Source: Porphyromonadaceae bacterium W3.11
GTDB lineage: Bacteria > Bacteroidota > Bacteroidia > Bacteroidales > Porphyromonadaceae
Length of the DNA stretch: 64,000 bases
Direction: 5' to 3'
Assembly: GCA_030434245.1 (NCBI GenBank)
Contig: JAUISX010000002.1
Coordinates: forward strand, 1 to 64,000
Within the stretch, counting starts at the first letter, position 1; every line of letters begins with the position of its first letter. The notes beneath the pieces are model-generated. The model was not told the origin of the DNA. It saw nothing but the letters and a program-made list of their open reading frames with translations, and did not search any database. Both the position numbers and the translations under genes were made by a program. Shown piece after piece: positions 1 to 64,000 of this stretch.

Positions 1-41
1 CATCCCTCGCTCGAGACGTAGAACTACAACTATTAAAAAGG

Positions 42-494
42 ATGAATAAACGATACTTAATACTCATGGTAATGCTCATCGCCCTTGCAGGGTGCAGGGC
101 GAAGCAACCTGTGATCCAGCAGGTGCCAATCAAGGAGACCACCCAAGTGGAGCTAAAGACAATTGAGCTACCAGGCGACTCGGTACTCATGCGAGTGCCG
201 CTCGAACGGCTTTCAAATGGCACTCAGACATCAGGAGTGTCTGTCTCTCCTAAAGGGCTACAGCTGCTATGGCAATTAAGACAAGGTATGCTCGAGCTAC
301 AAGCGAGGCACCCTCCAGAGCGCGTCGAGTACCCCGAAACGACTACCATCAAGGAAGTACCCGTGGAAGTGGTCCGAGAGATAGAAGTGAGCCACCTACA
401 CTGGTGGCAGAAAGCCTTGATGTGGATCGGGGTAATTAGTATCATTTATATATCAATAAAAGAGGGCATGGAAAATGCTCCGAGGAAATTATAA
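42..494 (+). CDS. Phage lipoprotein with C-terminal membrane anchor (candidate u-spanin)
   Basis: This 150-residue protein has a lipoprotein signal with a lipobox ending at Cys18 (LALAGC in context) and a second hydrophobic segment at about residues 124-139, followed by a short polar tail. The middle part is extended and charged, with proline-rich stretches. Lipid anchor at one end and membrane helix at the other is the layout of unimolecular spanins such as phage T1 gp11, which join inner and outer membranes in the last step of lysis. An AAAAGG ribosome site precedes the ATG. It starts the visible phage block and is followed by the HU-like gene. The spanin role rests on topology only; a generic phage lipoprotein is the alternative. 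Confidence 0.55.
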   Translation: MNKRYLILMVMLIALAGCRAKQPVIQQVPIKETTQVELKTIELPGDSVLMRVPLERLSNGTQTSGVSVSPKGLQLLWQLRQGMLELQARHPPERVEYPETTTIKEVPVEVVREIEVSHLHWWQKALMWIGVISIIYISIKEGMENAPRKL

Positions 495-545
495 CACTCT
501 CCGAGAGTTTATGAATACTCTCCGAGAATAAATAGTAAGTAGAAT

Positions 546-1001
546 ATGGCATTTGAATATAAGATAGTCCAACGAAAAAGCAAGTTGAATGGAGGGCAGC
601 AGATACAAATGGCTACCCAGATGTCCAAAGGTAAAGTGCCTATCCGAGACATCGCAAAGAGACTTGAGCAAATTACCTCGCTTGGTCGAGGTGATGTGAT
701 GAACGTACTGACGCACCTTGGCGAGGTGGTCAGTGAGTATATGCGGTTAGGGTATAGTGTTAATCTTCACGAGCTGGGCACCTTTACCCCACGCATTTCA
801 AGTAAGTCAGTACCCGCTGGCGAAAAGTTTACCTCTGATTACATTCGAGGTGTTAAGATGCGCTTTACTCCATCTACCTTCATCAAGGCGGAGCTTAGTA
901 GAGTGAAATTCGAGTGTCAAGCAGATGTGTGCAAGGCACCAACGACCAGCACACCACCTAAGGAGGAAACAACCCCAGAAGAAGGAGATACAGCAATCTA
1001 A
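546..1001 (+). CDS. HU-like DNA-binding protein of phage (Bacteroidetes HU-HIG type)
   Basis: A 151-residue protein that matches the Bacteroidetes HU/IHF-homologous family in its middle: the helix-rich region about residues 20-70 (isoleucine/leucine-spaced RDIAKRLEQ and a VMNVLTHLGEVVSEYMRLG stretch) and the strand GYSVNLHELGTFTP at about 74-87 are typical. The family binds and bends DNA. After residue about 130 there is a tail of Pro, Thr and Glu (PPKEETTPEEGD) that is not part of the fold. It lies between the spanin-like gene and the tail tube gene, all on the + strand, so it is expressed with the late phage genes; whether it condenses phage DNA or acts in tail assembly cannot be seen. Confidence 0.7.
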   Translation: MAFEYKIVQRKSKLNGGQQIQMATQMSKGKVPIRDIAKRLEQITSLGRGDVMNVLTHLGEVVSEYMRLGYSVNLHELGTFTPRISSKSVPAGEKFTSDYIRGVKMRFTPSTFIKAELSRVKFECQADVCKAPTTSTPPKEETTPEEGDTAI

Positions 1002-1028
1002 TAGTAAACAGAATAAAGAGATAATAGT

Positions 1029-1556
1029 ATGTCAACAAATAATCCAATCGCAGTATTACGCATCAAGGAGGCTTACTTCGGAGAGCCGATTACCTCCAAG
1101 GATGCCATCGCAACCACCTCATTTACCACTAAGGCACCGATGCACTTTGATGGAGATGAAGTGGGTCTTTTCCGAGATAAACCCGAAAAATTTGAAATTG
1201 GCGTACACGAAAGCGACTCGCCTATCTACATCACTTACGACGGTGTACCTTACAAGTACACTGGTAGCTTTACCTCAGTAACGAAAGCACAGATGGCGGA
1301 GCTACTGGGTGGCGAAGCGACAGAAGGTGGTGTGGAGCTATCAGCTGATGTTAAGCGCATCCACAAGTCGGTTAAGCTGGTGATGAGCGACGGCTCGGTC
1401 ATCGTCGTGCCCAACGCACAGGGATTTGTAACCATGAGCGGCAAAATTGGGAAAAAGAGTGTAGTTACCTTCCCATTCGAGTTCGAGTGCCTCGGGGCAT
1501 CGACAGCGTGGAATGTCGCTATGGGTATCTACGATAAGGACCCATCAACGGTATAA
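1029..1556 (+). CDS. Phage major tail tube protein
   Basis: A 175-residue protein with no signal peptide, rich in beta-strand and Thr/Val/Gly, directly upstream of the tail-assembly chaperone pair and tape measure gene. That position, length and composition fit the tail tube protein of siphoviruses, which stacks in rings to form the tail tube. The C-terminal half (KKSVVTFPFEFECLG) ends with a strand seen in many tube proteins where the residues before it form the inner beta-barrel. No sheath-like gene is visible next to it, which points to a non-contractile tail. Assignment rests mainly on gene order. Confidence 0.6.
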   Translation: MSTNNPIAVLRIKEAYFGEPITSKDAIATTSFTTKAPMHFDGDEVGLFRDKPEKFEIGVHESDSPIYITYDGVPYKYTGSFTSVTKAQMAELLGGEATEGGVELSADVKRIHKSVKLVMSDGSVIVVPNAQGFVTMSGKIGKKSVVTFPFEFECLGASTAWNVAMGIYDKDPSTV

Positions 1557-1559
1557 CCT

Positions 1560-2078
1560 ATGGACGATAGCACAATGAGTGCTCTCGACCTGATCCTCCA
1601 GCGGGGCGTGCGGTTTCGGCTGCCCGCCCCGTTTTGGAAAAGAGTGATAGGGAGAGACACGGTAAAGATTAAGCCCCCCAGTGTGGGTACCGCTCTTATG
1701 ATTTTACATGAGGCGGTGATTAATGACTTGGCAGAAGAGGAGATAAGCCAACTATACGTAAATGTAATTACGCCAAAACAACTTCTCGGAGTTAAACGTA
1801 TTGTAGCCATAGCGATTCTTGGCAAAGCTCAGCCGAGAGAAAGAGAATTGGCAAGATTAGTGGATAAACTTGACCAAGTACTTCTTAAAGATCTGTTGCA
1901 CCTCTATAATCTTACGATGACGATGTGCAGGGGTGAAAATTTTCGGAAAGCTACTCTCTCGGTGTGGGCATTGATAAGGATGCTTCGGGTGAGGCCACAA
2001 AGCAAGACGAGTCAAGAGTCAAAGGACTCGATAGCGTCTTCGGAGTCATCGGCAAGTGGAAACGAGATAGAGGACTAA
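1560..2078 (+). CDS. Tail assembly chaperone, short form (G-like)
   Basis: A 172-residue helical cytoplasmic protein between the tail tube gene (3 nt away) and the tape measure gene, the place of lambda gpG-type chaperones. These coat the tape measure protein and recruit tube subunits. The last 46 codons overlap another reading frame that stays open to 2242, and a slippery heptamer lies at codons 126-128. Normal translation ends at 2078 with a Ser/Glu-rich tail (SSESSASGNEIED); the tail may be of little importance because it is replaced in the frameshifted form. The family is too variable for sequence recognition; position and frameshift architecture carry the call. Confidence 0.65.
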   Translation: MDDSTMSALDLILQRGVRFRLPAPFWKRVIGRDTVKIKPPSVGTALMILHEAVINDLAEEEISQLYVNVITPKQLLGVKRIVAIAILGKAQPRERELARLVDKLDQVLLKDLLHLYNLTMTMCRGENFRKATLSVWALIRMLRVRPQSKTSQESKDSIASSESSASGNEIED

Positions 2079-2242
2079 CACATGAGGATCTGATGGCTCA
2101 GCCACTTGCACTTTTGCTCCTCGAGGACATTGACCAACCATATATCGACTACAAGAGTAGCGAGGAAGATAAGGAGGAAACACCAGTGATAGAGGGGGCG
2201 AAAGAGTTAAGAAGTTTATTAGGCATCAAAGAAGAAAGTTAA
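1560..2242 (+). CDS. Tail assembly chaperone, -1 frameshift product (GT-like)
   Basis: Slippage of one base back at the heptamer A AAT TTT (1937-1943) joins the first 128 codons of the upstream gene to 99 codons of the -1 frame, giving about 227 residues. The -1 frame is open from 1943 to the TAA at 2240-2242, just 3 nt before the tape measure ATG. The extension holds KGLDSVFGVIGKWKRDRG and an acidic end (SSEEDKEETP), well-formed protein with no start codon and ribosome site of its own except a GTG at 1964. In lambda-like tails the long form binds the tape measure protein. Sites and frames are seen directly; use in vivo is inferred. Confidence 0.65.
1937..1943 (+). promoter_or_regulatory. Programmed -1 ribosomal frameshift site
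   Basis: The seven bases A AAT TTT sit in the zero frame as GAA-AAT-TTT-CGG and fit the X XXY YYZ rule exactly (AAA, TTT, T). Both tRNAs can re-pair after moving back one base. The new frame begins TCG GAA AGC and stays open to 2242. I did not find a convincing pseudoknot by eye downstream. Confidence 0.6.
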
Positions 2243-2245
2243 AGC

Positions 2246-5200
2246 ATGGATGAGGTAAGCATTGACATACGGCTCAATAGTAACGTAGAGGAGGAAGCAG
2301 GTAAAGCGACCTCGGCCATACAGGAGATGGCGCAAGGTGCTTTGGATGCTCAGGCAAAGCTAAAAGCAACAATGGACTTCAGAAAAAAGCTAATCAATGA
2401 GCTGAAGAATGCCATCATTGAAATCAATGATCAGATACAAGCACTCTCCTCGAAGAATAAAGACTGGGGTCTCACCAAAGATGGGAAATTCTATAAGCAG
2501 GAGCTAGCATCTGTAAATAAAGAAATTGAACTACAGGAAAAGGCGTTGGCAGCTGAAAGCAAAGAACTGGAGAAACTCATAAACGGATACGGTTTAATTG
2601 CTACGCAAATAAGAAAGACCAAAGCGGAGATGGCAACACTCTCGGCTGCTGGCAAACAGAATAGTGAGACCTACCGCAAGCTGGAGCGAGACCTCCAAGA
2701 ATTAGCCGAAGCGCAAGCGATGGTCAATCGTACGGGGCAAGAGCTCGCAAAGGGTAATAGAAGCTGGCAAGGTCTTGCCGATGCTGTGAGTGCTTTTTCT
2801 GGTGCGGCATCAGCTGCCACTGGTGCGTGGACGCTCTTAGGGGGTAGCCAAGAGGACCAAGCCGCCATCCAAACCAAGCTGCAATCACTGATGGCGATTA
2901 CTATTGGTTTGCAGCAGGTGCAAAATGTATTGCTCGAGACCTCTACGTTTCGCATACAGACGGTAACCAAGGTCAAACGCTTTTGGTCCACCGCAAACAC
3001 TAAATTAGCCGCATCATTGGGTATGTCTGCGGCAGCAGCCAAAGCACTCACCGCGACAATTACCCTCGGTTTGTCCGTCGCTATCGGCTTTTTAATCTCA
3101 GCTTATGACAAGTGGCAGAGCAAGCAAAAGGCGATACGTGAGGAGCAGGAGCGCTTTGCCTCCTCTGTATCGAATAAAGTTGGTGATGTCATTGCTACCT
3201 ACAAGCGACTACAACAAGAGTTTGTAGCACTCAATGGTAACCTGAAAAAGCAAAAAGAGTTTGTCCAGAAGAATGCCGAAGCTTTTAAGCAGATGGGTGT
3301 AAAGGTAGATGATGTACGATCTGCCGAAAATCTACTGGTTGATAACACCGACGCCTTTGTCAAAAGCGTCATGATTAGGGCTAAGGCTGCCGCATCCATG
3401 GAGCTAGCCAGCGAAAAATACAAAGAGAGCATTCAAAAGATGATGCAGGCAGAGCAAAGAGCTGCCAATCCTACTGGTATGGATAGCTGGTTTGCATTTG
3501 AAGAAAATGTAAGGCAGTTTACTCTGGGCCTTGGGTGGGGAGACACGGATGGAGGTTATATCGCTAAACTAAGAAGTCGTGATATAGCTGATGACGCTCG
3601 TAAGGATAGAGAGGCAGGAGACCTTCTAATACAGAACTCTTTGAACTTTGAAAAAGAATACAAAGAGATCTGGGATAACATCGGAGTGGTCCCCATCGAT
3701 ACTATCAGTAAGAGTAGTAAGAGTACAGAAAATGCGTACAAAAAAATGTCGGATCGTCTTGCTCAAATCGCCAAGGCTAATGAGGAGGAACTGCTGGCTA
3801 TTGAGTTGGCAGCACTTAAGGAGGGGCGCGAGAAGAAGCTCCGAGAGCTGGAGATAGAAAATGAGAAGCGTAAGGCACTCCTCAAGGAGCGTCAGCGTGA
3901 GCTCGAGGAAATCGCCAAGGCGGGAATTGATACTACCGCCCAGCAAGCAAAACTTAAGCTCGTCAGCGACAATGGCGATGCTGAGTACCTCCGCAAGGTA
4001 GCCGAAGCAAATGCGGCATCTGACCGCATCATCCAAGAGGTGGAGGCAACCCTTGATGCCAAGGTGGCTACCCGACAGGAACAACGCATTGCCCAAACTA
4101 AGCGTGAGTATGATGAGTGGCGGAAGGAGGCGGAAGCACACGTGAGGGATAAGGAGGAGCTTGCCGACATCCTCGTCCGAATAGCTACCGAAGAGCAAGC
4201 GGAGCTCTCTCGCATCCGAAAGGAGGGCGAGCTGGACCGCATCGACTTCGAGGAGATGATAGCTCTCCGCCGCATACAGATCTCCAACAAGCGGTATAAC
4301 CTTGAGACGGAGCGTGAGGAGGAACTCCTCGAAACGGAGCTGGCATTTGCCCAAAAAAGACAAGCTAAGCTACAGGAGATGCAGGCGAATGGTGCTGATG
4401 TGGGCAAGGAGATAGAGGAGGTCACCGAGCGTATCAAAGACCTCACCGATGCCCTCGAGGATATACCCGTCCGCAAACTGGAGGAGATGGGTCGAGGCCT
4501 GCAGAGCATTTTCGGCTCGCTGTCTAAGTTGGGCGGAGAAATCGGCGAAACCTTTAGCTCGCTCGCCGAGTCGGTTGGTATTGCTGTTTCTGGGATAAAG
4601 TCCAAACTGTCTATAGATAAAGTGAGCGCTGCCATTTCGGGCATCATGCAGGTGGCAGATGTCGCCATACAGCAGGCTAAGGAAAATCGAGAGTTCATGA
4701 AGGCGTGGCAGGAGGCAAACGAGTCTGCACTGCAGGTAGCTCGGATGCAACGCATCGAGGCAGCAGGCTATAAAGAGGGTAATATCTTCGGCGTCGAAAA
4801 CCCCTACGCACGAGCCATCGCTGGGGCTAAACAGTACGCTAAGACGATGTATGAGCTGCAGGCACTCTCCCGTACCCTTGCCAATGGCCAAGTGCAGGTG
4901 GGTAGCAAAAAGGTAGTATCAGGCAGTAATGTGGCCAAAGGGGCAGCTGGTGGTGCAGCCGCTGGCGGTGTGGTGGGGTCTATATTTGGACCCATAGGTA
5001 CAGCCATCGGTGCTGGTATCGGTGCCCTCATTGGTGGTATCTTCGGTGGATCTAAGAAAAAACTGGTGCCAGTTTTCGAATCTCTCGGCAAAAAGTATAA
5101 GGAGATATATGACAAGGATACTTTTGCACTCAACCCCGAAATCCTACAGGACTATGCTAAGCTGGATGACGCCACCAAAAAGTTGGTGGACAATTGGGAT

Positions 5201-5875
5201 GCGATTCAAAAGAAAGCGCAGGAGGCGGAGCAACAGATGCGGGATAACTTCCGCTCGCTCTCTGGTGACATTGGTAGCCAGCTCTCCGAAGCGCTGAAGA
5301 AGGGAATAGCCGATGGCGATATCTATGCTGCCTTTGATGACTTCAAGTCGTACGCCTCTAAGGTCATCTACGACATCGGCGAGCAGATGATTTTCGCTCA
5401 GTTTTTCCAAGAGTCTTTCGATGAGCTCCAGAAGCGGATGGAGGATAGCTTTGGGGCAGGAGGAGACGGTGACATCAGAGACGATATCCGTTGGCTGGTC
5501 GATTCGGCTCGGGGCAATATCGATGGCTATAAAGATGCCATGGATGCTTTTCGGTCTGAGCTGGAGAAACAAGGTCTGCAGCTCCCTGATATGGATGCAG
5601 GGCGCAAGGCGGAGGCTCGAGGTATTGGTAGGATGACGCAAGACTCTGCAGAGCGACTCGAGGGACTGATGACGGTGCAGGTGGACCGACTATCGACCCT
5701 CGTAACTTACGCCAAGCAGACGGACGATTACCAGCGTGATGCAAGGGTGTACTTTGCTACCATGATCCGACAGATTGACCGCATCGCAGCGAATAGCGAC
5801 TATCTCCGCAAGCTTGATAACATCGCTACTGACATGTATAGAGTGGCACAAGACGGTATTTACCTAAAGAAATAA
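2246..5875 (+). CDS. Phage tail tape measure protein
   Basis: A 1209-residue protein that is nearly all helical. Charged coiled-coil stretches lie at about residues 20-170 and 520-760. Hydrophobic parts are at about 270-290 (LGLSVAIGFLISAYD) and a glycine-zipper run at about 897-935 (alternating Gly/Ala/Ile), as in tape measure proteins that insert into the host membrane during DNA entry. It follows the frameshifted chaperone by 3 nt and is followed by the distal tail gene. The tape measure sets tail length and is held inside the tube; at about 1.5 angstroms per helical residue this would give a tail near 180 nm. Length, make-up and position agree, so the call is firm. Confidence 0.9.
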   Translation: MDEVSIDIRLNSNVEEEAGKATSAIQEMAQGALDAQAKLKATMDFRKKLINELKNAIIEINDQIQALSSKNKDWGLTKDGKFYKQELASVNKEIELQEKALAAESKELEKLINGYGLIATQIRKTKAEMATLSAAGKQNSETYRKLERDLQELAEAQAMVNRTGQELAKGNRSWQGLADAVSAFSGAASAATGAWTLLGGSQEDQAAIQTKLQSLMAITIGLQQVQNVLLETSTFRIQTVTKVKRFWSTANTKLAASLGMSAAAAKALTATITLGLSVAIGFLISAYDKWQSKQKAIREEQERFASSVSNKVGDVIATYKRLQQEFVALNGNLKKQKEFVQKNAEAFKQMGVKVDDVRSAENLLVDNTDAFVKSVMIRAKAAASMELASEKYKESIQKMMQAEQRAANPTGMDSWFAFEENVRQFTLGLGWGDTDGGYIAKLRSRDIADDARKDREAGDLLIQNSLNFEKEYKEIWDNIGVVPIDTISKSSKSTENAYKKMSDRLAQIAKANEEELLAIELAALKEGREKKLRELEIENEKRKALLKERQRELEEIAKAGIDTTAQQAKLKLVSDNGDAEYLRKVAEANAASDRIIQEVEATLDAKVATRQEQRIAQTKREYDEWRKEAEAHVRDKEELADILVRIATEEQAELSRIRKEGELDRIDFEEMIALRRIQISNKRYNLETEREEELLETELAFAQKRQAKLQEMQANGADVGKEIEEVTERIKDLTDALEDIPVRKLEEMGRGLQSIFGSLSKLGGEIGETFSSLAESVGIAVSGIKSKLSIDKVSAAISGIMQVADVAIQQAKENREFMKAWQEANESALQVARMQRIEAAGYKEGNIFGVENPYARAIAGAKQYAKTMYELQALSRTLANGQVQVGSKKVVSGSNVAKGAAGGAAAGGVVGSIFGPIGTAIGAGIGALIGGIFGGSKKKLVPVFESLGKKYKEIYDKDTFALNPEILQDYAKLDDATKKLVDNWDAIQKKAQEAEQQMRDNFRSLSGDIGSQLSEALKKGIADGDIYAAFDDFKSYASKVIYDIGEQMIFAQFFQESFDELQKRMEDSFGAGGDGDIRDDIRWLVDSARGNIDGYKDAMDAFRSELEKQGLQLPDMDAGRKAEARGIGRMTQDSAERLEGLMTVQVDRLSTLVTYAKQTDDYQRDARVYFATMIRQIDRIAANSDYLRKLDNIATDMYRVAQDGIYLKK

Positions 5876-5879
5876 TGTG

Positions 5880-6626
5880 ATGGCGACACTGATCAACAAT
5901 ATAGACATTAATGCACAAGGCATCTACCTCGCACGTCATGGCGCGGAGGAACTCTTTACGCTCCCTAATCTCTCCGATGCGGAGGTCAATGACTGGCAGG
6001 AGGTGGAGGGCTTACAGGTGGACTTTACCACCGTCCAGCTCCAGCACCCCGAGGTGGTGGTGCGTTACGTGGTTACTTCGCTCGCCGCTCGGTCGGCTCT
6101 CGAGCAATACCACAAGGCAGAGAGCATTAAGCTAACGCCCCACGGCTGGGGGCGTACCTTTACCCTCCGCAAGGCTAATGCGGACAACTGCAAGGTGCTG
6201 GCCAAGGGTGATCATATCATGGAAATAGCCTATCGCTATGAGCTGGACGACTTGCCTAAGACTCAGATAACGTCAGATGTGGAGCCTGTAGTTTTTAGAT
6301 CAAGATACAAAATTGGAGGTGTCTCACTATCTCAATTTGGAATGGTCATCAACGAGACACATGCGCTCTATACACCTGATGATTTTAAGGCATTGACGCT
6401 CGTGCGAGATATGAGAGAGGCACAACTAATGTGTACGATGTTCGCATCATCTTGGTCGGTGCTGTGGGCTAATCGTGCAGCTCTCTGGGATGCTCTGCAA
6501 GGGGAGTTATCTCTATCTACGGACATGGGCACAACTCTTAAGGCTCGCTACCTCTCATGCTCGACACCTAAGCAGGTGAGCCAGCAACCAGTTATCTCAT
6601 TTACGCTTAATCTACAATTGATATGA
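5880..6626 (+). CDS. Distal tail (Dit-like) protein
   Basis: A 248-residue protein directly between the tape measure gene and the large tail-tip gene, with which its stop overlaps (ATGA at 6623-6626). I chose the ATG at 5880; a GTG codon lies immediately before it. Proteins here form the hub that joins the tube to the tip. The sequence is mostly beta with a run of aromatic and basic residues (LTPHGWGRTFTLRK) in the middle and ends in a strand (PVISFTLNLQLI), consistent with the Dit fold, but no catalytic motif is present. Call is from gene order and length. Confidence 0.6.
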   Translation: MATLINNIDINAQGIYLARHGAEELFTLPNLSDAEVNDWQEVEGLQVDFTTVQLQHPEVVVRYVVTSLAARSALEQYHKAESIKLTPHGWGRTFTLRKANADNCKVLAKGDHIMEIAYRYELDDLPKTQITSDVEPVVFRSRYKIGGVSLSQFGMVINETHALYTPDDFKALTLVRDMREAQLMCTMFASSWSVLWANRAALWDALQGELSLSTDMGTTLKARYLSCSTPKQVSQQPVISFTLNLQLI

Positions 6627-9600
6627 TAACTATATACAACGCACAAGGAACTAAGATTATTGATGTGGCCAACCTCGAGGGGAGCTACTGCGATCGCTCG
6701 ATCATGGGTGGCAGCACCCTCCAGTTGGTGGTTAAATCTGATAAACCTATTGATATCCCTCTTAACTCTTATGTGGAGTATGAGGCACGTCGCTATACAT
6801 TGCTCTACCCAGCGAGCATCAAAAAGCAACACAGCAAGGAGTTTGATTACACCCTGCTTTTTCACGGTGAGGAGGAGCTCCTCTCCTCCTGTCTCATCAA
6901 GGATATCTCGGGTGGCATACCTTACCGAGTGAAGTTTGCCATCACAGCTAAACCGATTGACTTCGTCCGCTGTATCGTGGACTCGCTCAATGAGCACTAC
7001 GGCGGTGGGTGGAGTGTTGGCAATGTGATCGAGGCGACCGAACAGACACTCGCCTTTAGTCATGAGTACTGCCTCGGGGCCATCTCTAGAGTGGCGGAGG
7101 TGTTTAATACTGAGTTTAGCGTCGACAATAAGACGGTATCGCTCGGCAAGGTAAGCATCATGGAGGATAACCCTCTACCGATGAGCTATGGCAATGGTAA
7201 GGGGTTCCGCCCTGGCACTGGGCGACACAATGACGGTAAAAAGTCGGCGATCGGCAAACTCTATGTCGAGGGTGGCACACGTAATATCGACTACTCAACC
7301 TACGGAGCTCAAACACTCCTCCTACCTAAATCTGCAACGCTACAGTACAATGGTCGTACATATCATACGGATGCGCATGGCATGTACATCACCTGTGATC
7401 AGGCAATCGGCACTGCGGAGGATAGCTACGATGGATCCGCCGTATATCCGATGCGGGAGGGTACAGTGTCTGAGGTCATTGAGGAGGCAGATGGATACGA
7501 TTTTACCGACACCTCTATCCCTGAGAGCTTGAATTTTAACGACTACCGTATCAAAGGCGAAAAAGCGGTGGTGGTCTTTCAGACGGGAGCACTCACAGGG
7601 CGGGAGTTTGCTCTTGTGCAAACGAAAGGCAAACTCAGTGGCTATATCCACTCCGAGCGAAAGTTTAAGCTCGTGAGCGAGGAGCAGGATGGATTTATGA
7701 TGCCTGGGGGCAACTTTGTCCCCAAGGAAGGTGATAAGTACGCCATCTTCAATATCACCCTCCCTGCCGAATACCTCTCGAACGCTTCTCAAAGGCTCTT
7801 CGAGGAGGCAGTACGATACTTCGATACGGTCATTAATCCTCCCTATATCTTTTCTGGGGAGGTAGATCCCATCTGGGCGAAGAAGGAGTGGCTACGCATC
7901 GGTGGGTATATGCAGCCAGGTGGGCATTTACTTTTTAGCGACCCGCAGTATCACCCCGAGGGATCTGTCATCCGAGTGACGGGTGTCCGCACACTCCTCG
8001 ACAAGCCCTACGCTCCACAGCTCACCCTCTCCAATGCACCAGCTGCACTCAGTGTGAGTAACGCCCTCTCCAAGCTCGAAGCAGACAAGGTGATAGCCGA
8101 GCGAGAGCGGAGGGCACAGCAACGCTCGCAGCGACAGGACTACCAGCAGGCGCTGGAGTTCATCGGGATGGTCGAAAAGGCTATTGAAGGGCTGGAGGGC
8201 TTTACGGCGAGGATAAAACCGAGCGTCGTGGAGACCATGGCAATTCTTATAGGTAGCCAGGCGACACAGTTTGGATTTGTCCAAGCGATTAATTCGCTTG
8301 AGGCTGCCCCTTTTTCTGTGAATTATGACCCCAGCACCAAGCGAGTAATCATCAGTAAGGGCATCATTAGACATCAGACCATCGGCATTACCGATATGAC
8401 TGCTAATCGACCAGCTACCGATTACCGCTACTGGTCAATCCCTGAGTACATCTCACCAGCACTTACTGATGATTTCGCCAGCTACTACATATATGCTAAG
8501 GTAGATAGAGATGGTGAGATAGGCAATTATCTGCTGTCGGAAAAACCTATAGAAATGGAGAGTAATCCACAGAGCTATCATCTCCTTATTGGAACTTTAT
8601 CCAGCATTGTGGATGGCGATAGAGCGTACAATAAGCTATACGGTTACAGCCTTTTCACTCCAGGTCAAATGGTCCTAAATACCATCTCGAGCACAAACGG
8701 TGCTATGACCATCAACCTCGAGACAGGCGAGATCTACTCCGATGCGATCCACTTCCGTCGCCCCGATACTCAAGAGGAGACGAACCTCATCGACTACATC
8801 GATGAGGTGGACACGCATCACCCTATCATCAAGAATGGCACCTGGTGGCGCTGGGATGGCACGCAATATGTGGACACGGGAGAACCAGCGCAAGGTGCAG
8901 ACGGTAAGGATGGAAAAGACGGCTTACAAGGATTACAAGGGAAAGACGGCAAGGACGGACTCCCTGGTCGTGACGGTAAGGATGGGAAAACTCAATATAC
9001 CCACATCGCTTATGCCAATAACGCATCGGGTGGTGGCTTCTCTCAGTCTCCTACTGGAAAGGCTTATATTGGTATGTATGTGGACTTCGTCGCCACAGAC
9101 TCGAGTGACCCAAAGAAGTATAAGTGGTCGCTCATCAAGGGGGCAGATGGGCGTGACGGCATCGCTGGTAAGGCAGGAAAAGACGGCCGAACCCCTTACC
9201 TGCACATCGCTTATGCTAATAGTTCGGATGGTCGGCAAGGGTTTAGCGTGAGCGATAGCCAAGGTAAGTCATATATCGGGCAGTACACCGACTATAACCA
9301 GGCAGACAGCACCGATCCAACTCAATACAAATGGACGCTCATTAAAGGCCGCGATGGTCGTGACGGTAAGGATGGAAAAGACGGCTTACAAGGATTACAA
9401 GGGAAAGACGGCAAGGACGGACTCCCTGGTCGTGACGGTAAGGATGGGAAAACTCAATATACCCACATCGCTTATGCCAATAACGCATCGGGTGGTGGCT
9501 TCTCTCAGTCTCCTACTGGAAAGGCTTATATTGGTATGTATGTGGACTTTGTGCAAGAGGATAGCAGCGACCACAAGAAGTATAAGTGGTCACTGATTAA

Positions 9601-11668
9601 GGGTGCAGATGGGCGCAACGGTACCCCAGGCAAGGCGGGTGCAGATGGTCGCACCCCTTACCTGCATATCGCCTACGCCACATCAGCAGACGGAAAGAAG
9701 GGTTTTAGTACAACTGTGTCAGCAGGCAAGACCTATATCGGCACTTACACCGACTTTGTGAAGGCGGACAGCACTACTCCATCAGATTACAAGTGGACGC
9801 TCATTAAGGGTAAAAAAGGGGACCGAGGTCCGACTGGTCCGAAAGGCGACGGTCTAGACGTCAAGGACACTAGAAATGATAACCAACTGCCAAACTGGTA
9901 TCGTGAGAATTACCGACTCACAACCGTCAAGGAGTTTAAGTTTCAAGGTGTTATTGAAATTCCGAAGGTCTGGAGGGATGGCTCGTATTGCACGCTTGAG
10001 ACGACAGTCAATTGGGGTGATAAAAGTGGCGGTCGAGTGACGCAGAAAGCGACTCTTAACAGCGGTCAGGAGTTGTATCGTGTCGGTGGTGCTGATGATA
10101 GTGCGTGGGGCGAATGGAGCAATCTCAAAGCGGAGGTACAAGAGATCAACGCTGGACTTTCCAATGCCAACACCCTCATCTCATCGATCGAGACCATCAC
10201 TAAGCAACTGAAGGAGGGCAAACTTGATGCGAGCAAGTTCGATGACATCCGCTACCTCACCGACGCCCTCCAGCACGGCGAGACCACCATAGCTGGCGGT
10301 CTTCTGCTCACGAAATCCATCCTCATGAGCAACAAAGATGACGAGATCACTACCGCCATCTCTGGCTACTCCCATGGCGGCGGTGTAGCGTTCGAAGCTG
10401 GGATTAAGAACTATAAGCAAGAGAACCACACCTCCCGCGTGGTAATCAACCACGACGGCTCAGCTCGATTCGGAGACATGTACCTGAACGCTGACAAAGA
10501 GGATGTGGTGAAGTTTGTCGACCAGTCATCGGGTGAAAATCACGAGTATCTGAAGTTTGGTGGAACTGCCCCCAGCGAAAGCTACATGAACGATCAGAGT
10601 ACAGTGATTAAAGAGTTCCCGATGCCGTCTGTACGAGCTGAAAACAAGAGTGGCGAGTTCCTTATTGTGAAAGAAGATGAGAGTATCGAAAGCAACAGAG
10701 AGATAAGGCATGAGATTGAATTGACAGCGACAGCTGAGGCAGTCGCAACTCGGGAAGATCTTAACTCCGGAGGACTATCGATTATGTCAGCCCGTTCTGC
10801 TTATGAGCTAGGAAGTGACCGAGGAGACAGAATAATTAACTATCTGCCTGCCTGGGCGAATAGCACTGCTCATGTGGAAGTCAAAGTGTACAATAAATCT
10901 GGAGTCGTCGTCTGGAGCGACACAAGCACGAAAGTGACAGCAAGTGCACACGCCAAGGGATGCTCTGTCTCATACACGGAAATCTTACCCCTCGAGGATA
11001 TCCAAGATGTGCAGACCCAGACGAAGAAAGTATATATGCGCATTCCAGCAAATGTAATGGTAAAAGGGTACAAATGGAGGGTTTATCTTGTGGTGAATGG
11101 CTCTGCAAGCGACGGAGGAAGTTCTTATCGAGCATATACAAATGCGGGTAAAGAGTTCGTCCCTTACGACCTCTCAAAACCCTTTGTGGCACTAGCGAAA
11201 GACCGTGTAGCGTTTTTCTTTGGACGACAAAGGCAGATACTATTCAACTACTTAAGCAACTGGGTGGTGAAAATAGTGGGGGATGTCCTCGTGCAAGGTG
11301 TTATAAAAGCAAATGCAATAGAAGCTGACGAGTGGAGAGGCAGCGGTGCCGTCCTCGCTGGAGCGAGCTTCAACTTTAGCGGGGGTAAGATTAGACAGTT
11401 CGGGAGGTATTGCAAAAAACAAAAACGTGATTCGGCATCTGCATCGTACAACCATAATACAGGTGTGTTCACGGTCTACCACTCTATCCCTCATAGCAAC
11501 TATGTACCACTTGTGACGCCCTCTGGAACGAAAGGGAATAATCAGAATTGGAACTTATCCGTGAGAGTGTACGGGGTTAAGGCATACTCGTTTACGATGA
11601 AGCTTTTAACAAACGGAGACAACCCTGCTCAAAATGGCTTTAGCTATGTAGCGTTTCAAGCAGATTAA
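6623..11668 (+). CDS. Tail tip / fibre protein with collagen-like repeats
   Basis: A 1681-residue protein. Residues 1 to about 470 resemble the tail-associated (Tal/prophage endopeptidase tail) proteins that close the tail tip. From about 755 there are collagen-like Gly-X-Y runs (GKDGKDG, GLPGRDGKDG) that alternate with a module of about 50 residues containing HIAYA, then YIG, then YKW and LIKG; four copies of the module are visible up to about residue 1075. A further collagen-like patch (GDRGPTGPKGDG) leads to a long C-terminal part that ends in a beta-rich domain, likely the receptor binding end. Collagen repeats trimerise, so the protein probably forms a trimeric fibre. Part of the repeat region is duplicated exactly at DNA level. 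Confidence 0.8.
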   Translation: MITIYNAQGTKIIDVANLEGSYCDRSIMGGSTLQLVVKSDKPIDIPLNSYVEYEARRYTLLYPASIKKQHSKEFDYTLLFHGEEELLSSCLIKDISGGIPYRVKFAITAKPIDFVRCIVDSLNEHYGGGWSVGNVIEATEQTLAFSHEYCLGAISRVAEVFNTEFSVDNKTVSLGKVSIMEDNPLPMSYGNGKGFRPGTGRHNDGKKSAIGKLYVEGGTRNIDYSTYGAQTLLLPKSATLQYNGRTYHTDAHGMYITCDQAIGTAEDSYDGSAVYPMREGTVSEVIEEADGYDFTDTSIPESLNFNDYRIKGEKAVVVFQTGALTGREFALVQTKGKLSGYIHSERKFKLVSEEQDGFMMPGGNFVPKEGDKYAIFNITLPAEYLSNASQRLFEEAVRYFDTVINPPYIFSGEVDPIWAKKEWLRIGGYMQPGGHLLFSDPQYHPEGSVIRVTGVRTLLDKPYAPQLTLSNAPAALSVSNALSKLEADKVIAERERRAQQRSQRQDYQQALEFIGMVEKAIEGLEGFTARIKPSVVETMAILIGSQATQFGFVQAINSLEAAPFSVNYDPSTKRVIISKGIIRHQTIGITDMTANRPATDYRYWSIPEYISPALTDDFASYYIYAKVDRDGEIGNYLLSEKPIEMESNPQSYHLLIGTLSSIVDGDRAYNKLYGYSLFTPGQMVLNTISSTNGAMTINLETGEIYSDAIHFRRPDTQEETNLIDYIDEVDTHHPIIKNGTWWRWDGTQYVDTGEPAQGADGKDGKDGLQGLQGKDGKDGLPGRDGKDGKTQYTHIAYANNASGGGFSQSPTGKAYIGMYVDFVATDSSDPKKYKWSLIKGADGRDGIAGKAGKDGRTPYLHIAYANSSDGRQGFSVSDSQGKSYIGQYTDYNQADSTDPTQYKWTLIKGRDGRDGKDGKDGLQGLQGKDGKDGLPGRDGKDGKTQYTHIAYANNASGGGFSQSPTGKAYIGMYVDFVQEDSSDHKKYKWSLIKGADGRNGTPGKAGADGRTPYLHIAYATSADGKKGFSTTVSAGKTYIGTYTDFVKADSTTPSDYKWTLIKGKKGDRGPTGPKGDGLDVKDTRNDNQLPNWYRENYRLTTVKEFKFQGVIEIPKVWRDGSYCTLETTVNWGDKSGGRVTQKATLNSGQELYRVGGADDSAWGEWSNLKAEVQEINAGLSNANTLISSIETITKQLKEGKLDASKFDDIRYLTDALQHGETTIAGGLLLTKSILMSNKDDEITTAISGYSHGGGVAFEAGIKNYKQENHTSRVVINHDGSARFGDMYLNADKEDVVKFVDQSSGENHEYLKFGGTAPSESYMNDQSTVIKEFPMPSVRAENKSGEFLIVKEDESIESNREIRHEIELTATAEAVATREDLNSGGLSIMSARSAYELGSDRGDRIINYLPAWANSTAHVEVKVYNKSGVVVWSDTSTKVTASAHAKGCSVSYTEILPLEDIQDVQTQTKKVYMRIPANVMVKGYKWRVYLVVNGSASDGGSSYRAYTNAGKEFVPYDLSKPFVALAKDRVAFFFGRQRQILFNYLSNWVVKIVGDVLVQGVIKANAIEADEWRGSGAVLAGASFNFSGGKIRQFGRYCKKQKRDSASASYNHNTGVFTVYHSIPHSNYVPLVTPSGTKGNNQNWNLSVRVYGVKAYSFTMKLLTNGDNPAQNGFSYVAFQAD
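8900..9087 (+). repeat. 188-bp exact direct repeat, copy 1 (within tail fibre gene)
   Basis: Bases 8900-9087 are identical to 9362-9549. The spacing is 462 bp, which is 154 codons, so loss or gain of a unit by recombination keeps the frame. The copy covers a collagen-like run and the first half of one HIAYA module. Confidence 0.95.
9362..9549 (+). repeat. 188-bp exact direct repeat, copy 2 (within tail fibre gene)
   Basis: Second copy of the repeat at 8900-9087, without a mismatch by eye. The modules outside the copies have diverged, so this duplication or gene conversion is recent relative to the rest of the array. Confidence 0.95.
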
Positions 11669-11677
11669 GACAACAAA

Positions 11678-11703
11678 AAGGGCTAGCAAAATAGCTAGCC
11701 CTT
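11678..11703. terminator. Bidirectional terminator hairpin
   Basis: A perfect 10-bp stem (aagggctagc with gctagccctt) around a 6-nt loop lies between the converging tail fibre gene and lipoprotein gene. A-rich sequence before and T-containing sequence after fit use from both sides. Confidence 0.75.
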
Positions 11704-11726
11704 ATGAAAGTTATATGATTATGATA

Positions 11727-12308
11727 TTATTGCAACCCTTTCTCTTTAAGTGCGAGCCACTCTGCTTTAGTGCAAGGAATTGCGGTATAGGCTTCATGGA
11801 AGAGACGGTATACATCATCGTATCTACCCTCGTTGTATGCTTTCTTTATCTCACGCTCAGCTTCCTCCATAACGGAGTTGGGGATATATCCTCCTATATC
11901 GCCCTCATCGATAGGTATGCCAACGCGTACATCTCGAAGTCCTATAAAATATTCGTTGAGTGTTCCGTCCTTATTGATTACTTGCTCGCCCCACATCTTG
12001 ATTCGCTCTCCCTCTATATCCTTTTGCACATCTTCGATAGATACATTCGACTCGGCAATCTCGCCATCATCGTTTCGATGAAGGTAGCAAAACACTATTG
12101 CCTTCTCAACGAGCTGTCGAGGTGTAAGGCGGGTAAACTCATCGCCCTCAATTGGGGTAACATCTGCTATAATTGCTTTCATATTAGCTGGATTTTTAAC
12201 GTTCACGTAGAGCATCGCTCCTTGCTTCAAAACCTTTGGCTTCTCCTTGCAGGACGCAAGCCCGATAACCATCATTGCTCCAATGAGCAGGTACAAAAAT
12301 CGTCTCAT
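11727..12308 (-). CDS. Prophage-borne lipoprotein (possible moron)
   Basis: A 193-residue protein with a lipoprotein signal and lipobox GLASC (Cys20). The mature part is charged and mixed alpha/beta; I recognise no family. It is the only gene of the phage block read from the opposite strand, lies between the fibre gene and the right end, and shares a terminator with the fibre gene. Independent genes at this place are often morons: expressed in the lysogen, sometimes as surface proteins that block other phages. That role is a guess from position and lipid anchor. Confidence 0.6.
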   Translation of the reverse strand: MRRFLYLLIGAMMVIGLASCKEKPKVLKQGAMLYVNVKNPANMKAIIADVTPIEGDEFTRLTPRQLVEKAIVFCYLHRNDDGEIAESNVSIEDVQKDIEGERIKMWGEQVINKDGTLNEYFIGLRDVRVGIPIDEGDIGGYIPNSVMEEAEREIKKAYNEGRYDDVYRLFHEAYTAIPCTKAEWLALKEKGLQ

Positions 12309-12377
12309 ACTTTACAACCATCTTAAATTAAATACTTACTACATACAAACTTACCAAAATTAAAATGAATAAAAGTA

Positions 12378-12548
12378 ATGGAATACTGGCTTGATAAAAT
12401 TAAAGTTACGATTCAGACGGTTATCGTCTTCCTGCTTGCGTTCTTGACCCCGATGAAGAACGCAATCGAGGTGCTACTTATTGTCGCTGTTGCCGACTTC
12501 TTCGCAGGGATGGCTGGCAATGTATGGACTGGAAAGGAGTCGAAGTAG
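12378..12548 (+). CDS. Short or truncated phage holin
   Basis: An ATG frame of 56 residues. It reads MEYWLDKIKVTIQTVIV and continues through two hydrophobic stretches (about residues 11-25 and 30-46) to DFFAGMAGNVWTGKES, the start of Bacteroidetes phage holins, which usually run to about 130-150 residues. It stops right after the KES stretch. Holins make the inner-membrane hole that triggers lysis. Either the gene has lost its 3' part or this is a mini-form with two membrane helices. It is on the phage strand and is followed by a strong hairpin. No endolysin gene follows, unlike in complete phages. Confidence 0.5.
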   Translation: MEYWLDKIKVTIQTVIVFLLAFLTPMKNAIEVLLIVAVADFFAGMAGNVWTGKESK

Positions 12549-12570
12549 TCGCTATTAAGTGACAAATGTG

Positions 12571-12602
12571 GAAGCCCGGGCTATTTCGGTAGCCCGGGCT
12601 TC
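12571..12602. terminator. Terminator-like hairpin after holin
   Basis: A perfect 13-bp GC-rich stem (gaagcccgggcta with tagcccgggcttc) closes a 6-nt loop (tttcgg). It is 22 bp after the holin stop and likely ends late phage transcription. Only a short T-containing tail follows. Confidence 0.65.
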
Positions 12603-12677
12603 TTAGTTCGTTCTCCACTCGACCACCACCAGAGAGCGAATAATATTATAAATGTACGTGTGCGTCACAATCAAATG

Positions 12678-12759
12678 AGCCGTTTCGTTTTTCCTACCAC
12701 CCATCCAATCAATAAAGAAAAAAGCCATTTCGTTTTGTCTTCGAGAGCCGTTTCGTTTC
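12678..12759 (+). repeat. Three 14-bp repeats at the prophage right end
   Basis: AGCCGTTTCGTTTT occurs at 12678-12691, with one mismatch at 12723-12736 (AGCCATTTCGTTTT) and one at 12746-12759 (AGCCGTTTCGTTTC). Starts are 45 and 23 bp apart. All three point the same way. Spaced direct repeats close to the element end would suit binding sites for a phage transposase, as at the Mu attR end. The function is inferred. Confidence 0.7.
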
Positions 12760-12770
12760 GACGGTTATAA

Positions 12771-13520
12771 TGGAAAGCAGAATATGGCTGGTATGACTGT
12801 AACAAAAAATATTCTTCCCGTAATGAGGGAGGCAAGGAATCAGACTCTGAGATGTGCTGGGCAGCTGCCAATTCCAATTCTATCCATTGGTGGCTAGAAC
12901 AAAATAAAGATTATATCAAGCGCTATGGTACTTATACTGGTCCTAGTCATTATAGCTTGTCTGATAGTGAGGTCTTTTCATTTTTCAAAAAACATTTCGA
13001 GAATACTGGTAATGATTTGGGTGCTACGTTGAGTTGGTTCTTTACTGGTCGATATGGCTTAGAGACCAAAGACGGAGCTGCATTTTTCGAAGATGTCCTA
13101 GGGAAAGATGAAATCGTGGCTAGGATTGTATCCGTATATGCTGATAATATGACACAAGAGATAAAGAAAGCACTCCAATCAAAGGAGGCAATCACCTGTG
13201 GTATCAAGTTGCCTCGTCTGAATCACGCTATATCGATTTGGGGTGCTGACTTTGATAGCGATGGAAATGTCTCAGCCATCTATATCGCAGATAGCAATGA
13301 CCGAGATATCTCCGAGCAGGAAAAAGTATGTTCATATTATTGGGATCGCTGCCGAGTCCCGGCAGGCTTAATACGCAAGCCCATTAAGATAAGAGATGGC
13401 AATGTATATATGGAAAGTAGTTCCCCTGGTTATTTTACTATCCAAATATATGAATTGAACTTCTTGAGTTTGAAAACCAAGGAGTGGGAAGATTACTTCC
13501 GTCGCCATCCGAAGTTATGA
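12771..13520 (+). pseudogene. IdeS/Mac-family cysteine protease, 5' part missing
   Basis: The open frame reads GWYD, then the lysine that aligns with IdeS K84 (12804-12806), then MCWAAANS with the catalytic Cys (12855-12857), HWWLEQNKDYIKRYG, then NHAISIWGADFDSDG with the catalytic His (13224-13226) and AIYIADSND with the Asp (13290-13292). Streptococcal IdeS has nearly the same blocks (HWWFDQNKDQIKRY, NHVINLWGADFDSNG). IdeS cleaves the IgG hinge. Here a TAA lies at 12768-12770, no signal peptide is present, and the first ATG (12852) sits just before the catalytic Cys and would drop the lysine. So the domain is intact from about GWYD on but the gene has no start: a fragment, probably cut by the prophage. 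Confidence 0.8.
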
Positions 13521-13559
13521 CATCCTCGCAGGTGTAGTATATCTACTGCTTGTGGGTAG

Positions 13560-13590
13560 TGTCCCAAAAAGTGTTTACGCCAGAATGCGA
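13560..13590. repeat. Solitary IS256-type end
   Basis: The 31 bases match the left inverted repeat of the complete IS at 45675 (tgtcccaaaaagtg then cgccagaatgcg) with few mismatches, and even the preceding ggtag is shared. No transposase or second end is near, so this is a scar of an old copy. Confidence 0.75.
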
Positions 13591-13647
13591 TAGGGATGTG
13601 TTCGGCAAAGGGTAAAACCATAGATTTTCCTTGGTTATCAAATAATA

Positions 13648-13681
13648 GTGGGGAATACTTTCTCATGAAAGTATTCCCCAC
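13648..13681. terminator. Terminator hairpin downstream of sufE
   Basis: A perfect 15-bp stem (gtggggaatactttc with gaaagtattccccac) has a 4-nt loop. It lies 33 bp past the sufE stop on the - strand and is followed there by T-rich sequence (tattatttg), so it ends the sufE transcript. Confidence 0.8.
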
Positions 13682-13714
13682 CATCTTATATCTTAAGATA
13701 TATAGCCAATCACA

Positions 13715-14131
13715 CTACTGTAGTTGAGATGCGGCAAGCAACTTAATATGACGTACCATACTCAACAATCCATTAGATCTTGTAGGAGAAAGATGCTCCT
13801 TCAAGCCCACTTCATCTATGAAGTAGAGATCAGCGTTCAATATATCTTCAGGTTTCTGACCACTAAGTACTCTTAACAACATCGCTATGATGCCCTTTAC
13901 AATAACAGCATCGCTGTCAGCTCTCAATTGAAGTCGTCCCTCATCATCCATTTCACCCGTGATCCAAACTCGACTTTGACAGCCTTCTATCACGTTATTG
14001 GGGACTTTATCAGCCTCTGGAAGAGGCTCGAGCTGTCCACCCATATCAATGATGAGTTGATAGCGATCCATCCAATCGTCTAAAAGTGAAAAATCATCGA
14101 TAATCTCGTCTTGTATATCTTTAATAGTCAT
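13715..14131 (-). CDS. sufE: SufE sulfur acceptor protein
   Basis: A 138-residue SufE-family protein, counted from the ATG at 14131 (a GTG precedes it). SufE takes persulfide sulfur from the cysteine desulfurase SufS and passes it to the SufBCD scaffold for Fe-S cluster building in the cytoplasm. The acceptor Cys51 sits in the signature VIEGCQSRVW. Family length is about 140. The gene lies 14 nt below the dehydrogenase gene, so the two are probably co-transcribed, and a strong hairpin follows. No other suf gene is in the window. Confidence 0.92.
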   Translation of the reverse strand: MTIKDIQDEIIDDFSLLDDWMDRYQLIIDMGGQLEPLPEADKVPNNVIEGCQSRVWITGEMDDEGRLQLRADSDAVIVKGIIAMLLRVLSGQKPEDILNADLYFIDEVGLKEHLSPTRSNGLLSMVRHIKLLAASQLQ

Positions 14132-14147
14132 CACCGTCTAGTACTCT

Positions 14148-15101
14148 TTACTTCTTGTATCTTTCGGATAGCACCTTAAGCATATCCTTAGTCATACTTT
14201 CTAGATCATACTTAGGATTCCAGTCCCACTCTGCTCTAGCACAACTATCATCTAATGAATTTGGCCATGAATCAGCAATACTCTGACGTAAAGGATCCAC
14301 ATCATAAGTCATTGTGAAGTCTGGCATTTCCTTCTTAATCGCTTGATAGATATCATTAGGCTCGAAGCTCATACTAGCAATATTAAAGGAGTTACGATGC
14401 TTCAATCTAGTAGGATCAGCCTCCATCAATTGTACCATTGCTTTAAGAGCATCAGGCATATACATCATATCCATATAAGTCCCCTCTTTGATAGGACATA
14501 CAAACTTTCCCTCTTGGACCGCTTTGTAATAAATATCTACAGCATAGTCTGTTGTTCCTCCCCCAGGAAGTGCTACGTTTGAAATCAAACCTGGGAAACG
14601 TACTGAGCGGGTATCCACCCCAAAGCGTTTGAAGTAATAGTCACTAAGCAACTCTCCTGATACCTTAGTAACACCATACATAGTGCTAGGTCTCTGAATA
14701 GTATCTTGTGGGGTCTTATCCTTTGGAGTATCTTTTCCGAACGCACCAATCGAACTTGGAGTAAATACGGCACAATTCTTTTCGCGGGCAACTTCTAGGG
14801 TATTAAAAAGTCCGCCCAACCCAATTTGCCATGCCAGCTGTGGCTTAGCTTCCGCTACTGCACTAAGAAGAGCTGCAAGATTATAAATAGTATCAATATT
14901 ATATTTTGATACCACGTCCGCAATTTGCTGTGCATTGGTGATATCTACAATCTCTGCAGGACCGCTTTCCAAAAGCTCGCCCTTTGGTGCTTGTGCAGGA
15001 ATATAGCCAGCAACGACATTTCCATCGTAGCGCTCGCGAAGATACATAGTCAACTCTGAACCAATCTGTCCAGTAGAACCAATGATTAGGATATTTTTCA
15101 T
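14148..15101 (-). CDS. L-threonine 3-dehydrogenase, SDR type
   Basis: A 317-residue protein of the extended short-chain dehydrogenase/epimerase class, counted from the ATG at 15101; a TTG lies three codons upstream. The NAD-binding motif GSTGQIG is at residues 8-14 and the catalytic Tyr142-x3-Lys146 is in MYGVTKVSGE, with serines at 116-117. Length and overall sequence match the SDR-type threonine dehydrogenases, which oxidise threonine to 2-amino-3-ketobutyrate, rather than UDP-sugar epimerases. Threonine use fits an amino-acid-fermenting organism. A TATCTTTG -7 box lies at 15194-15201, about 90 bp upstream. Confidence 0.82.
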   Translation of the reverse strand: MKNILIIGSTGQIGSELTMYLRERYDGNVVAGYIPAQAPKGELLESGPAEIVDITNAQQIADVVSKYNIDTIYNLAALLSAVAEAKPQLAWQIGLGGLFNTLEVAREKNCAVFTPSSIGAFGKDTPKDKTPQDTIQRPSTMYGVTKVSGELLSDYYFKRFGVDTRSVRFPGLISNVALPGGGTTDYAVDIYYKAVQEGKFVCPIKEGTYMDMMYMPDALKAMVQLMEADPTRLKHRNSFNIASMSFEPNDIYQAIKKEMPDFTMTYDVDPLRQSIADSWPNSLDDSCARAEWDWNPKYDLESMTKDMLKVLSERYKK

Positions 15102-15193
15102 AATAAGCAATAATTATTTTTGATGGTAGTTTTGAATAGAGTAGCTTGCCTAACGAGAATGGCTTTTTTACTCACCATCCCACTACTCAACCG

Positions 15194-15201
15194 CAAAGAT
15201 A
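15194..15201 (-). promoter_or_regulatory. -7 promoter element for the threonine dehydrogenase/sufE pair
   Basis: On the - strand the bases read TATCTTTG, matching the Bacteroidetes -7 consensus TAnnTTTG. I see no good TTTG at -33. The start codon is about 90 bp downstream. Confidence 0.4.
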
Positions 15202-15374
15202 GCAATTTTTATAATACTATCTCATTAATAATGTGTGCTTTATAACAAAGATTTTCACCTCTCCTATTGATTTTTTATACTTATAGGATCAATCTCAAAA
15301 TTAAGAGATAGTCATTTTAGACATCTATGACTGTTACGATGAAGTCCGAAGAAATTCTGAGAAGAGGAGACCTA

Positions 15375-16121
15375 TTAGCGTGCTTTACAAACGATCTGAT
15401 TATCAAATGATAATTTAATAAGACCATATTTATTCGCACCTACTTGTGGTACAATCTCTTTGTAGAATATTTTGATCTTGTCCAAGTCTTCATCTAGATT
15501 TTGAACTCCTATAGTCTCAAAAACGTAATCCCCCACCCTGGGATAAAAGTGTATCTTGCTTGGAGAGAAGACCTCTATCAGACCGAAAAAGGAATACCAT
15601 TCATCATGCTCCTGTAGATATTGTGCTAAAGGTAATAAGACCTCCTTACGCATCTCCTCATCGTCCTTTGAAAGCTTGACTATTGGTAAATAGACAGCCA
15701 CCCCACCATTTGTAGATAAATAATCTCCATCTTCATCAAGAAAGTAGGATTTATCAGAATTGAAAAATCGTAAAATTGGTTTTCGTCCTGTAATATCAAT
15801 ATTCAATTGATGTTCTTCAGGGGAAATATAAGCATTAACACTTTTAATAAATGGTATATTACTCTTTAAGGCCGTCTCGACATCCTCTGTATTAATCGCT
15901 TGAAGCTTTTCATCTTCAATGTTAAATGGAAGATGCTTGATGATGACCTCCTTAGGCAAAAGCTCTTCGGACTTACTTGGGTGATGCACATCGATATGTG
16001 TTAGCTTTGGAACTACAGAGTACCGAGCCTGCCCTTTCATTAGAAAATAGGAAGCACCTAAGCCCCCTAGCAAAACCAGAGCTAAAATCCACTTAAGTAT
16101 TATAATGATAGTTTTCTTCAT
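15375..16121 (-). CDS. ftsQ: Cell division protein FtsQ
   Basis: A 248-residue protein with a short cytoplasmic N-terminus, one membrane helix (about residues 8-27) and a periplasmic part that begins with a POTRA-like region (THIDVHHPSKSEELLP onward), as in FtsQ. FtsQ links early and late divisome proteins through FtsB/FtsL. The start ATG overlaps the murC stop by 4 nt, so translation is coupled. In the usual dcw cluster ftsA and ftsZ come next; here 260 bp of non-coding sequence and threonine dehydrogenase follow instead. FtsQ is poorly conserved in Bacteroidetes, but position settles the call. Confidence 0.85.
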   Translation of the reverse strand: MKKTIIIILKWILALVLLGGLGASYFLMKGQARYSVVPKLTHIDVHHPSKSEELLPKEVIIKHLPFNIEDEKLQAINTEDVETALKSNIPFIKSVNAYISPEEHQLNIDITGRKPILRFFNSDKSYFLDEDGDYLSTNGGVAVYLPIVKLSKDDEEMRKEVLLPLAQYLQEHDEWYSFFGLIEVFSPSKIHFYPRVGDYVFETIGVQNLDEDLDKIKIFYKEIVPQVGANKYGLIKLSFDNQIVCKAR

Positions 16122-17500
16122 ACATCATCATACAATTGAATCGTACGTAGATAGTCCTTTACTTTTGGCAATTCATACTCGATATCTCCAGCACCCATCA
16201 TAACAACTACTTCTGAACTGTGCTTCCTTAACTCATCAATCAAGCCTTCCTTCGAAACAGAGATAACACTCTTAGCCGTCACCAATTGAGATAAGGCATC
16301 GGATGTAATGCCTGGAATAGGCTCTTCGCGAGCTGGGTATATAGGGATCAAGATCACATCATCAACGAGGGACAGAGCTTCCGCAAACTGTGACATAAAG
16401 TCTGCCGTACGACTGAAGAGGTGGGGCTGGAAAACGACAGTAACTTTCTTATTTGGGTAGAGCTTGCGAATAGAGCCTAAAGATGCTCGTATCTCATCAG
16501 GATGATGTGCATAATCATCAATCATAATGGGATGATTAGGTTCATTCAGCCATATTTCGAAGCGTCGTCTAGAGCCTCTAAAGCTTGACAATGCGTGACG
16601 TAACTCTGCTTCTGTAGCACCCAGCAGCTTTGCTAAAGCAAGAGCCGCTGTAGCATTGAGCACATTAATCTCTATTGGAGTGCCGATCTTTAGGGTTTTC
16701 AATACTCCTCCTGGGAAATGCCAGTCAAAAAAGAGTTCTCCTTCATCATAAGTCAGATTGGAATAATAGTAGTCACATGATCTACTGCTACCATAGGAGA
16801 AGCATTGAATATCCTCTCTGAGTGGTAAAAGATGGACTGATTCATGCACTAATAAGTAGCCATTTGACTTAATAGACTCAGCAAATATCTGAAATGCTTC
16901 TTTGTATGCCTCAGCTGTACCATATATATCAAGATGATCGGCTTCCGTAGATGTAATGATAGCATGAGAGGGGGTTAGTTGATGAAAGGAGCGGTCATAC
17001 TCATCAGCCTCTACCACTACATAAGGACTAAGCTCATTGAGATACAAGTTAGATCCATTTTTTTGAGATACCCCACCAAGGAAAGCATTCGTACCGATGT
17101 GCGATTCGTCTAAAAGATGAGCTAGGAGAGTACTTGTGGTCGTTTTACCATGTGCCCCCGCCACACAAAGAGCTTGGTGCTGACGTGTGATTTCACCAAG
17201 AACAACCGAGCGCTTGAGTTGCTCATAGCCATGGCTATCATAATACTGACGTATCTTATTATCCATGTGGATAGCTGGGGTATAAACGACTCTGACCTTG
17301 TTGGGGGCTTGGAACGCTTGTGGAATCTGGTTAGGATCGTCTTCATAGATAATATGAGCTCCCGCCTCCTCCAAAGCCATAGACACTTTAGAGCGAATAC
17401 GATCGTATCCTGCTACAGGGTAGCCGTAGTATAGATAATATCGTGCGATGGCACTCATTCCAATACCACCAATACCAATAAAAAAGATGGGCTCCTTCAT
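16118..17500 (-). CDS. murC: UDP-N-acetylmuramate--L-alanine ligase MurC
   Basis: A 460-residue Mur ligase. The Rossmann start FFIGIGGIGMSAIA (residues 6-19) is typical of MurC, the ATP loop GAHGKTTT is at 115-122, and later the C-domain motifs IDDYAHHPDEI and VFQPHLFSRT are present. MurC adds the first amino acid, L-Ala, to UDP-MurNAc in the cytoplasm. Length matches the family. It sits 8 nt after murG and overlaps ftsQ, in the normal dcw order. All key motifs seem intact. Confidence 0.97.
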   Translation of the reverse strand: MKEPIFFIGIGGIGMSAIARYYLYYGYPVAGYDRIRSKVSMALEEAGAHIIYEDDPNQIPQAFQAPNKVRVVYTPAIHMDNKIRQYYDSHGYEQLKRSVVLGEITRQHQALCVAGAHGKTTTSTLLAHLLDESHIGTNAFLGGVSQKNGSNLYLNELSPYVVVEADEYDRSFHQLTPSHAIITSTEADHLDIYGTAEAYKEAFQIFAESIKSNGYLLVHESVHLLPLREDIQCFSYGSSRSCDYYYSNLTYDEGELFFDWHFPGGVLKTLKIGTPIEINVLNATAALALAKLLGATEAELRHALSSFRGSRRRFEIWLNEPNHPIMIDDYAHHPDEIRASLGSIRKLYPNKKVTVVFQPHLFSRTADFMSQFAEALSLVDDVILIPIYPAREEPIPGITSDALSQLVTAKSVISVSKEGLIDELRKHSSEVVVMMGAGDIEYELPKVKDYLRTIQLYDDV

Positions 17501-17508
17501 ATCTTCGT

Positions 17509-18657
17509 TTATTTCTCTAAGCTTTTCTCTAAAACAATGCGTTCAACCTCATCCACAATCTTTTTTGCAGAATCGGGTAATGCTAGTTTTGATACATTCT
17601 CTGATAGCTCTTTTAATGTAATATCATCATTAATAAGCTGAAGGGCTGTTTCCATCAACAGTCTATCTGCGTCTTTATCAGCAACCATTACAGCAGCATT
17701 CTCACGAACCAACGCTTCAGCATTTCTAGTCTGGTGATCCTCCGCAACATTAGGGCTCGGAACTAAGATAGAGGGCATAGCTAGCAAACAGAGTTCAGAG
17801 ATAGAACTAGCACCTGCTCTTGAAATAACCAAATCGGCAATAGAGTATGCATACTCCATATGGCTAATAAAGTCTGTGAGAAGAATATTACGACCATCCA
17901 GACCCTTCTCGGAAAGAATCCGCTGAGCATCATCGATATAAAACTTGCCACATTGCCAGATCATTTGGACCTCATTCTCCATCGCAACGACTCTATTAAG
18001 AGCGTTAATAACACTATTATTTATGGTCCTTGCACCCAAACTGCCTCCTATGATTAAGATAGTTCTCTTCTTGGGATCAAATCCAAAATATTCATAAGCC
18101 ATAGGTAGCTTCCTAGAAGTGTCCAAGAGCCCACTTCTCACTGGATTTCCAGTGAGAATTATTTTTTTATTAGTGAAAAACCGCTCCATCCCTTTATAGG
18201 CGACACAGATTGCTTCCGCCTTTTTACCAACTAATTTATTAGCCTTTCCTGCATATGAGTTCTGTTCCTGTACCAATGTTGGGATACCTTGTTTAGCTGC
18301 TTCTATAAGTGTAGGAGCACTAGCATACCCCCCCACGCCTATAGCTATTTGTGGCTTCATCACCTTTATTTGCTTTCGTACTTGCCGAGTACTTTTCAGG
18401 AGCTTCCACAGTGTACGAATATGTTTGAATGGATTCTTTCCACGACTAAGTCCTTCTACAGGCAATAGCATTATTTCGTAACCCGCTTCCGGAATACGCT
18501 CCGCCTCCATACGGCCATGAGCTCCCACGAATAGAATCCTACACTTGGGGTACCGCCTATGAATCTCATTAGCTATTGATAACGCTGGAAAAATATGTCC
18601 TCCAGTACCGCCACCACTTATCATTACCTGTTTTAATTCAATCTCCTTCATACTCAT
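17509..18657 (-). CDS. murG: UDP-GlcNAc:undecaprenyl-PP-MurNAc-pentapeptide transferase MurG
   Basis: A 382-residue GT28 glycosyltransferase. The N-terminal glycine loop GGGTGGH (15-21) and the second loop GGSLGA are both there, together with the sugar-nucleotide region around ISRAGASSISELCLL. MurG makes lipid II from lipid I on the inner face of the membrane. The start overlaps the ftsW end by about 20 nt; two ATGs six bases apart (18657 and 18651) are possible. Neighbours ftsW and murC confirm it. Confidence 0.97.
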   Translation of the reverse strand: MSMKEIELKQVMISGGGTGGHIFPALSIANEIHRRYPKCRILFVGAHGRMEAERIPEAGYEIMLLPVEGLSRGKNPFKHIRTLWKLLKSTRQVRKQIKVMKPQIAIGVGGYASAPTLIEAAKQGIPTLVQEQNSYAGKANKLVGKKAEAICVAYKGMERFFTNKKIILTGNPVRSGLLDTSRKLPMAYEYFGFDPKKRTILIIGGSLGARTINNSVINALNRVVAMENEVQMIWQCGKFYIDDAQRILSEKGLDGRNILLTDFISHMEYAYSIADLVISRAGASSISELCLLAMPSILVPSPNVAEDHQTRNAEALVRENAAVMVADKDADRLLMETALQLINDDITLKELSENVSKLALPDSAKKIVDEVERIVLEKSLEK

Positions 18658-20044
18658 CCTTCATCTCCTCATATCCACTCTGAAAATCATCTGTCAAATC
18701 TGGGACTTTATTAGCTTCCACTACGGGCATCCCTTCTATCCCTGATGCATCTGCCACTTCCCTCTGTCTAATGATCTTCCCCTCATTACTTGCACTCAAT
18801 AAGATGCCAAAATAAATCGCTGTGATCACATAGCTCGATCCCCCCTTACTAACGAAGGGTAAGTTTTGTCCTGTGATAGGGAATAGATTAACGCAGATCA
18901 GGATATGTATTATCGCTTGCAATGTTATAATCAAGCCTATCCCCATCGTTAATAGTGACCGATACGTTCCTCGAGACTCTCTGGCAATGCCCCCCACGAA
19001 GAAAAAAAGTGCAAGGTATGCACCGATGACAATAATGGCACCTAAGAGACCTCGCTCCTCCAAAATAATACTAAATGCAAAATCGGAATAAGCTTCGGGC
19101 AAAAAGTTGCGAAGCTCACTTTTACCAAACCCTACGCCCATTAGGCCACCATTAGCAATCGCTTTCTGAGACGAGACGACCTGAAGATCTTTATTAGAGG
19201 AGTCAGAGTACGTTGTCTCATTAATTGGAGCATTGACCTGTGTTACAAATCGTTTGATACGCATAACACCGGTACTTGAACGCCCAACCTTAGAGAGTGC
19301 TTTTCCTACAAATGTCCTCTCTGCCGCACCTGACTCTATGTCCTTAGGATCGGGCATCATTATGATTACACCAGCCACAAATATAAAACCAGCAACAGCT
19401 ACGAGCGTGGTTCGAAACATCATCTTTTTGTTAGCTCGACCGATCAAAGCCATGAAGTAAATAACAGAGGCGAGAATAACGGCTGTAGATATATTATCGA
19501 TAAAGATAATACCACAAACTAAGACGGTCGCATAGGCGATTTTCTTGAAGGTCTTTATAGATGCGTGCTCTCCTTTGGGAAGGTGCAATAGTGCTGCCAC
19601 ATAATTAATCAAAGCCAAGCGTGCCAACTCTGACGGTTGAAAAGAGATTGGTCCGATCGAAAGGGAGCGCTTCGCATCATTAATATCATTACCAACAAAG
19701 AAAACTAAGATCAATAAAAAGACTGAAGCGATAAGGATAACGGTTGAATACCTTTTAAAGTACTTCGTTCCAATATGCGACACCCCCACGCAGAAACAAA
19801 GTGCAATAAGCATAAAAAACAAGTGCTTTCCAAAAAAAAGGAAGAAGCTACTGCCTTGATTTAAAGACTCAAAGGCTTTAGTAGAACTGGCTGAAAAGAT
19901 CACCCATGTACTAACTAGCATAAGGACAATCATCACACCCCAGATACTTCTGCTCCCTATAAAGAGATCAGAAAGCGTCTTATTCATAAAAGGGATCTTA
20001 TAATTCGAAAGGACTGTATCGTTATCAGTATTATGATCTCCCAT
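18638..20044 (-). CDS. ftsW: Lipid II polymerase / division protein FtsW
   Basis: A 468-residue SEDS-family membrane protein with about ten hydrophobic helices. It polymerises glycan strands at the septum together with its partner penicillin-binding protein. SEDS marks include the segment GPISFQPSELARLALI and the late part LPFVSKGGSSYVIT. After the last helix (about residue 415) there is a cytoplasmic tail of some 50 residues, acidic at its end (YEEMKDEYEGD), longer than in many homologues. It precedes murG with overlap and follows a small lipoprotein gene by 13 nt. Confidence 0.95.
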   Translation of the reverse strand: MGDHNTDNDTVLSNYKIPFMNKTLSDLFIGSRSIWGVMIVLMLVSTWVIFSASSTKAFESLNQGSSFFLFFGKHLFFMLIALCFCVGVSHIGTKYFKRYSTVILIASVFLLILVFFVGNDINDAKRSLSIGPISFQPSELARLALINYVAALLHLPKGEHASIKTFKKIAYATVLVCGIIFIDNISTAVILASVIYFMALIGRANKKMMFRTTLVAVAGFIFVAGVIIMMPDPKDIESGAAERTFVGKALSKVGRSSTGVMRIKRFVTQVNAPINETTYSDSSNKDLQVVSSQKAIANGGLMGVGFGKSELRNFLPEAYSDFAFSIILEERGLLGAIIVIGAYLALFFFVGGIARESRGTYRSLLTMGIGLIITLQAIIHILICVNLFPITGQNLPFVSKGGSSYVITAIYFGILLSASNEGKIIRQREVADASGIEGMPVVEANKVPDLTDDFQSGYEEMKDEYEGD

Positions 20045-20057
20045 TATCTAAAATCAC

Positions 20058-20456
20058 TCAAAAATTATTTTCATTAAAGTTATTCACATAGATATATTTG
20101 AGAGAGCCATCTTCATTAATAAAAATCTTGACGACAATGAAGTACAGTTGCTCATCTTTTTTATAGAGATTGTCAAACTGCTCTATATTTTCTATTAGGA
20201 TATATCCTTTCTCTTTCAACAGTTCAAGAGCTGGAATATCATGTACTTTTTTAAGTTTCTCAATAAACTGAGTATCTTGAGTAGTACTTCTTAATTCATA
20301 GGCTACATATTTCCCTTCCATTGTGAAAGGCAAAACAGCCAAGTAGAGCTGATCCACCAACTGAAATTCTTCTGAAAGTGGTGATGAACATCTAACCATT
20401 AGGACCAGTATTAAAACGACCCACAGTCCACTTACTTTACTTAATATACTCTTCAT
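20058..20456 (-). CDS. Small putative lipoprotein between ispH and ftsW
   Basis: A 132-residue protein with an N-terminal hydrophobic stretch (residues 10-22) ending in VRC, an atypical lipobox because Arg is at -1, then SSPLSEEF. The mature part contains VHDIPALELLKEKGYILIENIEQ and YIYVNNFNENNF. I do not recognise a family. It is 9 nt after ispH and 13 nt before ftsW, so it is part of the wall operon. In other genomes murD normally precedes ftsW, so this gene takes the place where murD would be expected. An envelope role is likely but unproved. Confidence 0.6.
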   Translation of the reverse strand: MKSILSKVSGLWVVLILVLMVRCSSPLSEEFQLVDQLYLAVLPFTMEGKYVAYELRSTTQDTQFIEKLKKVHDIPALELLKEKGYILIENIEQFDNLYKKDEQLYFIVVKIFINEDGSLKYIYVNNFNENNF

Positions 20457-20465
20457 ATATATTCA

Positions 20466-21356
20466 CTACTCGGAACACCTTTTTTCTTCAATCTCTTTTA
20501 CCCTCTTCACCACCGCTTCCATTTGCCATACGGGTGTGGAAGTAGCACCACATACACCTACTGTTCGAACCCAATCGGGTAAGGGATCTTCAATCTCACT
20601 AGGACTACTTATAAATGTCGTATGTGGATTCGCTTTTTTGGCTGTTTCATATAGCCATCTACCATTGCTACTATTCCGTCCCGCTATAAAGTATATCCAA
20701 TCTTTACTTTTAGAAAAGGCTGTGATATCTGGAACTCTATTTGAGACTTGACGACATATAGTATCGAAGTATTCGAACGTTACGTTGGGACTTATCCAGC
20801 TCTCAATAAAAGTAATTAATTGAGCATACTCCTCGCGACTCATAGTCGTTTGACTAAATAGATAGATCGGCTTATTAGGATCTACCTTATTGATCACCTG
20901 CTCAGTTGACTGTACCACAATAGCTTCTCCCTTTGTCTGCCCCACTAATCCAATCACCTCGGCATGCCCTTCCTTACCAAAGATTACAATCTGAGCGTCC
21001 TCATCCCTACTATTTTCGTAGGTGTTTCTAATCTTTCGTTGAAGCCGTAGTACGACCGGACAGGTAGCATCAATGATCTCCAACCCTTCAGATCGTACTT
21101 TTTCATAAACCTCAGGAGCCTCTCCATGAGCTCTGAATAAAACGCGTGGACCATTAACATCACTCAGACGCTCATGACTTATGGACTTTAGGCCCAAGTC
21201 TGAAAGACGCTTTACTTCCTCTCCATTATGTACTATATCTCCAAGCGAATGGAGGGCCCCTCCACTTTTCAGCTGTTCTTCTGCTTTCTTTATCGCATTA
21301 ATCACGCCGAAGCAGAAACCGCTCTTAGAATCTATTTCGATATCAAGCGTTCTCAT
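20466..21356 (-). CDS. ispH: 4-hydroxy-3-methylbut-2-enyl diphosphate reductase IspH
   Basis: A 296-residue IspH (LytB). The three [4Fe-4S] ligands are Cys15 (SGFCFGV), Cys99 (DATCPVV) and Cys201 (DTICRQVSNR); substrate histidines at 43 (VHNGEEV), 77 and 131 and the CGATSTP motif near the C-terminus are present. It catalyses the last step of the MEP pathway, making IPP and DMAPP, the source of the undecaprenyl carrier used by MurG and FtsW further down the same operon. The start overlaps the cmk stop by 4 nt. Confidence 0.96.
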   Translation of the reverse strand: MRTLDIEIDSKSGFCFGVINAIKKAEEQLKSGGALHSLGDIVHNGEEVKRLSDLGLKSISHERLSDVNGPRVLFRAHGEAPEVYEKVRSEGLEIIDATCPVVLRLQRKIRNTYENSRDEDAQIVIFGKEGHAEVIGLVGQTKGEAIVVQSTEQVINKVDPNKPIYLFSQTTMSREEYAQLITFIESWISPNVTFEYFDTICRQVSNRVPDITAFSKSKDWIYFIAGRNSSNGRWLYETAKKANPHTTFISSPSEIEDPLPDWVRTVGVCGATSTPVWQMEAVVKRVKEIEEKRCSE

Positions 21357-22045
21357 CTAAGACCCTCTAGGACTCTCTGCACCATCTCCTCTACTGTGCG
21401 TTGTTGTTCATCTAAAGTGAGGTCAGAATTATCCAAGAGGATAGCGTCCTGGGCTTGCTTTAATGGACTAATCTGCCTCGAACTGTCTATACGATCTCTC
21501 TCTGTGACATTTTCAAGGATCTCTTCATACTTGACATCATCCCCCTTCGCTCTGAGTTCATCATATCTTCTTTTTGCTCGAACTTCAGGACGTGCTGTCA
21601 CGAAAATCTTCAGTTCAGCATTAGGCATCACTACAGTACCAACATCTCGACCGTCCATCACAACGCCTTTCTCCTTAGCCATAGCTTGCTGCTGTGCTAC
21701 GAGATGACGACGAACAGCACCCAATGTAGCGATAGGGCTCACGTGATTAGAGACCTCCATGCCTCTAATCTCTTGCTCCACATCCTCACCATTTAGCAAA
21801 AGATGCTGACCTTCAGGATGTGGTTCAAAGCGCAAATTAACCTCATGAAGACGCTTAGAAATCTCCTCTTCCATGGGTTCCCCTTCTGACCAAAGATTGT
21901 TCCTTAGGGAGAAAAGTGTAACGCCTCTATACATCGCACCAGTATCTATATAAGTATAGCCAAGACTTTTAGCCAGCTTTTTAGCAATCGTACTTTTACC
22001 ACAAGACGAATGACCATCCAATGCAATATTTATTCTACCACTCAT
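21353..22045 (-). CDS. cmk: Cytidylate kinase
   Basis: A 230-residue (d)CMP kinase. The P-loop GHSSCGKST is at 11-19; GAMYRGVTL, DGRDVGTVV and the arginine-rich lid around RAKRRYDELRAKG follow the family pattern. It phosphorylates CMP and dCMP with ATP. Length is typical (220-230). It overlaps ispH by 4 nt, as in other Bacteroidales where cmk and ispH are neighbours, and lies 33 nt after the 2-hydroxyacid dehydrogenase gene. Confidence 0.96.
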   Translation of the reverse strand: MSGRINIALDGHSSCGKSTIAKKLAKSLGYTYIDTGAMYRGVTLFSLRNNLWSEGEPMEEEISKRLHEVNLRFEPHPEGQHLLLNGEDVEQEIRGMEVSNHVSPIATLGAVRRHLVAQQQAMAKEKGVVMDGRDVGTVVMPNAELKIFVTARPEVRAKRRYDELRAKGDDVKYEEILENVTERDRIDSSRQISPLKQAQDAILLDNSDLTLDEQQRTVEEMVQRVLEGLR

Positions 22046-22078
22046 ACGCTTTCTGCTACTAATTAGAAATGATCAATT

Positions 22079-23050
22079 TCAAATCGAAACAATCGCGATA
22101 GGACGATCTTTCTCGAAAAATCCCACAATATTATTGGTCAATTCTTCTGCCATAGCAATACGAGCCTCTCTAGTCTGTGTTCCTACGTGAGGAGTCATAC
22201 TCACATTTTCTAAATCGTAAAGTTCATCTAGTGGGCAGTCATCATGCTCAAATACATCTAAGCCAGCTCCTGCTATCTTTCCATTCTTAAGAGCCTCTAC
22301 TAAAGCGGCCTCATCCACCACTTTTCCACGAGCGGCATTGACAAGAATGGCATCCGGCTTCATCATCCCTAACGTTTCTGCATTCACCATATGATGAGAC
22401 TCAGCAGTATAGGGCATATGCAGGGAGACAACGTCACAAGTGCGGAAAATCTCCTCTGGGCTCGAATAAGTTACACCAAGCTCTTTTTCTTCTTCAGGAC
22501 TCAGTCTAGTTCGCTTATTATAAAAGACCTGCATCCCAAATGATTGTAACATTTTACCAACAGCCTTCCCTATATTTCCATAGCCAATGATACCGGCCTT
22601 CTTTTTATATAGATCCCAGCCCATTCCGTCAGCAAGACTACCTTTCTCACTTGAGCGTTGACGTCTCATCAAACGATCCCACTCTGCTACACGACGGCTT
22701 ACGCTCAATAGCAGTGCTACAGTCAGTTCTGCAGTCGGCTGAATCACAGCCTGTGGTGTATTGGAAACTGTTATACCCTTAGAGTTGGCATACGCTACAT
22801 CAATATTATTGAATCCAACGGCATAGTTAGCAATCAACTTCAGGTTTGGGAAATAATCAATAACTTTGGATGTCACTGGGATAGTAAATTCACTGGCGAG
22901 GACATCAACATCTTTAGGTAGCTCAGAGAGAAGGTCCTCTGAAAATTTCTTACCTTCAGGAATCGTCAAAACTTCATAACGCTCATAAAGCTCTTCTAAT
23001 CCGGACGCAACAGTTGGCTGAAATAAAAATAGAATCTTCTTCTTATCCAT
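22079..23050 (-). CDS. D-isomer 2-hydroxyacid dehydrogenase
   Basis: A 323-residue NAD(P)-dependent dehydrogenase. The dinucleotide loop GYGNIG is at 156-161, and the catalytic set Arg241 (NAARGKVV), Glu268 (DVFEHD) and His288 (TPHVGTQT) is complete. The family includes glyoxylate/hydroxypyruvate reductase and D-lactate dehydrogenase; close resemblance is to the glyoxylate reductase branch, but the substrate cannot be read from sequence. It follows lptD by 61 nt and may be transcribed with it. Confidence 0.85.
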   Translation of the reverse strand: MDKKKILFLFQPTVASGLEELYERYEVLTIPEGKKFSEDLLSELPKDVDVLASEFTIPVTSKVIDYFPNLKLIANYAVGFNNIDVAYANSKGITVSNTPQAVIQPTAELTVALLLSVSRRVAEWDRLMRRQRSSEKGSLADGMGWDLYKKKAGIIGYGNIGKAVGKMLQSFGMQVFYNKRTRLSPEEEKELGVTYSSPEEIFRTCDVVSLHMPYTAESHHMVNAETLGMMKPDAILVNAARGKVVDEAALVEALKNGKIAGAGLDVFEHDDCPLDELYDLENVSMTPHVGTQTREARIAMAEELTNNIVGFFEKDRPIAIVSI

Positions 23051-23111
23051 AACTTCCTTTCTTTATATAGTGAATTTATCTCTTATGTTCATGTTTCTCC
23101 CCACAATATAC

Positions 23112-26030
23112 TTAATACCACGTATATCCGCCCCTATTAGGCTGACTACTTTGCTGGTATCTTAGATCCTGCAATAACGAAGACTTAACAGCTATAGAGA
23201 AGTGATACGACTTGTAGGGTCCCAATGGGATAAAACTTGCCGTCATACTCCAGCAGTGAAGATCTCTAGTCACATTACAGGACATATTGGTAATTTTCTT
23301 CTCATCAAAATTGTAGTTCGCTGAGAAGTTAAGTCTCCAGTTCTTAGTCGGAGAAAACGACCCGTTAAAGCTTAAGTCTTGACGCCACTTATAACCATAC
23401 TCTTTGATCTCAGGCTTAAATTCGCCTTGTCCTACCGATAAGTTATAATTAAATCCTAAGCTCCAATCCACATTATTCTCCAAATACCCATACTGATCGA
23501 AGGTCCCCAACTCATCATCGCCATGACTCATTAGATTAGTTGACTCATTGCCACCAGGTCCATCTCTGTCAGATAACCCATTGTTACCGTATGGGTCGTT
23601 ATTAAGATTACCTCTATTAGGATCGTCATCACCATCTCCATCACCTTGATCTTTCTTACGCAATCCAAATACCCCCAAAAGTTTTTTTAGATTCTGAGGA
23701 TTAAGCGTGTACGAAAACGATGTACTGGTACCTCTAAAGCGACCAAGACCTTTTCCATTAAGAACCCTCAGCTTATTCACACGATACGGACTAATACGCC
23801 CGTCATGCTCATGGTAGTCATAAGTGTACAGATCAAAAGCTCCACTCAAACGTAGTGTAAACGATTGAGAAAGTCTTAGAGACAAAGAAGCGGAGAGGTC
23901 ACTCCATTGGAATGAGTCTGCGGCAAGATTATAACTTGTTGACAGGTTAAGGGACTCAATCAGACTGATCTTTTTGAATTCGGTTTCATCTGAAACAGAG
24001 TCTGTCTTCTGCTTAATTTTTGCTTCTAAGTTATTGCCTAGCGAAAAGCCGATACTACCGCTCGCTCCTCTCCCAGGAACGCCAAAAAGTTGTCGCTCGT
24101 ACGGAGAATAATACGTATCCACCTCTCTACCTTCAGGAGTAATATAATTCAACTCTTCCCAATAACCATACTTTTTTGCACCAAAGTCGGGACGATAATT
24201 AATGGAGATAGATGGTTCCATTCGGTGACGAATCATATTGACCTTATCTCCCAAGAACGGCAAGGGCTTCCAGAAACCATATACAGTGGTAGATAAGGAT
24301 AGAGACGCACTATAGTCATATACCCTATTAAAGCCAAAGGTTGTATCTGTTTCAACCACCTTATTCAAAGCAGGATCATATGCCTTTTGAAGCTTAGACA
24401 TATACCAACGCTCAGTATAGTTAAAGCTAGGCGTTACTTTGATGTATTGACCGAGATCAAAAGAAGCAGAAATAGGGATAGAGTGACTCATCCCGTTACG
24501 CCAATCTCTCAGAAGGTTGGTCTTCAGGAGTTGATTCTCTTTCGTCTCGACCGTATTTCGTAGCTGTCCAGAATATGATACCGATATTTTTTCATACCAA
24601 CGCTCTTTTCCCACTTGCTCTTTACGCTTGAATGGATAGATACGACTCATCGTAATAGATAAGTTAGGTAAAGTCATCGCGACGGTACTATCTCGTGATC
24701 TCTGAGTGATATCCATGGACCCGGAGATACTCCAAGGGCTGTTTGGAAAACGTTGGCTAAAGCTAATACTTGAGCTCTTCGTATTCTCCCCCATAATTGC
24801 TTGATTGTAGAGACCATCGAGATTATTATGATTATACGAGCTTGTAGAATAGTTTACATTCGCTGAAAAAGTACGATATGGATTGGCCTTAGCATCTTGC
24901 TGGTGTGACCACGCGATCCTAAAGTCTGTTCCTTTGGAGTAATCCCCTGCCACTTTATCCCCCCTTATAGTGACCAAGTAACTAGCATCAATAGAGCCAC
25001 TATAGCGGTACCTCTTGCGATAGGTCGAGCGACCTCGCACACCCCAAGAACCTTTGGTATAGACATCACCAGTCAGTTCGAGATCCACATAATCATTTAT
25101 GGCAAAGTAATACCCCCCATTTCTCAGATAAAACCCACGCTCCATCTCATCTCCATACGTTGGCATGATCAAGCCAGAAGCACGAGAAGTGGTAAATGGG
25201 AAAAAGGCAAAAGGCAACCCAATAGGTAGAGGGACATCTGCAAGCACTAAATAGAGTGGGCCAGCCACTAGATCTTTGCCCGGACGTACTTTTGCCTTAG
25301 TCATGGCTATATAGAAGTGGGGATGATCATGATTGGTACAAGTCGTGTATTTAGCATCCGCTAAGTTAAGTGCCTTGGTCTTTAGTCGCTTAGTTTGATT
25401 AGCTTTGATGTAACCTTCACCTTGCTGAGTAATGACTTCAGTGATATAACCTTTCTGAGTATGGAAGTTATAATTTATAGCACCAGCTTGATACTCCTCA
25501 TCATCATTTTTGACTTTCGCATACACCCGCTCTTTCTTAAGGGAGTCTGGATAATCAATATAGGTACTAAACACCGTACCTGTATCTGTCTGAAGTTGCA
25601 TAAAGTCTCCCTCCAGTTGCTGAGTTAGATAGCTCACCTTACCGCTACCATACATCCTCACAAGATTTCGCTTAGACAGAATCACGAGTGAATCTTGGGC
25701 CTCAAAATCCACTGGAGCAGTCAATTGCCCAGACTTCACAGAGTCTGTAGTTATGGAGTCATTCGGCAAAGAATCAGAAACAACTATGGACTCATCCTTA
25801 GAAATACGATTAGAACGAGTGCGTACAGAATCTGGCTGTAATAGAGGGGCCATAACACTATCCCGTTCGAGGACATCTCCCTTCAAAAGAGTATCATTAA
25901 GTACATATTGAAGTGCAAGATCCATCTCTCGACTCAATCTCCCCGCCCTTGCATAAGGGCTAATTAGGAATGAGAAGAGAAAATACCCTACCAGTATAAA
26001 CAGTATGAGAGATGAGCTGATTCGCTTCAC
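23112..26030 (-). CDS. lptD: LPS assembly outer-membrane protein LptD (Bacteroidetes type)
   Basis: A 972-residue protein with a signal or membrane-anchor segment at residues 8-28, an OstA-like jellyroll region at about 115-270 (YLTQQLEGDFMQLQTDTG, then NYNFHTQKGYITEV), and a C-terminal beta-barrel with alternating aromatic strands ending WRLNFSANYNFDEKK and a Tyr-terminated strand. LptD with LptE places LPS in the outer leaflet. A low-complexity linker of Gly/Asp/Asn lies at about 795-835. The start is a GTG; no ATG lies in a better place. Downstream run includes cmk and ispH. Family assignment is good, full length is present. Confidence 0.85.
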   Translation of the reverse strand: MKRISSSLILFILVGYFLFSFLISPYARAGRLSREMDLALQYVLNDTLLKGDVLERDSVMAPLLQPDSVRTRSNRISKDESIVVSDSLPNDSITTDSVKSGQLTAPVDFEAQDSLVILSKRNLVRMYGSGKVSYLTQQLEGDFMQLQTDTGTVFSTYIDYPDSLKKERVYAKVKNDDEEYQAGAINYNFHTQKGYITEVITQQGEGYIKANQTKRLKTKALNLADAKYTTCTNHDHPHFYIAMTKAKVRPGKDLVAGPLYLVLADVPLPIGLPFAFFPFTTSRASGLIMPTYGDEMERGFYLRNGGYYFAINDYVDLELTGDVYTKGSWGVRGRSTYRKRYRYSGSIDASYLVTIRGDKVAGDYSKGTDFRIAWSHQQDAKANPYRTFSANVNYSTSSYNHNNLDGLYNQAIMGENTKSSSISFSQRFPNSPWSISGSMDITQRSRDSTVAMTLPNLSITMSRIYPFKRKEQVGKERWYEKISVSYSGQLRNTVETKENQLLKTNLLRDWRNGMSHSIPISASFDLGQYIKVTPSFNYTERWYMSKLQKAYDPALNKVVETDTTFGFNRVYDYSASLSLSTTVYGFWKPLPFLGDKVNMIRHRMEPSISINYRPDFGAKKYGYWEELNYITPEGREVDTYYSPYERQLFGVPGRGASGSIGFSLGNNLEAKIKQKTDSVSDETEFKKISLIESLNLSTSYNLAADSFQWSDLSASLSLRLSQSFTLRLSGAFDLYTYDYHEHDGRISPYRVNKLRVLNGKGLGRFRGTSTSFSYTLNPQNLKKLLGVFGLRKKDQGDGDGDDDPNRGNLNNDPYGNNGLSDRDGPGGNESTNLMSHGDDELGTFDQYGYLENNVDWSLGFNYNLSVGQGEFKPEIKEYGYKWRQDLSFNGSFSPTKNWRLNFSANYNFDEKKITNMSCNVTRDLHCWSMTASFIPLGPYKSYHFSIAVKSSLLQDLRYQQSSQPNRGGYTWY

Positions 26031-26073
26031 TAGCTGTACTTTTGCAACCTTTATAGGTATTATTAATAACGAA

Positions 26074-26081
26074 CAAAGATA
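26074..26081 (-). promoter_or_regulatory. -7 promoter element upstream of lptD
   Basis: The - strand reads TATCTTTG here, fitting TAnnTTTG. The lptD start is about 45 bp downstream. The -33 part is not clear. Confidence 0.4.
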
Positions 26082-26138
26082 CTTAAATCTCTGATGACTC
26101 TATTTGACTTCCCATGATTTAACATGTCATAATCCAAT

Positions 26139-27680
26139 TTAATACATGGACCGTTGCTCCCTATCGTTCTTAAAGCGCTTGAATGCTATGGGCAGCTGAT
26201 CTATCAGCTTGGATGCTGTGAGACTCTCCTGACAAAAGGCAGAAGCATATAAGTCAGCAGCAAAACCATGTATATAAGCAGCTATGCAACAGGATTGGAC
26301 GGCCGTATGTCCCTTACCAAAAAGAGCTAGGATAATACCCGCCAACACATCTCCCGAACCTGCTGTCGCCAAACCTGGATTACCTGAGGTATTAAAATAA
26401 ACCATTCCATCGGCACTACATGTCGCTGAATATGCCCCCTTCAGCAAAATATTCAACTTGTGAGTCTTTGCTACATCAATAGCTTTCATCAGCCGGCTAT
26501 ATGAGTTTTGAGAGGCCCCAAACAAGCGATCAAACTCGCCCTCATGGGGCGTAAGAATAGATCCCTCTGGAACTAACGCTAATAGATCTTCATCAGCATT
26601 AGCAATGATATTCAACGCATCCGCATCCAAGATCATAGGTCGGCGATAATTCTGCATCAAGTACTCTAAAGCAAATCGACTCTCTGTGGACTGACCTAAT
26701 CCGGGACCGACAGCGATCGTATCATAATCCTCGATCTTCAAGCTATCTGCCGAAAAGCTATCGGAAGAGAAGTCTATTGAGACCAAGGCCTCTGGCAGTG
26801 CTACATGTGCAACCGTTTCATAACCCTTGGGCAAGTGAAGGGTCAGATGACCGACACCAGAAGTCATAGCCGCCTTACCAGCTAAGATTGGAGCTCCTAT
26901 CATCCCTCTACTTCCTCCAATCAGTAAGACCTTACCATAATCATACTTATGAGTAAAAGTTCCTCTTCGTGGAAAAGCATGCTCCATCTCAAAGGTATCA
27001 AAAAGCTTAAAATCACTCTCAACAACATCACTGGGCAGGTTGATACCTAAGTTCATAACACTCCACGACCCAACGATTGAATGGTTTTCTCTGAAGAGAA
27101 AAGAGAGCTTCGGACTGTAATAGGTATAAGTCAGATTGGCTTTGAATATTTTAGAGGTGTCATTATCTTTATTATCACCCTCTAATAAACCACTCGGGAT
27201 ATCAATGGAGATCTTCGTAGCCTGCAAACTATTGAGATACATTATGACATTAGGAGTAGATCCTGTCAGAGGTGTCTGCTGCTCCACCCCACAGATAGCG
27301 TCAATCAAAATATCTTCCTCGTTGATAGGAGGTGGAGAAAATTGACTCGTAACCTCCATCAAATAATCCTCATAACTCTCCTTGAAGTTATCCCTCTCAT
27401 TAATCACAAGCTCAGGGAGTACTCCAGTAGGATTAAGCAAGACAACCATGATTTCATGACCAAGGCTAGCAAGGGTAGTCGCAATTCGTAGCCCCAAGGC
27501 ACCATTCTCATTAGGGCCTGCAAAGAGTACTACTTTCTGCTTCCCGAAGAAATCCTTTTTGAATTGCATGCAAAAAGCATTACTCTTCTGAGCTCTCAAC
27601 TCACTTTCAGAGAGATTCTGCTCTTGCAAAATTTTATTTTCCAACTCCTTGACTTGGAAATAATTATATATCATTCGCAT
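26139..27680 (-). CDS. nnr: Bifunctional NAD(P)HX epimerase/dehydratase
   Basis: A 513-residue fusion. The C-terminal domain (about 230-500) is the ADP/ATP-dependent NAD(P)HX dehydratase: LIGGSRGMIGAP, ILTPHEGEFDRL and GNPGLATAGSGDVLAG are all clear. The N-terminal domain (1-220) is the epimerase. Together they repair hydrated NADH and NADPH. Odd: where epimerases have a GNNGGDG-type loop this one reads AGPNENGALGL, so the first activity may be altered; the acidic DAICG and DIPSGLLEGDN parts are kept. It follows the dehydrogenase-like gene by 15 nt. Confidence 0.88.
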   Translation of the reverse strand: MRMIYNYFQVKELENKILQEQNLSESELRAQKSNAFCMQFKKDFFGKQKVVLFAGPNENGALGLRIATTLASLGHEIMVVLLNPTGVLPELVINERDNFKESYEDYLMEVTSQFSPPPINEEDILIDAICGVEQQTPLTGSTPNVIMYLNSLQATKISIDIPSGLLEGDNKDNDTSKIFKANLTYTYYSPKLSFLFRENHSIVGSWSVMNLGINLPSDVVESDFKLFDTFEMEHAFPRRGTFTHKYDYGKVLLIGGSRGMIGAPILAGKAAMTSGVGHLTLHLPKGYETVAHVALPEALVSIDFSSDSFSADSLKIEDYDTIAVGPGLGQSTESRFALEYLMQNYRRPMILDADALNIIANADEDLLALVPEGSILTPHEGEFDRLFGASQNSYSRLMKAIDVAKTHKLNILLKGAYSATCSADGMVYFNTSGNPGLATAGSGDVLAGIILALFGKGHTAVQSCCIAAYIHGFAADLYASAFCQESLTASKLIDQLPIAFKRFKNDREQRSMY

Positions 27681-27695
27681 TAGTGATCCTCCTAA

Positions 27696-28715
27696 TTAGT
27701 CTTCAACAAACACCAGATTCTCCTTCTGCTGTAATTTATCTGCCCACATATCACATGAAGGCAAGAATTTTTCTTCAATAAGCTTATCTCGCATGTCCGC
27801 TATTGAGGCAAACGCAGTATCTAATCTCTCTATATCTGCTTCACGACAACGCAATTCCACATGCCTACACCCTTCATCATCTATCAACGTTGGCAAGGCT
27901 CCAAACACATAAGGGTATCTATCCGAATGATGATACCTTGAGGTTGGGAGAATAAATGGGGTCTTATCATCAGCCATCAACATCCTCAAACTCAAGACCG
28001 CAGGACTCTGATACGCAGTATGTCCTCTATGCTTATAGATCGTAGTTCCAGCATACATGACTTCATCAAGAATCTCCTTTTGTTCCTCAATGTTCAACAT
28101 CTCTGAGATAGGTCTTCCATTATGCTTGGCCAGCCCGATCATGGGGGCCATCTTCATGTCATGACTACCTAGTGTCAATGCACTACCCAGCTCATTCATA
28201 GGAATATCTAGCTTCCTCGACAGACTACGACGAAATCTCGTAGTATCCAACGCAGAAAGAGACATCACCTGTTCGGGATCCAAACCACTATGAACCAAAA
28301 TCAGCAAACCCATCAAATCAGAAGGATTGCTCACGCAGACAACTCTTCGAACAGAAGAAGGACAGCTATTGATAGCCTCACCCAGCTCTTTCGCTAATGG
28401 GGCATTGCCTAACAACATAGACTCACGGCTCTGAAGCTTAGCTCTCGTACTTCTAGAGAAAAACACATAGCCACCCTCCGATAGAGCATCGTCCACTGAA
28501 GTGGTTATCCTCACATCTATCTCGTCAAAATAAGACTCCTCTAACTCGTCTTTCAGCCCCTGAAGGCGGGACTCATCACTCCCGTGTAGTACAAAACGCC
28601 TACTGAAGTTATTCAAAGCTGCATAGAAAGCTAGCTCACTCCCCAACATGCCAGTAGCACCATAAATAACCAATGGTTGCTCCGTAAAAAATACGCTCTT
28701 TTCCCCTACTTTCAT
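27696..28715 (-). CDS. Lactate/malate dehydrogenase family protein
   Basis: A 339-residue protein from the ATG at 28715 (a TTG start seven codons upstream is possible). The N-terminal VIYGATGMLGSELAFYA is a Rossmann loop; NPSDLMG, LDTTRFRRSL and GSHDMKMAPM correspond to the NPVD, LDxxRF and catalytic GGHGD motifs of malate dehydrogenase. The changes (GSHDMK for GGHGDT) are unusual, so substrate choice may differ. The pair with NAD(P)HX repair, 15 nt downstream, suggests linked NAD metabolism. The family call is firm; the reaction is not. Confidence 0.78.
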   Translation of the reverse strand: MKVGEKSVFFTEQPLVIYGATGMLGSELAFYAALNNFSRRFVLHGSDESRLQGLKDELEESYFDEIDVRITTSVDDALSEGGYVFFSRSTRAKLQSRESMLLGNAPLAKELGEAINSCPSSVRRVVCVSNPSDLMGLLILVHSGLDPEQVMSLSALDTTRFRRSLSRKLDIPMNELGSALTLGSHDMKMAPMIGLAKHNGRPISEMLNIEEQKEILDEVMYAGTTIYKHRGHTAYQSPAVLSLRMLMADDKTPFILPTSRYHHSDRYPYVFGALPTLIDDEGCRHVELRCREADIERLDTAFASIADMRDKLIEEKFLPSCDMWADKLQQKENLVFVED

Positions 28716-28834
28716 TCTTGCATAACCTATATACAAACCAACCCAATGACAACCTGAGACTCCAGCCTCGAAGTTATCATCAGGTAAGTGATAATTTTTT
28801 TACAACTAGATTTACCCCTTAGGGCAAGAGTCGC

Positions 28835-29026
28835 TTATTTAGAATTCTCAGGAAGAGAATTAGCCTTCTTATCTAAAAATATATGCAGGATATACCCCAC
28901 GACAACTAATGCTAAACCTATGATCAATCCAGTATTAGACTGTCCTGTACCAGCAACACCTAAATAAATTAGATAGCCTGCACCGATTAAGAGGAGAATC
29001 ACTCCCAAGTTACTTAAAGCCTTCAT
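28835..29026 (-). CDS. Small two-helix membrane protein
   Basis: A 63-residue protein with two hydrophobic helices (about 7-25 and 33-50) and a basic-polar tail (LDKKANSLPENSK). Short proteins of this shape are common in Bacteroidetes and have no assigned job. It stands alone, about 115 bp from the tRNA and 120 bp from the malate-dehydrogenase-like gene. Confidence 0.65.
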   Translation of the reverse strand: MKALSNLGVILLLIGAGYLIYLGVAGTGQSNTGLIIGLALVVVGYILHIFLDKKANSLPENSK

Positions 29027-29141
29027 ATAACTATATATTGTAAGTTTTCTTATTTATTATCTCATACAAAGTAAATGATTTTTTGTCATTTTTCCAAGCC
29101 ATTAGACATGAAATAATGCCATCTCACTTAACATTCTATAA

Positions 29142-29218
29142 TGGTGACCCAGGAGGGGATCAAACCCCCGACCTTCAGAACCGGAATCTGACGCTCTATT
29201 CAACTGAGCTACTGGGCC
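29142..29218 (-). tRNA. tRNA-Arg (CCG)
   Basis: Read on the - strand the 77 bases fold as a complete tRNA: acceptor stem GGCCCAG with CTGGGTC, anticodon stem TCAGA/TCTGA with loop TTCCGGT giving anticodon CCG, T-arm GGGGG-TTTGATC-CCCTC, and an encoded 3' CCA (29142-29144). No integrase or attachment repeat is seen beside it. Confidence 0.95.
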
Positions 29219-29496
29219 ATACCACAGGGAATAACAGCTATAAAAATAGGCCGATACCTCGCATGGTTCACAAATTTACTAAATCTTTTCCAGACAAGAC
29301 GCCATTGAAGTAGGTGGAACAGGGTCTGAATACAATAACAGACCTTGAAAGATCGTGTTGCTTTTATTGCATCTTTGCAAATAGGTGTACTAAGTATGAT
29401 CGACAGGTGATATTATGAGATATAAATTAGGCAGTTAGACTCTAAAGAAATTATTTCAAATGTATCAGCCCTACTCAGCAAAAACCGAGCAAAACT

Positions 29497-30525
29497 CTAG
29501 CTCTTCATACTCCTACTCACTAACTGCACAACATTGAAGATCCCTATGATATCTTTTAGATGTAATGTAATATCAGGATAATCAGGATTGAGTGAGCGGC
29601 AAACAATAGTTTCCTCTTCTAAATTCTGTGAAGCAATCGTCTTGACAATGATTCCCTCCTCTCGTGTCACAAAGACATAATAAGGCCAAGTACGGACATG
29701 AAGCCCTTCATTCCAATAACTTCGCTGGATCTGCCGACACAGTAATTTATCGCCATCTACTATCGCATGCACAGAGCCATCATCCATGGATGCTCCTCGA
29801 ACCGTAAAGATATAATAATTGCCCTTATACTCTCTATCCACAGGTAGCGTCATGGTCTCAAACCCTTCCGGATCTTCATCTCCAAAACCAGTCAATGAGC
29901 CAGCGGCAGCAGGATCTGGGATTATGGGGAATACCCTAGTACTCAATACTTCATAGGCTTCAGCATTCCCCTCCCTAAGCTCCTCCTCTTGTCTTCTAAG
30001 ATAGTCAGCATCTAAGATGTCACCCTGCCCATACAGTAGCCACTCTCGACTATATTTTGGGAAAGCCTGATGAATACGACTCATGGTCTGATCCATAGGA
30101 TGAGCCTTATCTCTTAAAATACGGTATATCGTACTGCCCGCATTCATCCCGATAGCTTTGGCAAAAGTCTGGACATCCATCTTCTCCTCCTCCATCAGAT
30201 AAGCGATACGTTCCCATCTATGGGAAAGCTCCGGGAAGGAGGGCTTAGCATGTGTTCTAAGCATCTTCTGCTTTCCCTCCATTAGCCAATCTGCATTGAA
30301 GATATCGCCGTATACTCTTAAGAACTGTCTAAGAAAATTCTTTGATAAGTATGGAGATGCTAAACTAAGAGCCCCACGTATCGTTACTGTTTTCAAGCCC
30401 GTAGCTTCACTTATATCATCATAAGTGTGAATATACCCCTTCCGTTGAAGATAATCGACACATTTTATCAACCTCTTCTTCCGTTGAAGCCGTTGCTTCT
30501 CAGCCGAAACAGTTCTTTTCGCCAT
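29497..30525 (-). CDS. S24-family (LexA/CI-like) transcriptional regulator with two HTH units
   Basis: A 342-residue protein. Two helix-turn-helix-like units lie at about 20-90 and 100-172, each ending in a similar phrase (ADWLMEGKQKML and REWLLYGQGDIL). The C-terminal part is a peptidase S24 domain: likely cleavage bond Ala208-Gly209, nucleophile Ser246 (VRGASMDDGS) and Lys295 (GIIVKTIA). This is the design of LexA and phage CI repressors that cleave themselves on DNA damage. It is the last gene of the operon that begins at 34468 and lies 12 nt after the VOC gene. The regulon cannot be seen. Confidence 0.82.
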   Translation of the reverse strand: MAKRTVSAEKQRLQRKKRLIKCVDYLQRKGYIHTYDDISEATGLKTVTIRGALSLASPYLSKNFLRQFLRVYGDIFNADWLMEGKQKMLRTHAKPSFPELSHRWERIAYLMEEEKMDVQTFAKAIGMNAGSTIYRILRDKAHPMDQTMSRIHQAFPKYSREWLLYGQGDILDADYLRRQEEELREGNAEAYEVLSTRVFPIIPDPAAAGSLTGFGDEDPEGFETMTLPVDREYKGNYYIFTVRGASMDDGSVHAIVDGDKLLCRQIQRSYWNEGLHVRTWPYYVFVTREEGIIVKTIASQNLEEETIVCRSLNPDYPDITLHLKDIIGIFNVVQLVSRSMKS

Positions 30526-30537
30526 TTATACTCCTCT

Positions 30538-30915
30538 TCAGACCAAAGGCAAAATTTCTATCCAATAACCATCAGGATCACTAATAAAATAGAGCCCCAT
30601 GTCATGATTTTCATAACAGATACAATTCATCTCACGATGGTATTCACGCCATTGATCATAGTCGCCATCTACCCTCAGACATAGATGATATTCCAAATCC
30701 CCCAAATTATAGGGTTCTCTTCGGTCCCTAAGCCATGTTAGCTCCAGCGTAAAGCCAGTGTGTCCATCTCCTAGATAAACCAAGATAAAGGAGCCATCCT
30801 CAGCTTCTTTTCTACGAACTTCTTTTAATCCTAGAGCCTTTTCGTAGAAGGCTAAACTTCTATCCAAGTCTAAGACGTTAAAGTTAAAGTGATCAAAACG
30901 AGCCTTTAATTCCAT
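30538..30915 (-). CDS. VOC-family (glyoxalase-like) protein
   Basis: A 125-residue protein with one VOC domain: LDRSLAFYEKALGL near the start, then GFTLELTW, and a terminal YFISDPDGYWIEILPLV strand with the usual metal-ligand Glu in WIEIL. Lactoylglutathione lyases of this size detoxify methylglyoxal with a metal ion, but glutathione is not certain in this organism, so a thiol-independent role is equally possible. It lies 26 nt after the AlaX-like gene. Confidence 0.8.
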   Translation of the reverse strand: MELKARFDHFNFNVLDLDRSLAFYEKALGLKEVRRKEAEDGSFILVYLGDGHTGFTLELTWLRDRREPYNLGDLEYHLCLRVDGDYDQWREYHREMNCICYENHDMGLYFISDPDGYWIEILPLV

Positions 30916-30941
30916 CCCTCTATTTCTTTATTAATAAATTC

Positions 30942-31430
30942 TTATTCATTGGCGTAAATGGGATCCTCTCCCTCTAGCTTAAATCGCAATCGCCACCTTT
31001 TCTTCCCCTCATCATAAGCATGGGAATAGAGTATAAATCGCCCACACTGCTGAGTATGCTCTACATGGTCACCGATACACAGACAGACATCATAGTCACC
31101 AACCATAGCCAGTCGGACCGCTTCCGAAGCGTCCTCTGGGATACGGCTGAGATCCACACCATATTGAACAGCATTAGCCTGATCTGTGACCAAAAATGTA
31201 ACGGGTAGATCCTCCAACAACACTCTATTAACCTCCTCCTCTAGAGCCTGAGCATCTGCTTCTGTAGGCGTCGTATCCATAATAAAATCCATTCGGGATT
31301 TCTTACGCTCCACATGAGCACTCACACTCCTACCTGTCCCAAAGAGTCGCACCATCGCACCATTGATGATATGCTCTACCGTATGCATCGGAGGATACTC
31401 CTTCTTATCATGTTCGTTGAACTGTACCAA
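30942..31430 (-). CDS. AlaX-like alanyl-tRNA editing domain protein
   Basis: A 162-residue protein with the zinc-site pattern of the threonyl/alanyl-tRNA SAD editing domain: HxxxH at 16-20 (HTVEH) and CxxxH at 118-122 (CIGDH). Free-standing AlaX proteins remove serine or glycine wrongly attached to tRNA-Ala. The pattern is kept but much of the domain is short. The start is a TTG at 31430; the reading frame cannot extend far upstream because the preceding gene ends at 31446. Function beyond the domain is an inference. Confidence 0.65.
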   Translation of the reverse strand: MVQFNEHDKKEYPPMHTVEHIINGAMVRLFGTGRSVSAHVERKKSRMDFIMDTTPTEADAQALEEEVNRVLLEDLPVTFLVTDQANAVQYGVDLSRIPEDASEAVRLAMVGDYDVCLCIGDHVEHTQQCGRFILYSHAYDEGKKRWRLRFKLEGEDPIYANE

Positions 31431-31445
31431 AACGTTCTTTCTTGA

Positions 31446-32336
31446 TTATAACGTGAATGAAAACCTCCCTATCAGATAACCCTCAGCAAAAAATTCGGCT
31501 TGATAGTTCCCTTCGGTCAGATACTCCTGGATATCCCAATACATCACCATAGGCAGCAACTCACCTCCATACTCCACTTGACGTGATACAGAATAAGGCA
31601 CTTTTGCTCCCTCAAAGTCGAAAGTACCGCTCACACCAGCCTGCTCTAAGAGTAATCCATCTGGAGTCGTAATCCTCATGTATATATCTTTATAACCAGG
31701 CTCTGCAGTCACATTACTATCAATATTGAAAGAAAATTGTAATTGCTTCATTCGCTGTAAGCGACTCGTACTCTTCCCTCTTGAGTTAAGCCCCTGTGCA
31801 CTAAAACTGGACACCGAAAGTTTTGCAGCCAGGGTCACCTGTTCTACCAGACGTTCCCGTTCAGCTTTCAGCTGCTGACGCTCCGAAGTCACCGCAGAGA
31901 TCTGACGCTTCACCTCTTGATTCTCCGATCTCAACGCCTGATTTGCGGCATTCAAAGAGTCAATCTGTACCACATAGCTCCTCATAACCTTACGTAGGGT
32001 CTCCAGCTCTCTTTTGAGTTCAGCTATCCGAGTCGCATTGGTGTTCTTAACCGTCTTAAGCTCCTCCATCAAACGCTGCACCTTGGCTTGCTCAGTCGCC
32101 AACTTCTGAGCTAATGAGTCATTACTAATCTCAAAGCGATATCCCTCGTACTGTAATGCCAACTCATTGTACTCATCTTGGAGCATCTCTTTCTCCAACT
32201 GAGTCAGTTCTCGAACACTGGCTATCTCTCTCCTTTGCTGGATAATAGTAAAGACTCCTACTGCTACAATAAGCAACAGAAGGACACTCCCAACGATCAC
32301 GAGTGCCTTTCTTTGTCTTTTCTTATCCTCTGTCAT
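31446..32336 (-). CDS. Membrane-anchored coiled-coil protein
   Basis: A protein of about 296 residues from the ATG at 32336 (GTG at 32354 possible). One membrane helix lies near residues 10-33, followed by a coiled coil of about 130 residues rich in Glu, Arg, Gln and Leu, and a beta-rich C-terminal domain (about 195-296). I do not recognise the family beyond Bacteroidetes proteins of this layout. It stands between the DUF3256 and AlaX-like genes with gaps of 23 and 15 nt, so is co-expressed with them. Confidence 0.65.
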   Translation of the reverse strand: MTEDKKRQRKALVIVGSVLLLLIVAVGVFTIIQQRREIASVRELTQLEKEMLQDEYNELALQYEGYRFEISNDSLAQKLATEQAKVQRLMEELKTVKNTNATRIAELKRELETLRKVMRSYVVQIDSLNAANQALRSENQEVKRQISAVTSERQQLKAERERLVEQVTLAAKLSVSSFSAQGLNSRGKSTSRLQRMKQLQFSFNIDSNVTAEPGYKDIYMRITTPDGLLLEQAGVSGTFDFEGAKVPYSVSRQVEYGGELLPMVMYWDIQEYLTEGNYQAEFFAEGYLIGRFSFTL

Positions 32337-32359
32337 ATCATCTCGTTGCACCACACTAC

Positions 32360-33055
32360 TTACTTCTTTATATAGCTCTTTGATCTTTTACTCCACTCGT
32401 ATCTCACGCCCTCTTTTTTAAGTAGTGGCATCACATCAGGATGTAATTCACGAGCTAACGCTTCATCAAATGTCGTCATCCTGAAGGACAGCCCAACTCC
32501 ATCTGCATCTAGGACAATCTGATATGACCACCGACCTCTTTCTACAAGGGCATCCTTGATCTCTCTTCTATTCGAATCATCTGGACTAATAAAGTAATCT
32601 GCGGGGTCAGGACTCTGGATAAAATCACTCGTCTCCAAGCGGTTCCAATCCTTATCATAAAAAACTATTACCGACTGCTTAGGCTCTAACAGACTAGTTG
32701 CTACCATAGAAATCAGATAGCCCTTAGAACCCTTATAGGGCAAGAGTTTCATCTGGAGTTCCGTTGAAGGATCTAGGGTCATCTGGAGATAGTCATCAGT
32801 CAACCGAAGTAGGGTAACTTCAGCCCCCAACATATTCTTACTAGTCTCTATATCAGCCTCACCTTTCAGCTTTGCCTCATAGACCGCAAAGACTTGACTA
32901 CGTTCCAAATCACCTAACGCTGGAATGACCTCAGAGGGAGCATCTTCAAAGACCTGACGAATGGAAGGCCTTTGAGCCATCATAGCCACCACTCCTATAT
33001 GCATAAGAATGATAGCTACGATGAACTTTCCTAAAATATCTTTATATAACTTCAC
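32360..33055 (-). CDS. DUF3256 family exported protein
   Basis: A 231-residue protein with a signal peptide (about 1-27, ending VVAMMAQ). Motifs RQVFEDAPSEVIPAL, VTLLRLTDDYLQMTL and LEMKL-like TELQMKLLPYKG match the Bacteroidetes DUF3256 family. Function is unknown. It starts with GTG 3 nt after the PDZ gene stop and ends 23 nt before the coiled-coil gene. It likely acts in the periplasm or at the outer membrane with its neighbours. Confidence 0.78.
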   Translation of the reverse strand: MKLYKDILGKFIVAIILMHIGVVAMMAQRPSIRQVFEDAPSEVIPALGDLERSQVFAVYEAKLKGEADIETSKNMLGAEVTLLRLTDDYLQMTLDPSTELQMKLLPYKGSKGYLISMVATSLLEPKQSVIVFYDKDWNRLETSDFIQSPDPADYFISPDDSNRREIKDALVERGRWSYQIVLDADGVGLSFRMTTFDEALARELHPDVMPLLKKEGVRYEWSKRSKSYIKK

Positions 33056-33058
33056 GAG

Positions 33059-34468
33059 TTAGTATAATGTAATATAATCTCTATTTCGCAATTGAGGAGT
33101 AACCAATATAGCAGAGCCATCACTCATCTCAAGTACAATATCCTTAATGATAGGCGAATTAATATAGGTGCGATGACTAAATAGATAAGCAAAAGCACTC
33201 AGGTATTTAGAATCTTGGATCTTCTCAGCCACCTTGAGGTACTTCGAGACATCCCAATACATATTCTGCTTGAATCCATCAGAATTAGGATAGATCGTAC
33301 TCTCATCTCTTAGATCCCAAGTGTCATTCAAGAATTCCTTATAAGCCTTACTCATCTTCTCCACAGATGAATCTAATGGCAAGCCATTAATACTAGTAAT
33401 GCGATCACCAGGACGAATACCTACCTTATCCGCTGGGCTGCCCTTATCCACCCAAACGACCAACTGTAGGTCATTGCTATCATAGTGAATACCCAAATAT
33501 CTGTAACTCTCCCTATGAATCAAATAGATAGGATTCATGATATACTGTAGGTAAGGGAAGTTAGCCATCAACAAAGGCCCAAAGGCTTTCGCATAATTAG
33601 CTGTGCTATAAGAAGCATTTATACGCTCAGTAGCTCTACCACTCCAAAGCTTCACATTATCTTTACCATCAAAGATCTCTACCTCTAAGGTTAGCCTATA
33701 GGCACCGAAAAACGCTGGAGCATTAAGACTCAAGAAAGGAAAATCCTGAATTTCCCCAGTATAAGTATTCATCCTATAGTTCCTGAAATTCTCTTCCCTA
33801 CCTGTACTACTACCTTCTCTATACTCTGGATTGGCCTCTAGTGAATGACGAACAGATACTAATAAGTCGCCACCCTTTTCTACGTATTTCAAGCCTTTCT
33901 TCTGAAGTGTTTGCTTGATCTGCTCAGCCTCCTCACCCACACGAGTATTGTTGACAAATGAGAAGCTCTTATATTGTATAAAGTCACGTTGCTCAGGCAC
34001 AGTGTAAGCAAATGGCATATTGAAACGCCTTGCTGTCACATCCTCTAAGCTATACATACTGAAGGCTTGAGCGAGGTCTGCTTCAGAAAGAGCTCCTACA
34101 GGATAGCACTCTTTCCTAAGAGTCACCTTTCTAACAGCGTCACCAAAGTTGGCCAATTCTAAGTCCACCTGACCTTCGGAAGAATTAAGAAGGGCACGAT
34201 TGATTTGCTCTTCCGACATCTTCTGTGTGCTCTGACCATTAATGGTCTTCAGTACATCACCCACTCTAACCCCTGCTTTTTCAGCTGGAGAACCAGGCAC
34301 TACCTCCACCACAATGGCATGCGAATCACCCCAATTGGGTTGATAACTAATCTGATAAAGCAATCCTACTTCACAGTGAGAGTTTTGCACACCTACTTTT
34401 TGAGCTGAAGCCACCAACACGCTAATCATCACTAGCATGACTGAGGCAAAAAAGGATCTAATCTTCAT
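33059..34468 (-). CDS. Exported protein with two PDZ domains
   Basis: A 469-residue protein from the ATG at 34468, which begins a clean signal peptide (MKIRSFFASVMLVMISVLVASAQ). A further ATG at 34528 exists, but a -7 promoter box at 34540-34547 would leave no leader for it. PDZ units are at about residues 40-100 (VVPGSPAEKAGVRVGDVLKTING) and 345-410 (VDKGSPADKVGIRPGDRITSING). There is no protease domain or catalytic triad. It heads the six-gene operon. It could be a scaffold or chaperone in the periplasm; the job is unknown. Confidence 0.75.
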   Translation of the reverse strand: MKIRSFFASVMLVMISVLVASAQKVGVQNSHCEVGLLYQISYQPNWGDSHAIVVEVVPGSPAEKAGVRVGDVLKTINGQSTQKMSEEQINRALLNSSEGQVDLELANFGDAVRKVTLRKECYPVGALSEADLAQAFSMYSLEDVTARRFNMPFAYTVPEQRDFIQYKSFSFVNNTRVGEEAEQIKQTLQKKGLKYVEKGGDLLVSVRHSLEANPEYREGSSTGREENFRNYRMNTYTGEIQDFPFLSLNAPAFFGAYRLTLEVEIFDGKDNVKLWSGRATERINASYSTANYAKAFGPLLMANFPYLQYIMNPIYLIHRESYRYLGIHYDSNDLQLVVWVDKGSPADKVGIRPGDRITSINGLPLDSSVEKMSKAYKEFLNDTWDLRDESTIYPNSDGFKQNMYWDVSKYLKVAEKIQDSKYLSAFAYLFSHRTYINSPIIKDIVLEMSDGSAILVTPQLRNRDYITLY

Positions 34469-34539
34469 ATTGTTTCTATTTTTCTTAAAACTCCGAATAA
34501 ATGTCATGAAATATCTATTGGACAACAAATTTTCAAGTA

Positions 34540-34547
34540 CAAATATA
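34540..34547 (-). promoter_or_regulatory. -7 promoter element of the PDZ operon
   Basis: The - strand reads TATATTTG, matching TAnnTTTG. Transcription would start near 34533, 65 bp before the chosen ATG. A weak ATTG is at about -33. Confidence 0.5.
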
Positions 34548-34853
34548 CCATTATTATCCTACTCATCAATGCACCCCAAGATGTTTTGAAAGACTTAACA
34601 AACACATAATGGGGCAGTTCTCACTTTCATAAAGGATATAAACTGATATAGAGAAGTTAGAAGAACCAACAGTTCCACCTCACTTACCAGGGTATCATGC
34701 TCATACCATTGGACGAAAATATCCATAGTTCGAGAGTGGTACAAAACACTACAAGCCCCTATAATGAGTCCTTACATCGTTTCACATTATTTTATGCAAT
34801 ATCAATTACTATTATCTATATAGTAATTAGATGTTCTTTTCCCATTATTGACA

Positions 34854-35513
34854 TCATATAATTGTCATAATCTCTTGTTCCGAAAGTCTTGATTTTGGTG
34901 TTTTATCTGGAGCGTTAAAATCACTTTCAGCTCTATAGCCAATAGAGACTGCTGCGATTGCAGTAAATCCTTTTTCACGCAAACCAAATTCTTCATCAAG
35001 GGCCTTCATATCAAGTCCTTCCATTGGACACGCATCAATTCCAAGAGTAGCAACGCTTAAGAGGAAATTACCAAGATTCAAATAAATTTGCTTTTCCATC
35101 CAGTGCTGTAAGTCCTTTAAGTCGTACTTATGAATATCGGTAAAGATATGCCTTCCACCATTTACTTTTTGTTTGATTTCCTCACTAGGGTATCTACCAT
35201 CACTCTCTTCAGCATCTGATATATGTTGCAAATAATCCTCATCAACGATTGTTTTAGAGCAAAATAATACTACGTGCGAAGCATTCAAAACCTTCTCAGC
35301 ATTGAAATGGAAAAAACCTTCTGTTCCTTTAGCCATACGTTTTTTACCCTCTTCTGTACTCGCAATCACGAAATGCCAAGGTTGCAAATTCGTACTTGAA
35401 GGACTCATCCTCAAAATCTCCTTTACCTTAGCAAAATCTTCTTCTGATATTTTTTTATTAGGATCAAAATCCTTTGAGGAATATCTCTCACTTAATACTT
35501 TAATTACATCCAT
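34854..35513 (-). CDS. nfsB: NfsB-type NAD(P)H nitroreductase
   Basis: A 219-residue flavin (FMN) enzyme that reduces nitro groups or quinones. It matches E. coli NfsB along its whole length: SPSSTNLQPWHFVIASTEEGKKRMAK, LNASHVVLFCSKT, KQIYLNLGNFLLSVATLGIDACP and GLREKGFTAI all have nearly the same wording there. A very close match to an enteric protein is unusual for this phylum and may mean transfer. It is a single gene; no partner is near. The next gene upstream is over 1 kb away. Confidence 0.9.
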   Translation of the reverse strand: MDVIKVLSERYSSKDFDPNKKISEEDFAKVKEILRMSPSSTNLQPWHFVIASTEEGKKRMAKGTEGFFHFNAEKVLNASHVVLFCSKTIVDEDYLQHISDAEESDGRYPSEEIKQKVNGGRHIFTDIHKYDLKDLQHWMEKQIYLNLGNFLLSVATLGIDACPMEGLDMKALDEEFGLREKGFTAIAAVSIGYRAESDFNAPDKTPKSRLSEQEIMTII

Positions 35514-36574
35514 ATTGTTTTATTATTTATTGTTTAACTTCTTGAAGATCCTCCCCACCTCTACAAAAGAAAGCCCAGCTACTCTTATTCAAGACCATTT
35601 ACTATAACCGAGGAATGCCTTAAGCATACTACATATAAGCTCATCGGTATTATGCGATTTTGTAACAACTGTTTTTTTCAATTGTCGGTTTATAGAAGTA
35701 GGATCCACATTATCGCAAAAACTTTTGGACCCCGTCTTTCATAATTGCATAAAAAAAACTGTTCCCAATAGTCAGTACAGGTTCTATAAAATAAACATCT
35801 GTGTTACCTGATTGTTTTGTACCATTAAAGTCAGCCATTCAATGATAGGGTGTAATGCCAGCTTCATTTCCCTTATTTTAACGTAAGTTAGATTGTGAGC
35901 AACCGTACTAAGGGACTTTAAACCTATGACTTAAAGGTTTAAGGATGATTTTCTGAGCATTAAAAGTTATACTTAAGTAACTCTGAGATTAGGTAGTTAT
36001 TTACACCGCGATAACTCGCGTGGGCTATTTAGGTCTCATTCTTTAAGGAAAACATTCTTCTACTCATAGGAAAAATATTTTTTTGCTATAGGAAGCATTT
36101 CTGTTTCATATAACTAAATATTGTCTCACTTTAAACATCAAAAAAGCGGTCACTCTTATAGTCTTAGAAAAGTCCTTTATAGCTTTATATCAACGCAGTA
36201 CAAATATATAGTTATTTGCAGAAGAGATATAAACTAGTTGCCTGAGTTCTTATACGATTAGCAAAAAACACATCTCTCACAAAATAGAAAATAATATGAA
36301 TCCTGAAAGCACAAAAATGGGAGCATAATATCCATTAAAATTAAAAGTCCACCTTCTATATATTCTCCCAGTACTTTCTAATGAAGATTCTATAAAAGAT
36401 ACAAGACAGCAACTTCACTTTCGTTTTAACTGATAATTGAAATACACTATTATTCTTAGAGCTGACGCAATCAAGATCGGTTATCAATTAGGATTAGATC
36501 GAACTCACGTTACCTGTGAATAGTTGGGCAACGTGAATCTCTCTGGGTGATATATTTCTCTACAAAAAACATTA
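35514..36574. other. Gene-free AT-rich region
   Basis: About 1.06 kb without a plausible coding frame on either strand. The only thing I can place is a lone IS982 end near 36493-36511. The rest is AT-rich, with scattered short inverted and direct repeats, and may be decayed genes. I see no tRNA, rRNA or riboswitch in it. Confidence 0.55.
36493..36511. repeat. Solitary IS982-type end
   Basis: attagatcgaactcacgtt differs at two positions from the right end of the complete element at 54871 (cttaggtcgaactcacgtt). No transposase or opposite end is nearby. Confidence 0.6.
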
Positions 36575-36610
36575 ACCCCACTGATCTGCATCACAGCAAA
36601 TCAGTGGGGT
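36575..36610 (-). terminator. Terminator of the efflux operon
   Basis: An 11-bp stem (accccactgat with atcagtggggt) with a 14-nt loop lies about 70 bp past the last gene of the efflux operon. On the - strand it is followed by T-rich sequence (ttaatgttttttg). Confidence 0.75.
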
Positions 36611-36678
36611 AATTCAATAAAAAAAAAGAACTTTCGAGAAATTGAATTAATTATTTCACATCTATCGGAATAGTTGTA

Positions 36679-36999
36679 TTACACATTCCCTATAGTTGCA
36701 CAGGCACTGATATCCCATGTGTAGAGAGCTACCAACTCCGAGTCATTATAGGCATTCTCATTCATCTCATTAATTTGCTCTATGAGAGCCGATACTTTCT
36801 GCTCATCCGTCTCCTGAATCATAACGGAGGAGTTATAGCCCGGCCATATCGCAGTATTGAGACGTGGGGAAGAGTAGCTACTCTTAGCTGTCACCTGCTC
36901 TATCACCTGATAGTCGCTCATCTCTATCTCATCGATTAGAGAGGTAACCGACTCCAACATACTGACATTACATGTGATGTATATAAACTTCATATTCAT
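36679..36999 (-). CDS. Small PII-like / DUF3240-like protein
   Basis: A 106-residue cytoplasmic protein with a probable ferredoxin-like fold: strand MKFIYITCNVSMLESV, helix SLIDEIEM, strand YQVIEQVTAKS, and later MIQETDEQKVSALIEQINEMN, the order seen in PII-like proteins near metal and RND efflux genes. It lies 175 bp after the RND pump gene, before the shared terminator. In other genomes similar genes accompany heavy-metal or HAE efflux pumps. A role as a sensor of pump substrate is an inference. Confidence 0.5.
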   Translation of the reverse strand: MNMKFIYITCNVSMLESVTSLIDEIEMSDYQVIEQVTAKSSYSSPRLNTAIWPGYNSSVMIQETDEQKVSALIEQINEMNENAYNDSELVALYTWDISACATIGNV

Positions 37000-37174
37000 T
37001 TACTTTTGAAAATTACGTGTATTATGCGTTTTATATTTTGAATTAAAAGAGGAGCAGAGATTCATTCAAAGCATCAAGACGTGACCATGGGAAAATTCAA
37101 CGGTAAAGATCTGACGCGTAACATCGCTTCTCATTGATATTCTTTTCTCTGCTCCTCTCCTATTCATTTATAGG

Positions 37175-40100
37175 TTATGCATTGGTCTGGTTCCCTTCTC
37201 TCCTTGACTTCAATCGGAAAGATCTACGATCCCGTGCCAATGTGCGATGATAGATCGCAGTATAAATAGCAGGCACTAGGAGTAAGGTCACTAATGTTGA
37301 AATCAACAAACCTCCAATAATGGTGACAGCAAGAGGTGAATTCATCTCATGTCCCATACCGGTACTCAAAGCCATAGGAAGCATCCCAAGAATTGTAGTA
37401 AGCGAAGTCATTAATACTGGTCTCAGACGTGAACGTCCGGCTTCCATCACGGCATCTCGCAACTGATAACCCCTCTTGCGAAGCATATTGATGTAGTCCA
37501 CAAGGACGATACCATTATTTACCACAATACCTAGAAGCATAATCAAGCCAATAAAGGTAGTGACACTCAGTGTAATACCTGTGATATAGAATGCCCATAT
37601 CACACCAACGAGGGTAAATGGTATCGCAAAGAGAATGATGAATGGATCCTTAAAGGACTCAAACTGGGCAGCCATCACCATATAGACGAGGGCAATACCA
37701 AGGAAGAAGATGAGATACAGAGACTTGAAAGAGGTACTCTGATCATCTACCTGTCCACCAATCTCTACATTAACTCCTTCGGGGAAGCTGGCATCAGCTA
37801 TCACCTCCTCAGCAAGAGCCGTAGCGTCTCCTAGGGAGATATTATTAAGCCCTGCGGTAACCTTAACATACCTCTGCTGAGACATGTGCTGGATTTGAAG
37901 AGGTCCTAGATCCTCTACAATATCTGCAACGGCTGATAGTGGGACTTGCTGCCCAAGTAGATTAGTAAGCTGAATTTCCTTGAGCTTGGAGATTTCATCT
38001 CGATACTCAGGGGCATAGCGAACGACTATTTTATAGTCTTCTCCATTTTCAGTAAAGTTACCAGATTCTGAACCGTAAAGGCTCTGTCTTAATTGCATCC
38101 CTATGAGAGCGTTATTTAAGGCTAGTTGTGAGGCTTTCTCTTTGTCCACCACGACTTGTAACTCAAGTTTACCAGGGTCAATGGTTGTGGCTATGTCGCT
38201 AAACTCAGGAATCTGTAGGAACTTGGACTCTAAATCACGGGCCACGGCATTCATCTTATTGAAGTCTGTACCAGAGATGACCAGCTCTATCGGCCTCTTA
38301 TTACCAGTAATAGCAGATGCTAGAACACTTGATCCTGTTACTTTCATCTTCTCTATCTGTGGAATAGCTTCTACCTTACTTCTTATAGCTTCTGCTATCT
38401 CCGCAGTAGTTCTTTCTCTCTCTCCTGGTGGCACAAGGTGACAGAGGATAGTACCGACATTTTTACCCTCAGAGAACCCGACAGTAGTCAGAGCTCCCTC
38501 TTCGGTCTGTCCTGTAATAGAGACGGCGGCATCATTATTGATCTCGGGGATCTCATCACGCATAATCTCTAGGATCTTTTGACTAATACTATCGGTCTCC
38601 ACCGCACTAGTCCCAACTTCGGTCTCGAAGACAACCGCCACAGTACTAGCATCAATGTCAGGAATGTAGTCGGTACCGACATTCCTGCCGATGAACATAG
38701 TAAAGACAAAGATAAATAATGCTATCAGGATAGTAAGACTCTTGTGGAAGACCACCCATCCAAGAAGTGACTTATAGCCATTTTCCAGCTTATTAAACAT
38801 CTTCTCACTGGCGATGTAAAACTTAGAGCGATGTATTTTTTCACCTGTACGTGGAGCTTCCTTAAGTAATCTAGAAGAAAGCATCGGAGTGAGGGTCAAA
38901 GCGGTGAATAGTGACATGACCATACAGATGGTAGTCAGTATTGCCAATTGCTTAAACATAATCCCTACAATACCGCCCATAAACAACATAGGTAGGAAGA
39001 CCACCAATGTAGTCGCAGTAGAGGCTAAAATAGCCATACCCATCTCTGAGGTACCAAAGATAGCCGCTTGCTTAGGCTTTGATCCTCTCTCAATATGCTG
39101 GGTAATATTCTCAAGTACCACGATGGCATTATCCACCACCATACCAATAGCGATGACTAAAGACATCAAAGAGAAGGTATTAATAGTGTAGCCGAATGCA
39201 TACATAGCGATGAAGGCACTGATCAGTGAAACCGGCATCGTTAAGAAAACAATCAAACTAGACTTCCACTCTCTTAAGAACATCAATACAACCAAGGTCA
39301 CAAATACCAAGGCATACAAGATAGATGAAGTCAGGTTATTAACAGAATTAACGACCACCTCATCAGAGCTAAGGACTTCACTGATTTTCACATCAGCAGG
39401 AAGTGTTTTCTGAATCTCTTCTATCTTAGCACGTACGGCATTAACTACCTCTACTGTGTTGCTCCCTGATTGCTTTTGCACCATCAGAGCGACACCCTGT
39501 CCTTTATGGTTTCTCGCAAAGGCTTCTTTATCCTTAAAGGAATCCTCTACGTTAGCCACATCCTTCAGCCTTACAATATGTCCATTAAAGGACTTAAGTA
39601 CGGTATTCCCAATCTCACTAACCGACTCAAATTGTCCAGGCATACGAACAGGGAAGTCATAGACCCCCATATTGATATTACCAGCAGGAACACTAATATT
39701 GCTCCCTTTCAGCATCATTGTGATCTGCTCGACAGAGAGCTTATAGGCTGAAAGTTTCTGTGGATCAACGCTGACTCTAATCTCACGTTCAGGCTGTCCC
39801 ATATACACGACAGTACCGACCCCATCAACTTTGCGTAAGGTGGCTGCGATATCGTCCTCTATAATCTGACTGATACCATTGTAATTTTCATTGGCATTAA
39901 CAGCATAGGCCAGGATTGGCATCATAGAAGAGTTGATCTTATATATAATCGGCTGCATTGCCTCAGCTGGCAAGGCAGACTTGGCTAGCTCTATAAGGTC
40001 TCTAGCATTATTGGCTGCGGAGGTGGCGTCGCCTCCCCAGTTGTAGTTCAATTGAATGACAGAGACATTTTCCTTAGAGGTAGACTTAATCTCCGTAAGC

Positions 40101-40327
40101 CTTTCGGCTCCCGAAAGGACGGTCTCTAGTGGCTTAGTCACCTGTTCCTCCACCTCATTAGCCGAAGCTCCTGGGTAAACAGTAAGAACTGTTACTGAGG
40201 GGATCTCCATATCTGGCATCATATCCAGGGGAAGCATCTTCATGGAGACGATTCCAAGCAACATGATAGCCAAAAATAGCATAGTGGTAGCTACAGGTCT
40301 CTTTACGCCTATTTCAGGTAATTTCAT
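37175..40327 (-). CDS. RND efflux pump, inner-membrane subunit
   Basis: A 1050-residue RND transporter of the AcrB/HAE type. It starts KLPEIGVKRPVATTMLFLAIML (first helix), has the large periplasmic loops at about 40-330 and 555-865, and in the fourth helix GMVVDNAIVVLEN carries the proton-relay Asp pair region. A second set of helices ends at about 1030. It uses proton flow to push substrates out through the TolC-like channel. Substrates cannot be deduced. It is the third gene in order with the outer membrane and adaptor genes (118 nt from the adaptor). Confidence 0.95.
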   Translation of the reverse strand: MKLPEIGVKRPVATTMLFLAIMLLGIVSMKMLPLDMMPDMEIPSVTVLTVYPGASANEVEEQVTKPLETVLSGAERLTEIKSTSKENVSVIQLNYNWGGDATSAANNARDLIELAKSALPAEAMQPIIYKINSSMMPILAYAVNANENYNGISQIIEDDIAATLRKVDGVGTVVYMGQPEREIRVSVDPQKLSAYKLSVEQITMMLKGSNISVPAGNINMGVYDFPVRMPGQFESVSEIGNTVLKSFNGHIVRLKDVANVEDSFKDKEAFARNHKGQGVALMVQKQSGSNTVEVVNAVRAKIEEIQKTLPADVKISEVLSSDEVVVNSVNNLTSSILYALVFVTLVVLMFLREWKSSLIVFLTMPVSLISAFIAMYAFGYTINTFSLMSLVIAIGMVVDNAIVVLENITQHIERGSKPKQAAIFGTSEMGMAILASTATTLVVFLPMLFMGGIVGIMFKQLAILTTICMVMSLFTALTLTPMLSSRLLKEAPRTGEKIHRSKFYIASEKMFNKLENGYKSLLGWVVFHKSLTILIALFIFVFTMFIGRNVGTDYIPDIDASTVAVVFETEVGTSAVETDSISQKILEIMRDEIPEINNDAAVSITGQTEEGALTTVGFSEGKNVGTILCHLVPPGERERTTAEIAEAIRSKVEAIPQIEKMKVTGSSVLASAITGNKRPIELVISGTDFNKMNAVARDLESKFLQIPEFSDIATTIDPGKLELQVVVDKEKASQLALNNALIGMQLRQSLYGSESGNFTENGEDYKIVVRYAPEYRDEISKLKEIQLTNLLGQQVPLSAVADIVEDLGPLQIQHMSQQRYVKVTAGLNNISLGDATALAEEVIADASFPEGVNVEIGGQVDDQSTSFKSLYLIFFLGIALVYMVMAAQFESFKDPFIILFAIPFTLVGVIWAFYITGITLSVTTFIGLIMLLGIVVNNGIVLVDYINMLRKRGYQLRDAVMEAGRSRLRPVLMTSLTTILGMLPMALSTGMGHEMNSPLAVTIIGGLLISTLVTLLLVPAIYTAIYHRTLARDRRSFRLKSRREGNQTNA

Positions 40328-40445
40328 TTTTATATTTCTTTTTAAGTTAAGACTTTACTGGAAGTCTACTCAGAGGATCACTCGAATAGAAGGACTCCGA
40401 TGACGCTTCGTTCTTCGTAGGTTCTTATGACGAATTATTTCACCT

Positions 40446-41504
40446 TCAGTCACGGACCACCTCGACGGTAGAACCATTATCCAACTTATTTTTGCCGTCG
40501 ATGACGACCACATCATCCTTATTTAATTCAGGGATGTGTACGAGTCCATCTACGATCTCTCGACGAGTCACTTGTACGCGTCTCACGGTACTATCACTAT
40601 TGAGGATATAAACAAAGTCATCGCCTGTACCTTGTGCTCTATGGATAGCATTAATAGGGACAAAGACCCCTTGGGTCTCTGGTAATATGATTGATGTTCG
40701 GCAGAACATACCTGGTTTTAGTTTATTCTGATTATTAGGAATAGTGATCTCTACCTCTGTACTCCTAGTAGCTGCAGAGAGTATTGGAGAGATGAAACTC
40801 ACTTTTCCAGTAACCTTTTCATCAGGATAAGCATCAAAAGAAAGATCTACTGACTGCCCCTTACGAATGGCATCGCTTTCTCTCTCATTCACTTCCACCT
40901 TGACTTTCAGGGGATTCAATTGCATTAGTGTCACAATACCACTCTTAACCTTCATATCCGAACTAACAGATGGGACGAAGGAGTAATTCTCGCCCTCCTC
41001 TACCATTATATCGACAAGGACACCTGAAAAAGGAGCCCGTATAGAGGTGTTTTTCTTAATCATATCCACCTTACTCTTACTAGCATCATACTTTGCCTTG
41101 ATATGATCATAGTCCATGATGCTGATACTATTCTTCTCCTTAAGTCTTGACATTCGTTCATAGTCCTTAAGGATGGCATTAAGTTCGATCTCAGCCTGTA
41201 CCAACATTTCGTCGGAGAGTTCAGCAATAATGGCACCCTCAGGGACATAACTACCTTTAGAGTAATTGATTTTCTCAATTCGTCCAGGAATAGAAGAGCC
41301 TAGATTGGCTTCTCTATTAGGTTCCACGGTACCGGAGAAGTCCGCTGTTGGAGTGTATTGCTTCTCAATGGCTTGTGCCACAGTCACCTTGACAATCTTA
41401 TTACTGTCATCCTCAGTGTGATCTGATTGTTTCTTTTTACTACAGCCAGTTGCGATAATAGTCAGCAGACAAACTGAGTAGAGAATTGTTTTATTGATCT
41501 TCAT
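40446..41504 (-). CDS. RND efflux adaptor (membrane fusion protein)
   Basis: A 352-residue lipoprotein counted from the ATG at 41504 (a TTG two codons upstream is possible). Lipobox ATGC is at about Cys21. The order is a barrel-sandwich part (GSSIPGRIEKINYSKGSYVPEG), a helical hairpin with LEKNSISIMDYDHIKAKYD, then beta-barrel and C-terminal parts. It bridges the pump and the outer-membrane channel. It sits 75 nt after the channel gene and 118 nt before the pump gene. Confidence 0.93.
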   Translation of the reverse strand: MKINKTILYSVCLLTIIATGCSKKKQSDHTEDDSNKIVKVTVAQAIEKQYTPTADFSGTVEPNREANLGSSIPGRIEKINYSKGSYVPEGAIIAELSDEMLVQAEIELNAILKDYERMSRLKEKNSISIMDYDHIKAKYDASKSKVDMIKKNTSIRAPFSGVLVDIMVEEGENYSFVPSVSSDMKVKSGIVTLMQLNPLKVKVEVNERESDAIRKGQSVDLSFDAYPDEKVTGKVSFISPILSAATRSTEVEITIPNNQNKLKPGMFCRTSIILPETQGVFVPINAIHRAQGTGDDFVYILNSDSTVRRVQVTRREIVDGLVHIPELNKDDVVVIDGKNKLDNGSTVEVVRD

Positions 41505-41585
41505 AATCAACGATAATCTATATTATTTTTTAAACTTCAATGATTTGGAGAATAGTAAAGAGCACCAGAGATTGGTGTGTTCTTT

Positions 41586-43106
41586 TTATTCATGGATATA
41601 CTTGTAAATCTCACCAGTAGCCTTTTCCAATTCCGAAAGGGTTACCTTGTGCTCTATCAGTGCATCGATGTACTCGGAAGCAGCAGATTCCCATTGGACC
41701 TGAGCCTCTAAGAGGTCTGTCAGACGTACACGTCCCTCTCTAAGTTGCTCCTTAGTCACCCTCATGTTCTCCTCTGCTTGGGACTTAGAGAGCTTGGTAA
41801 GCTCCACTTTCTTAATAGATTCAGTATATTTATATTGATTTTGGCGAACCTGTAGCTGTATCATTTCACGAGCTTGATCTAGTTCACGCTGAGTCTTAGT
41901 CTTTTCGATTTGGGCGGAGTGTAAGCTATGTGATCTCTCACCCCAAGTAACGAGAGGAATAGAGACAACCACACCTACATGCCAATCGCCACCAAACTCT
42001 TTCTTTAAGCTATTGTATGGATTAGGATTCATCCATCCGTAGCCTGCTGTCAGGAAAATATTTGGCATGAACTTAGAACGTTCTATATTTTCCTTAGACT
42101 CCATGATCAATAGCTTTTCTTTCAGCATTGAGAGTTCTAACCTGTTATCTGCAACCAACTCGGCAGAGGCTAGTGCAGAAGGGGCAAACTCCTGCTGGTC
42201 AATTCGGCTATCATACAACTCGATCTCTTCATCCACCATGCCAATAATCTGAGCTAGTGCCATCTTAGAGAGGGCTAGCCCATTTTCAGCCTTAAGCACT
42301 TTGAGCTTGGCTTCATTTTGCTTAACCTGTGCTTTGAGGACGTCATTATTAGTAATGATCCCTTCCGCATACATATTGGAAAGGTCAGTAACCAATTGAT
42401 CTAAGAGACCCTCATATGATTTTGCTAGCTTCACTTTCTCCTGAAGAGATACAGCTCGCCAATAGGCTTGATCCGTCTGGACGAGGACTTCAGCTTTGGT
42501 GAGAAGGACCTTCTCTTGAGCAATATTAGCGGCGACACTAGCCATCTTATTGCCCTCAACAATCTTTAGGCCCATAAATATGGGTTGCTGTAGAGAAAAG
42601 CCAGCATAGAACTTATTTTGCTCCCCTAGATTCAGTTTATCAGCAGGTAGCATGGCATAGTTCTTAAAGATAGGATTGCCCGAGGAATCCAACATCGGCT
42701 GGCCAGTCTTGGGGTTGATGACCAAAGTATTCATAGCTGTAGCAGGATCTGCTAGTGCCTGAGGGTTAAAGTTACCAGTCTTAGGGTCAATCGTATTATA
42801 GGGGACAATCGGAAGAAATTGGTCTTTCTCAAAAAGCGAAAAGTTCTTCTGTGTCCTTAGATAACCTCCATTGAAACTGATTCGGGGGAGATATTTAGTC
42901 TCCATCTCTTTCTTCTTCAGCTGTGCCATTGCCACATCATCGTCAGCCATACGCACTTGCTTATTCTGCTCCAAAGCTAACTTACGGCACTCCTCCAGAG
43001 TAAGTATCTGCTGTGCCATAGCTGAAGTCAGAGAGGTCAAAAGCAAAAGAATGGAAAGCATAGATCTGTGTACCCAGCGATTCGTTGCTAAACTTATTGT
43101 CTTCAT
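41586..43106 (-). CDS. TolC-like outer membrane efflux protein
   Basis: A 506-residue protein counted from the ATG at 43106. It has a signal peptide ending SAMAQ, then two long helical repeats typical of the outer membrane efflux family, each with LExCRKLALEQNKQV and LTKAEVLVQTDQAYWRAV or QMEE-like phrases, and SLQEKVKLAKSYEGLLDQL. TolC-type trimers form the exit duct. It is first of the pump operon, with a -7 box at 43144-43151. Confidence 0.93.
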   Translation of the reverse strand: MKTISLATNRWVHRSMLSILLLLTSLTSAMAQQILTLEECRKLALEQNKQVRMADDDVAMAQLKKKEMETKYLPRISFNGGYLRTQKNFSLFEKDQFLPIVPYNTIDPKTGNFNPQALADPATAMNTLVINPKTGQPMLDSSGNPIFKNYAMLPADKLNLGEQNKFYAGFSLQQPIFMGLKIVEGNKMASVAANIAQEKVLLTKAEVLVQTDQAYWRAVSLQEKVKLAKSYEGLLDQLVTDLSNMYAEGIITNNDVLKAQVKQNEAKLKVLKAENGLALSKMALAQIIGMVDEEIELYDSRIDQQEFAPSALASAELVADNRLELSMLKEKLLIMESKENIERSKFMPNIFLTAGYGWMNPNPYNSLKKEFGGDWHVGVVVSIPLVTWGERSHSLHSAQIEKTKTQRELDQAREMIQLQVRQNQYKYTESIKKVELTKLSKSQAEENMRVTKEQLREGRVRLTDLLEAQVQWESAASEYIDALIEHKVTLSELEKATGEIYKYIHE

Positions 43107-43143
43107 CACATTTGATAAATAGTTTGATAATCCTAAACAGCGA

Positions 43144-43151
43144 CAAAATTA
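43144..43151 (-). promoter_or_regulatory. -7 promoter element of the efflux operon
   Basis: The - strand reads TAATTTTG, fitting TAnnTTTG, about 38 bp before the TolC start. The -33 element is not clear. Confidence 0.4.
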
Positions 43152-43530
43152 GCCTTTAATATTTAATATGTATCCGCTATTTTCTCCGAAGCTTATAAAA
43201 TACGACTTGAACTGTCATAATAGACTACCGAAAAAAGGGGGCTATGATGCTGCCAAACGATTAGGAGATTGTGACATGAAGGCAATCGAATGGGGCTCTT
43301 ACGGAATTTGGATATGATTGTTTACTTGCCTGAGGCCGACGCCCTCAGCCTTTGCCCCTATATCTCACCGAGGGTTCGACCTCACAGCTCTTCTGTGAGG
43401 ATGGCATTTCGTGTGATATTCACTAGGAGAGAGAGGAAGTATCGAAAGAAAGATAGACGTGCCAAAATCAGCTGGGATCTCGGAATCGCAAGCAATATGT
43501 CACACTTTTGGGAATCTACTCGAATGTAAC
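43152..43530. other. Intergenic region between response regulator and efflux operon
   Basis: About 380 bp with no convincing gene. It contains a perfect 8-bp hairpin (cctcacag/ctgtgagg) at 43380-43400 without a T tract. Operator sites for the nearby LytTR regulator may lie here but none is recognisable. Confidence 0.4.
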
Positions 43531-44304
43531 CTAATCGGTATTACTAACGTACCACTCCTTGAACTGGGTTGAGCGTGCTCGGCTCACAATAATTCGCTCT
43601 GGAGCTGGGACAGATAGATTCACGACCAACTTGCCATTGAACCACATAGCAATATCAACAATGGCTTTATGTGAAATGATATACTGGCGATTGGCTCGGA
43701 AAAATTGCTCTGCAGAGAGCTGTCGGAGCATCTCATCTAAGGACTCATCAATCAAATACGATTGTTGATTGAAGCAAACAACCTTTGCCATCTTTTCCTC
43801 GGAAAAAATATAGGCGATGTCATCGGTAGAGACTGGAATCAAGCGATCTTTATAGGGAATCAAAAAATGCCGTTTATAAGGCTCATTGGACGAACGAATG
43901 GTGTGCACCAACTCCTCAACCATCTCTTTGTTACTCTTGCTTTGCTCATGAGTTAGTCGCTTCATCTTATCCAAAGCTCGTTCCAGACTTTTACGAGTGA
44001 TAGGCTTAAGTAGATAGTCAATACTATTGACTTCAAACGCCTTCAGGGCATACTCATCATAGGCGGTCGTGAAGATAATGGGGGCCGTAATCTCGACCTG
44101 CTGAAAGATAGTGAAGGAGTCTCCATCAGCGAGATGAATGTCCATAAAGACCATATCAGGAGCTTCATGAGTACGAAACCACTCCACGCACTCTTCAACG
44201 GTCTGCAGAACCTCAATAACCTTTATCTCGGGGTTCACGCTAACGATCAATCGCTCCAAACCTTGGGCAGCTATAAATTCATCCTCTACAATTACTGCAT
44301 TCAT
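43531..44304 (-). CDS. LytTR response regulator
   Basis: A 257-residue regulator. The receiver domain (1-120) keeps the acidic pocket (Asp8/Glu9) and phospho-acceptor Asp55 in MVFMDIHLAD, Lys in LLKPITRKSL. The LytTR DNA-binding domain spans about 150-257. It lies 56 nt after its kinase gene. The pump operon starts about 420 bp further on in the same direction, so this pair may control efflux. Confidence 0.93.
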   Translation of the reverse strand: MNAVIVEDEFIAAQGLERLIVSVNPEIKVIEVLQTVEECVEWFRTHEAPDMVFMDIHLADGDSFTIFQQVEITAPIIFTTAYDEYALKAFEVNSIDYLLKPITRKSLERALDKMKRLTHEQSKSNKEMVEELVHTIRSSNEPYKRHFLIPYKDRLIPVSTDDIAYIFSEEKMAKVVCFNQQSYLIDESLDEMLRQLSAEQFFRANRQYIISHKAIVDIAMWFNGKLVVNLSVPAPERIIVSRARSTQFKEWYVSNTD

Positions 44305-44360
44305 ACTATATCTCCTTCCGTTCTATTTCTTAACCAGTCTATATCGGCCAATTCATTTCT

Positions 44361-45446
44361 TTATACATTAATTAGCTTTGTATTCTCCAAATGCTTTATC
44401 AAAGGAATCTCTACAGCGAAAAATTTATCTGTGGAGATAATAGCTATCTCTCGCCCAAACATCAACTGATATAACTCATATAGGTTGGATAGCCCCACTC
44501 CTGTACCCTTCGATCTCACTTGTCTAGGCTGTAGGTTATTCTCCACCCGTATCGCACGATCGTCAACAACACGGACAGTGATGGTAAGCGGAGACTTATG
44601 GCTAATCACATTATGCTTGATCGCATTCTCTATCAATATTTGCAACCCAAAGGGCAGGATATAATAATCATGATACTTGTCCAAATCTTGAATGTCTATA
44701 TCCAACCCATCATCATACCGTATCTGCATAAGGTAGAGATAGGAAGCGACAAATTCCAACTCCTCTGACACTCTAATGACGGAGCGGTCCTTCATCGTAA
44801 ATCGAAAAACAGACGAGAGTTGCTCCACATATTCATGTGCTCGCTCATCATCATAGCCTATCAGGCCGTTGAGGGTGTTGAGGGAATTAAATAAGAAGTG
44901 GGGATCTGTCTGATTCTTCAGAGCAGTATATTTATTTTTAAGATTCTCAATGGCTAAGGTTTGGTTCGTCGTCACTGTTTCTTGACTCTGATTTATCACA
45001 TAGATTAGTACTGTAAAGAGAAAGGTGATGACCAAGATAGTCATATCCTTGACATAGTTGAGCGTGGAATAAAGTTTATTAATGGTCTGATCTGTAAAAC
45101 TCCAATCCTGAAAGTGAGATATAATATTACTTCCAATCCCCACAACAATGAATAACCCCACTAAAATCAGCCACATGACAGGGCGGTTGTTAGAATAACG
45201 AGTGATGACCCATAGCTGAAAACGAAAGAGGAAATAGATCATCAAAGTATTCAGAAATAATATCAATAGCGAATCGATCGAGAAGAGCTCTTCCTTATTA
45301 ATATCTAACGCATTATATAAGTGCGTGATATAGACCGAGGAGCCAAACATCACCAAAGCTAAAACAAAGCTCAAGATAACAGCAGCCGTGAGGGCTGTTT
45401 TTTTATCGTAAAGTAAGAAGAATGGTTGTTTACTAAGTCGCCTCAT
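44361..45446 (-). CDS. Sensor histidine kinase, LytS-like
   Basis: A 361-residue membrane kinase of the His_kinase (PF06580) type. Four hydrophobic segments lie at about 17-41, 58-82, 92-112 and 135-153. The phospho-acceptor His183 is in QTDPHFLFNSLNTLNGL. The C-terminal ATP-binding part has ENAIKHN (N box) and GTGVGLSNLY (G box). No sensory domain beyond the membrane helices is present. It precedes the LytTR regulator gene. Confidence 0.93.
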   Translation of the reverse strand: MRRLSKQPFFLLYDKKTALTAAVILSFVLALVMFGSSVYITHLYNALDINKEELFSIDSLLILFLNTLMIYFLFRFQLWVITRYSNNRPVMWLILVGLFIVVGIGSNIISHFQDWSFTDQTINKLYSTLNYVKDMTILVITFLFTVLIYVINQSQETVTTNQTLAIENLKNKYTALKNQTDPHFLFNSLNTLNGLIGYDDERAHEYVEQLSSVFRFTMKDRSVIRVSEELEFVASYLYLMQIRYDDGLDIDIQDLDKYHDYYILPFGLQILIENAIKHNVISHKSPLTITVRVVDDRAIRVENNLQPRQVRSKGTGVGLSNLYELYQLMFGREIAIISTDKFFAVEIPLIKHLENTKLINV

Positions 45447-45674
45447 GATTATAATATTATCGCTACCAAATTTGGATAAGGGGCTAATCCCAACAATTAG
45501 TGATCATTACCAATCATCAAGAGAATATATTAGATAAATAGTACCACTGCTATTCCCCCTACTAATATCTACAAATATAAAACATTAAATATAATCACAA
45601 TAAGAAAAGCCCTCTGAAATGATGATATTATAGACCGAAGCATTCATAGACGCAACTGAAAGCCCTCATCCCCA
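45447..45674. other. Intergenic region upstream of the kinase gene
   Basis: About 230 bp between the kinase start and the IS256 element. It is AT-rich, with a short palindrome CCAAATTTGG near 45460. No gene is supported. Confidence 0.4.
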
Positions 45675-45877
45675 GGTAGTGTCCCCAAAAGTGTGTACGC
45701 CAGAATGCGTCTCTGAAAAGCAAACCTACATATTTTTTCGCTTTGTTTTCCATAAACATTAAAGATAAACCAATAAAGAATTAAGGCAAGGCTGTCGTAG
45801 CACCGCGGAGACACCGCCTTGCCGTATTCTTTTAGGTTGATATCTTTGTGTTGGAAAATAAAGCACATTGTTGTTAT

Positions 45878-47035
45878 TTACTTTTCATTGTTCTTCCTAA
45901 GTCCAAGAGTTAGATCTCCTATTCTTTTCTTCAGATAGTTTGCATTGATTGCAATACTACCTATCAAGTGTAGAGCGGATTCTACGCTAGGTAATGCACA
46001 TTTATATCGAGCCCCTTTCTTTACCTGTCTATTGAAGCGTTCTATCCAGTTAGTACTATGAATGTACTTGCGAACACTGACGTCGTATTTTAGGTATGTG
46101 AAGTAATACTCTATCCTCTGACCGTTAGCTATTTTTGTGAGAAAAGGATAGCTCTTACGCCATCTGAACGCAAAGTTTTTAAAGCTCTCTAGGCCATCTA
46201 AAGGTGAGCTTCTTGAGCCGTCTTTACTAAAGACCTCCTGTAGATCACTTGCGATGGCTGACTTATCTCGAGGGCGTATCTTTCGAGTTATTTCTCGCTG
46301 TAGATGCACCGTGCAGAGCTGGACTTCCACTTCTGTAAAGTGCTCACGTGCAACCTCTTCAATGTTATTCAACCCGTCTGAAATGATTAGTCCTACCTCT
46401 TCGAGTCCTCGGCTTTTTAGATCCTCAAAAAACTCGCCCCAGATGCCGCTTCCCTCTGTTGGATTATTATAGACACCCACGATGTCTCGACGTCCTTCGC
46501 TATCTAAACTCATCACTACAAAAAATGCCTCCTTGCTCACACTTTCTCCTCTCCGTACAGGAAGATATGTAGCATCGATAACAAGTGCCTCTAAAGTCCT
46601 CGGTAGACGTCTTTGACGCCACTCTTCTACTGCTTCTTGGGTCGATAAGGAGAGACGATTGATTTGACTCGTACTATAACGTTTACCATACAAACGCTCG
46701 AATACTCCAGAGATATCCTCCATCGTATTACCGCAGCTATATAGATAACCTGCTAGTTCTCCCATCTCTTTCTCTTGATCTTTGAGAACGCCTAAAATCA
46801 AGGGCATGAAGCCCTGCTGTCGAGTTCGGGGTACTCGTAATTCTAGCATATTACCACTCGCAAAGATGCGACGGGAGCGGTATCCATTGCTCACATCGCC
46901 ACTATCTTCTTTATACAGTTCCCTCTCCCCTTGCATCGCTATTTCGATGATTAACTCCATTAAACGGCCAACTCCATTTGGCTCTGTCATCAAGTTTGAT
47001 AGAATTTCCTTAAATTGCATTTGTGTAAGTCTCAT
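45878..47035 (-). CDS. IS256-family (mutator) transposase
   Basis: A 385-residue DDE transposase. Catalytic Asp154 (LVIDATYLPV), Asp220 (LIISDGLNN) and Glu332 (STNWIERFNR) are present, as are the C-x2-H pair CTVHLQR (241-244) and the mutator signature around them. It cuts and pastes the element through the 30-bp ends. The frame is complete, with its own -7 box at 47066-47073, so it may be active. Confidence 0.95.
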   Translation of the reverse strand: MRLTQMQFKEILSNLMTEPNGVGRLMELIIEIAMQGERELYKEDSGDVSNGYRSRRIFASGNMLELRVPRTRQQGFMPLILGVLKDQEKEMGELAGYLYSCGNTMEDISGVFERLYGKRYSTSQINRLSLSTQEAVEEWRQRRLPRTLEALVIDATYLPVRRGESVSKEAFFVVMSLDSEGRRDIVGVYNNPTEGSGIWGEFFEDLKSRGLEEVGLIISDGLNNIEEVAREHFTEVEVQLCTVHLQREITRKIRPRDKSAIASDLQEVFSKDGSRSSPLDGLESFKNFAFRWRKSYPFLTKIANGQRIEYYFTYLKYDVSVRKYIHSTNWIERFNRQVKKGARYKCALPSVESALHLIGSIAINANYLKKRIGDLTLGLRKNNEK

Positions 47036-47065
47036 CTTCTTGTTTATCTTTTGTTTTTAACTTTT

Positions 47066-47073
47066 CAAAGATA
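47066..47073 (-). promoter_or_regulatory. -7 promoter element of the IS256 transposase
   Basis: TATCTTTG on the - strand, inside the right end of the IS, about 30 bp before the transposase ATG. Confidence 0.5.
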
Positions 47074-47254
47074 ACATTCTTGGGACTTACACACTTTTTG
47101 GGGACAGTATCTATTTATGTAAGAATATCAATATAGTATTTCAAATGCGATTGCCCTAGTACCATGCCAGACTTAATACTTGAGGAAGTGTATTCCAGTC
47201 TCTCACAAATGTTTGTTCATAAAAATAATACTTTCTGTGTGATAACAAATAAAA

Positions 47255-47290
47255 GCCCCTTGAGAGTTGTCAATAGCACTCTCAAGGGGC
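47255..47290 (-). terminator. Terminator of the B12-riboswitch lipoprotein operon
   Basis: A perfect 13-bp stem (gccccttgagagt with actctcaaggggc) has a 10-nt loop. On the - strand it is followed by a T-rich run (ttttatttgtt). It lies 45 bp after the last gene of the operon. Confidence 0.85.
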
Positions 47291-47335
47291 ATACTTACCA
47301 CATCCTAATAATATGCTGGCTTGAAGAAATGATTA

Positions 47336-48673
47336 TTACTTAGCAGACTCAAATAGTCTTACAGGCCTTGAGAGTTGGTCTGTGTAATTATCACCATTTA
47401 CGTAAGCTCTAGCATAGTCAAAAACCATGCAATATACTTGATCAGATCCATTTGCAGTAGAAGAAAGGTACTCTCCACTTGACCCCGAAAAACTGGGACC
47501 CCATTCCTTGTGTATCTTACCTGCAGCAGGGAGAACACGTACAACCTTGCCCTTAGCTCCCTCCCAGAAGGCTGTTTTTGTAATGTCAGCAAGCTTGATA
47601 TCTGGCTGGTCACCAACGTAGCAGGCGGTTATTTTAAGCACCCTTAAACTATCATATTCGGTGTATTCATATAGCCAAGCAGACATCAAGTCTGTTCCTT
47701 TGTAGCGGAGTGCATAAGTTTTATTATGTTTTGTAGTTTTGTAATCATTGGTAGACTCAATAGTCTTGCCATTTACCATTACAGTCTCAGGGAGGTCATA
47801 GTCAATCTCCCCACCTTTATCCCAATCAAAATAGATACACTCTTCTACAGGTACCACGGCGAGCCACTCTTCCTTGGATGGCATGTGATAGGTCTTCCCA
47901 TCGATTTCTACTGTCTTAAACTTTTCTACCGCCTCTTCAAAGCTAAAGAAACCACACTTGTCATACTCGTGAGAGGTAGTAAATCCATTTCCCTCAGTGT
48001 TGACGTTGAATTCTGCTACGTTCTCCAAAGGTAATCTTGGATGATTAGGTGTGTCAGGAGCCTCTGCAGCATTGATAGGGAGCTTGAAGGTTTGCCCATT
48101 GTACTGGATGATAACCACACCATCCTTTTCGGTGATGTCTAAGTCTGCAGTACCATCTTGCCCGACTGCTTTCACAGGCTTGCCATCAGCGCCCATGATG
48201 GATTGCCATAGCTTGCCACCATCCATGCTCACCTCCCAGTAGCCATCAGCATCCACTCTAAACTGAGGTGTAGCAGTCTCCGCTCCATCCTCTCCTTCGG
48301 CTCTTACCTTCTGATTATCAGCATCCCGAAGCCAGTCGTCATCAATGGTCCAGTATAGCTTACCATCCTCATCCTTTTTTACCCCTACTGTGGGTTTTGT
48401 GCCATTCTTAAGGGTAATAGTTTTTCCACCGCCCATCACCAGCTCATATCCGCTTCCATCAGGTAGTGCTTTGTAGGATTTGATGCTGGATGACTCTATC
48501 AAGATCTTTAGATTTTGCACTTCCTTATTTACATTGTTCGAGAGTGCCTCCAATGTTTTGAGTCGCTTGTCGTGGTCATCGAGGCGACTGTAAATATCGT
48601 CTAAGTTTGTACACGCTGTAAAAAGCGATACAGACAATAGAATTAATAATAAGACAAGATAATTTCTTTTCAT
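47336..48673 (-). CDS. DUF4988-type lipoprotein with C-terminal FISUMP-like domain
   Basis: A 445-residue lipoprotein (lipobox LFTAC, Cys21). After the lipid anchor comes a short coiled coil (DDIYSRLDDHDKRLKTLEAL), then a DUF4988-like region (about 60-200) with repeats of the kind KDEDGKLYWTIDDDWLRDADNQKV and YWEVSMDGGKLWQSIMGADGKPV. The C-terminal part (about 240-440) reads YHMPSKEEWLAVVPVEE and resembles the FISUMP surface domain. It is the last gene of the B12 operon, 19 nt after its neighbour. Role unknown; surface exposed by analogy. Confidence 0.75.
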   Translation of the reverse strand: MKRNYLVLLLILLSVSLFTACTNLDDIYSRLDDHDKRLKTLEALSNNVNKEVQNLKILIESSSIKSYKALPDGSGYELVMGGGKTITLKNGTKPTVGVKKDEDGKLYWTIDDDWLRDADNQKVRAEGEDGAETATPQFRVDADGYWEVSMDGGKLWQSIMGADGKPVKAVGQDGTADLDITEKDGVVIIQYNGQTFKLPINAAEAPDTPNHPRLPLENVAEFNVNTEGNGFTTSHEYDKCGFFSFEEAVEKFKTVEIDGKTYHMPSKEEWLAVVPVEECIYFDWDKGGEIDYDLPETVMVNGKTIESTNDYKTTKHNKTYALRYKGTDLMSAWLYEYTEYDSLRVLKITACYVGDQPDIKLADITKTAFWEGAKGKVVRVLPAAGKIHKEWGPSFSGSSGEYLSSTANGSDQVYCMVFDYARAYVNGDNYTDQLSRPVRLFESAK

Positions 48674-48692
48674 ACTTCTAAATTAAAAATGA

Positions 48693-50330
48693 TTATATAA
48701 TCTCTTCTATATCTTCGGTTCCTGGTTCGCCTATTTCTAATATTTTCCCAAACTTATCCCTGTGCTTCCATTTTTCGTAAGTGGGTTTAGCACCTTGGGG
48801 GACAACTAATACGGCGATTTTCTTGATGCCCAATTCGCCCTTCAGGAGAGGTGGCTCGGCACCCACATGGAGTATGCCCCACTCCTCCATTCGTACGCAC
48901 TTCTCAAAAGCTTTATCCCCAATCTCTTTGAGGTGTGGTGCTGAGACTAAGGAGAGCATCCTACAGTAGTAGAAGGCTCTTTCGCCTATTACCTCAATTG
49001 AGGGAGTCCGCTTCATCTCGGAGAGCATCGATCTACACTCTGCAAAGGCATAAGGACCAATGAACTTTAGTTTCGCCATTTCTACCCTATATAGGTTGGG
49101 GGCTGCGTAAAAGGCACGTTCTCCCACCTTTACTACGCCATTGGCAGTGATGCTGGAGAAGTCGGTTCCCGCAGCATTCGCAAAGGCTTTGTCACCAATC
49201 TCATTGAAGTACTCGGGGATGACTACCTTCCATGCGTATCCTTTTGCTATATCGGTAACTCCTATGATTTTTCGACCTTCTGCTGCAAGTCCCTCTGGCG
49301 GTGGCACCACATCTTCAATTAGCTCTCCATTGATGCTACTAAAGCCATTCTCGACAGCCCAGTTTTCAAAGCTATCAATATCCACACCCGAAGGAGTGAG
49401 TAGGTTTTTGTCTTCTTTCGTATCCTGAAAGGGAGATTCTGCTCCTACTACGGGTAGCTCGGCACCTATCTCTAGTGATTGAAGTGCTGCACAACCAGCA
49501 AAGGCTCCATTGCCAATAGCTTTTATTTGAGGGAGAGTTACCTCCTTAAGGGTGGTGCATGCAGAAAAGGAGAAGTTACCCACCTTTTCTACCTTGGGAA
49601 GCGCTACTTTACTTAGTGATGTAGCTCCAAGAAAAGCATTGTCACCAATAGTTTCAGCAGCCGGAAAATCTATCGTAGTCAAGTGCGGCGTCTTTGCAAA
49701 AGCACGTGCTCCAATAGTTTTCACCCGATTCCCCTTGATGCTCTTCAACTCAGTGTACCCATCAAAGACCCCTTCGGCGATTGCCACGACAGCATCGTCC
49801 AGAACCACTTCTCCACCATTGACCTTAGTCAAGGGGTAGGCGAGTAATTTGCCTTTAGATGTTATCACAAATCCAGTTATACTCTGACCATTGATGGCTT
49901 CGAAGCCACACCGCTTTGCCCAAGCGAGGAGAACCTCCTCTATCGTGGTGGGTATTATGAGTTCTTTGTCATCGGGTGTGCCCCTGAATGCCATGGCATC
50001 CACTTTGGGTAAGTGGGGAGTCTGAAGGACTACCTTTTTCAATTGTCCACACCCATCAAATGCACCATTCTTTATCTGCTCTATACCTTGTAAGGAGAGC
50101 TCCTTCAGACGATCGCAGTCTCTGAATGCTCCAGTAGCAATCACCCGAATATCTTTTGATAGCTCTACTCTTCCAGTGTTAGATATGATGGTGTTGGGAT
50201 AGTGTAGTAATATTCCATCCTCCACCTCTTCCTGTGGCTTAGAAGGAGAGCAGTAAGCAAACATTAGTGCAAGCAGACAGAGGAGCAACCACCGCAAACT
50301 TTTTTTCATCATCTCCATCGTTCCAAACAT
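48693..50330 (-). CDS. BspA-like leucine-rich-repeat lipoprotein
   Basis: A 545-residue protein with a lipoprotein-type signal (Cys27 in FAYC, an imperfect lipobox) and many LRR_5 repeats of the BspA type (for example AFRDCDRLKELSLQGIEQIKNGAFDGC and AFAKTPHLTTIDFPAAETIGDNAFLG), arranged in groups separated by unrelated stretches at about 115-165 and 315-365. BspA proteins bind host and bacterial surfaces. The ATG at 50330 follows an AGGAA site. Third gene of the B12-controlled operon, 18 nt after the propeller gene. Confidence 0.85.
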   Translation of the reverse strand: MFGTMEMMKKSLRWLLLCLLALMFAYCSPSKPQEEVEDGILLHYPNTIISNTGRVELSKDIRVIATGAFRDCDRLKELSLQGIEQIKNGAFDGCGQLKKVVLQTPHLPKVDAMAFRGTPDDKELIIPTTIEEVLLAWAKRCGFEAINGQSITGFVITSKGKLLAYPLTKVNGGEVVLDDAVVAIAEGVFDGYTELKSIKGNRVKTIGARAFAKTPHLTTIDFPAAETIGDNAFLGATSLSKVALPKVEKVGNFSFSACTTLKEVTLPQIKAIGNGAFAGCAALQSLEIGAELPVVGAESPFQDTKEDKNLLTPSGVDIDSFENWAVENGFSSINGELIEDVVPPPEGLAAEGRKIIGVTDIAKGYAWKVVIPEYFNEIGDKAFANAAGTDFSSITANGVVKVGERAFYAAPNLYRVEMAKLKFIGPYAFAECRSMLSEMKRTPSIEVIGERAFYYCRMLSLVSAPHLKEIGDKAFEKCVRMEEWGILHVGAEPPLLKGELGIKKIAVLVVPQGAKPTYEKWKHRDKFGKILEIGEPGTEDIEEII

Positions 50331-50348
50331 TTATATTCCTTAGGATTA

Positions 50349-51647
50349 TTAATTGCAAGGGATGAAGTACGCGGAGGTTAGAGTCCACATATTCCAGCCT
50401 ATACGGTGTTGTTTTTGATGTTGTTGCAGACCTTCAGTCATCGGAGTGTCTAAGTCGTAGATGTTCACATGACCACCTAAGATTTGCTTGTCACTGTGGT
50501 AGTAGAAGGTAAATAGCTTGTGTTGGTACTTGTCTACAATTAGGCGAGCTCTTCCAGAGGAGGGGTCGGAGGTCAACATATCCATTTTGGCAAATTTTAC
50601 TGGAGCAATACGAGTCTTACCACTTAGTTCATCCTCAGTCAGTGAGGTAATATCTATCTTGAAGATAAAAGGTCTTACTAAAGTATGGTTAAACGCAAGA
50701 TAAAGTTGTTTCTCCTTCCTGTCATAAGCCATCCCATGTACTTTCCCCATCTTCGTTTCCAGCTTCAGTGGGTCAATCACAAAAGCACGTTCGGTAATAG
50801 AGTAGACCCCTACGCTACCGTCACTAAAGGAGAGGTACAATAGGTCATCGGCTCTATCCACCAACCAAATAGCATTTGGAAATTGTTTGGTGTGGCAAGA
50901 TGAATTCTTCGGATTGAACTCCACCAGCACCGAGCCAGCATCTAAGTCCATGAAGTCGAAAGCATACATCTTTCCATTGTATATGAAGGATTCGTGAATT
51001 TCCCTGCCATTCAGAGCTTCAACTTCTATCTTTTTGTCTGGGTCTTTCGCTAAATCCACTCTATAGGTTTTCTTCAATCGCCTATAGGATAGATAGATGC
51101 TATTTTCATCAAACGCAAAGATGTCATCCGGGAATGATTGTGCCTCAGTAGAATAGGCATTGAAATCCTTCTGCTTAATCAACTCAAAAGTGCTACTTGA
51201 AATAACACTCACCCGTCCATAGGGGTTGAATCCAGGGAGATTGGTATTGTGTCTTGTATTGACCCGTACCATGCTACTGCAGAGCAGGAGTCGCTCCTCA
51301 TTAGGGAGCCGATGCAAGAAACTGGTGTATCCCCACTGTACATACTGATTGGGCTCGTAGAGCACCTCTTGTTGGAGGTTATTATCTTTGTCGAATAGAT
51401 AAATACGAGGACCCACAGAGGCGTCTTCATAGTAATAGCCTTGATCTGTGGCTACTGAGCCTTTGTCAAAAACCAAAAACCTCCTGTTTCCATACCCCTC
51501 TAATTGCTCCTCGTCCAGCTTGTCTTGTCGCTTTTCCGATGACGGAGTAGGGTGATTACACCCAAGACAAGTGAGCAAATAGAGAAGTAAGGATGACAGG
51601 AGAGTTAATGATTTAGTTACAAGAATTAAATAACCTTTGTTATTCAT
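50349..51647 (-). CDS. BF3164-like beta-propeller lipoprotein
   Basis: A 432-residue lipoprotein (lipobox LGC, Cys30). The rest is a TolB-like propeller of the Bacteroidetes BF3164 family: successive blades with phrases like GYTSFLHRLPNEERLLLCSS, FDENSIYLSYRRLKK and MAYDRKEKQLYLAFN. BtuG, the corrinoid-binding surface lipoprotein of gut Bacteroides, is also a propeller, though with seven blades and another family. Being second in a B12-riboswitch operon suggests a similar capture role; that is an inference. It starts 8 nt after the LRR gene. Confidence 0.75.
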   Translation of the reverse strand: MNNKGYLILVTKSLTLLSSLLLYLLTCLGCNHPTPSSEKRQDKLDEEQLEGYGNRRFLVFDKGSVATDQGYYYEDASVGPRIYLFDKDNNLQQEVLYEPNQYVQWGYTSFLHRLPNEERLLLCSSMVRVNTRHNTNLPGFNPYGRVSVISSSTFELIKQKDFNAYSTEAQSFPDDIFAFDENSIYLSYRRLKKTYRVDLAKDPDKKIEVEALNGREIHESFIYNGKMYAFDFMDLDAGSVLVEFNPKNSSCHTKQFPNAIWLVDRADDLLYLSFSDGSVGVYSITERAFVIDPLKLETKMGKVHGMAYDRKEKQLYLAFNHTLVRPFIFKIDITSLTEDELSGKTRIAPVKFAKMDMLTSDPSSGRARLIVDKYQHKLFTFYYHSDKQILGGHVNIYDLDTPMTEGLQQHQKQHRIGWNMWTLTSAYFIPCN

Positions 51648-51655
51648 CTCATCTA

Positions 51656-52996
51656 TTATTCTTCAATGTCGCAGAACTCTGCTAAATCGGGGAAGTGAAT
51701 TAGATTAGGATCAGGTTCGTATTTTGGAATTAACCTATCTGCCTCTTCATTCGTAATGTTGTCAAATACATAGCCATCTTGCTGAGGAATGATACCTCCC
51801 AAAATAGCAGGTCTTGCCAAATAATAATTTGGAACACTACCCGTTAGCTTATTTCCCTTTAGCACAAGTGGTGTAGGATATACCACAGGGTCAGGAACTA
51901 TGCCAGTGAAGTTATTGTATGATAAATCTACTTCATATAGTGTACCATCCAATAGTGGTGCAAGTACATTCATGAAGTCTCCCTCTAATTGATTGTACCC
52001 TAAAGAAATAGAACGCAGAGCTTCCATAGAAGCAAGTGTCTTAGGAAGTTGACCCGAAAGCTTATTATGAGCTAACTCAAGATCCCACAAGTGAGGTAAT
52101 TTAGCAATGTTTTCTGGGATAAAGCCTTCGAAGTTATTGTAGTTCAACCATAGTCTCTCCAAGCTGACCAACTCAGCAATCCAAGTAGGGAACTTTCCGG
52201 AGAATTGGTTGTATGAGAGGCATAGATTGTTCAGATTCTTTAGGTTACGCATAGAAGATGGTAATTCACCTGAGAACTTACACAGTTCGGTGTCGATTTC
52301 CTCCAAGGCTACACAATTACCTATCTCCTCTGGCAATTCTCCTGAAAAGCCCTGACGTCCGAGGTCGAGGTAACGCATCTTCTTCAATTGCCCAATTTCC
52401 TTAGGGAGTTTCCCCGTCATCAGTGCCTTATTGCGCACGTATGGATAAACTTCCTGCTGGAAAGTGAAAGTGCGTAGATTCAAAGTGTCCATCTCTACCC
52501 ATTGTCCAATCTTTGGAGATAGCTCACCGGTGATACTTGTCATTCTCAGATTGAGTACCTCCAACTTGCGTAGGTCATATAATTCTTCTGGGATAGAGCC
52601 AGTTAGTCGCTCATTCCACTTCAAATCTAAGACTCTAAGCTCAGATAGCTGACCAAGTACTGCTGGGATATCTCCTCTGAGGTCTACGGCGCCAAGCCTA
52701 AGTTCTACTACTCTCTTTTTACCATTGATGGTCTCCACCTTCACACCTCTCCAGTATTCCAGTGGGTCATTTAACCAGCCTGCATTCCAGCGCCAGTTCT
52801 CACCGTCAGTTTCTTTGTAAAACTGCACCAATGCTAAGCTGTCATTCATAGCTACGTTAGAAGTCTCGTTAGCCATCGCGTACTGGGTTGTAGTTCCCGA
52901 TGGTGCATCAGTAGTCAGAAACTCCTGTTTGCAAGATGCAAATAGCATGCTGCCCATTACGAGGAACAGTGACGCATTTAGTAATCTTTTTGTCAT
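51656..52996 (-). CDS. Plant-type leucine-rich-repeat lipoprotein
   Basis: A 446-residue lipoprotein (lipobox LFASC, Cys22). From about residue 100 to 390 there are LRRs of the plant-specific type (L..L.LS.N.F.G.IP or variants such as LYNFEGFIPENIAKLPHLWDLEL). Before them is a cap DSLALVQFYKETDGENWRWNAGWL, common in Bacteroidetes LRR proteins. It is first in the operon under the cobalamin riboswitch, with the leader of about 540 nt. It may act in adhesion or ligand capture at the surface. Confidence 0.82.
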   Translation of the reverse strand: MTKRLLNASLFLVMGSMLFASCKQEFLTTDAPSGTTTQYAMANETSNVAMNDSLALVQFYKETDGENWRWNAGWLNDPLEYWRGVKVETINGKKRVVELRLGAVDLRGDIPAVLGQLSELRVLDLKWNERLTGSIPEELYDLRKLEVLNLRMTSITGELSPKIGQWVEMDTLNLRTFTFQQEVYPYVRNKALMTGKLPKEIGQLKKMRYLDLGRQGFSGELPEEIGNCVALEEIDTELCKFSGELPSSMRNLKNLNNLCLSYNQFSGKFPTWIAELVSLERLWLNYNNFEGFIPENIAKLPHLWDLELAHNKLSGQLPKTLASMEALRSISLGYNQLEGDFMNVLAPLLDGTLYEVDLSYNNFTGIVPDPVVYPTPLVLKGNKLTGSVPNYYLARPAILGGIIPQQDGYVFDNITNEEADRLIPKYEPDPNLIHFPDLAEFCDIEE

Positions 52997-53345
52997 GTTT
53001 TGCGATAATTAATTTATAAATTAAACATTCGTACGAATTATCTGTAAGGGATTAAAGGCTTTAAGATTAACGAGACAAGAGTAGCCTGACGGCATCTTAC
53101 TATGCAGACACCACCTTTGGGAAGTCAGATTACGGACAGACAAATTCTGAGTAACTAATGCGCGCACTATCTTCAAAGCCTTCAACAACTTTCTAAAGGC
53201 TTCTGAAGTGAAAAATGTTTTTGGGAAATCAACCCTAAGTTAGAACCTACCAAAGTGGTAATTTTCAGAAATTAGGCAGAAGATAAAACAAAAAACTTCT
53301 TCATCCAGCTTTAACCCCAGAAAGCTTTGGATAATAAAAATTGTT
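52997..53345 (-). other. Long leader between riboswitch and first lipoprotein gene
   Basis: About 350 nt of transcribed leader after the riboswitch with no convincing gene. Such length between aptamer and start codon is unusual. It may hold the expression platform or a decayed reading frame. Confidence 0.4.
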
Positions 53346-53530
53346 ATGGCAGGTCTTCTGACTTACTCTTATTCTGCACCCTTCCCATCCTTAATAATAG
53401 GACAGTGGTTCAAGACTTGCAAAATACTTTACCTTAATATAATTAAGGAGAGCTTACAGCAGCCGGACTGTTCAGGACTTTCACCTGATTCCCTTTTCAT
53501 CACACTCTTACGGAGGTAAAAGTGTAACAC
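53346..53530 (-). ncRNA. Cobalamin riboswitch
   Basis: Read on the - strand the region has, in order, the core AAAAGGGAATCAGGTG, AAGTCC, ACAGTCCGG, CTGCTGTAAGC, CCACTG, then GATGGGAAGG and finally the B12 box AAGTCAGAAGACCTGCC. All key blocks of the cobalamin aptamer are in the proper order. It precedes the four-lipoprotein operon and should lower its expression when cobalamin is plentiful. No btuB-like gene lies downstream. Confidence 0.92.
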
Positions 53531-53543
53531 CATAAATACCACA

Positions 53544-53576
53544 GCAAAGTTAGGACTTTTAAAGGATATAACCAAA
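53544..53576 (-). promoter_or_regulatory. Promoter of the riboswitch operon
   Basis: On the - strand a TTTG at 53573-53576 and TAACTTTGC at 53544-53552 are 20 nt apart. That is the Bacteroidetes sigma pattern (-33 TTTG, -7 TAnnTTTG). Transcription would start a few bases before the riboswitch. Confidence 0.7.
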
Positions 53577-53799
53577 CTATTTGTTGACTGGTGAACAGTG
53601 ATTGATGGTGTCGGTGCCTGCTCTTACTATTCAATTGGAAAGAAGTTTCTGCTACATTGAGTACAGGGGTAATGTATTAGCACTTTCAATGGTGACCGAT
53701 AGGCTATATCTCACATGACCAGTAGTCCTATTCAATGATGATTGGTAGATTATATCTCGGGTGAACATTTAATATATACTAAATAGGATGATTAATATA
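53577..53799. other. Region between riboswitch promoter and IS982
   Basis: About 220 bp. It holds two imperfect copies of a 35-bp stretch around 53688 and 53734 (caatg, tga, g.tag, tatatctc in common). No gene is supported. Confidence 0.4.
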
Positions 53800-54871
53800 A
53801 CGTGAGTTCGATGTAAGAAAAGGATATAATATTGTTAGTCGTTAGATGTTCTAACAGTTTAAAATAGAGGAGATTATATTAGGAAAAGTGGTAAATTATT
53901 TGTATCTTTATAACTGATAATCAATAAGATAAACAAATAAAATACCACTTTTATGTTCACAAATATAGTTGAAGTTTTTTGTATTCTAGATGATTTCTCC
54001 AAAAAGTTTGATCAGGTGATGAAGGCTCATTCTATGGAAACTGGTCAGACAAAGAGAAGAAGAAATAGGAAGTTTAAGCTTTCTGACAGTGAGGTGATGA
54101 CCATTCTCATAATGTTTCACCACTCTCATTACCGTGATTTGAAGTCTTTCTATCTGAAGTACATTTGCACACAGTGTCACTCTCTTTTTCCCGAAACGGT
54201 CTCCTATAATCGCTTCGTGGAGTTGCAACAAAAGGTAGCCTATAAACTGATTGCTTTTCTCAATATGTGCTGTTTGGGGGAGTGTACAGGCATCTCCTTC
54301 ATTGACTCTACACCGTTAAGGGCTTGTCATATTAAGCGAGAAAGGAGTCACAAAACAATGAAGGGGTGGGGTGCAAAAGGAAAGTGTACAATGGGATGGT
54401 TTTATGGCTTTAAGCTACATATAGTCATCAATGACAAGGGAGAGATTATCAAATATCAAATCACTCCTGGTAATGTTGATGATAGGGCTCCACTCAAGGA
54501 CGATGCCTTCACAAAGAAGCTTTTTGGGAAATTAATAGGAGATAGAGGATACATCTCTCAATCTCTATTTGACAAACTCTTCATTGATGATATACACATG
54601 ATTACAAAGATCAAGAAGAATATGAAGAATTCACTGATGTCCCTTTACGATAAAATTCTTTTGCTCAAGAGGGCTATTATCGAAACCGTGAATGACTTAC
54701 TCAAGAACGTCTATCAAATTGAACATACGAGGCATAGATGTGTGAATAACTTTGTCGTCAATCTCGTCAGTGGCTTAATTGCTTACAACCTAATGCCCAA
54801 GAAACCTGAGCTCAATTTAGAAATTATCAGAAAACCTAACGAAATAGCTATCGCTTAGGTCGAACTCACGT
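53800..54871 (+). mobile_element. Complete IS982-family insertion sequence
   Basis: Ends are inverted: acgtgagttcgatgtaag on the left and, on the other strand, acgtgagttcgacctaag on the right. One transposase is inside. Length about 1072 bp, normal for IS982. No clear target duplication is visible. The lone end at 36493 is related. Confidence 0.85.
53953..54858 (+). CDS. IS982-family transposase
   Basis: A 301-residue DDE transposase of the IS982 family, as known from P. gingivalis IS195. Residues for catalysis are the Asp in SFIDSTPL, the Asp in LIGDRGYIS and the Glu in RAIIETVND; the phrase KGWGAKGKCTMGWFYGFKLH before them is typical. The frame is complete and could be active. It reads opposite to the surrounding surface-protein operons and sits 380 bp upstream of the riboswitch promoter. 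Confidence 0.95.
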   Translation: MFTNIVEVFCILDDFSKKFDQVMKAHSMETGQTKRRRNRKFKLSDSEVMTILIMFHHSHYRDLKSFYLKYICTQCHSLFPETVSYNRFVELQQKVAYKLIAFLNMCCLGECTGISFIDSTPLRACHIKRERSHKTMKGWGAKGKCTMGWFYGFKLHIVINDKGEIIKYQITPGNVDDRAPLKDDAFTKKLFGKLIGDRGYISQSLFDKLFIDDIHMITKIKKNMKNSLMSLYDKILLLKRAIIETVNDLLKNVYQIEHTRHRCVNNFVVNLVSGLIAYNLMPKKPELNLEIIRKPNEIAIA

Positions 54872-55039
54872 TCATTTAGATTAAACATAAATCGTAGTCA
54901 TCTAATACCTGAACAACTTCCAACCGCAAAGATGACTACAATAATAAACCGCCACAATACGCCCGTTTTGGGAGAGTTACATCCAACATACCTACTACCC
55001 GTACAAGACGCCATTTTTGGAACGGTTACCCAAAAAACC

Positions 55040-55072
55040 AGCAGGATGGGTGTCTCTGGCACCCATCCTGCT
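55040..55072 (-). terminator. Terminator of the fimbrial operon
   Basis: A perfect 13-bp stem (agcaggatgggtg with cacccatcctgct) has a 7-nt loop, 20 bp after the last fimbrial gene. On the - strand a run of Ts follows (ggttttttggg). Confidence 0.85.
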
Positions 55073-55091
55073 AACCTTCAATGACAAAGTA

Positions 55092-57701
55092 TTAATACCA
55101 CCAGGTGACACGAGTACTACTAATCAACTCGCTCCACTTCGCAGGCCATTTATACTTATCAGAATAACCGAACCCGATTCCCGTCCATTTTCTTAAGCTT
55201 TTAGCATTTGCGACATATGTCGCTTCAGGAATTGTAAAGGTAAACTCATAGCCCCATTCACCATTCACAGACTTTCCACTATTAGATAAACTATAGTTTG
55301 CATCAGTAGTAAGATTCGTATCCAAATAGGTCCCTGGATACATACCCCAAATTTCAGGAGCAGCATCAAAAGGTCTAATGTTATAATTGTTGTTGTAATG
55401 ATACAAGAAGCCCTTAACAGATACAGACACGCCATCGAATCTAACAGAAGTAGATGCCGCCAACCACTGTGCAACTGTCATCTTCTTTTTTACAAGGTAA
55501 CTGAAGTATCCATAGTCATTTACCCTTGTAATCCAAGCTGAGATCTCCAATTCCACATTACCAGTAATAGTATTATCAAGGATCTGTAGATTAAACTTAC
55601 CTCTGTCGTCCACAGACATCAATTTTATCTTATCACCAGTGTATGCCACACCTCCTAACTTAAATTGAATATCATTTTCTGCTGTAGAAGGCATGGTCTT
55701 ATGGGAGTTATCAGGGAGAAAATAATCAATAACAAAAGCATTCTCCCGTACTGATGGATCTCCACCAGTGCCACCACCTACACCATAAATGGTTTGGTTG
55801 GTATACAGCTCCGAAGACAGAGTGATAGGACTTGGGAGCGTTGCTGTACCATCATTTATTGTTACAGGAATACTAATTCTATGATCCCCTTCTATAGCTG
55901 CTGTATAAGCCTCTGGAGTCAGTGTATAGCTGTAAAAAAGTTTCTTCTTCATTACTCCATTCTCCTCCACCTCTCGTTCCACGATCATCAGGTCAGATGT
56001 TGCATTACCACCCTTATTGCGTGGTGTAATATCACCTGCTTCAATCAGTACTTCAAGAGGTAGAAGTGGCATAGGAAGCGACTTATACACCTCGAAGGAC
56101 AATAGCATATCAGAAATAACCGTACTCATAGAATCACGCACCAATGTGGCATTGAAGCGATAAGGACTCCTCAAGGTAATATGCACCGTGCGGGTGATAG
56201 GCGTTGTGGCTCCTGTTACACCATCCAGTACAGGAGTCTTCATTTTGGGATCATACCCCGGGTCACCGGGATTAAGTCCTGATGACTTATCAGCATACCT
56301 CAATCCCACCACCTCCACTTTATATTCCTCAATATTATCAGCAGGGATACGATTGACAGTAAAGGTAAACTTCGTTTGCATGGGATCAGTGGTAGTAGTT
56401 TTATTCCAATCACCCATCTGAGGGTCATTCACTTTATCCCAATCGGGGTAGAAGCGAGTATAAGTACTGGTACCATTAAAAAGGGTATTAAAGGTGTATG
56501 TACCCGGCTTCACAATCACCATCTCGATAGGATCTACGGTCAGGTGATACGTACCATCAGAGACCTTTGAGAAGCCCTTCATCTCCACAGAGGCGAAGAT
56601 ATTATTATCTGCAGGTGCTTTAAGGGCATCCTCAAGAGTAGCATACCCCTTAGATTTGATACGTGAAATATTGATGACGTACCAGTTATTCCTCAATATC
56701 TGGATGTAGTCATTGATCGAAAATTCATCTTTTCTATTGACTAAGTCAACCTTGAAATAACGTATGTCTGAGCCCTTTATACCACGGATGACCACACATA
56801 CCTTTTTGGTATCATGATCGTTCTTAGACTCAAACAGATTGAAAGTCTTGTCGAGGGTAATCATAGAATCATCGGTCGGTGCAGGCAGGAAGTCCGCATC
56901 AGCTGGTACGGTTGCCTCGGTCACATTGAATGGAAACTCATACGTATAGTTCTGCACCTTAAATGGTGCTACCATCCCTTTATTGAGAGTGTTGGCCACA
57001 CAATAACCATTAATAGTAAATCCATCTTCTGACGATACCTCAGTAGCAACTTTAATCTCAATCTTGGCATAGTTACGAAGGAGCTTTATCACCTTTCCCT
57101 CTAGCGTAGACTTATCCAACTTGTCCACACGCACCATCGACCACATAGGGTCAAAAGAGGTAGTCTTGTTATTTCCATTGCCTCCACTAAGCATAGTATA
57201 CAATTGGGTCATCAGCTCTCCAGCGGAGGTTCCCTTGAGGAAGTAGTCCTGCGAAAAGTTTTTCCAGTCATAATCCGCCACAAAGTGAAGGTAGCGAGGT
57301 TTGCTACTCTCAACCAACTTCACCTTAAAAGAACGCATATTCTGAATACTATCCCGCTTACCATCAGGCAAGTAAACACCATCTTCCTCAGGGGCGTTGG
57401 CAGTACCTTCACCTAATACCGCTTCAGCAGTATAAAGGAACTTCTGATCCTCATTAAAAACCAAGACACGCATGTGCTCAATATCCTTAATGCTTTCCAC
57501 GCCACCGCTCCTCAGGTCGTTAAGCGGAAGATTGCTCGCTTGGACCCCGAAAGATGCTACGAACTCCCTACCATCTACAATCTCTATATTATTCTCAGGC
57601 TCTGCACCTCTATGCTCTGGAGAGCATGCAGAGAAGAGTATCATCACCACTAATGCAATGACCATAGAGAAATATCCTACATGCTTATATATCCTTTTCA
57701 T
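55092..57701 (-). CDS. Fimbrial tip/accessory lipoprotein (FimE-like position)
   Basis: An 869-residue lipoprotein (lipobox FSAC, Cys26). The N-terminal half is fimbrillin-like (MRVLVFNEDQKFLYTAEAVL, then RYLHFVADYDW), with beta-rich domains after it. It closes a five-gene fimbrial operon. The P. gingivalis FimE is about 550 residues, so this one is much longer; an extra domain at about 380-640 explains the difference. It ends in WSELISSTRVTWWY. By position it would be a minor component carried at the fimbrial tip. Confidence 0.7.
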   Translation of the reverse strand: MKRIYKHVGYFSMVIALVVMILFSACSPEHRGAEPENNIEIVDGREFVASFGVQASNLPLNDLRSGGVESIKDIEHMRVLVFNEDQKFLYTAEAVLGEGTANAPEEDGVYLPDGKRDSIQNMRSFKVKLVESSKPRYLHFVADYDWKNFSQDYFLKGTSAGELMTQLYTMLSGGNGNNKTTSFDPMWSMVRVDKLDKSTLEGKVIKLLRNYAKIEIKVATEVSSEDGFTINGYCVANTLNKGMVAPFKVQNYTYEFPFNVTEATVPADADFLPAPTDDSMITLDKTFNLFESKNDHDTKKVCVVIRGIKGSDIRYFKVDLVNRKDEFSINDYIQILRNNWYVINISRIKSKGYATLEDALKAPADNNIFASVEMKGFSKVSDGTYHLTVDPIEMVIVKPGTYTFNTLFNGTSTYTRFYPDWDKVNDPQMGDWNKTTTTDPMQTKFTFTVNRIPADNIEEYKVEVVGLRYADKSSGLNPGDPGYDPKMKTPVLDGVTGATTPITRTVHITLRSPYRFNATLVRDSMSTVISDMLLSFEVYKSLPMPLLPLEVLIEAGDITPRNKGGNATSDLMIVEREVEENGVMKKKLFYSYTLTPEAYTAAIEGDHRISIPVTINDGTATLPSPITLSSELYTNQTIYGVGGGTGGDPSVRENAFVIDYFLPDNSHKTMPSTAENDIQFKLGGVAYTGDKIKLMSVDDRGKFNLQILDNTITGNVELEISAWITRVNDYGYFSYLVKKKMTVAQWLAASTSVRFDGVSVSVKGFLYHYNNNYNIRPFDAAPEIWGMYPGTYLDTNLTTDANYSLSNSGKSVNGEWGYEFTFTIPEATYVANAKSLRKWTGIGFGYSDKYKWPAKWSELISSTRVTWWY

Positions 57702-57714
57702 ACTCGAAAAAATA

Positions 57715-60420
57715 TTATTTCCTTACTTCGTTAGCACCCTTGTCATCCAACCCAAAGGTATCAAAGACACAGCGAACAAAAATTTTGGGCAGATTATAGC
57801 CACCCCAAGAAGCTGTACCAGCGTAAGATGAATAAACCCAACGATTATTTTTGAATTCATAAGCTTTATCTTCCTCGGCAGTCCAATAATATGAACCAAA
57901 CATCAAGCCCTTAACAGTAGAGTTGGGATCCTGCTGCAACCTATTAATCATATCCACCTCCGCAAGTGTAGGGATTCTCCAGTGCCCCTTATACTTAAAG
58001 GTCTTATGGATGGTTCTTCTTTTCCAAAAACCATAATCATCAATATAATTTTCCACATAATCACCATCTGCCCCATATTCTCCTTCGAAATATTTGTAAC
58101 AGCGATCCTCAGCAGAAGTATAAGTCCTCCATAATAACTGCTGATTGTTACCATCTTGGTAGGGATCATAAAAAATATTGACTTGGTATTCATAATAGGT
58201 GGGACGGTTATAATAATAGAGACCAGCATAAAGTTTAAACCAATTACCAGAATAGCCGCTACGAGTATAATTATTTTGATAAGGAGTTTTCCTCTCAAAT
58301 TTCGATCTCCCAGAATGAGGACCATACCCTTGCGCAAAAGACTGCCATAAACTGAAACCGTCAGCAGGAATTCTAGCATTATTGGTCCTCTGCTCAGTAC
58401 CTTGAGACATACCATACTGTGAAGAAATAATAAACTCTGGCGAAATCATCTTATTTGATTGTTCGTCCGACTTAGTCTTCCCACTAGCATCAACTGCAAC
58501 ACCAATAATCTCACCACTCTGAGGAACGACTGTCGAAACGCGGGAAAAAATCTCATTTCCTTGAGCTTCTAGTTTCGTACTACCAATTGCAGAGAAAGGC
58601 GCTAATGTACCAAGTGGAGTTTGATGCCTAAAGTCGGCGTATACAGACTGCCCCTCAGATTTTTCAGAGCCATTCCAAAGCCCTGGCGACTCGTTACCAG
58701 TAACAAATCGAGGGGGGTACTGGGTCACTACTACTTTGTCTTCGAGGGTACCAGGACTATCTTGCTTTACGGTAAACTCAATATAGAAAGGTACATAGTT
58801 ATTAGGGACAGCGTGCTCAATGGTGAGCACCCCATTCTCCAAGTACTCCGGGCCAGCAGAAACGGCAGCCCCGTCCCAAGGCACATCTGTATAGGTAGCA
58901 GCACCCACTAGCGCTCCATTCTTATCATATACCCTCTTGTAACCCTTGTCATCATACTCCACCCTATAGTAAATTCCTCTAAGGTCGTAGTACTGGTAAT
59001 ATGCTTTGGTAATCGTAGTCGTCACCGGTGTACTGGAGATGTACCCTACCTCACGGATGTCTGTATTAGGCATCAGTGGCTTATGCTCCTTGATGACTAA
59101 GAAGTGTGCCTGCTCTATCGTGCCATCAATCTCATCCGCCCTATTCCACTCCTGTACAGCCACATTGGAGTTTACATCTACAGGCTTGCCCTCATCTATA
59201 CTACCCAAGACACCGATAGTGGTGTAGATATCGTAGAGGTGATTACGCTCCAGTTTATTGAGCTTCTCTGTGGGCACTCCATCCATTTCCTTACGGAAGT
59301 TGATAGGCAAGCGATAGAAGTAGTAACGACCTTCATCGATAACACTTCCAGGGGTACCCTCTGGCACCACCTTCCCCTGAGCATCTACATAGTATGGTTT
59401 ACTATCTTTGTCCACTGGTCTCAGTTTTACCCTGACTATCACATATGTTTCGTGCGACTGATTACCTACAGAGCTCCAGTCATTCTCATAGGTATAGAAA
59501 GGAATTGCAGCATAAAAATCTCCATTGTACTTTGGATACTTAGTAGCATCCTTCCCTGAGAAAGTCCTAAGGGGCATCGTACGATAGGCAGATTCATCTT
59601 TCCACTCAGTGGCTTTCACCTGATATGGAGCATCACTCTTGATAAGCGTACCCTTCTCAGTGTAGTGTACCAGCTTTATAGCCGGCTCGTCAACCATTAC
59701 ATACTTCGTCTCTACACCATTCTGTAGATCTACCACATCAATGCTCTTATTGACCCTTACACGGATCTTAGACGCTGCTCTACGGAGCTTTACAGTACCA
59801 GCCTGAGTGGTAGTATTAGCCCCCCAAGTAAGTGTAGAGGTAATAGTGCCATCCATCAAGAATTTATCCTGAAGTTCCACTTTACCATCAGCTTGAGGAT
59901 CAGGCGAGAGTTTGCCCTTATCATCCTGCACTAATGCCTTGAGCTGGTCATAAGAGGCAACAGTAGAGAAGTCGCTTTGGGTAGCATTGGCAATCATGAA
60001 TATCTCCACCGACTTACCCTCCAACTGGTCTGCAAGGGACTTTGCCACCTTAGCTTTTACAGACTTTTTTGCTGTATCCAACTCCAAGCTTTTACCGGCA
60101 CTGGAGTAGTGCCCCTTGAGGCTACCACTCTCTATAAGGAATAAATCTATCTTATCTATCTTATTCTCATTGAGGGGATCCAAACCATAATAGCTACCTT
60201 GATCAAAGTCGCCATCTTCCTCGGTCACTCCACGAAGCGATGCCAATGATGGACTGGGAGCATCGTGATTTACGATACTTATTGGGACCTCCAAAGTGAC
60301 ATAATCGCCACTAAGCTCAGTAATGAACTCTTGCTCGTTCCTCATATCACTCTTGCAAGACGATGCTAACAGCGCAAGAATAAGTCCCAAGCTGAGTAAT
60401 ACCATCTGCTTAGTCTTCAT
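57715..60420 (-). CDS. Fimbrial tip/accessory lipoprotein with C-terminal FISUMP-like domain (FimD-like position)
   Basis: A 901-residue lipoprotein counted from ATG 60420, which starts a clean signal (MKTKQMVLLSLGLILALLASSC); an ATG eight codons upstream exists. The first part is fimbrillin-like with IDKIDLFLIESGSLKGHY and VEIFMIANATQSD; a domain ends about 420. The C-terminal part has HWRIPTLAEVDMINR, LMFGSYYWTAEEDKAYEF and an end RCVFD, the FISUMP lectin-like pattern. FimD of P. gingivalis is about 670 residues. It sits 33 nt after the FimC-like gene. Probable tip adhesin. Confidence 0.72.
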   Translation of the reverse strand: MKTKQMVLLSLGLILALLASSCKSDMRNEQEFITELSGDYVTLEVPISIVNHDAPSPSLASLRGVTEEDGDFDQGSYYGLDPLNENKIDKIDLFLIESGSLKGHYSSAGKSLELDTAKKSVKAKVAKSLADQLEGKSVEIFMIANATQSDFSTVASYDQLKALVQDDKGKLSPDPQADGKVELQDKFLMDGTITSTLTWGANTTTQAGTVKLRRAASKIRVRVNKSIDVVDLQNGVETKYVMVDEPAIKLVHYTEKGTLIKSDAPYQVKATEWKDESAYRTMPLRTFSGKDATKYPKYNGDFYAAIPFYTYENDWSSVGNQSHETYVIVRVKLRPVDKDSKPYYVDAQGKVVPEGTPGSVIDEGRYYFYRLPINFRKEMDGVPTEKLNKLERNHLYDIYTTIGVLGSIDEGKPVDVNSNVAVQEWNRADEIDGTIEQAHFLVIKEHKPLMPNTDIREVGYISSTPVTTTITKAYYQYYDLRGIYYRVEYDDKGYKRVYDKNGALVGAATYTDVPWDGAAVSAGPEYLENGVLTIEHAVPNNYVPFYIEFTVKQDSPGTLEDKVVVTQYPPRFVTGNESPGLWNGSEKSEGQSVYADFRHQTPLGTLAPFSAIGSTKLEAQGNEIFSRVSTVVPQSGEIIGVAVDASGKTKSDEQSNKMISPEFIISSQYGMSQGTEQRTNNARIPADGFSLWQSFAQGYGPHSGRSKFERKTPYQNNYTRSGYSGNWFKLYAGLYYYNRPTYYEYQVNIFYDPYQDGNNQQLLWRTYTSAEDRCYKYFEGEYGADGDYVENYIDDYGFWKRRTIHKTFKYKGHWRIPTLAEVDMINRLQQDPNSTVKGLMFGSYYWTAEEDKAYEFKNNRWVYSSYAGTASWGGYNLPKIFVRCVFDTFGLDDKGANEVRK

Positions 60421-60453
60421 ATTGATAAAATTACAAATCTTCATTACTTAATC

Positions 60454-62097
60454 TTATTGCATTACCTGCTTAATATTCCATCTCTTGGTAGAGCCCTCAC
60501 CCAAGTACTTTCCCAGATTTCCTGGCTTGACACTTAGATCAAGCTCTCGACCCTCTACTGTAATAAAGAACTGGGTATACTTAGCTTCTTTATAATACTC
60601 TGCCCTTGGCCATATCTGCATATTGTACACCTTGTCAGGATTAGAACCCACGATTTCGGCTGGCGCCACTAAATCCTTAAAGTCACCTCTCAGCTCAAAG
60701 TCCAATCCATTGGTGATAGATGCCACCCACATGTTACCACGTGGCTCAGTAATCTTGAAAGAAATATCCACATAGCAGTCTGGCGGTACAATCACCTCTC
60801 CCAACTCGGAATATACCTTTTCTTCGATTACAACACCACCAATTTCCTTAACCACCTTAAGGGTAAAGTCATACGCTGGTCTTGCATACGACATCTCGCT
60901 CTCCACCAATGTCCATGGCATCACCTGGAAATTAACTACCAACTCCTTATCATCCTCAGGAATATTGACATTAAACTGGTAGTTATTGTTGCGAACGATG
61001 CTGTAGTTGGCATTTACGCCTGCGACGTTGTTCATCGCCATATCTAAATAGTCCGCAGTAGAGACCTTGTCTTTCCAATCACTCTCCTTATTGGTAATGA
61101 CTGGGATCGTATAGATACGACCACTTTTCATCGCAATCTTGATGTAAGTAGGATTACCTTTCATTTGGCTTGTCGAGGCATCCCAACCCATCTCAGTCTT
61201 AGCCTTCACGCCCAAGAGGCGCTCAGGTATGTACATCTGGGTGTAGAAAGAGGATTCCGTCGTAGGAATCGTGCCTTGGAAAGTCTTCGTCTTCTCCAAT
61301 GTCTCGGGCAAGGTATTAGCAGCCAGCTCCATAAAACTGTGCTGAGTGGGGACATTGACCAGCTCTACCTTGGTCACATCCTTAAGGCCTTCGCCAGTCA
61401 GGGTCAATCCAATCTTGGCTGACGAGCGCACTAGGTTGACCGTCTGCTGTGTCCCAGCGGTCTCAGTGCTCTCTGGCCACGTACTCACAGGACCCAACAA
61501 TCCTGTATCAGTGGTGACTGGAGTGAATGGGATAGGATTGGCAAATGTACCACCCTTAGTGACTGTCTGACTCTCATAGATACGAGCCATCGGGAAGTAA
61601 GCATCGGCGGAAGCCCCATTGTACAATTCTACTCCAGTGTCTCTACTTTTAAAAGTTTGCAACTCCCTTAATGTCGGTGCCACATCCTTGTAGAATTGAA
61701 TTCCCTGTAGTGTTTTCTTCCAGCTCTGGGGATAGTTTGCCACAAAGCAGAAGTGGTAATTGGTGCCATCCACCGGCTCCATCTCCATGGTGAAAGACTT
61801 GTAGGTAGTGAAGTGGCTCTTGACCAACTTACCTTCAGTTGTTGCTTCATAAACCAATACAGCCAATTCACCTACATAGTCCTCAAACTCCTTAGCATCA
61901 GTATTAATAGAGGGGACATTGCCCTGTGCTCGAGTAGAGGCATTTGGCATCTGAATCCCCGCCATCGAGAATTGGAGGTAAGTTTTTTTCGGGTTGTTAG
62001 TCGACAGCTCATCCTCTCCTTGCTTCTTACACCCGGTGAAGAGTGTAGCCACAAGGCTGAGTACAACAGCAAATATATTTAGTTTATTTCGAAGCAT
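60454..62097 (-). CDS. Fimbrial accessory lipoprotein (FimC-like position)
   Basis: A 547-residue lipoprotein (lipobox FTGC, Cys23) with a fimbrillin-like start: TYLQFSMAGIQMPNASTRAQ, then ELAVLVYEATTEGKLVKSHF and YHFCFVANYPQSW. FimC of P. gingivalis is about 450 residues and joins the tip set. It is third in the operon, 24 nt after the FimB-like gene. The C-terminal part is beta-rich and ends in STKRWNIKQVMQ. Confidence 0.7.
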   Translation of the reverse strand: MLRNKLNIFAVVLSLVATLFTGCKKQGEDELSTNNPKKTYLQFSMAGIQMPNASTRAQGNVPSINTDAKEFEDYVGELAVLVYEATTEGKLVKSHFTTYKSFTMEMEPVDGTNYHFCFVANYPQSWKKTLQGIQFYKDVAPTLRELQTFKSRDTGVELYNGASADAYFPMARIYESQTVTKGGTFANPIPFTPVTTDTGLLGPVSTWPESTETAGTQQTVNLVRSSAKIGLTLTGEGLKDVTKVELVNVPTQHSFMELAANTLPETLEKTKTFQGTIPTTESSFYTQMYIPERLLGVKAKTEMGWDASTSQMKGNPTYIKIAMKSGRIYTIPVITNKESDWKDKVSTADYLDMAMNNVAGVNANYSIVRNNNYQFNVNIPEDDKELVVNFQVMPWTLVESEMSYARPAYDFTLKVVKEIGGVVIEEKVYSELGEVIVPPDCYVDISFKITEPRGNMWVASITNGLDFELRGDFKDLVAPAEIVGSNPDKVYNMQIWPRAEYYKEAKYTQFFITVEGRELDLSVKPGNLGKYLGEGSTKRWNIKQVMQ

Positions 62098-62121
62098 AAT
62101 AAATCGACTAACTTATAAGAG

Positions 62122-63111
62122 TTAGTATCTATTTGAAAGGTCTACAGAAAAAGAGTGGATCTGATAGTTATTAATCAAAATGCTCACCACGAGGTTATTA
62201 TCGGGACAATCCTTGCACTTATCCTCAATTTCCATCACAATATCAAAGTCGTGTTCACACTCAAGATTGACATTTGGATTTTCTAGTAGCACCTTCCCGA
62301 GTAAATCTTCAAGGAAGTAGGTCTTATCCTCCTTCTTATTGTAAACTTTGAGCACATTATTGTAACCGCTCTTAAGCTCCATCAGAGTATAGACCAATTT
62401 TATTGAAGTTTCATCCTTTGATACTTTTGTACCAGGATAATTCAATTTTGCCGCATTAAGTGGCATCCTCTTATTGATGAGGGTGGTGCCATTAGCGGAT
62501 GATATCATTATCTCGAAGTCATCGATATCCAATTTCTCACATACGCTCTCATGGAGCTTTAGGGTGAGATTGATTCGGTTCGTTACCTCGAGCATATTTA
62601 TTGAGATTTCGTCAAATACCGAACCGTGTGTCTTACGATCGGGTAGCGAAACCACCTTACTCTCCCCTTGCCATACAGAATGGTCTTGCAGCGATACGGC
62701 ATTACTGTCCTGCTCACGAAGTGACATCATAACGTCCGTCTTGGTTGTCTTGCCCTCAACAAAGTCGCCGAGGTCAAAATATTTTTTGGTAGCTCCTGCC
62801 CATGCGATGAAAGAGTACTGACCCTTCTCTACAGGAGGTAGCTCAACCTTATAGGCTTCAACTAAATCCACCAAGCCATCGACATGCTCCATCTTGACCA
62901 ACACGTCATTAAGGTCAAATGCAAATACATGTAGTCCATCGACCTCGCCAACTGGCTGAGCTTCTTCCATACATGGGGTACGGTGATAAAAACTTATATA
63001 TACACCCTGTGGACACTCTTCTAAATCCTCATAAATCATCTTATCACACGAGGTGAAAAGCGTAAGAAGAGATAAAGTAAGAGTTAGTATGATGGGGGAA
63101 ATTCTTTTCAT
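62122..63111 (-). CDS. fimB: FimB/Mfa2-like fimbrial anchor
   Basis: A 329-residue lipoprotein (lipobox FTSC, Cys22) of the FimB/Mfa2 family: CPQGVYISFYHRTPC near the start, then VDGLHVFAFDLNDVLVKMEH and YSFIAWAGATKKYF. In P. gingivalis FimB anchors the fimbria to the cell and sets its length. A full-length gene is present (in several P. gingivalis strains fimB is broken). The C-terminal end SFSVDLSNRY closely resembles that of the major subunit. Located after the major subunit gene, 125 nt downstream of it. Confidence 0.85.
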   Translation of the reverse strand: MKRISPIILTLTLSLLTLFTSCDKMIYEDLEECPQGVYISFYHRTPCMEEAQPVGEVDGLHVFAFDLNDVLVKMEHVDGLVDLVEAYKVELPPVEKGQYSFIAWAGATKKYFDLGDFVEGKTTKTDVMMSLREQDSNAVSLQDHSVWQGESKVVSLPDRKTHGSVFDEISINMLEVTNRINLTLKLHESVCEKLDIDDFEIMISSANGTTLINKRMPLNAAKLNYPGTKVSKDETSIKLVYTLMELKSGYNNVLKVYNKKEDKTYFLEDLLGKVLLENPNVNLECEHDFDIVMEIEDKCKDCPDNNLVVSILINNYQIHSFSVDLSNRY

Positions 63112-63236
63112 AAAGCCTATTGAAATCTTAATAGAAAAAGTGAAATCAGGGGTATTCGCAACACCACAGTATTTGCACCACTACAAATACCCCTGAATAA
63201 ATTATCATCTTAGCAATCTAAGTCGCCTTTATCAAA

Positions 63237-64000
63237 TTAGTAGCGGTTACCTAAATTTACAGTATAGCTATGAAGTGTATAAGGAAGAACCTTCAACTGA
63301 ACTGAGAGATACGTCTTATCTGTCTCAAGATCATCGTCTGGATCAAATGGATTTGGATCTTCGGGATCTTCGTTATCATCAGGGTCGTCTGGGTCATTAT
63401 TAGGGGTCCAGCTTAGTCCAATCTCTTTAAAGCCTGTGATGTGTGCGTTATACACTTGATTTCTGTAAACAGGAGACTTTTTAATCTTACCAGAATCGGT
63501 GTAAGGGACATCAGGGTTAATCCAGATATTGTAGTACATCTTACCACTCTTATACTCTACAACATCCTGAAGGACATCTGCATCTTCTACAGTTTTTTTA
63601 TCTGATGTTGCATCCTTTAACTGAGCTTTTGCCTTCGTAGAATAAAATAGACCATCAACCTTACCAAAGTATACGGTACCATCTTTGAGATCTTCTAGTT
63701 TATCTGCATTGGGGTACTTCTCAAGATTATTCTTAACGGTAAATGTTGCTTGAATAGTGAAGAATGGGGTATTACCCTTCTTGTAATTATTCTCTTCGTG
63801 GTTAACAGGCAAAAGAAATTTTGAGAATTTCTCAGCCCCAAGAGCAGCAGCAAGATTTGTTTCATTTACGGCACCATCTATTACCTGAAGATTCTGATAA
63901 CCATCCTTATATTCAAAGATTCCATTAGAAAGCTGTTTAACAGCATTCCATGTATCACCCTTTGGAATGAAATTATAAACCTTATCCGGTGTTTGTGCTT
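63237..64000 (-). CDS. fimA: Major fimbrial subunit (FimA/Mfa1-like), N-terminal part outside window
   Basis: The frame runs off the right edge of the window; at least 254 residues are visible, and the start is not in the window. It resembles P. gingivalis fimbrillin in the phrases LKDGTVYFGKVDGLFYSTKAKAQL and SGKMYYNIWINPDVPYT. Near the C-terminus lies an acidic stretch (repeats of DPDD and EDPN) and the end is TVNLGNRY. Fimbrillins build the shaft by donor-strand exchange after Arg-protease trimming. It is the first visible gene of the operon. Confidence 0.82.
   Translation of the reverse strand, partial: AQTPDKVYNFIPKGDTWNAVKQLSNGIFEYKDGYQNLQVIDGAVNETNLAAALGAEKFSKFLLPVNHEENNYKKGNTPFFTIQATFTVKNNLEKYPNADKLEDLKDGTVYFGKVDGLFYSTKAKAQLKDATSDKKTVEDADVLQDVVEYKSGKMYYNIWINPDVPYTDSGKIKKSPVYRNQVYNAHITGFKEIGLSWTPNNDPDDPDDNEDPEDPNPFDPDDDLETDKTYLSVQLKVLPYTLHSYTVNLGNRY

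What the first reader, a model, noticed from the sequence alone, without database searches (positions are those of the whole stretch)
47255..53576. B12-riboswitch operon of four surface lipoproteins without a BtuB receptor
A complete operon can be read: promoter (53544-53576), cobalamin aptamer (53346-53530), four lipoprotein genes 8-19 nt apart and a terminator (47255-47290). The products are two LRR lipoproteins, a BF3164-type propeller and a DUF4988 protein. Known Bacteroidetes B12 loci usually pair the riboswitch with the TonB receptor BtuB and capture lipoproteins such as BtuG, a propeller. Here no TonB receptor is present, so the four may form a new corrinoid capture or adhesion complex, or help take corrinoids from host or microbe surfaces.
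Basis: partly seen in the sequence, partly recalled or inferred. Interest (0 to 1): 0.85.

Follow-up and report, generated by a model that had tools for sequence, protein, structure and literature searches.

The report
B12-switched surface lipoprotein operon
In a Porphyromonas bacterium, a vitamin B12 sensor in the RNA heads a set of four surface proteins, relatives of which stand beside the B12 importer genes in some other bacteria, so they are probably helpers that catch B12 outside the cell.

Summary
In detail: a strong cobalamin aptamer (93.2 bits), a Bacteroidota-type promoter, four lipoprotein genes 8-19 nt apart, a 13-bp-stem terminator, and no TonB receptor. (1) The promoter-to-terminator unit exists twice in this genome (99.7% identical). 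A third, diverged riboswitch-LRR-propeller operon lies on another contig. (2) The receptor is not missing from the cell: two other riboswitch operons encode BtuB with BtuG. (3) Some relatives tie the module to B12 uptake. In P. pasteri and Porphyromonas oral taxon 278, LRR1, BspA-type LRR and propeller genes end a btuB-btuG-btuH-DUF5074 operon. In a Bacteroidia MAG, one riboswitch heads btuB-btuG-btuH-DUF5074-DUF6580-propeller-LRR-LRR. The propeller is a distant relative of the DUF5074/BtuG group; the BF3164 label found no support. Best reading: an accessory corrinoid-acquisition module, split from the receptor operon and acting in trans with BtuBG. Against it: in the stretches fetched, 7 of 11 LRR1 loci have no Rfam riboswitch and 5 of 11 no B12 link at all; corrinoid binding is untested. 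New variant of a known kind; LRR proteins in B12 loci are not described in what I could search.

The parts
53545..53576 (-). promoter, TTTG-N20-TAACTTTG
   Evidence: read directly; TAnnTTTG near the aptamer start in 95 of 108 riboswitches, shuffle mean 6.4
53331..53549 (-). cobalamin riboswitch aptamer RF00174
   Evidence: 93.2 bits, full model; identical in the second copy
52997..53330 (-). leader between aptamer and first gene; no convincing btuB remnant, no TAnnTTTG inside
51656..52996 (-). LRR1: lipoprotein with plant-type leucine-rich repeats
   Evidence: Pfam LRR_1; alignment A3 with relatives
50349..51647 (-). lipoprotein, diverged beta-propeller distantly related to the DUF5074/BtuG group
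48693..50330 (-). BspA-type LRR lipoprotein
   Evidence: Pfam LRR_5 2.1e-55; alignment A4
47336..48673 (-). DUF4988 lipoprotein; its C-terminal part belongs to a paralogous surface family
   Evidence: about 70 residues of it shared by proteins next to LRR1 in G420/G421
47255..47290 (-). intrinsic terminator
   Evidence: 13-bp stem, 10-nt loop, T-run
47239..53606 (.). duplicated unit (outer ends approximate), second copy at about C2:188.8-195.2 kb (L016)
   Evidence: 99.67% over 6368 nt; 21 differences
45878..47035 (-). transposase-like ORF of a multicopy element, not part of the operon; the element abuts the second copy directly
   Evidence: the name transposase is recalled

Best explanation
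The operon is a receptor-less accessory module of the Bacteroidota corrinoid (B12) uptake system. When intracellular cobalamin is scarce, the riboswitch lets the operon be expressed and four lipoproteins are made and placed on the surface: two LRR solenoids, a BtuG-like propeller and a DUF4988 protein. They capture or present corrinoids, or the proteins and particles that carry them, and hand the vitamin to the BtuB/BtuG transporters encoded in two other riboswitch operons of the same genome. Shown: aptamer, gene order, duplication, homologues inside btuB-btuG-btuH operons, BtuB/BtuG elsewhere in the genome. Inferred: repression by B12 (established for this riboswitch class), lipidation and surface exposure, corrinoid handling. 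The division of labour (propeller binds corrinoid, LRRs bind a protein partner) is a guess.
For: The aptamer is strong and full length. Three riboswitch operons in this genome begin with LRR1 followed by the propeller; two are near-identical copies and the third has 37% identity in LRR1. In P. pasteri (G012) and oral taxon 278 (G015) the genes follow btuB-btuG-btuH-DUF5074 on one strand. In the MAG S5R_St_3 (L195) a 109.7-bit riboswitch heads btuB-btuG-btuH-DUF5074-DUF6580-DUF5074 propeller-LRR-LRR with gaps of -4 to 51 nt. The receptors in L015 and L019 match solved B. theta BtuB (1.3e-132 to BtuB1; 2.8e-52 to another BtuB), and the L015 partner matches BtuG1. The window propeller's family profile reaches DUF5074 proteins. 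A propeller of this or the DUF5074 kind accompanies LRR1 in 11 of 11 loci. The window DUF4988 protein resembles a DUF4988+DUF5074 protein in the BtuB1 operon L015 (5.9e-14). Precedent: in B. theta, operon 1 starts with btuK1-btuK2-btuH1 behind a riboswitch, and btuB1 has an additional one (PMC12751083: section 5 read; passages).
Against: In the stretches fetched, 7 of 11 LRR1 loci lack an Rfam riboswitch: G002, G012, G015, G018, G420, G421, L196. Five of 11 have neither a riboswitch nor a receptor gene: G002, G018, G420, G421, L196. Riboswitch-linked LRR1 outside this genome rests on one MAG. No match to a proven corrinoid binder covers the LRR proteins. The window propeller alone matches only the L014 relative (8.8e-6), and its model is poor (pLDDT 58.5). 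Foldseek also returns many non-B12 propellers with equal or better scores. BtuL, a B12-locus lipoprotein of B. theta, showed no cobalamin binding (PMC12751083, passages), so co-operonic does not mean binder.
Confidence: 0.62

Rival explanations
1. Adhesin complex: the LRR proteins bind host or microbial surfaces, and low B12 only serves as the cue that tells the cell to attach. Corrinoid is never handled.
For: BspA-type and internalin-like LRRs are commonly adhesins (recalled). The best NCBIfam model for the BspA-type protein is the adhesin HupY/LrrG, 57.7 bits of a 1250 cut-off; for LRR1 the best are LRR effector models (XopAC, XopAE) and a fibronectin-binding model, all far below cut-off. 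HupY shows both roles can coincide: an LRR adhesin that also binds heme (PMC6593403, abstract and passages). Five of 11 loci have no B12 link.
Against: Placement inside btuB-btuG-btuH operons and the constant propeller partner point to corrinoid handling.
Confidence: 0.2
2. Incidental capture: a surface lipoprotein cassette among IS elements landed behind a cobalamin riboswitch; B12 control has no function.
For: The unit is duplicated beside IS elements; in most of the loci found the module has no riboswitch.
Against: A second, diverged riboswitch-LRR-propeller operon in the same genome. Its aptamer and the window's are reciprocal best matches by small margins (0.558; next 0.536 and 0.545), though by local alignment a G014 aptamer is nearly as close to L014 (92.4 against 95.1 bits). 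An independent riboswitch-btuB-...-LRR operon in L195.
Confidence: 0.1
3. Vesicle or surface-organisation role like BtuL: the proteins shape or load outer-membrane vesicles during B12 starvation and bind no corrinoid.
For: BtuL precedent in B. theta (PMC12751083, abstract and passages).
Against: No sequence link to BtuL was tested; I saw nothing in the sequence that points to it.
Confidence: 0.05

Closest known systems
B. theta cobamide loci 1-3 (BtuB/BtuG/BtuH/BtuJ/BtuK/BtuL)
   Same: Cobalamin riboswitch, surface lipoproteins, btuB-btuG core with variable accessory lipoproteins; btuK1-btuK2-btuH1 also precede a second riboswitch that serves btuB1
   Different: The term leucine-rich does not occur in the main text of the four papers searched; here the accessory set is wholly detached from any receptor and present in two copies plus a related operon
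BtuG / DUF5074 propellers
   Same: Lipoprotein signal, propeller prediction, family-profile link to DUF5074
   Different: Window protein matches no Pfam model; 16-18% identity to its relatives other than its own copy; not next to btuB
HupY/LrrG of streptococci
   Same: Surface LRR protein, adhesion plus tetrapyrrole (heme) binding, regulated with nutrient acquisition genes
   Different: Gram-positive LPXTG protein, heme, MtsR-regulated; family cut-off not met
P. pasteri / oral taxon 278 btuB-btuG-btuH-DUF5074-LRR1-BspA-propeller operon
   Same: Same LRR1, BspA and propeller families
   Different: Joined to the receptor; no Rfam riboswitch found upstream

Membership tests
Cobalamin riboswitch RF00174 | score over the gathering cut-off, full-length aptamer | tested here: met
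   93.2 against 31.5 bits
Cobalamin riboswitch RF00174 | ligand-dependent control of the downstream gene | not testable with these tools
   needs a reporter or transcript measurement
Bacteroidota BtuB-BtuG uptake operon | TonB receptor BtuB beside BtuG in the operon | tested here: not met
   no receptor among the four genes; present elsewhere in the genome
BtuG | sequence match to solved BtuG or its family | tested here: not met
   phmmer and profile against the PDB give no BtuG; hhalign to the BtuG alignment 81.6% probability, E 1.1e-5
DUF5074 propeller group | profile relation to PF16819 members and propeller fold | tested here: inconclusive
   window protein itself no hit; its family profile finds DUF5074 proteins at 1.4e-7, relative L014 3.7e-6 just below cut-off; Foldseek propellers include BtuG and BT1487 among many others
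BF3164 lipoprotein | family model hit | tested here: not met
   no hit at E 0.1 in Pfam or 0.05 in NCBIfam; whether these libraries hold a BF3164 model was not checked
BspA-type LRR | PF13306 over cut-off | tested here: met
   186.5 bits against 27.7
HupY/LrrG | NCBIfam NF047961 cut-off 1250 bits | tested here: not met
   57.7 bits

The most novel reading that the evidence does not exclude
The LRR1 and BspA-type lipoproteins are docking proteins for corrinoid carriers (for example host B12-binding proteins such as salivary haptocorrin, or corrinoid-loaded vesicles or cells). The propeller strips the vitamin off and passes it to BtuBG: a cargo-protein receptor complex under riboswitch control, which would be a new way of scavenging B12.
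Probability: 0.15. Interest if true: 0.82.

Novelty: new variant of a known kind. Interest (0 to 1): 0.52.

Why it matters
Many Bacteroidota depend on scavenged B12, and their known toolkit keeps growing by accessory lipoproteins (BtuG, BtuH, BtuJ, BtuK). If this module is a further accessory, leucine-rich-repeat proteins join that toolkit, and some proteins now labelled 'adhesins' may be cofactor scavengers. The link is testable with purified proteins and a reporter.

Tried and rejected
A lost btuB in the leader: tblastn of the 464 operon proteins against the leader (best 30 hits viewed) gave weak hits only: a BtuD-like protein on the opposite strand (E 1.7e-4, 24.6% over 61 residues, low-complexity filter off) and short BtuG or receptor snippets of 10-14 residues at E 0.04-0.1, which I take as chance. 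Terminator-type expression platform in the leader: fold not clearly better than shuffles (z -0.82, 40 of 200 shuffles as good), so the switching mechanism stays open. BF3164 label: no hit. Structure of the window propeller: pLDDT 58.5; a relative gave 75.8, but among the 50 rows shown Foldseek ranks unrelated propellers with or above BtuG, so fold alone does not single out BtuG. Riboswitch upstream of btuB in P. pasteri and oral taxon 278: none found, also at E up to 10. First profile hits of the propeller could be due to the proline-rich linker; repeated without it, and some of the earlier weak hits vanished. Literature: the three searches were seen as listings (20 of 34, 15 of 105, 4 of 5 papers listed); in the rows listed no paper joined leucine-rich repeats to B12 loci. 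The four main papers hold no 'leucine-rich' in the main text (passages only). Degnan et al. 2014 is not held, so it may describe such genes.
Full report
What was checked. The aptamer at 53331-53549 (-) scores 93.2 bits over the whole RF00174 model. A TTTG-N20-TAACTTTG promoter stands directly before it. The motif TAnnTTTG is near the aptamer start in 95 of 108 riboswitches surveyed, against a mean of 6.4 in single-base shuffles; that this is the Bacteroidota promoter consensus is recalled. Four genes follow with gaps of 8, 18 and 19 nt, then a 13-bp terminator at 47255-47290. A crude lipobox rule flags three of the four products; the BspA-type one is judged by eye.

What the genome adds. The genome (2.63 Mb, 9 contigs) has 11 cobalamin riboswitches. 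The window unit from about 47239 to 53606 is repeated on the same contig at about 188.8-195.2 kb with 99.67% identity, 21 differences and an identical aptamer. The repeat begins shortly before the promoter and ends just after the terminator, where a multicopy IS-like element abuts the second copy. A third riboswitch operon (L014) holds LRR1 and the propeller, diverged (37% and 18% identity). Its LRR gene has its likely signal peptide and mature part in different frames, so it may be broken. Two further riboswitch operons hold BtuB with BtuG. L015 encodes a receptor matching B. theta BtuB1 (8blw_A, 1.3e-132), a BtuG (8ptf 5.8e-39, 8blw_B 3.3e-38), a protein with a BtuH domain (8blw_B 2.6e-57, 7biz 1.9e-40), a lipoprotein and a DUF4988+DUF5074 protein. 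L019 encodes a receptor matching solved BtuB (8p98_A, 2.8e-52) beside a DUF5074-type BtuG relative (7.2e-7 to PF16819; 5.3e-6 with the L015 BtuG). So the operon lacks a receptor but the cell does not.

Relatives. Contig names and lengths, set, identify G002 as Porphyromonas somerae (placed in the same genus as the window's genome), G012 as P. pasteri, G015 as Porphyromonas sp. oral taxon 278 and G018 as P. catoniae. At E <= 1e-50, LRR1 relatives occur in 7 of 38 family genomes, own genome included, 9 loci. In wider draws at stricter cut-offs they were found in 3 of 393 genomes of the order (E <= 1e-55) and 1 of 395 of the class (E <= 1e-90), all in this family. One search kept 80 of 459 relatives; four of the 80 are the places in G002, G012, G015 and G018. 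Of the rest I scanned six with Rfam (L195, L196, L203, L210, L253, L254) and read the genes of four (L195, L196, L203, L210). L195 (a Bacteroidia MAG) and L196 (Hoylesella marshii) carry LRR1-size lipoproteins and are counted below; the LRR matches in L203 and L210 are long proteins of 1157-1880 residues. The other 70 were not examined in context.

Contexts of these 11 loci. Own genome: three loci, riboswitch directly upstream, no btuB. G012 and G015: at the end of a btuB-btuG-btuH-DUF5074 operon, no Rfam riboswitch in the leader; the G012 btuH product matches that of G015 at 1.3e-187 and the BtuH part of the L015 protein at 2.5e-117. L195: riboswitch (109.7 bits), then btuB, btuG, btuH, DUF5074, DUF6580, a DUF5074 propeller related to the window's, LRR, LRR. 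G420 and G421: a protein sharing about 70 residues with the C-terminal part of the window's DUF4988 protein, a DUF5074-type protein found by the BtuG profile, LRR1 and two BspA-type LRRs in a row, no riboswitch. G002, G018 and L196: LRR1, BspA and propeller without riboswitch or receptor gene in the 14-21 kb fetched; in L196 BspA repeats and propeller are fused in one protein. Riboswitch-linked: 4 of 11 loci, 2 of 9 genomes. B12-linked in either way: 6 of 11 loci, 4 of 9 genomes. Propeller present: 11 of 11, of which 9 belong to the window propeller's own family and two (G420, G421) only to the DUF5074 kind. BspA-type LRR present: 9 of 11 (not L014, L195).

Survey of riboswitches. I took 92 of 94 riboswitches of the other family members searched (dropped: one at a contig end, one below cut-off), 5 of 6 of one genome of the order (G039; one below cut-off), and the 11 own ones: 108. 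Simple ORF calling with gaps up to 600 nt gave 43 of 108 with a receptor cluster I recognised and 13 with no gene; the calling is crude, and at least one of the 13 (G006:C7) does have a gene at 248 nt. Seven had B12-lipoprotein clusters without a recognised receptor: the three LRR operons here, one DUF5074 gene (G020) and three operons of a BtuH-like protein plus a 2.3-2.5 thousand-residue DUF4465 protein (G013, G014, G021). LRR1 follows a riboswitch in 3 of 108, all in this genome. So receptor-less surface operons under this riboswitch recur. In those three cases they carry families with known B12 binders (BtuH: PMC8941943, passages; DUF4465: PMC13398666, start of abstract in the listing).

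The propeller. The window protein has no family hit, and alone it finds only its own copy and the L014 relative (8.8e-6). With the linker removed, its family profile finds DUF5074-type proteins at 1.4e-7 (L195 and G001). hhalign gives 95.4% with the L195 propeller and 81.6% with the BtuG alignment. The L014 relative scores 26.7 against the DUF5074 cut-off of 27.2. Foldseek returns propellers including BtuG (8okv, 8ptf) and BT1487 (4r5o) for the window model and BtuG (8blw, 8ptf) for the relative's model, but equally WD40 and dehydrogenase propellers. I conclude: probably a propeller, distant relative of the DUF5074/BtuG group, not a BtuG by sequence.

Mechanism and doubts. Cobalamin riboswitches repress B. 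theta uptake operons when B12 is present (PMC12751083 section 5; passages of PMC8941943 and PMC6143338). The simplest reading is that B12 scarcity switches on a surface capture or presentation module that feeds the BtuBG transporters. LRR solenoids usually bind proteins (recalled), so they may dock BtuBG, a carrier protein or a surface; this step is a guess. The main doubt is that most loci found lack the riboswitch and five lack any B12 link, so an adhesin role cued by B12, or a passenger cassette, cannot be excluded. B. theta operon 4 is B12-regulated without an identifiable riboswitch (PMC12751083 passages), so lack of an Rfam hit is not proof of lack of control.

Novelty. Lipoproteins behind a riboswitch separate from that of btuB are known (btuK1-btuK2-btuH1). 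LRR proteins in B12 loci did not appear in what I could search, with the limits that listings were partial and that the 2014 survey of these loci is not held.

Noticed in passing
L134, L142, L168 (G013, G014, G021): Cobalamin riboswitch followed by a BtuH-like protein (8blw_B 2.5e-55 for L134; the other two match it at 1.1e-215 or better) and a 2331-2464-residue protein with a DUF4465 domain in 3 of 3; C-termini look like type IX secretion signals (by eye in two, recalled). Possibly secreted giant B12 catchers..
   Followed up: partly
L102, L111, L138, L143, L148, L160, L164, L170, L171, L176, L183: In 11 genomes the riboswitch precedes genes that look like 4-hydroxybutyryl-CoA dehydratase, CoA transferase and aldehyde dehydrogenase (names recalled), suggesting B12 scarcity shifts fermentation. 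A paper reports the dehydratase case in Tannerella, and a riboswitch before a hypothetical protein in Porphyromonas (PMC7160235, passages).
   Followed up: partly
L136, L139, L167, L099: Cobalamin aptamers with no same-strand ORF of 100 aa or more within 2 kb downstream: possible orphan or regulatory RNAs..
   Followed up: no
L013 near the riboswitch at C5:234271-234466: Cobalamin riboswitch 419 nt before a glutamate-dehydrogenase-like ORF (name recalled)..
   Followed up: no
L163 (G020): Riboswitch 402 nt before a 2469-aa ORF that looks like SprA/Sov of type IX secretion (recalled)..
   Followed up: no
L067 4780-5130: Blocks of inverted repeats (ACCAGTACTGGT and GACCTATATAGGTC types) before btuB in P. 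pasteri, where no riboswitch is found..
   Followed up: no
window 55092-62097: Large ORFs upstream of the operon, the first with a lipoprotein-type start, that look like a fimbrial locus (recalled, not tested)..
   Followed up: no
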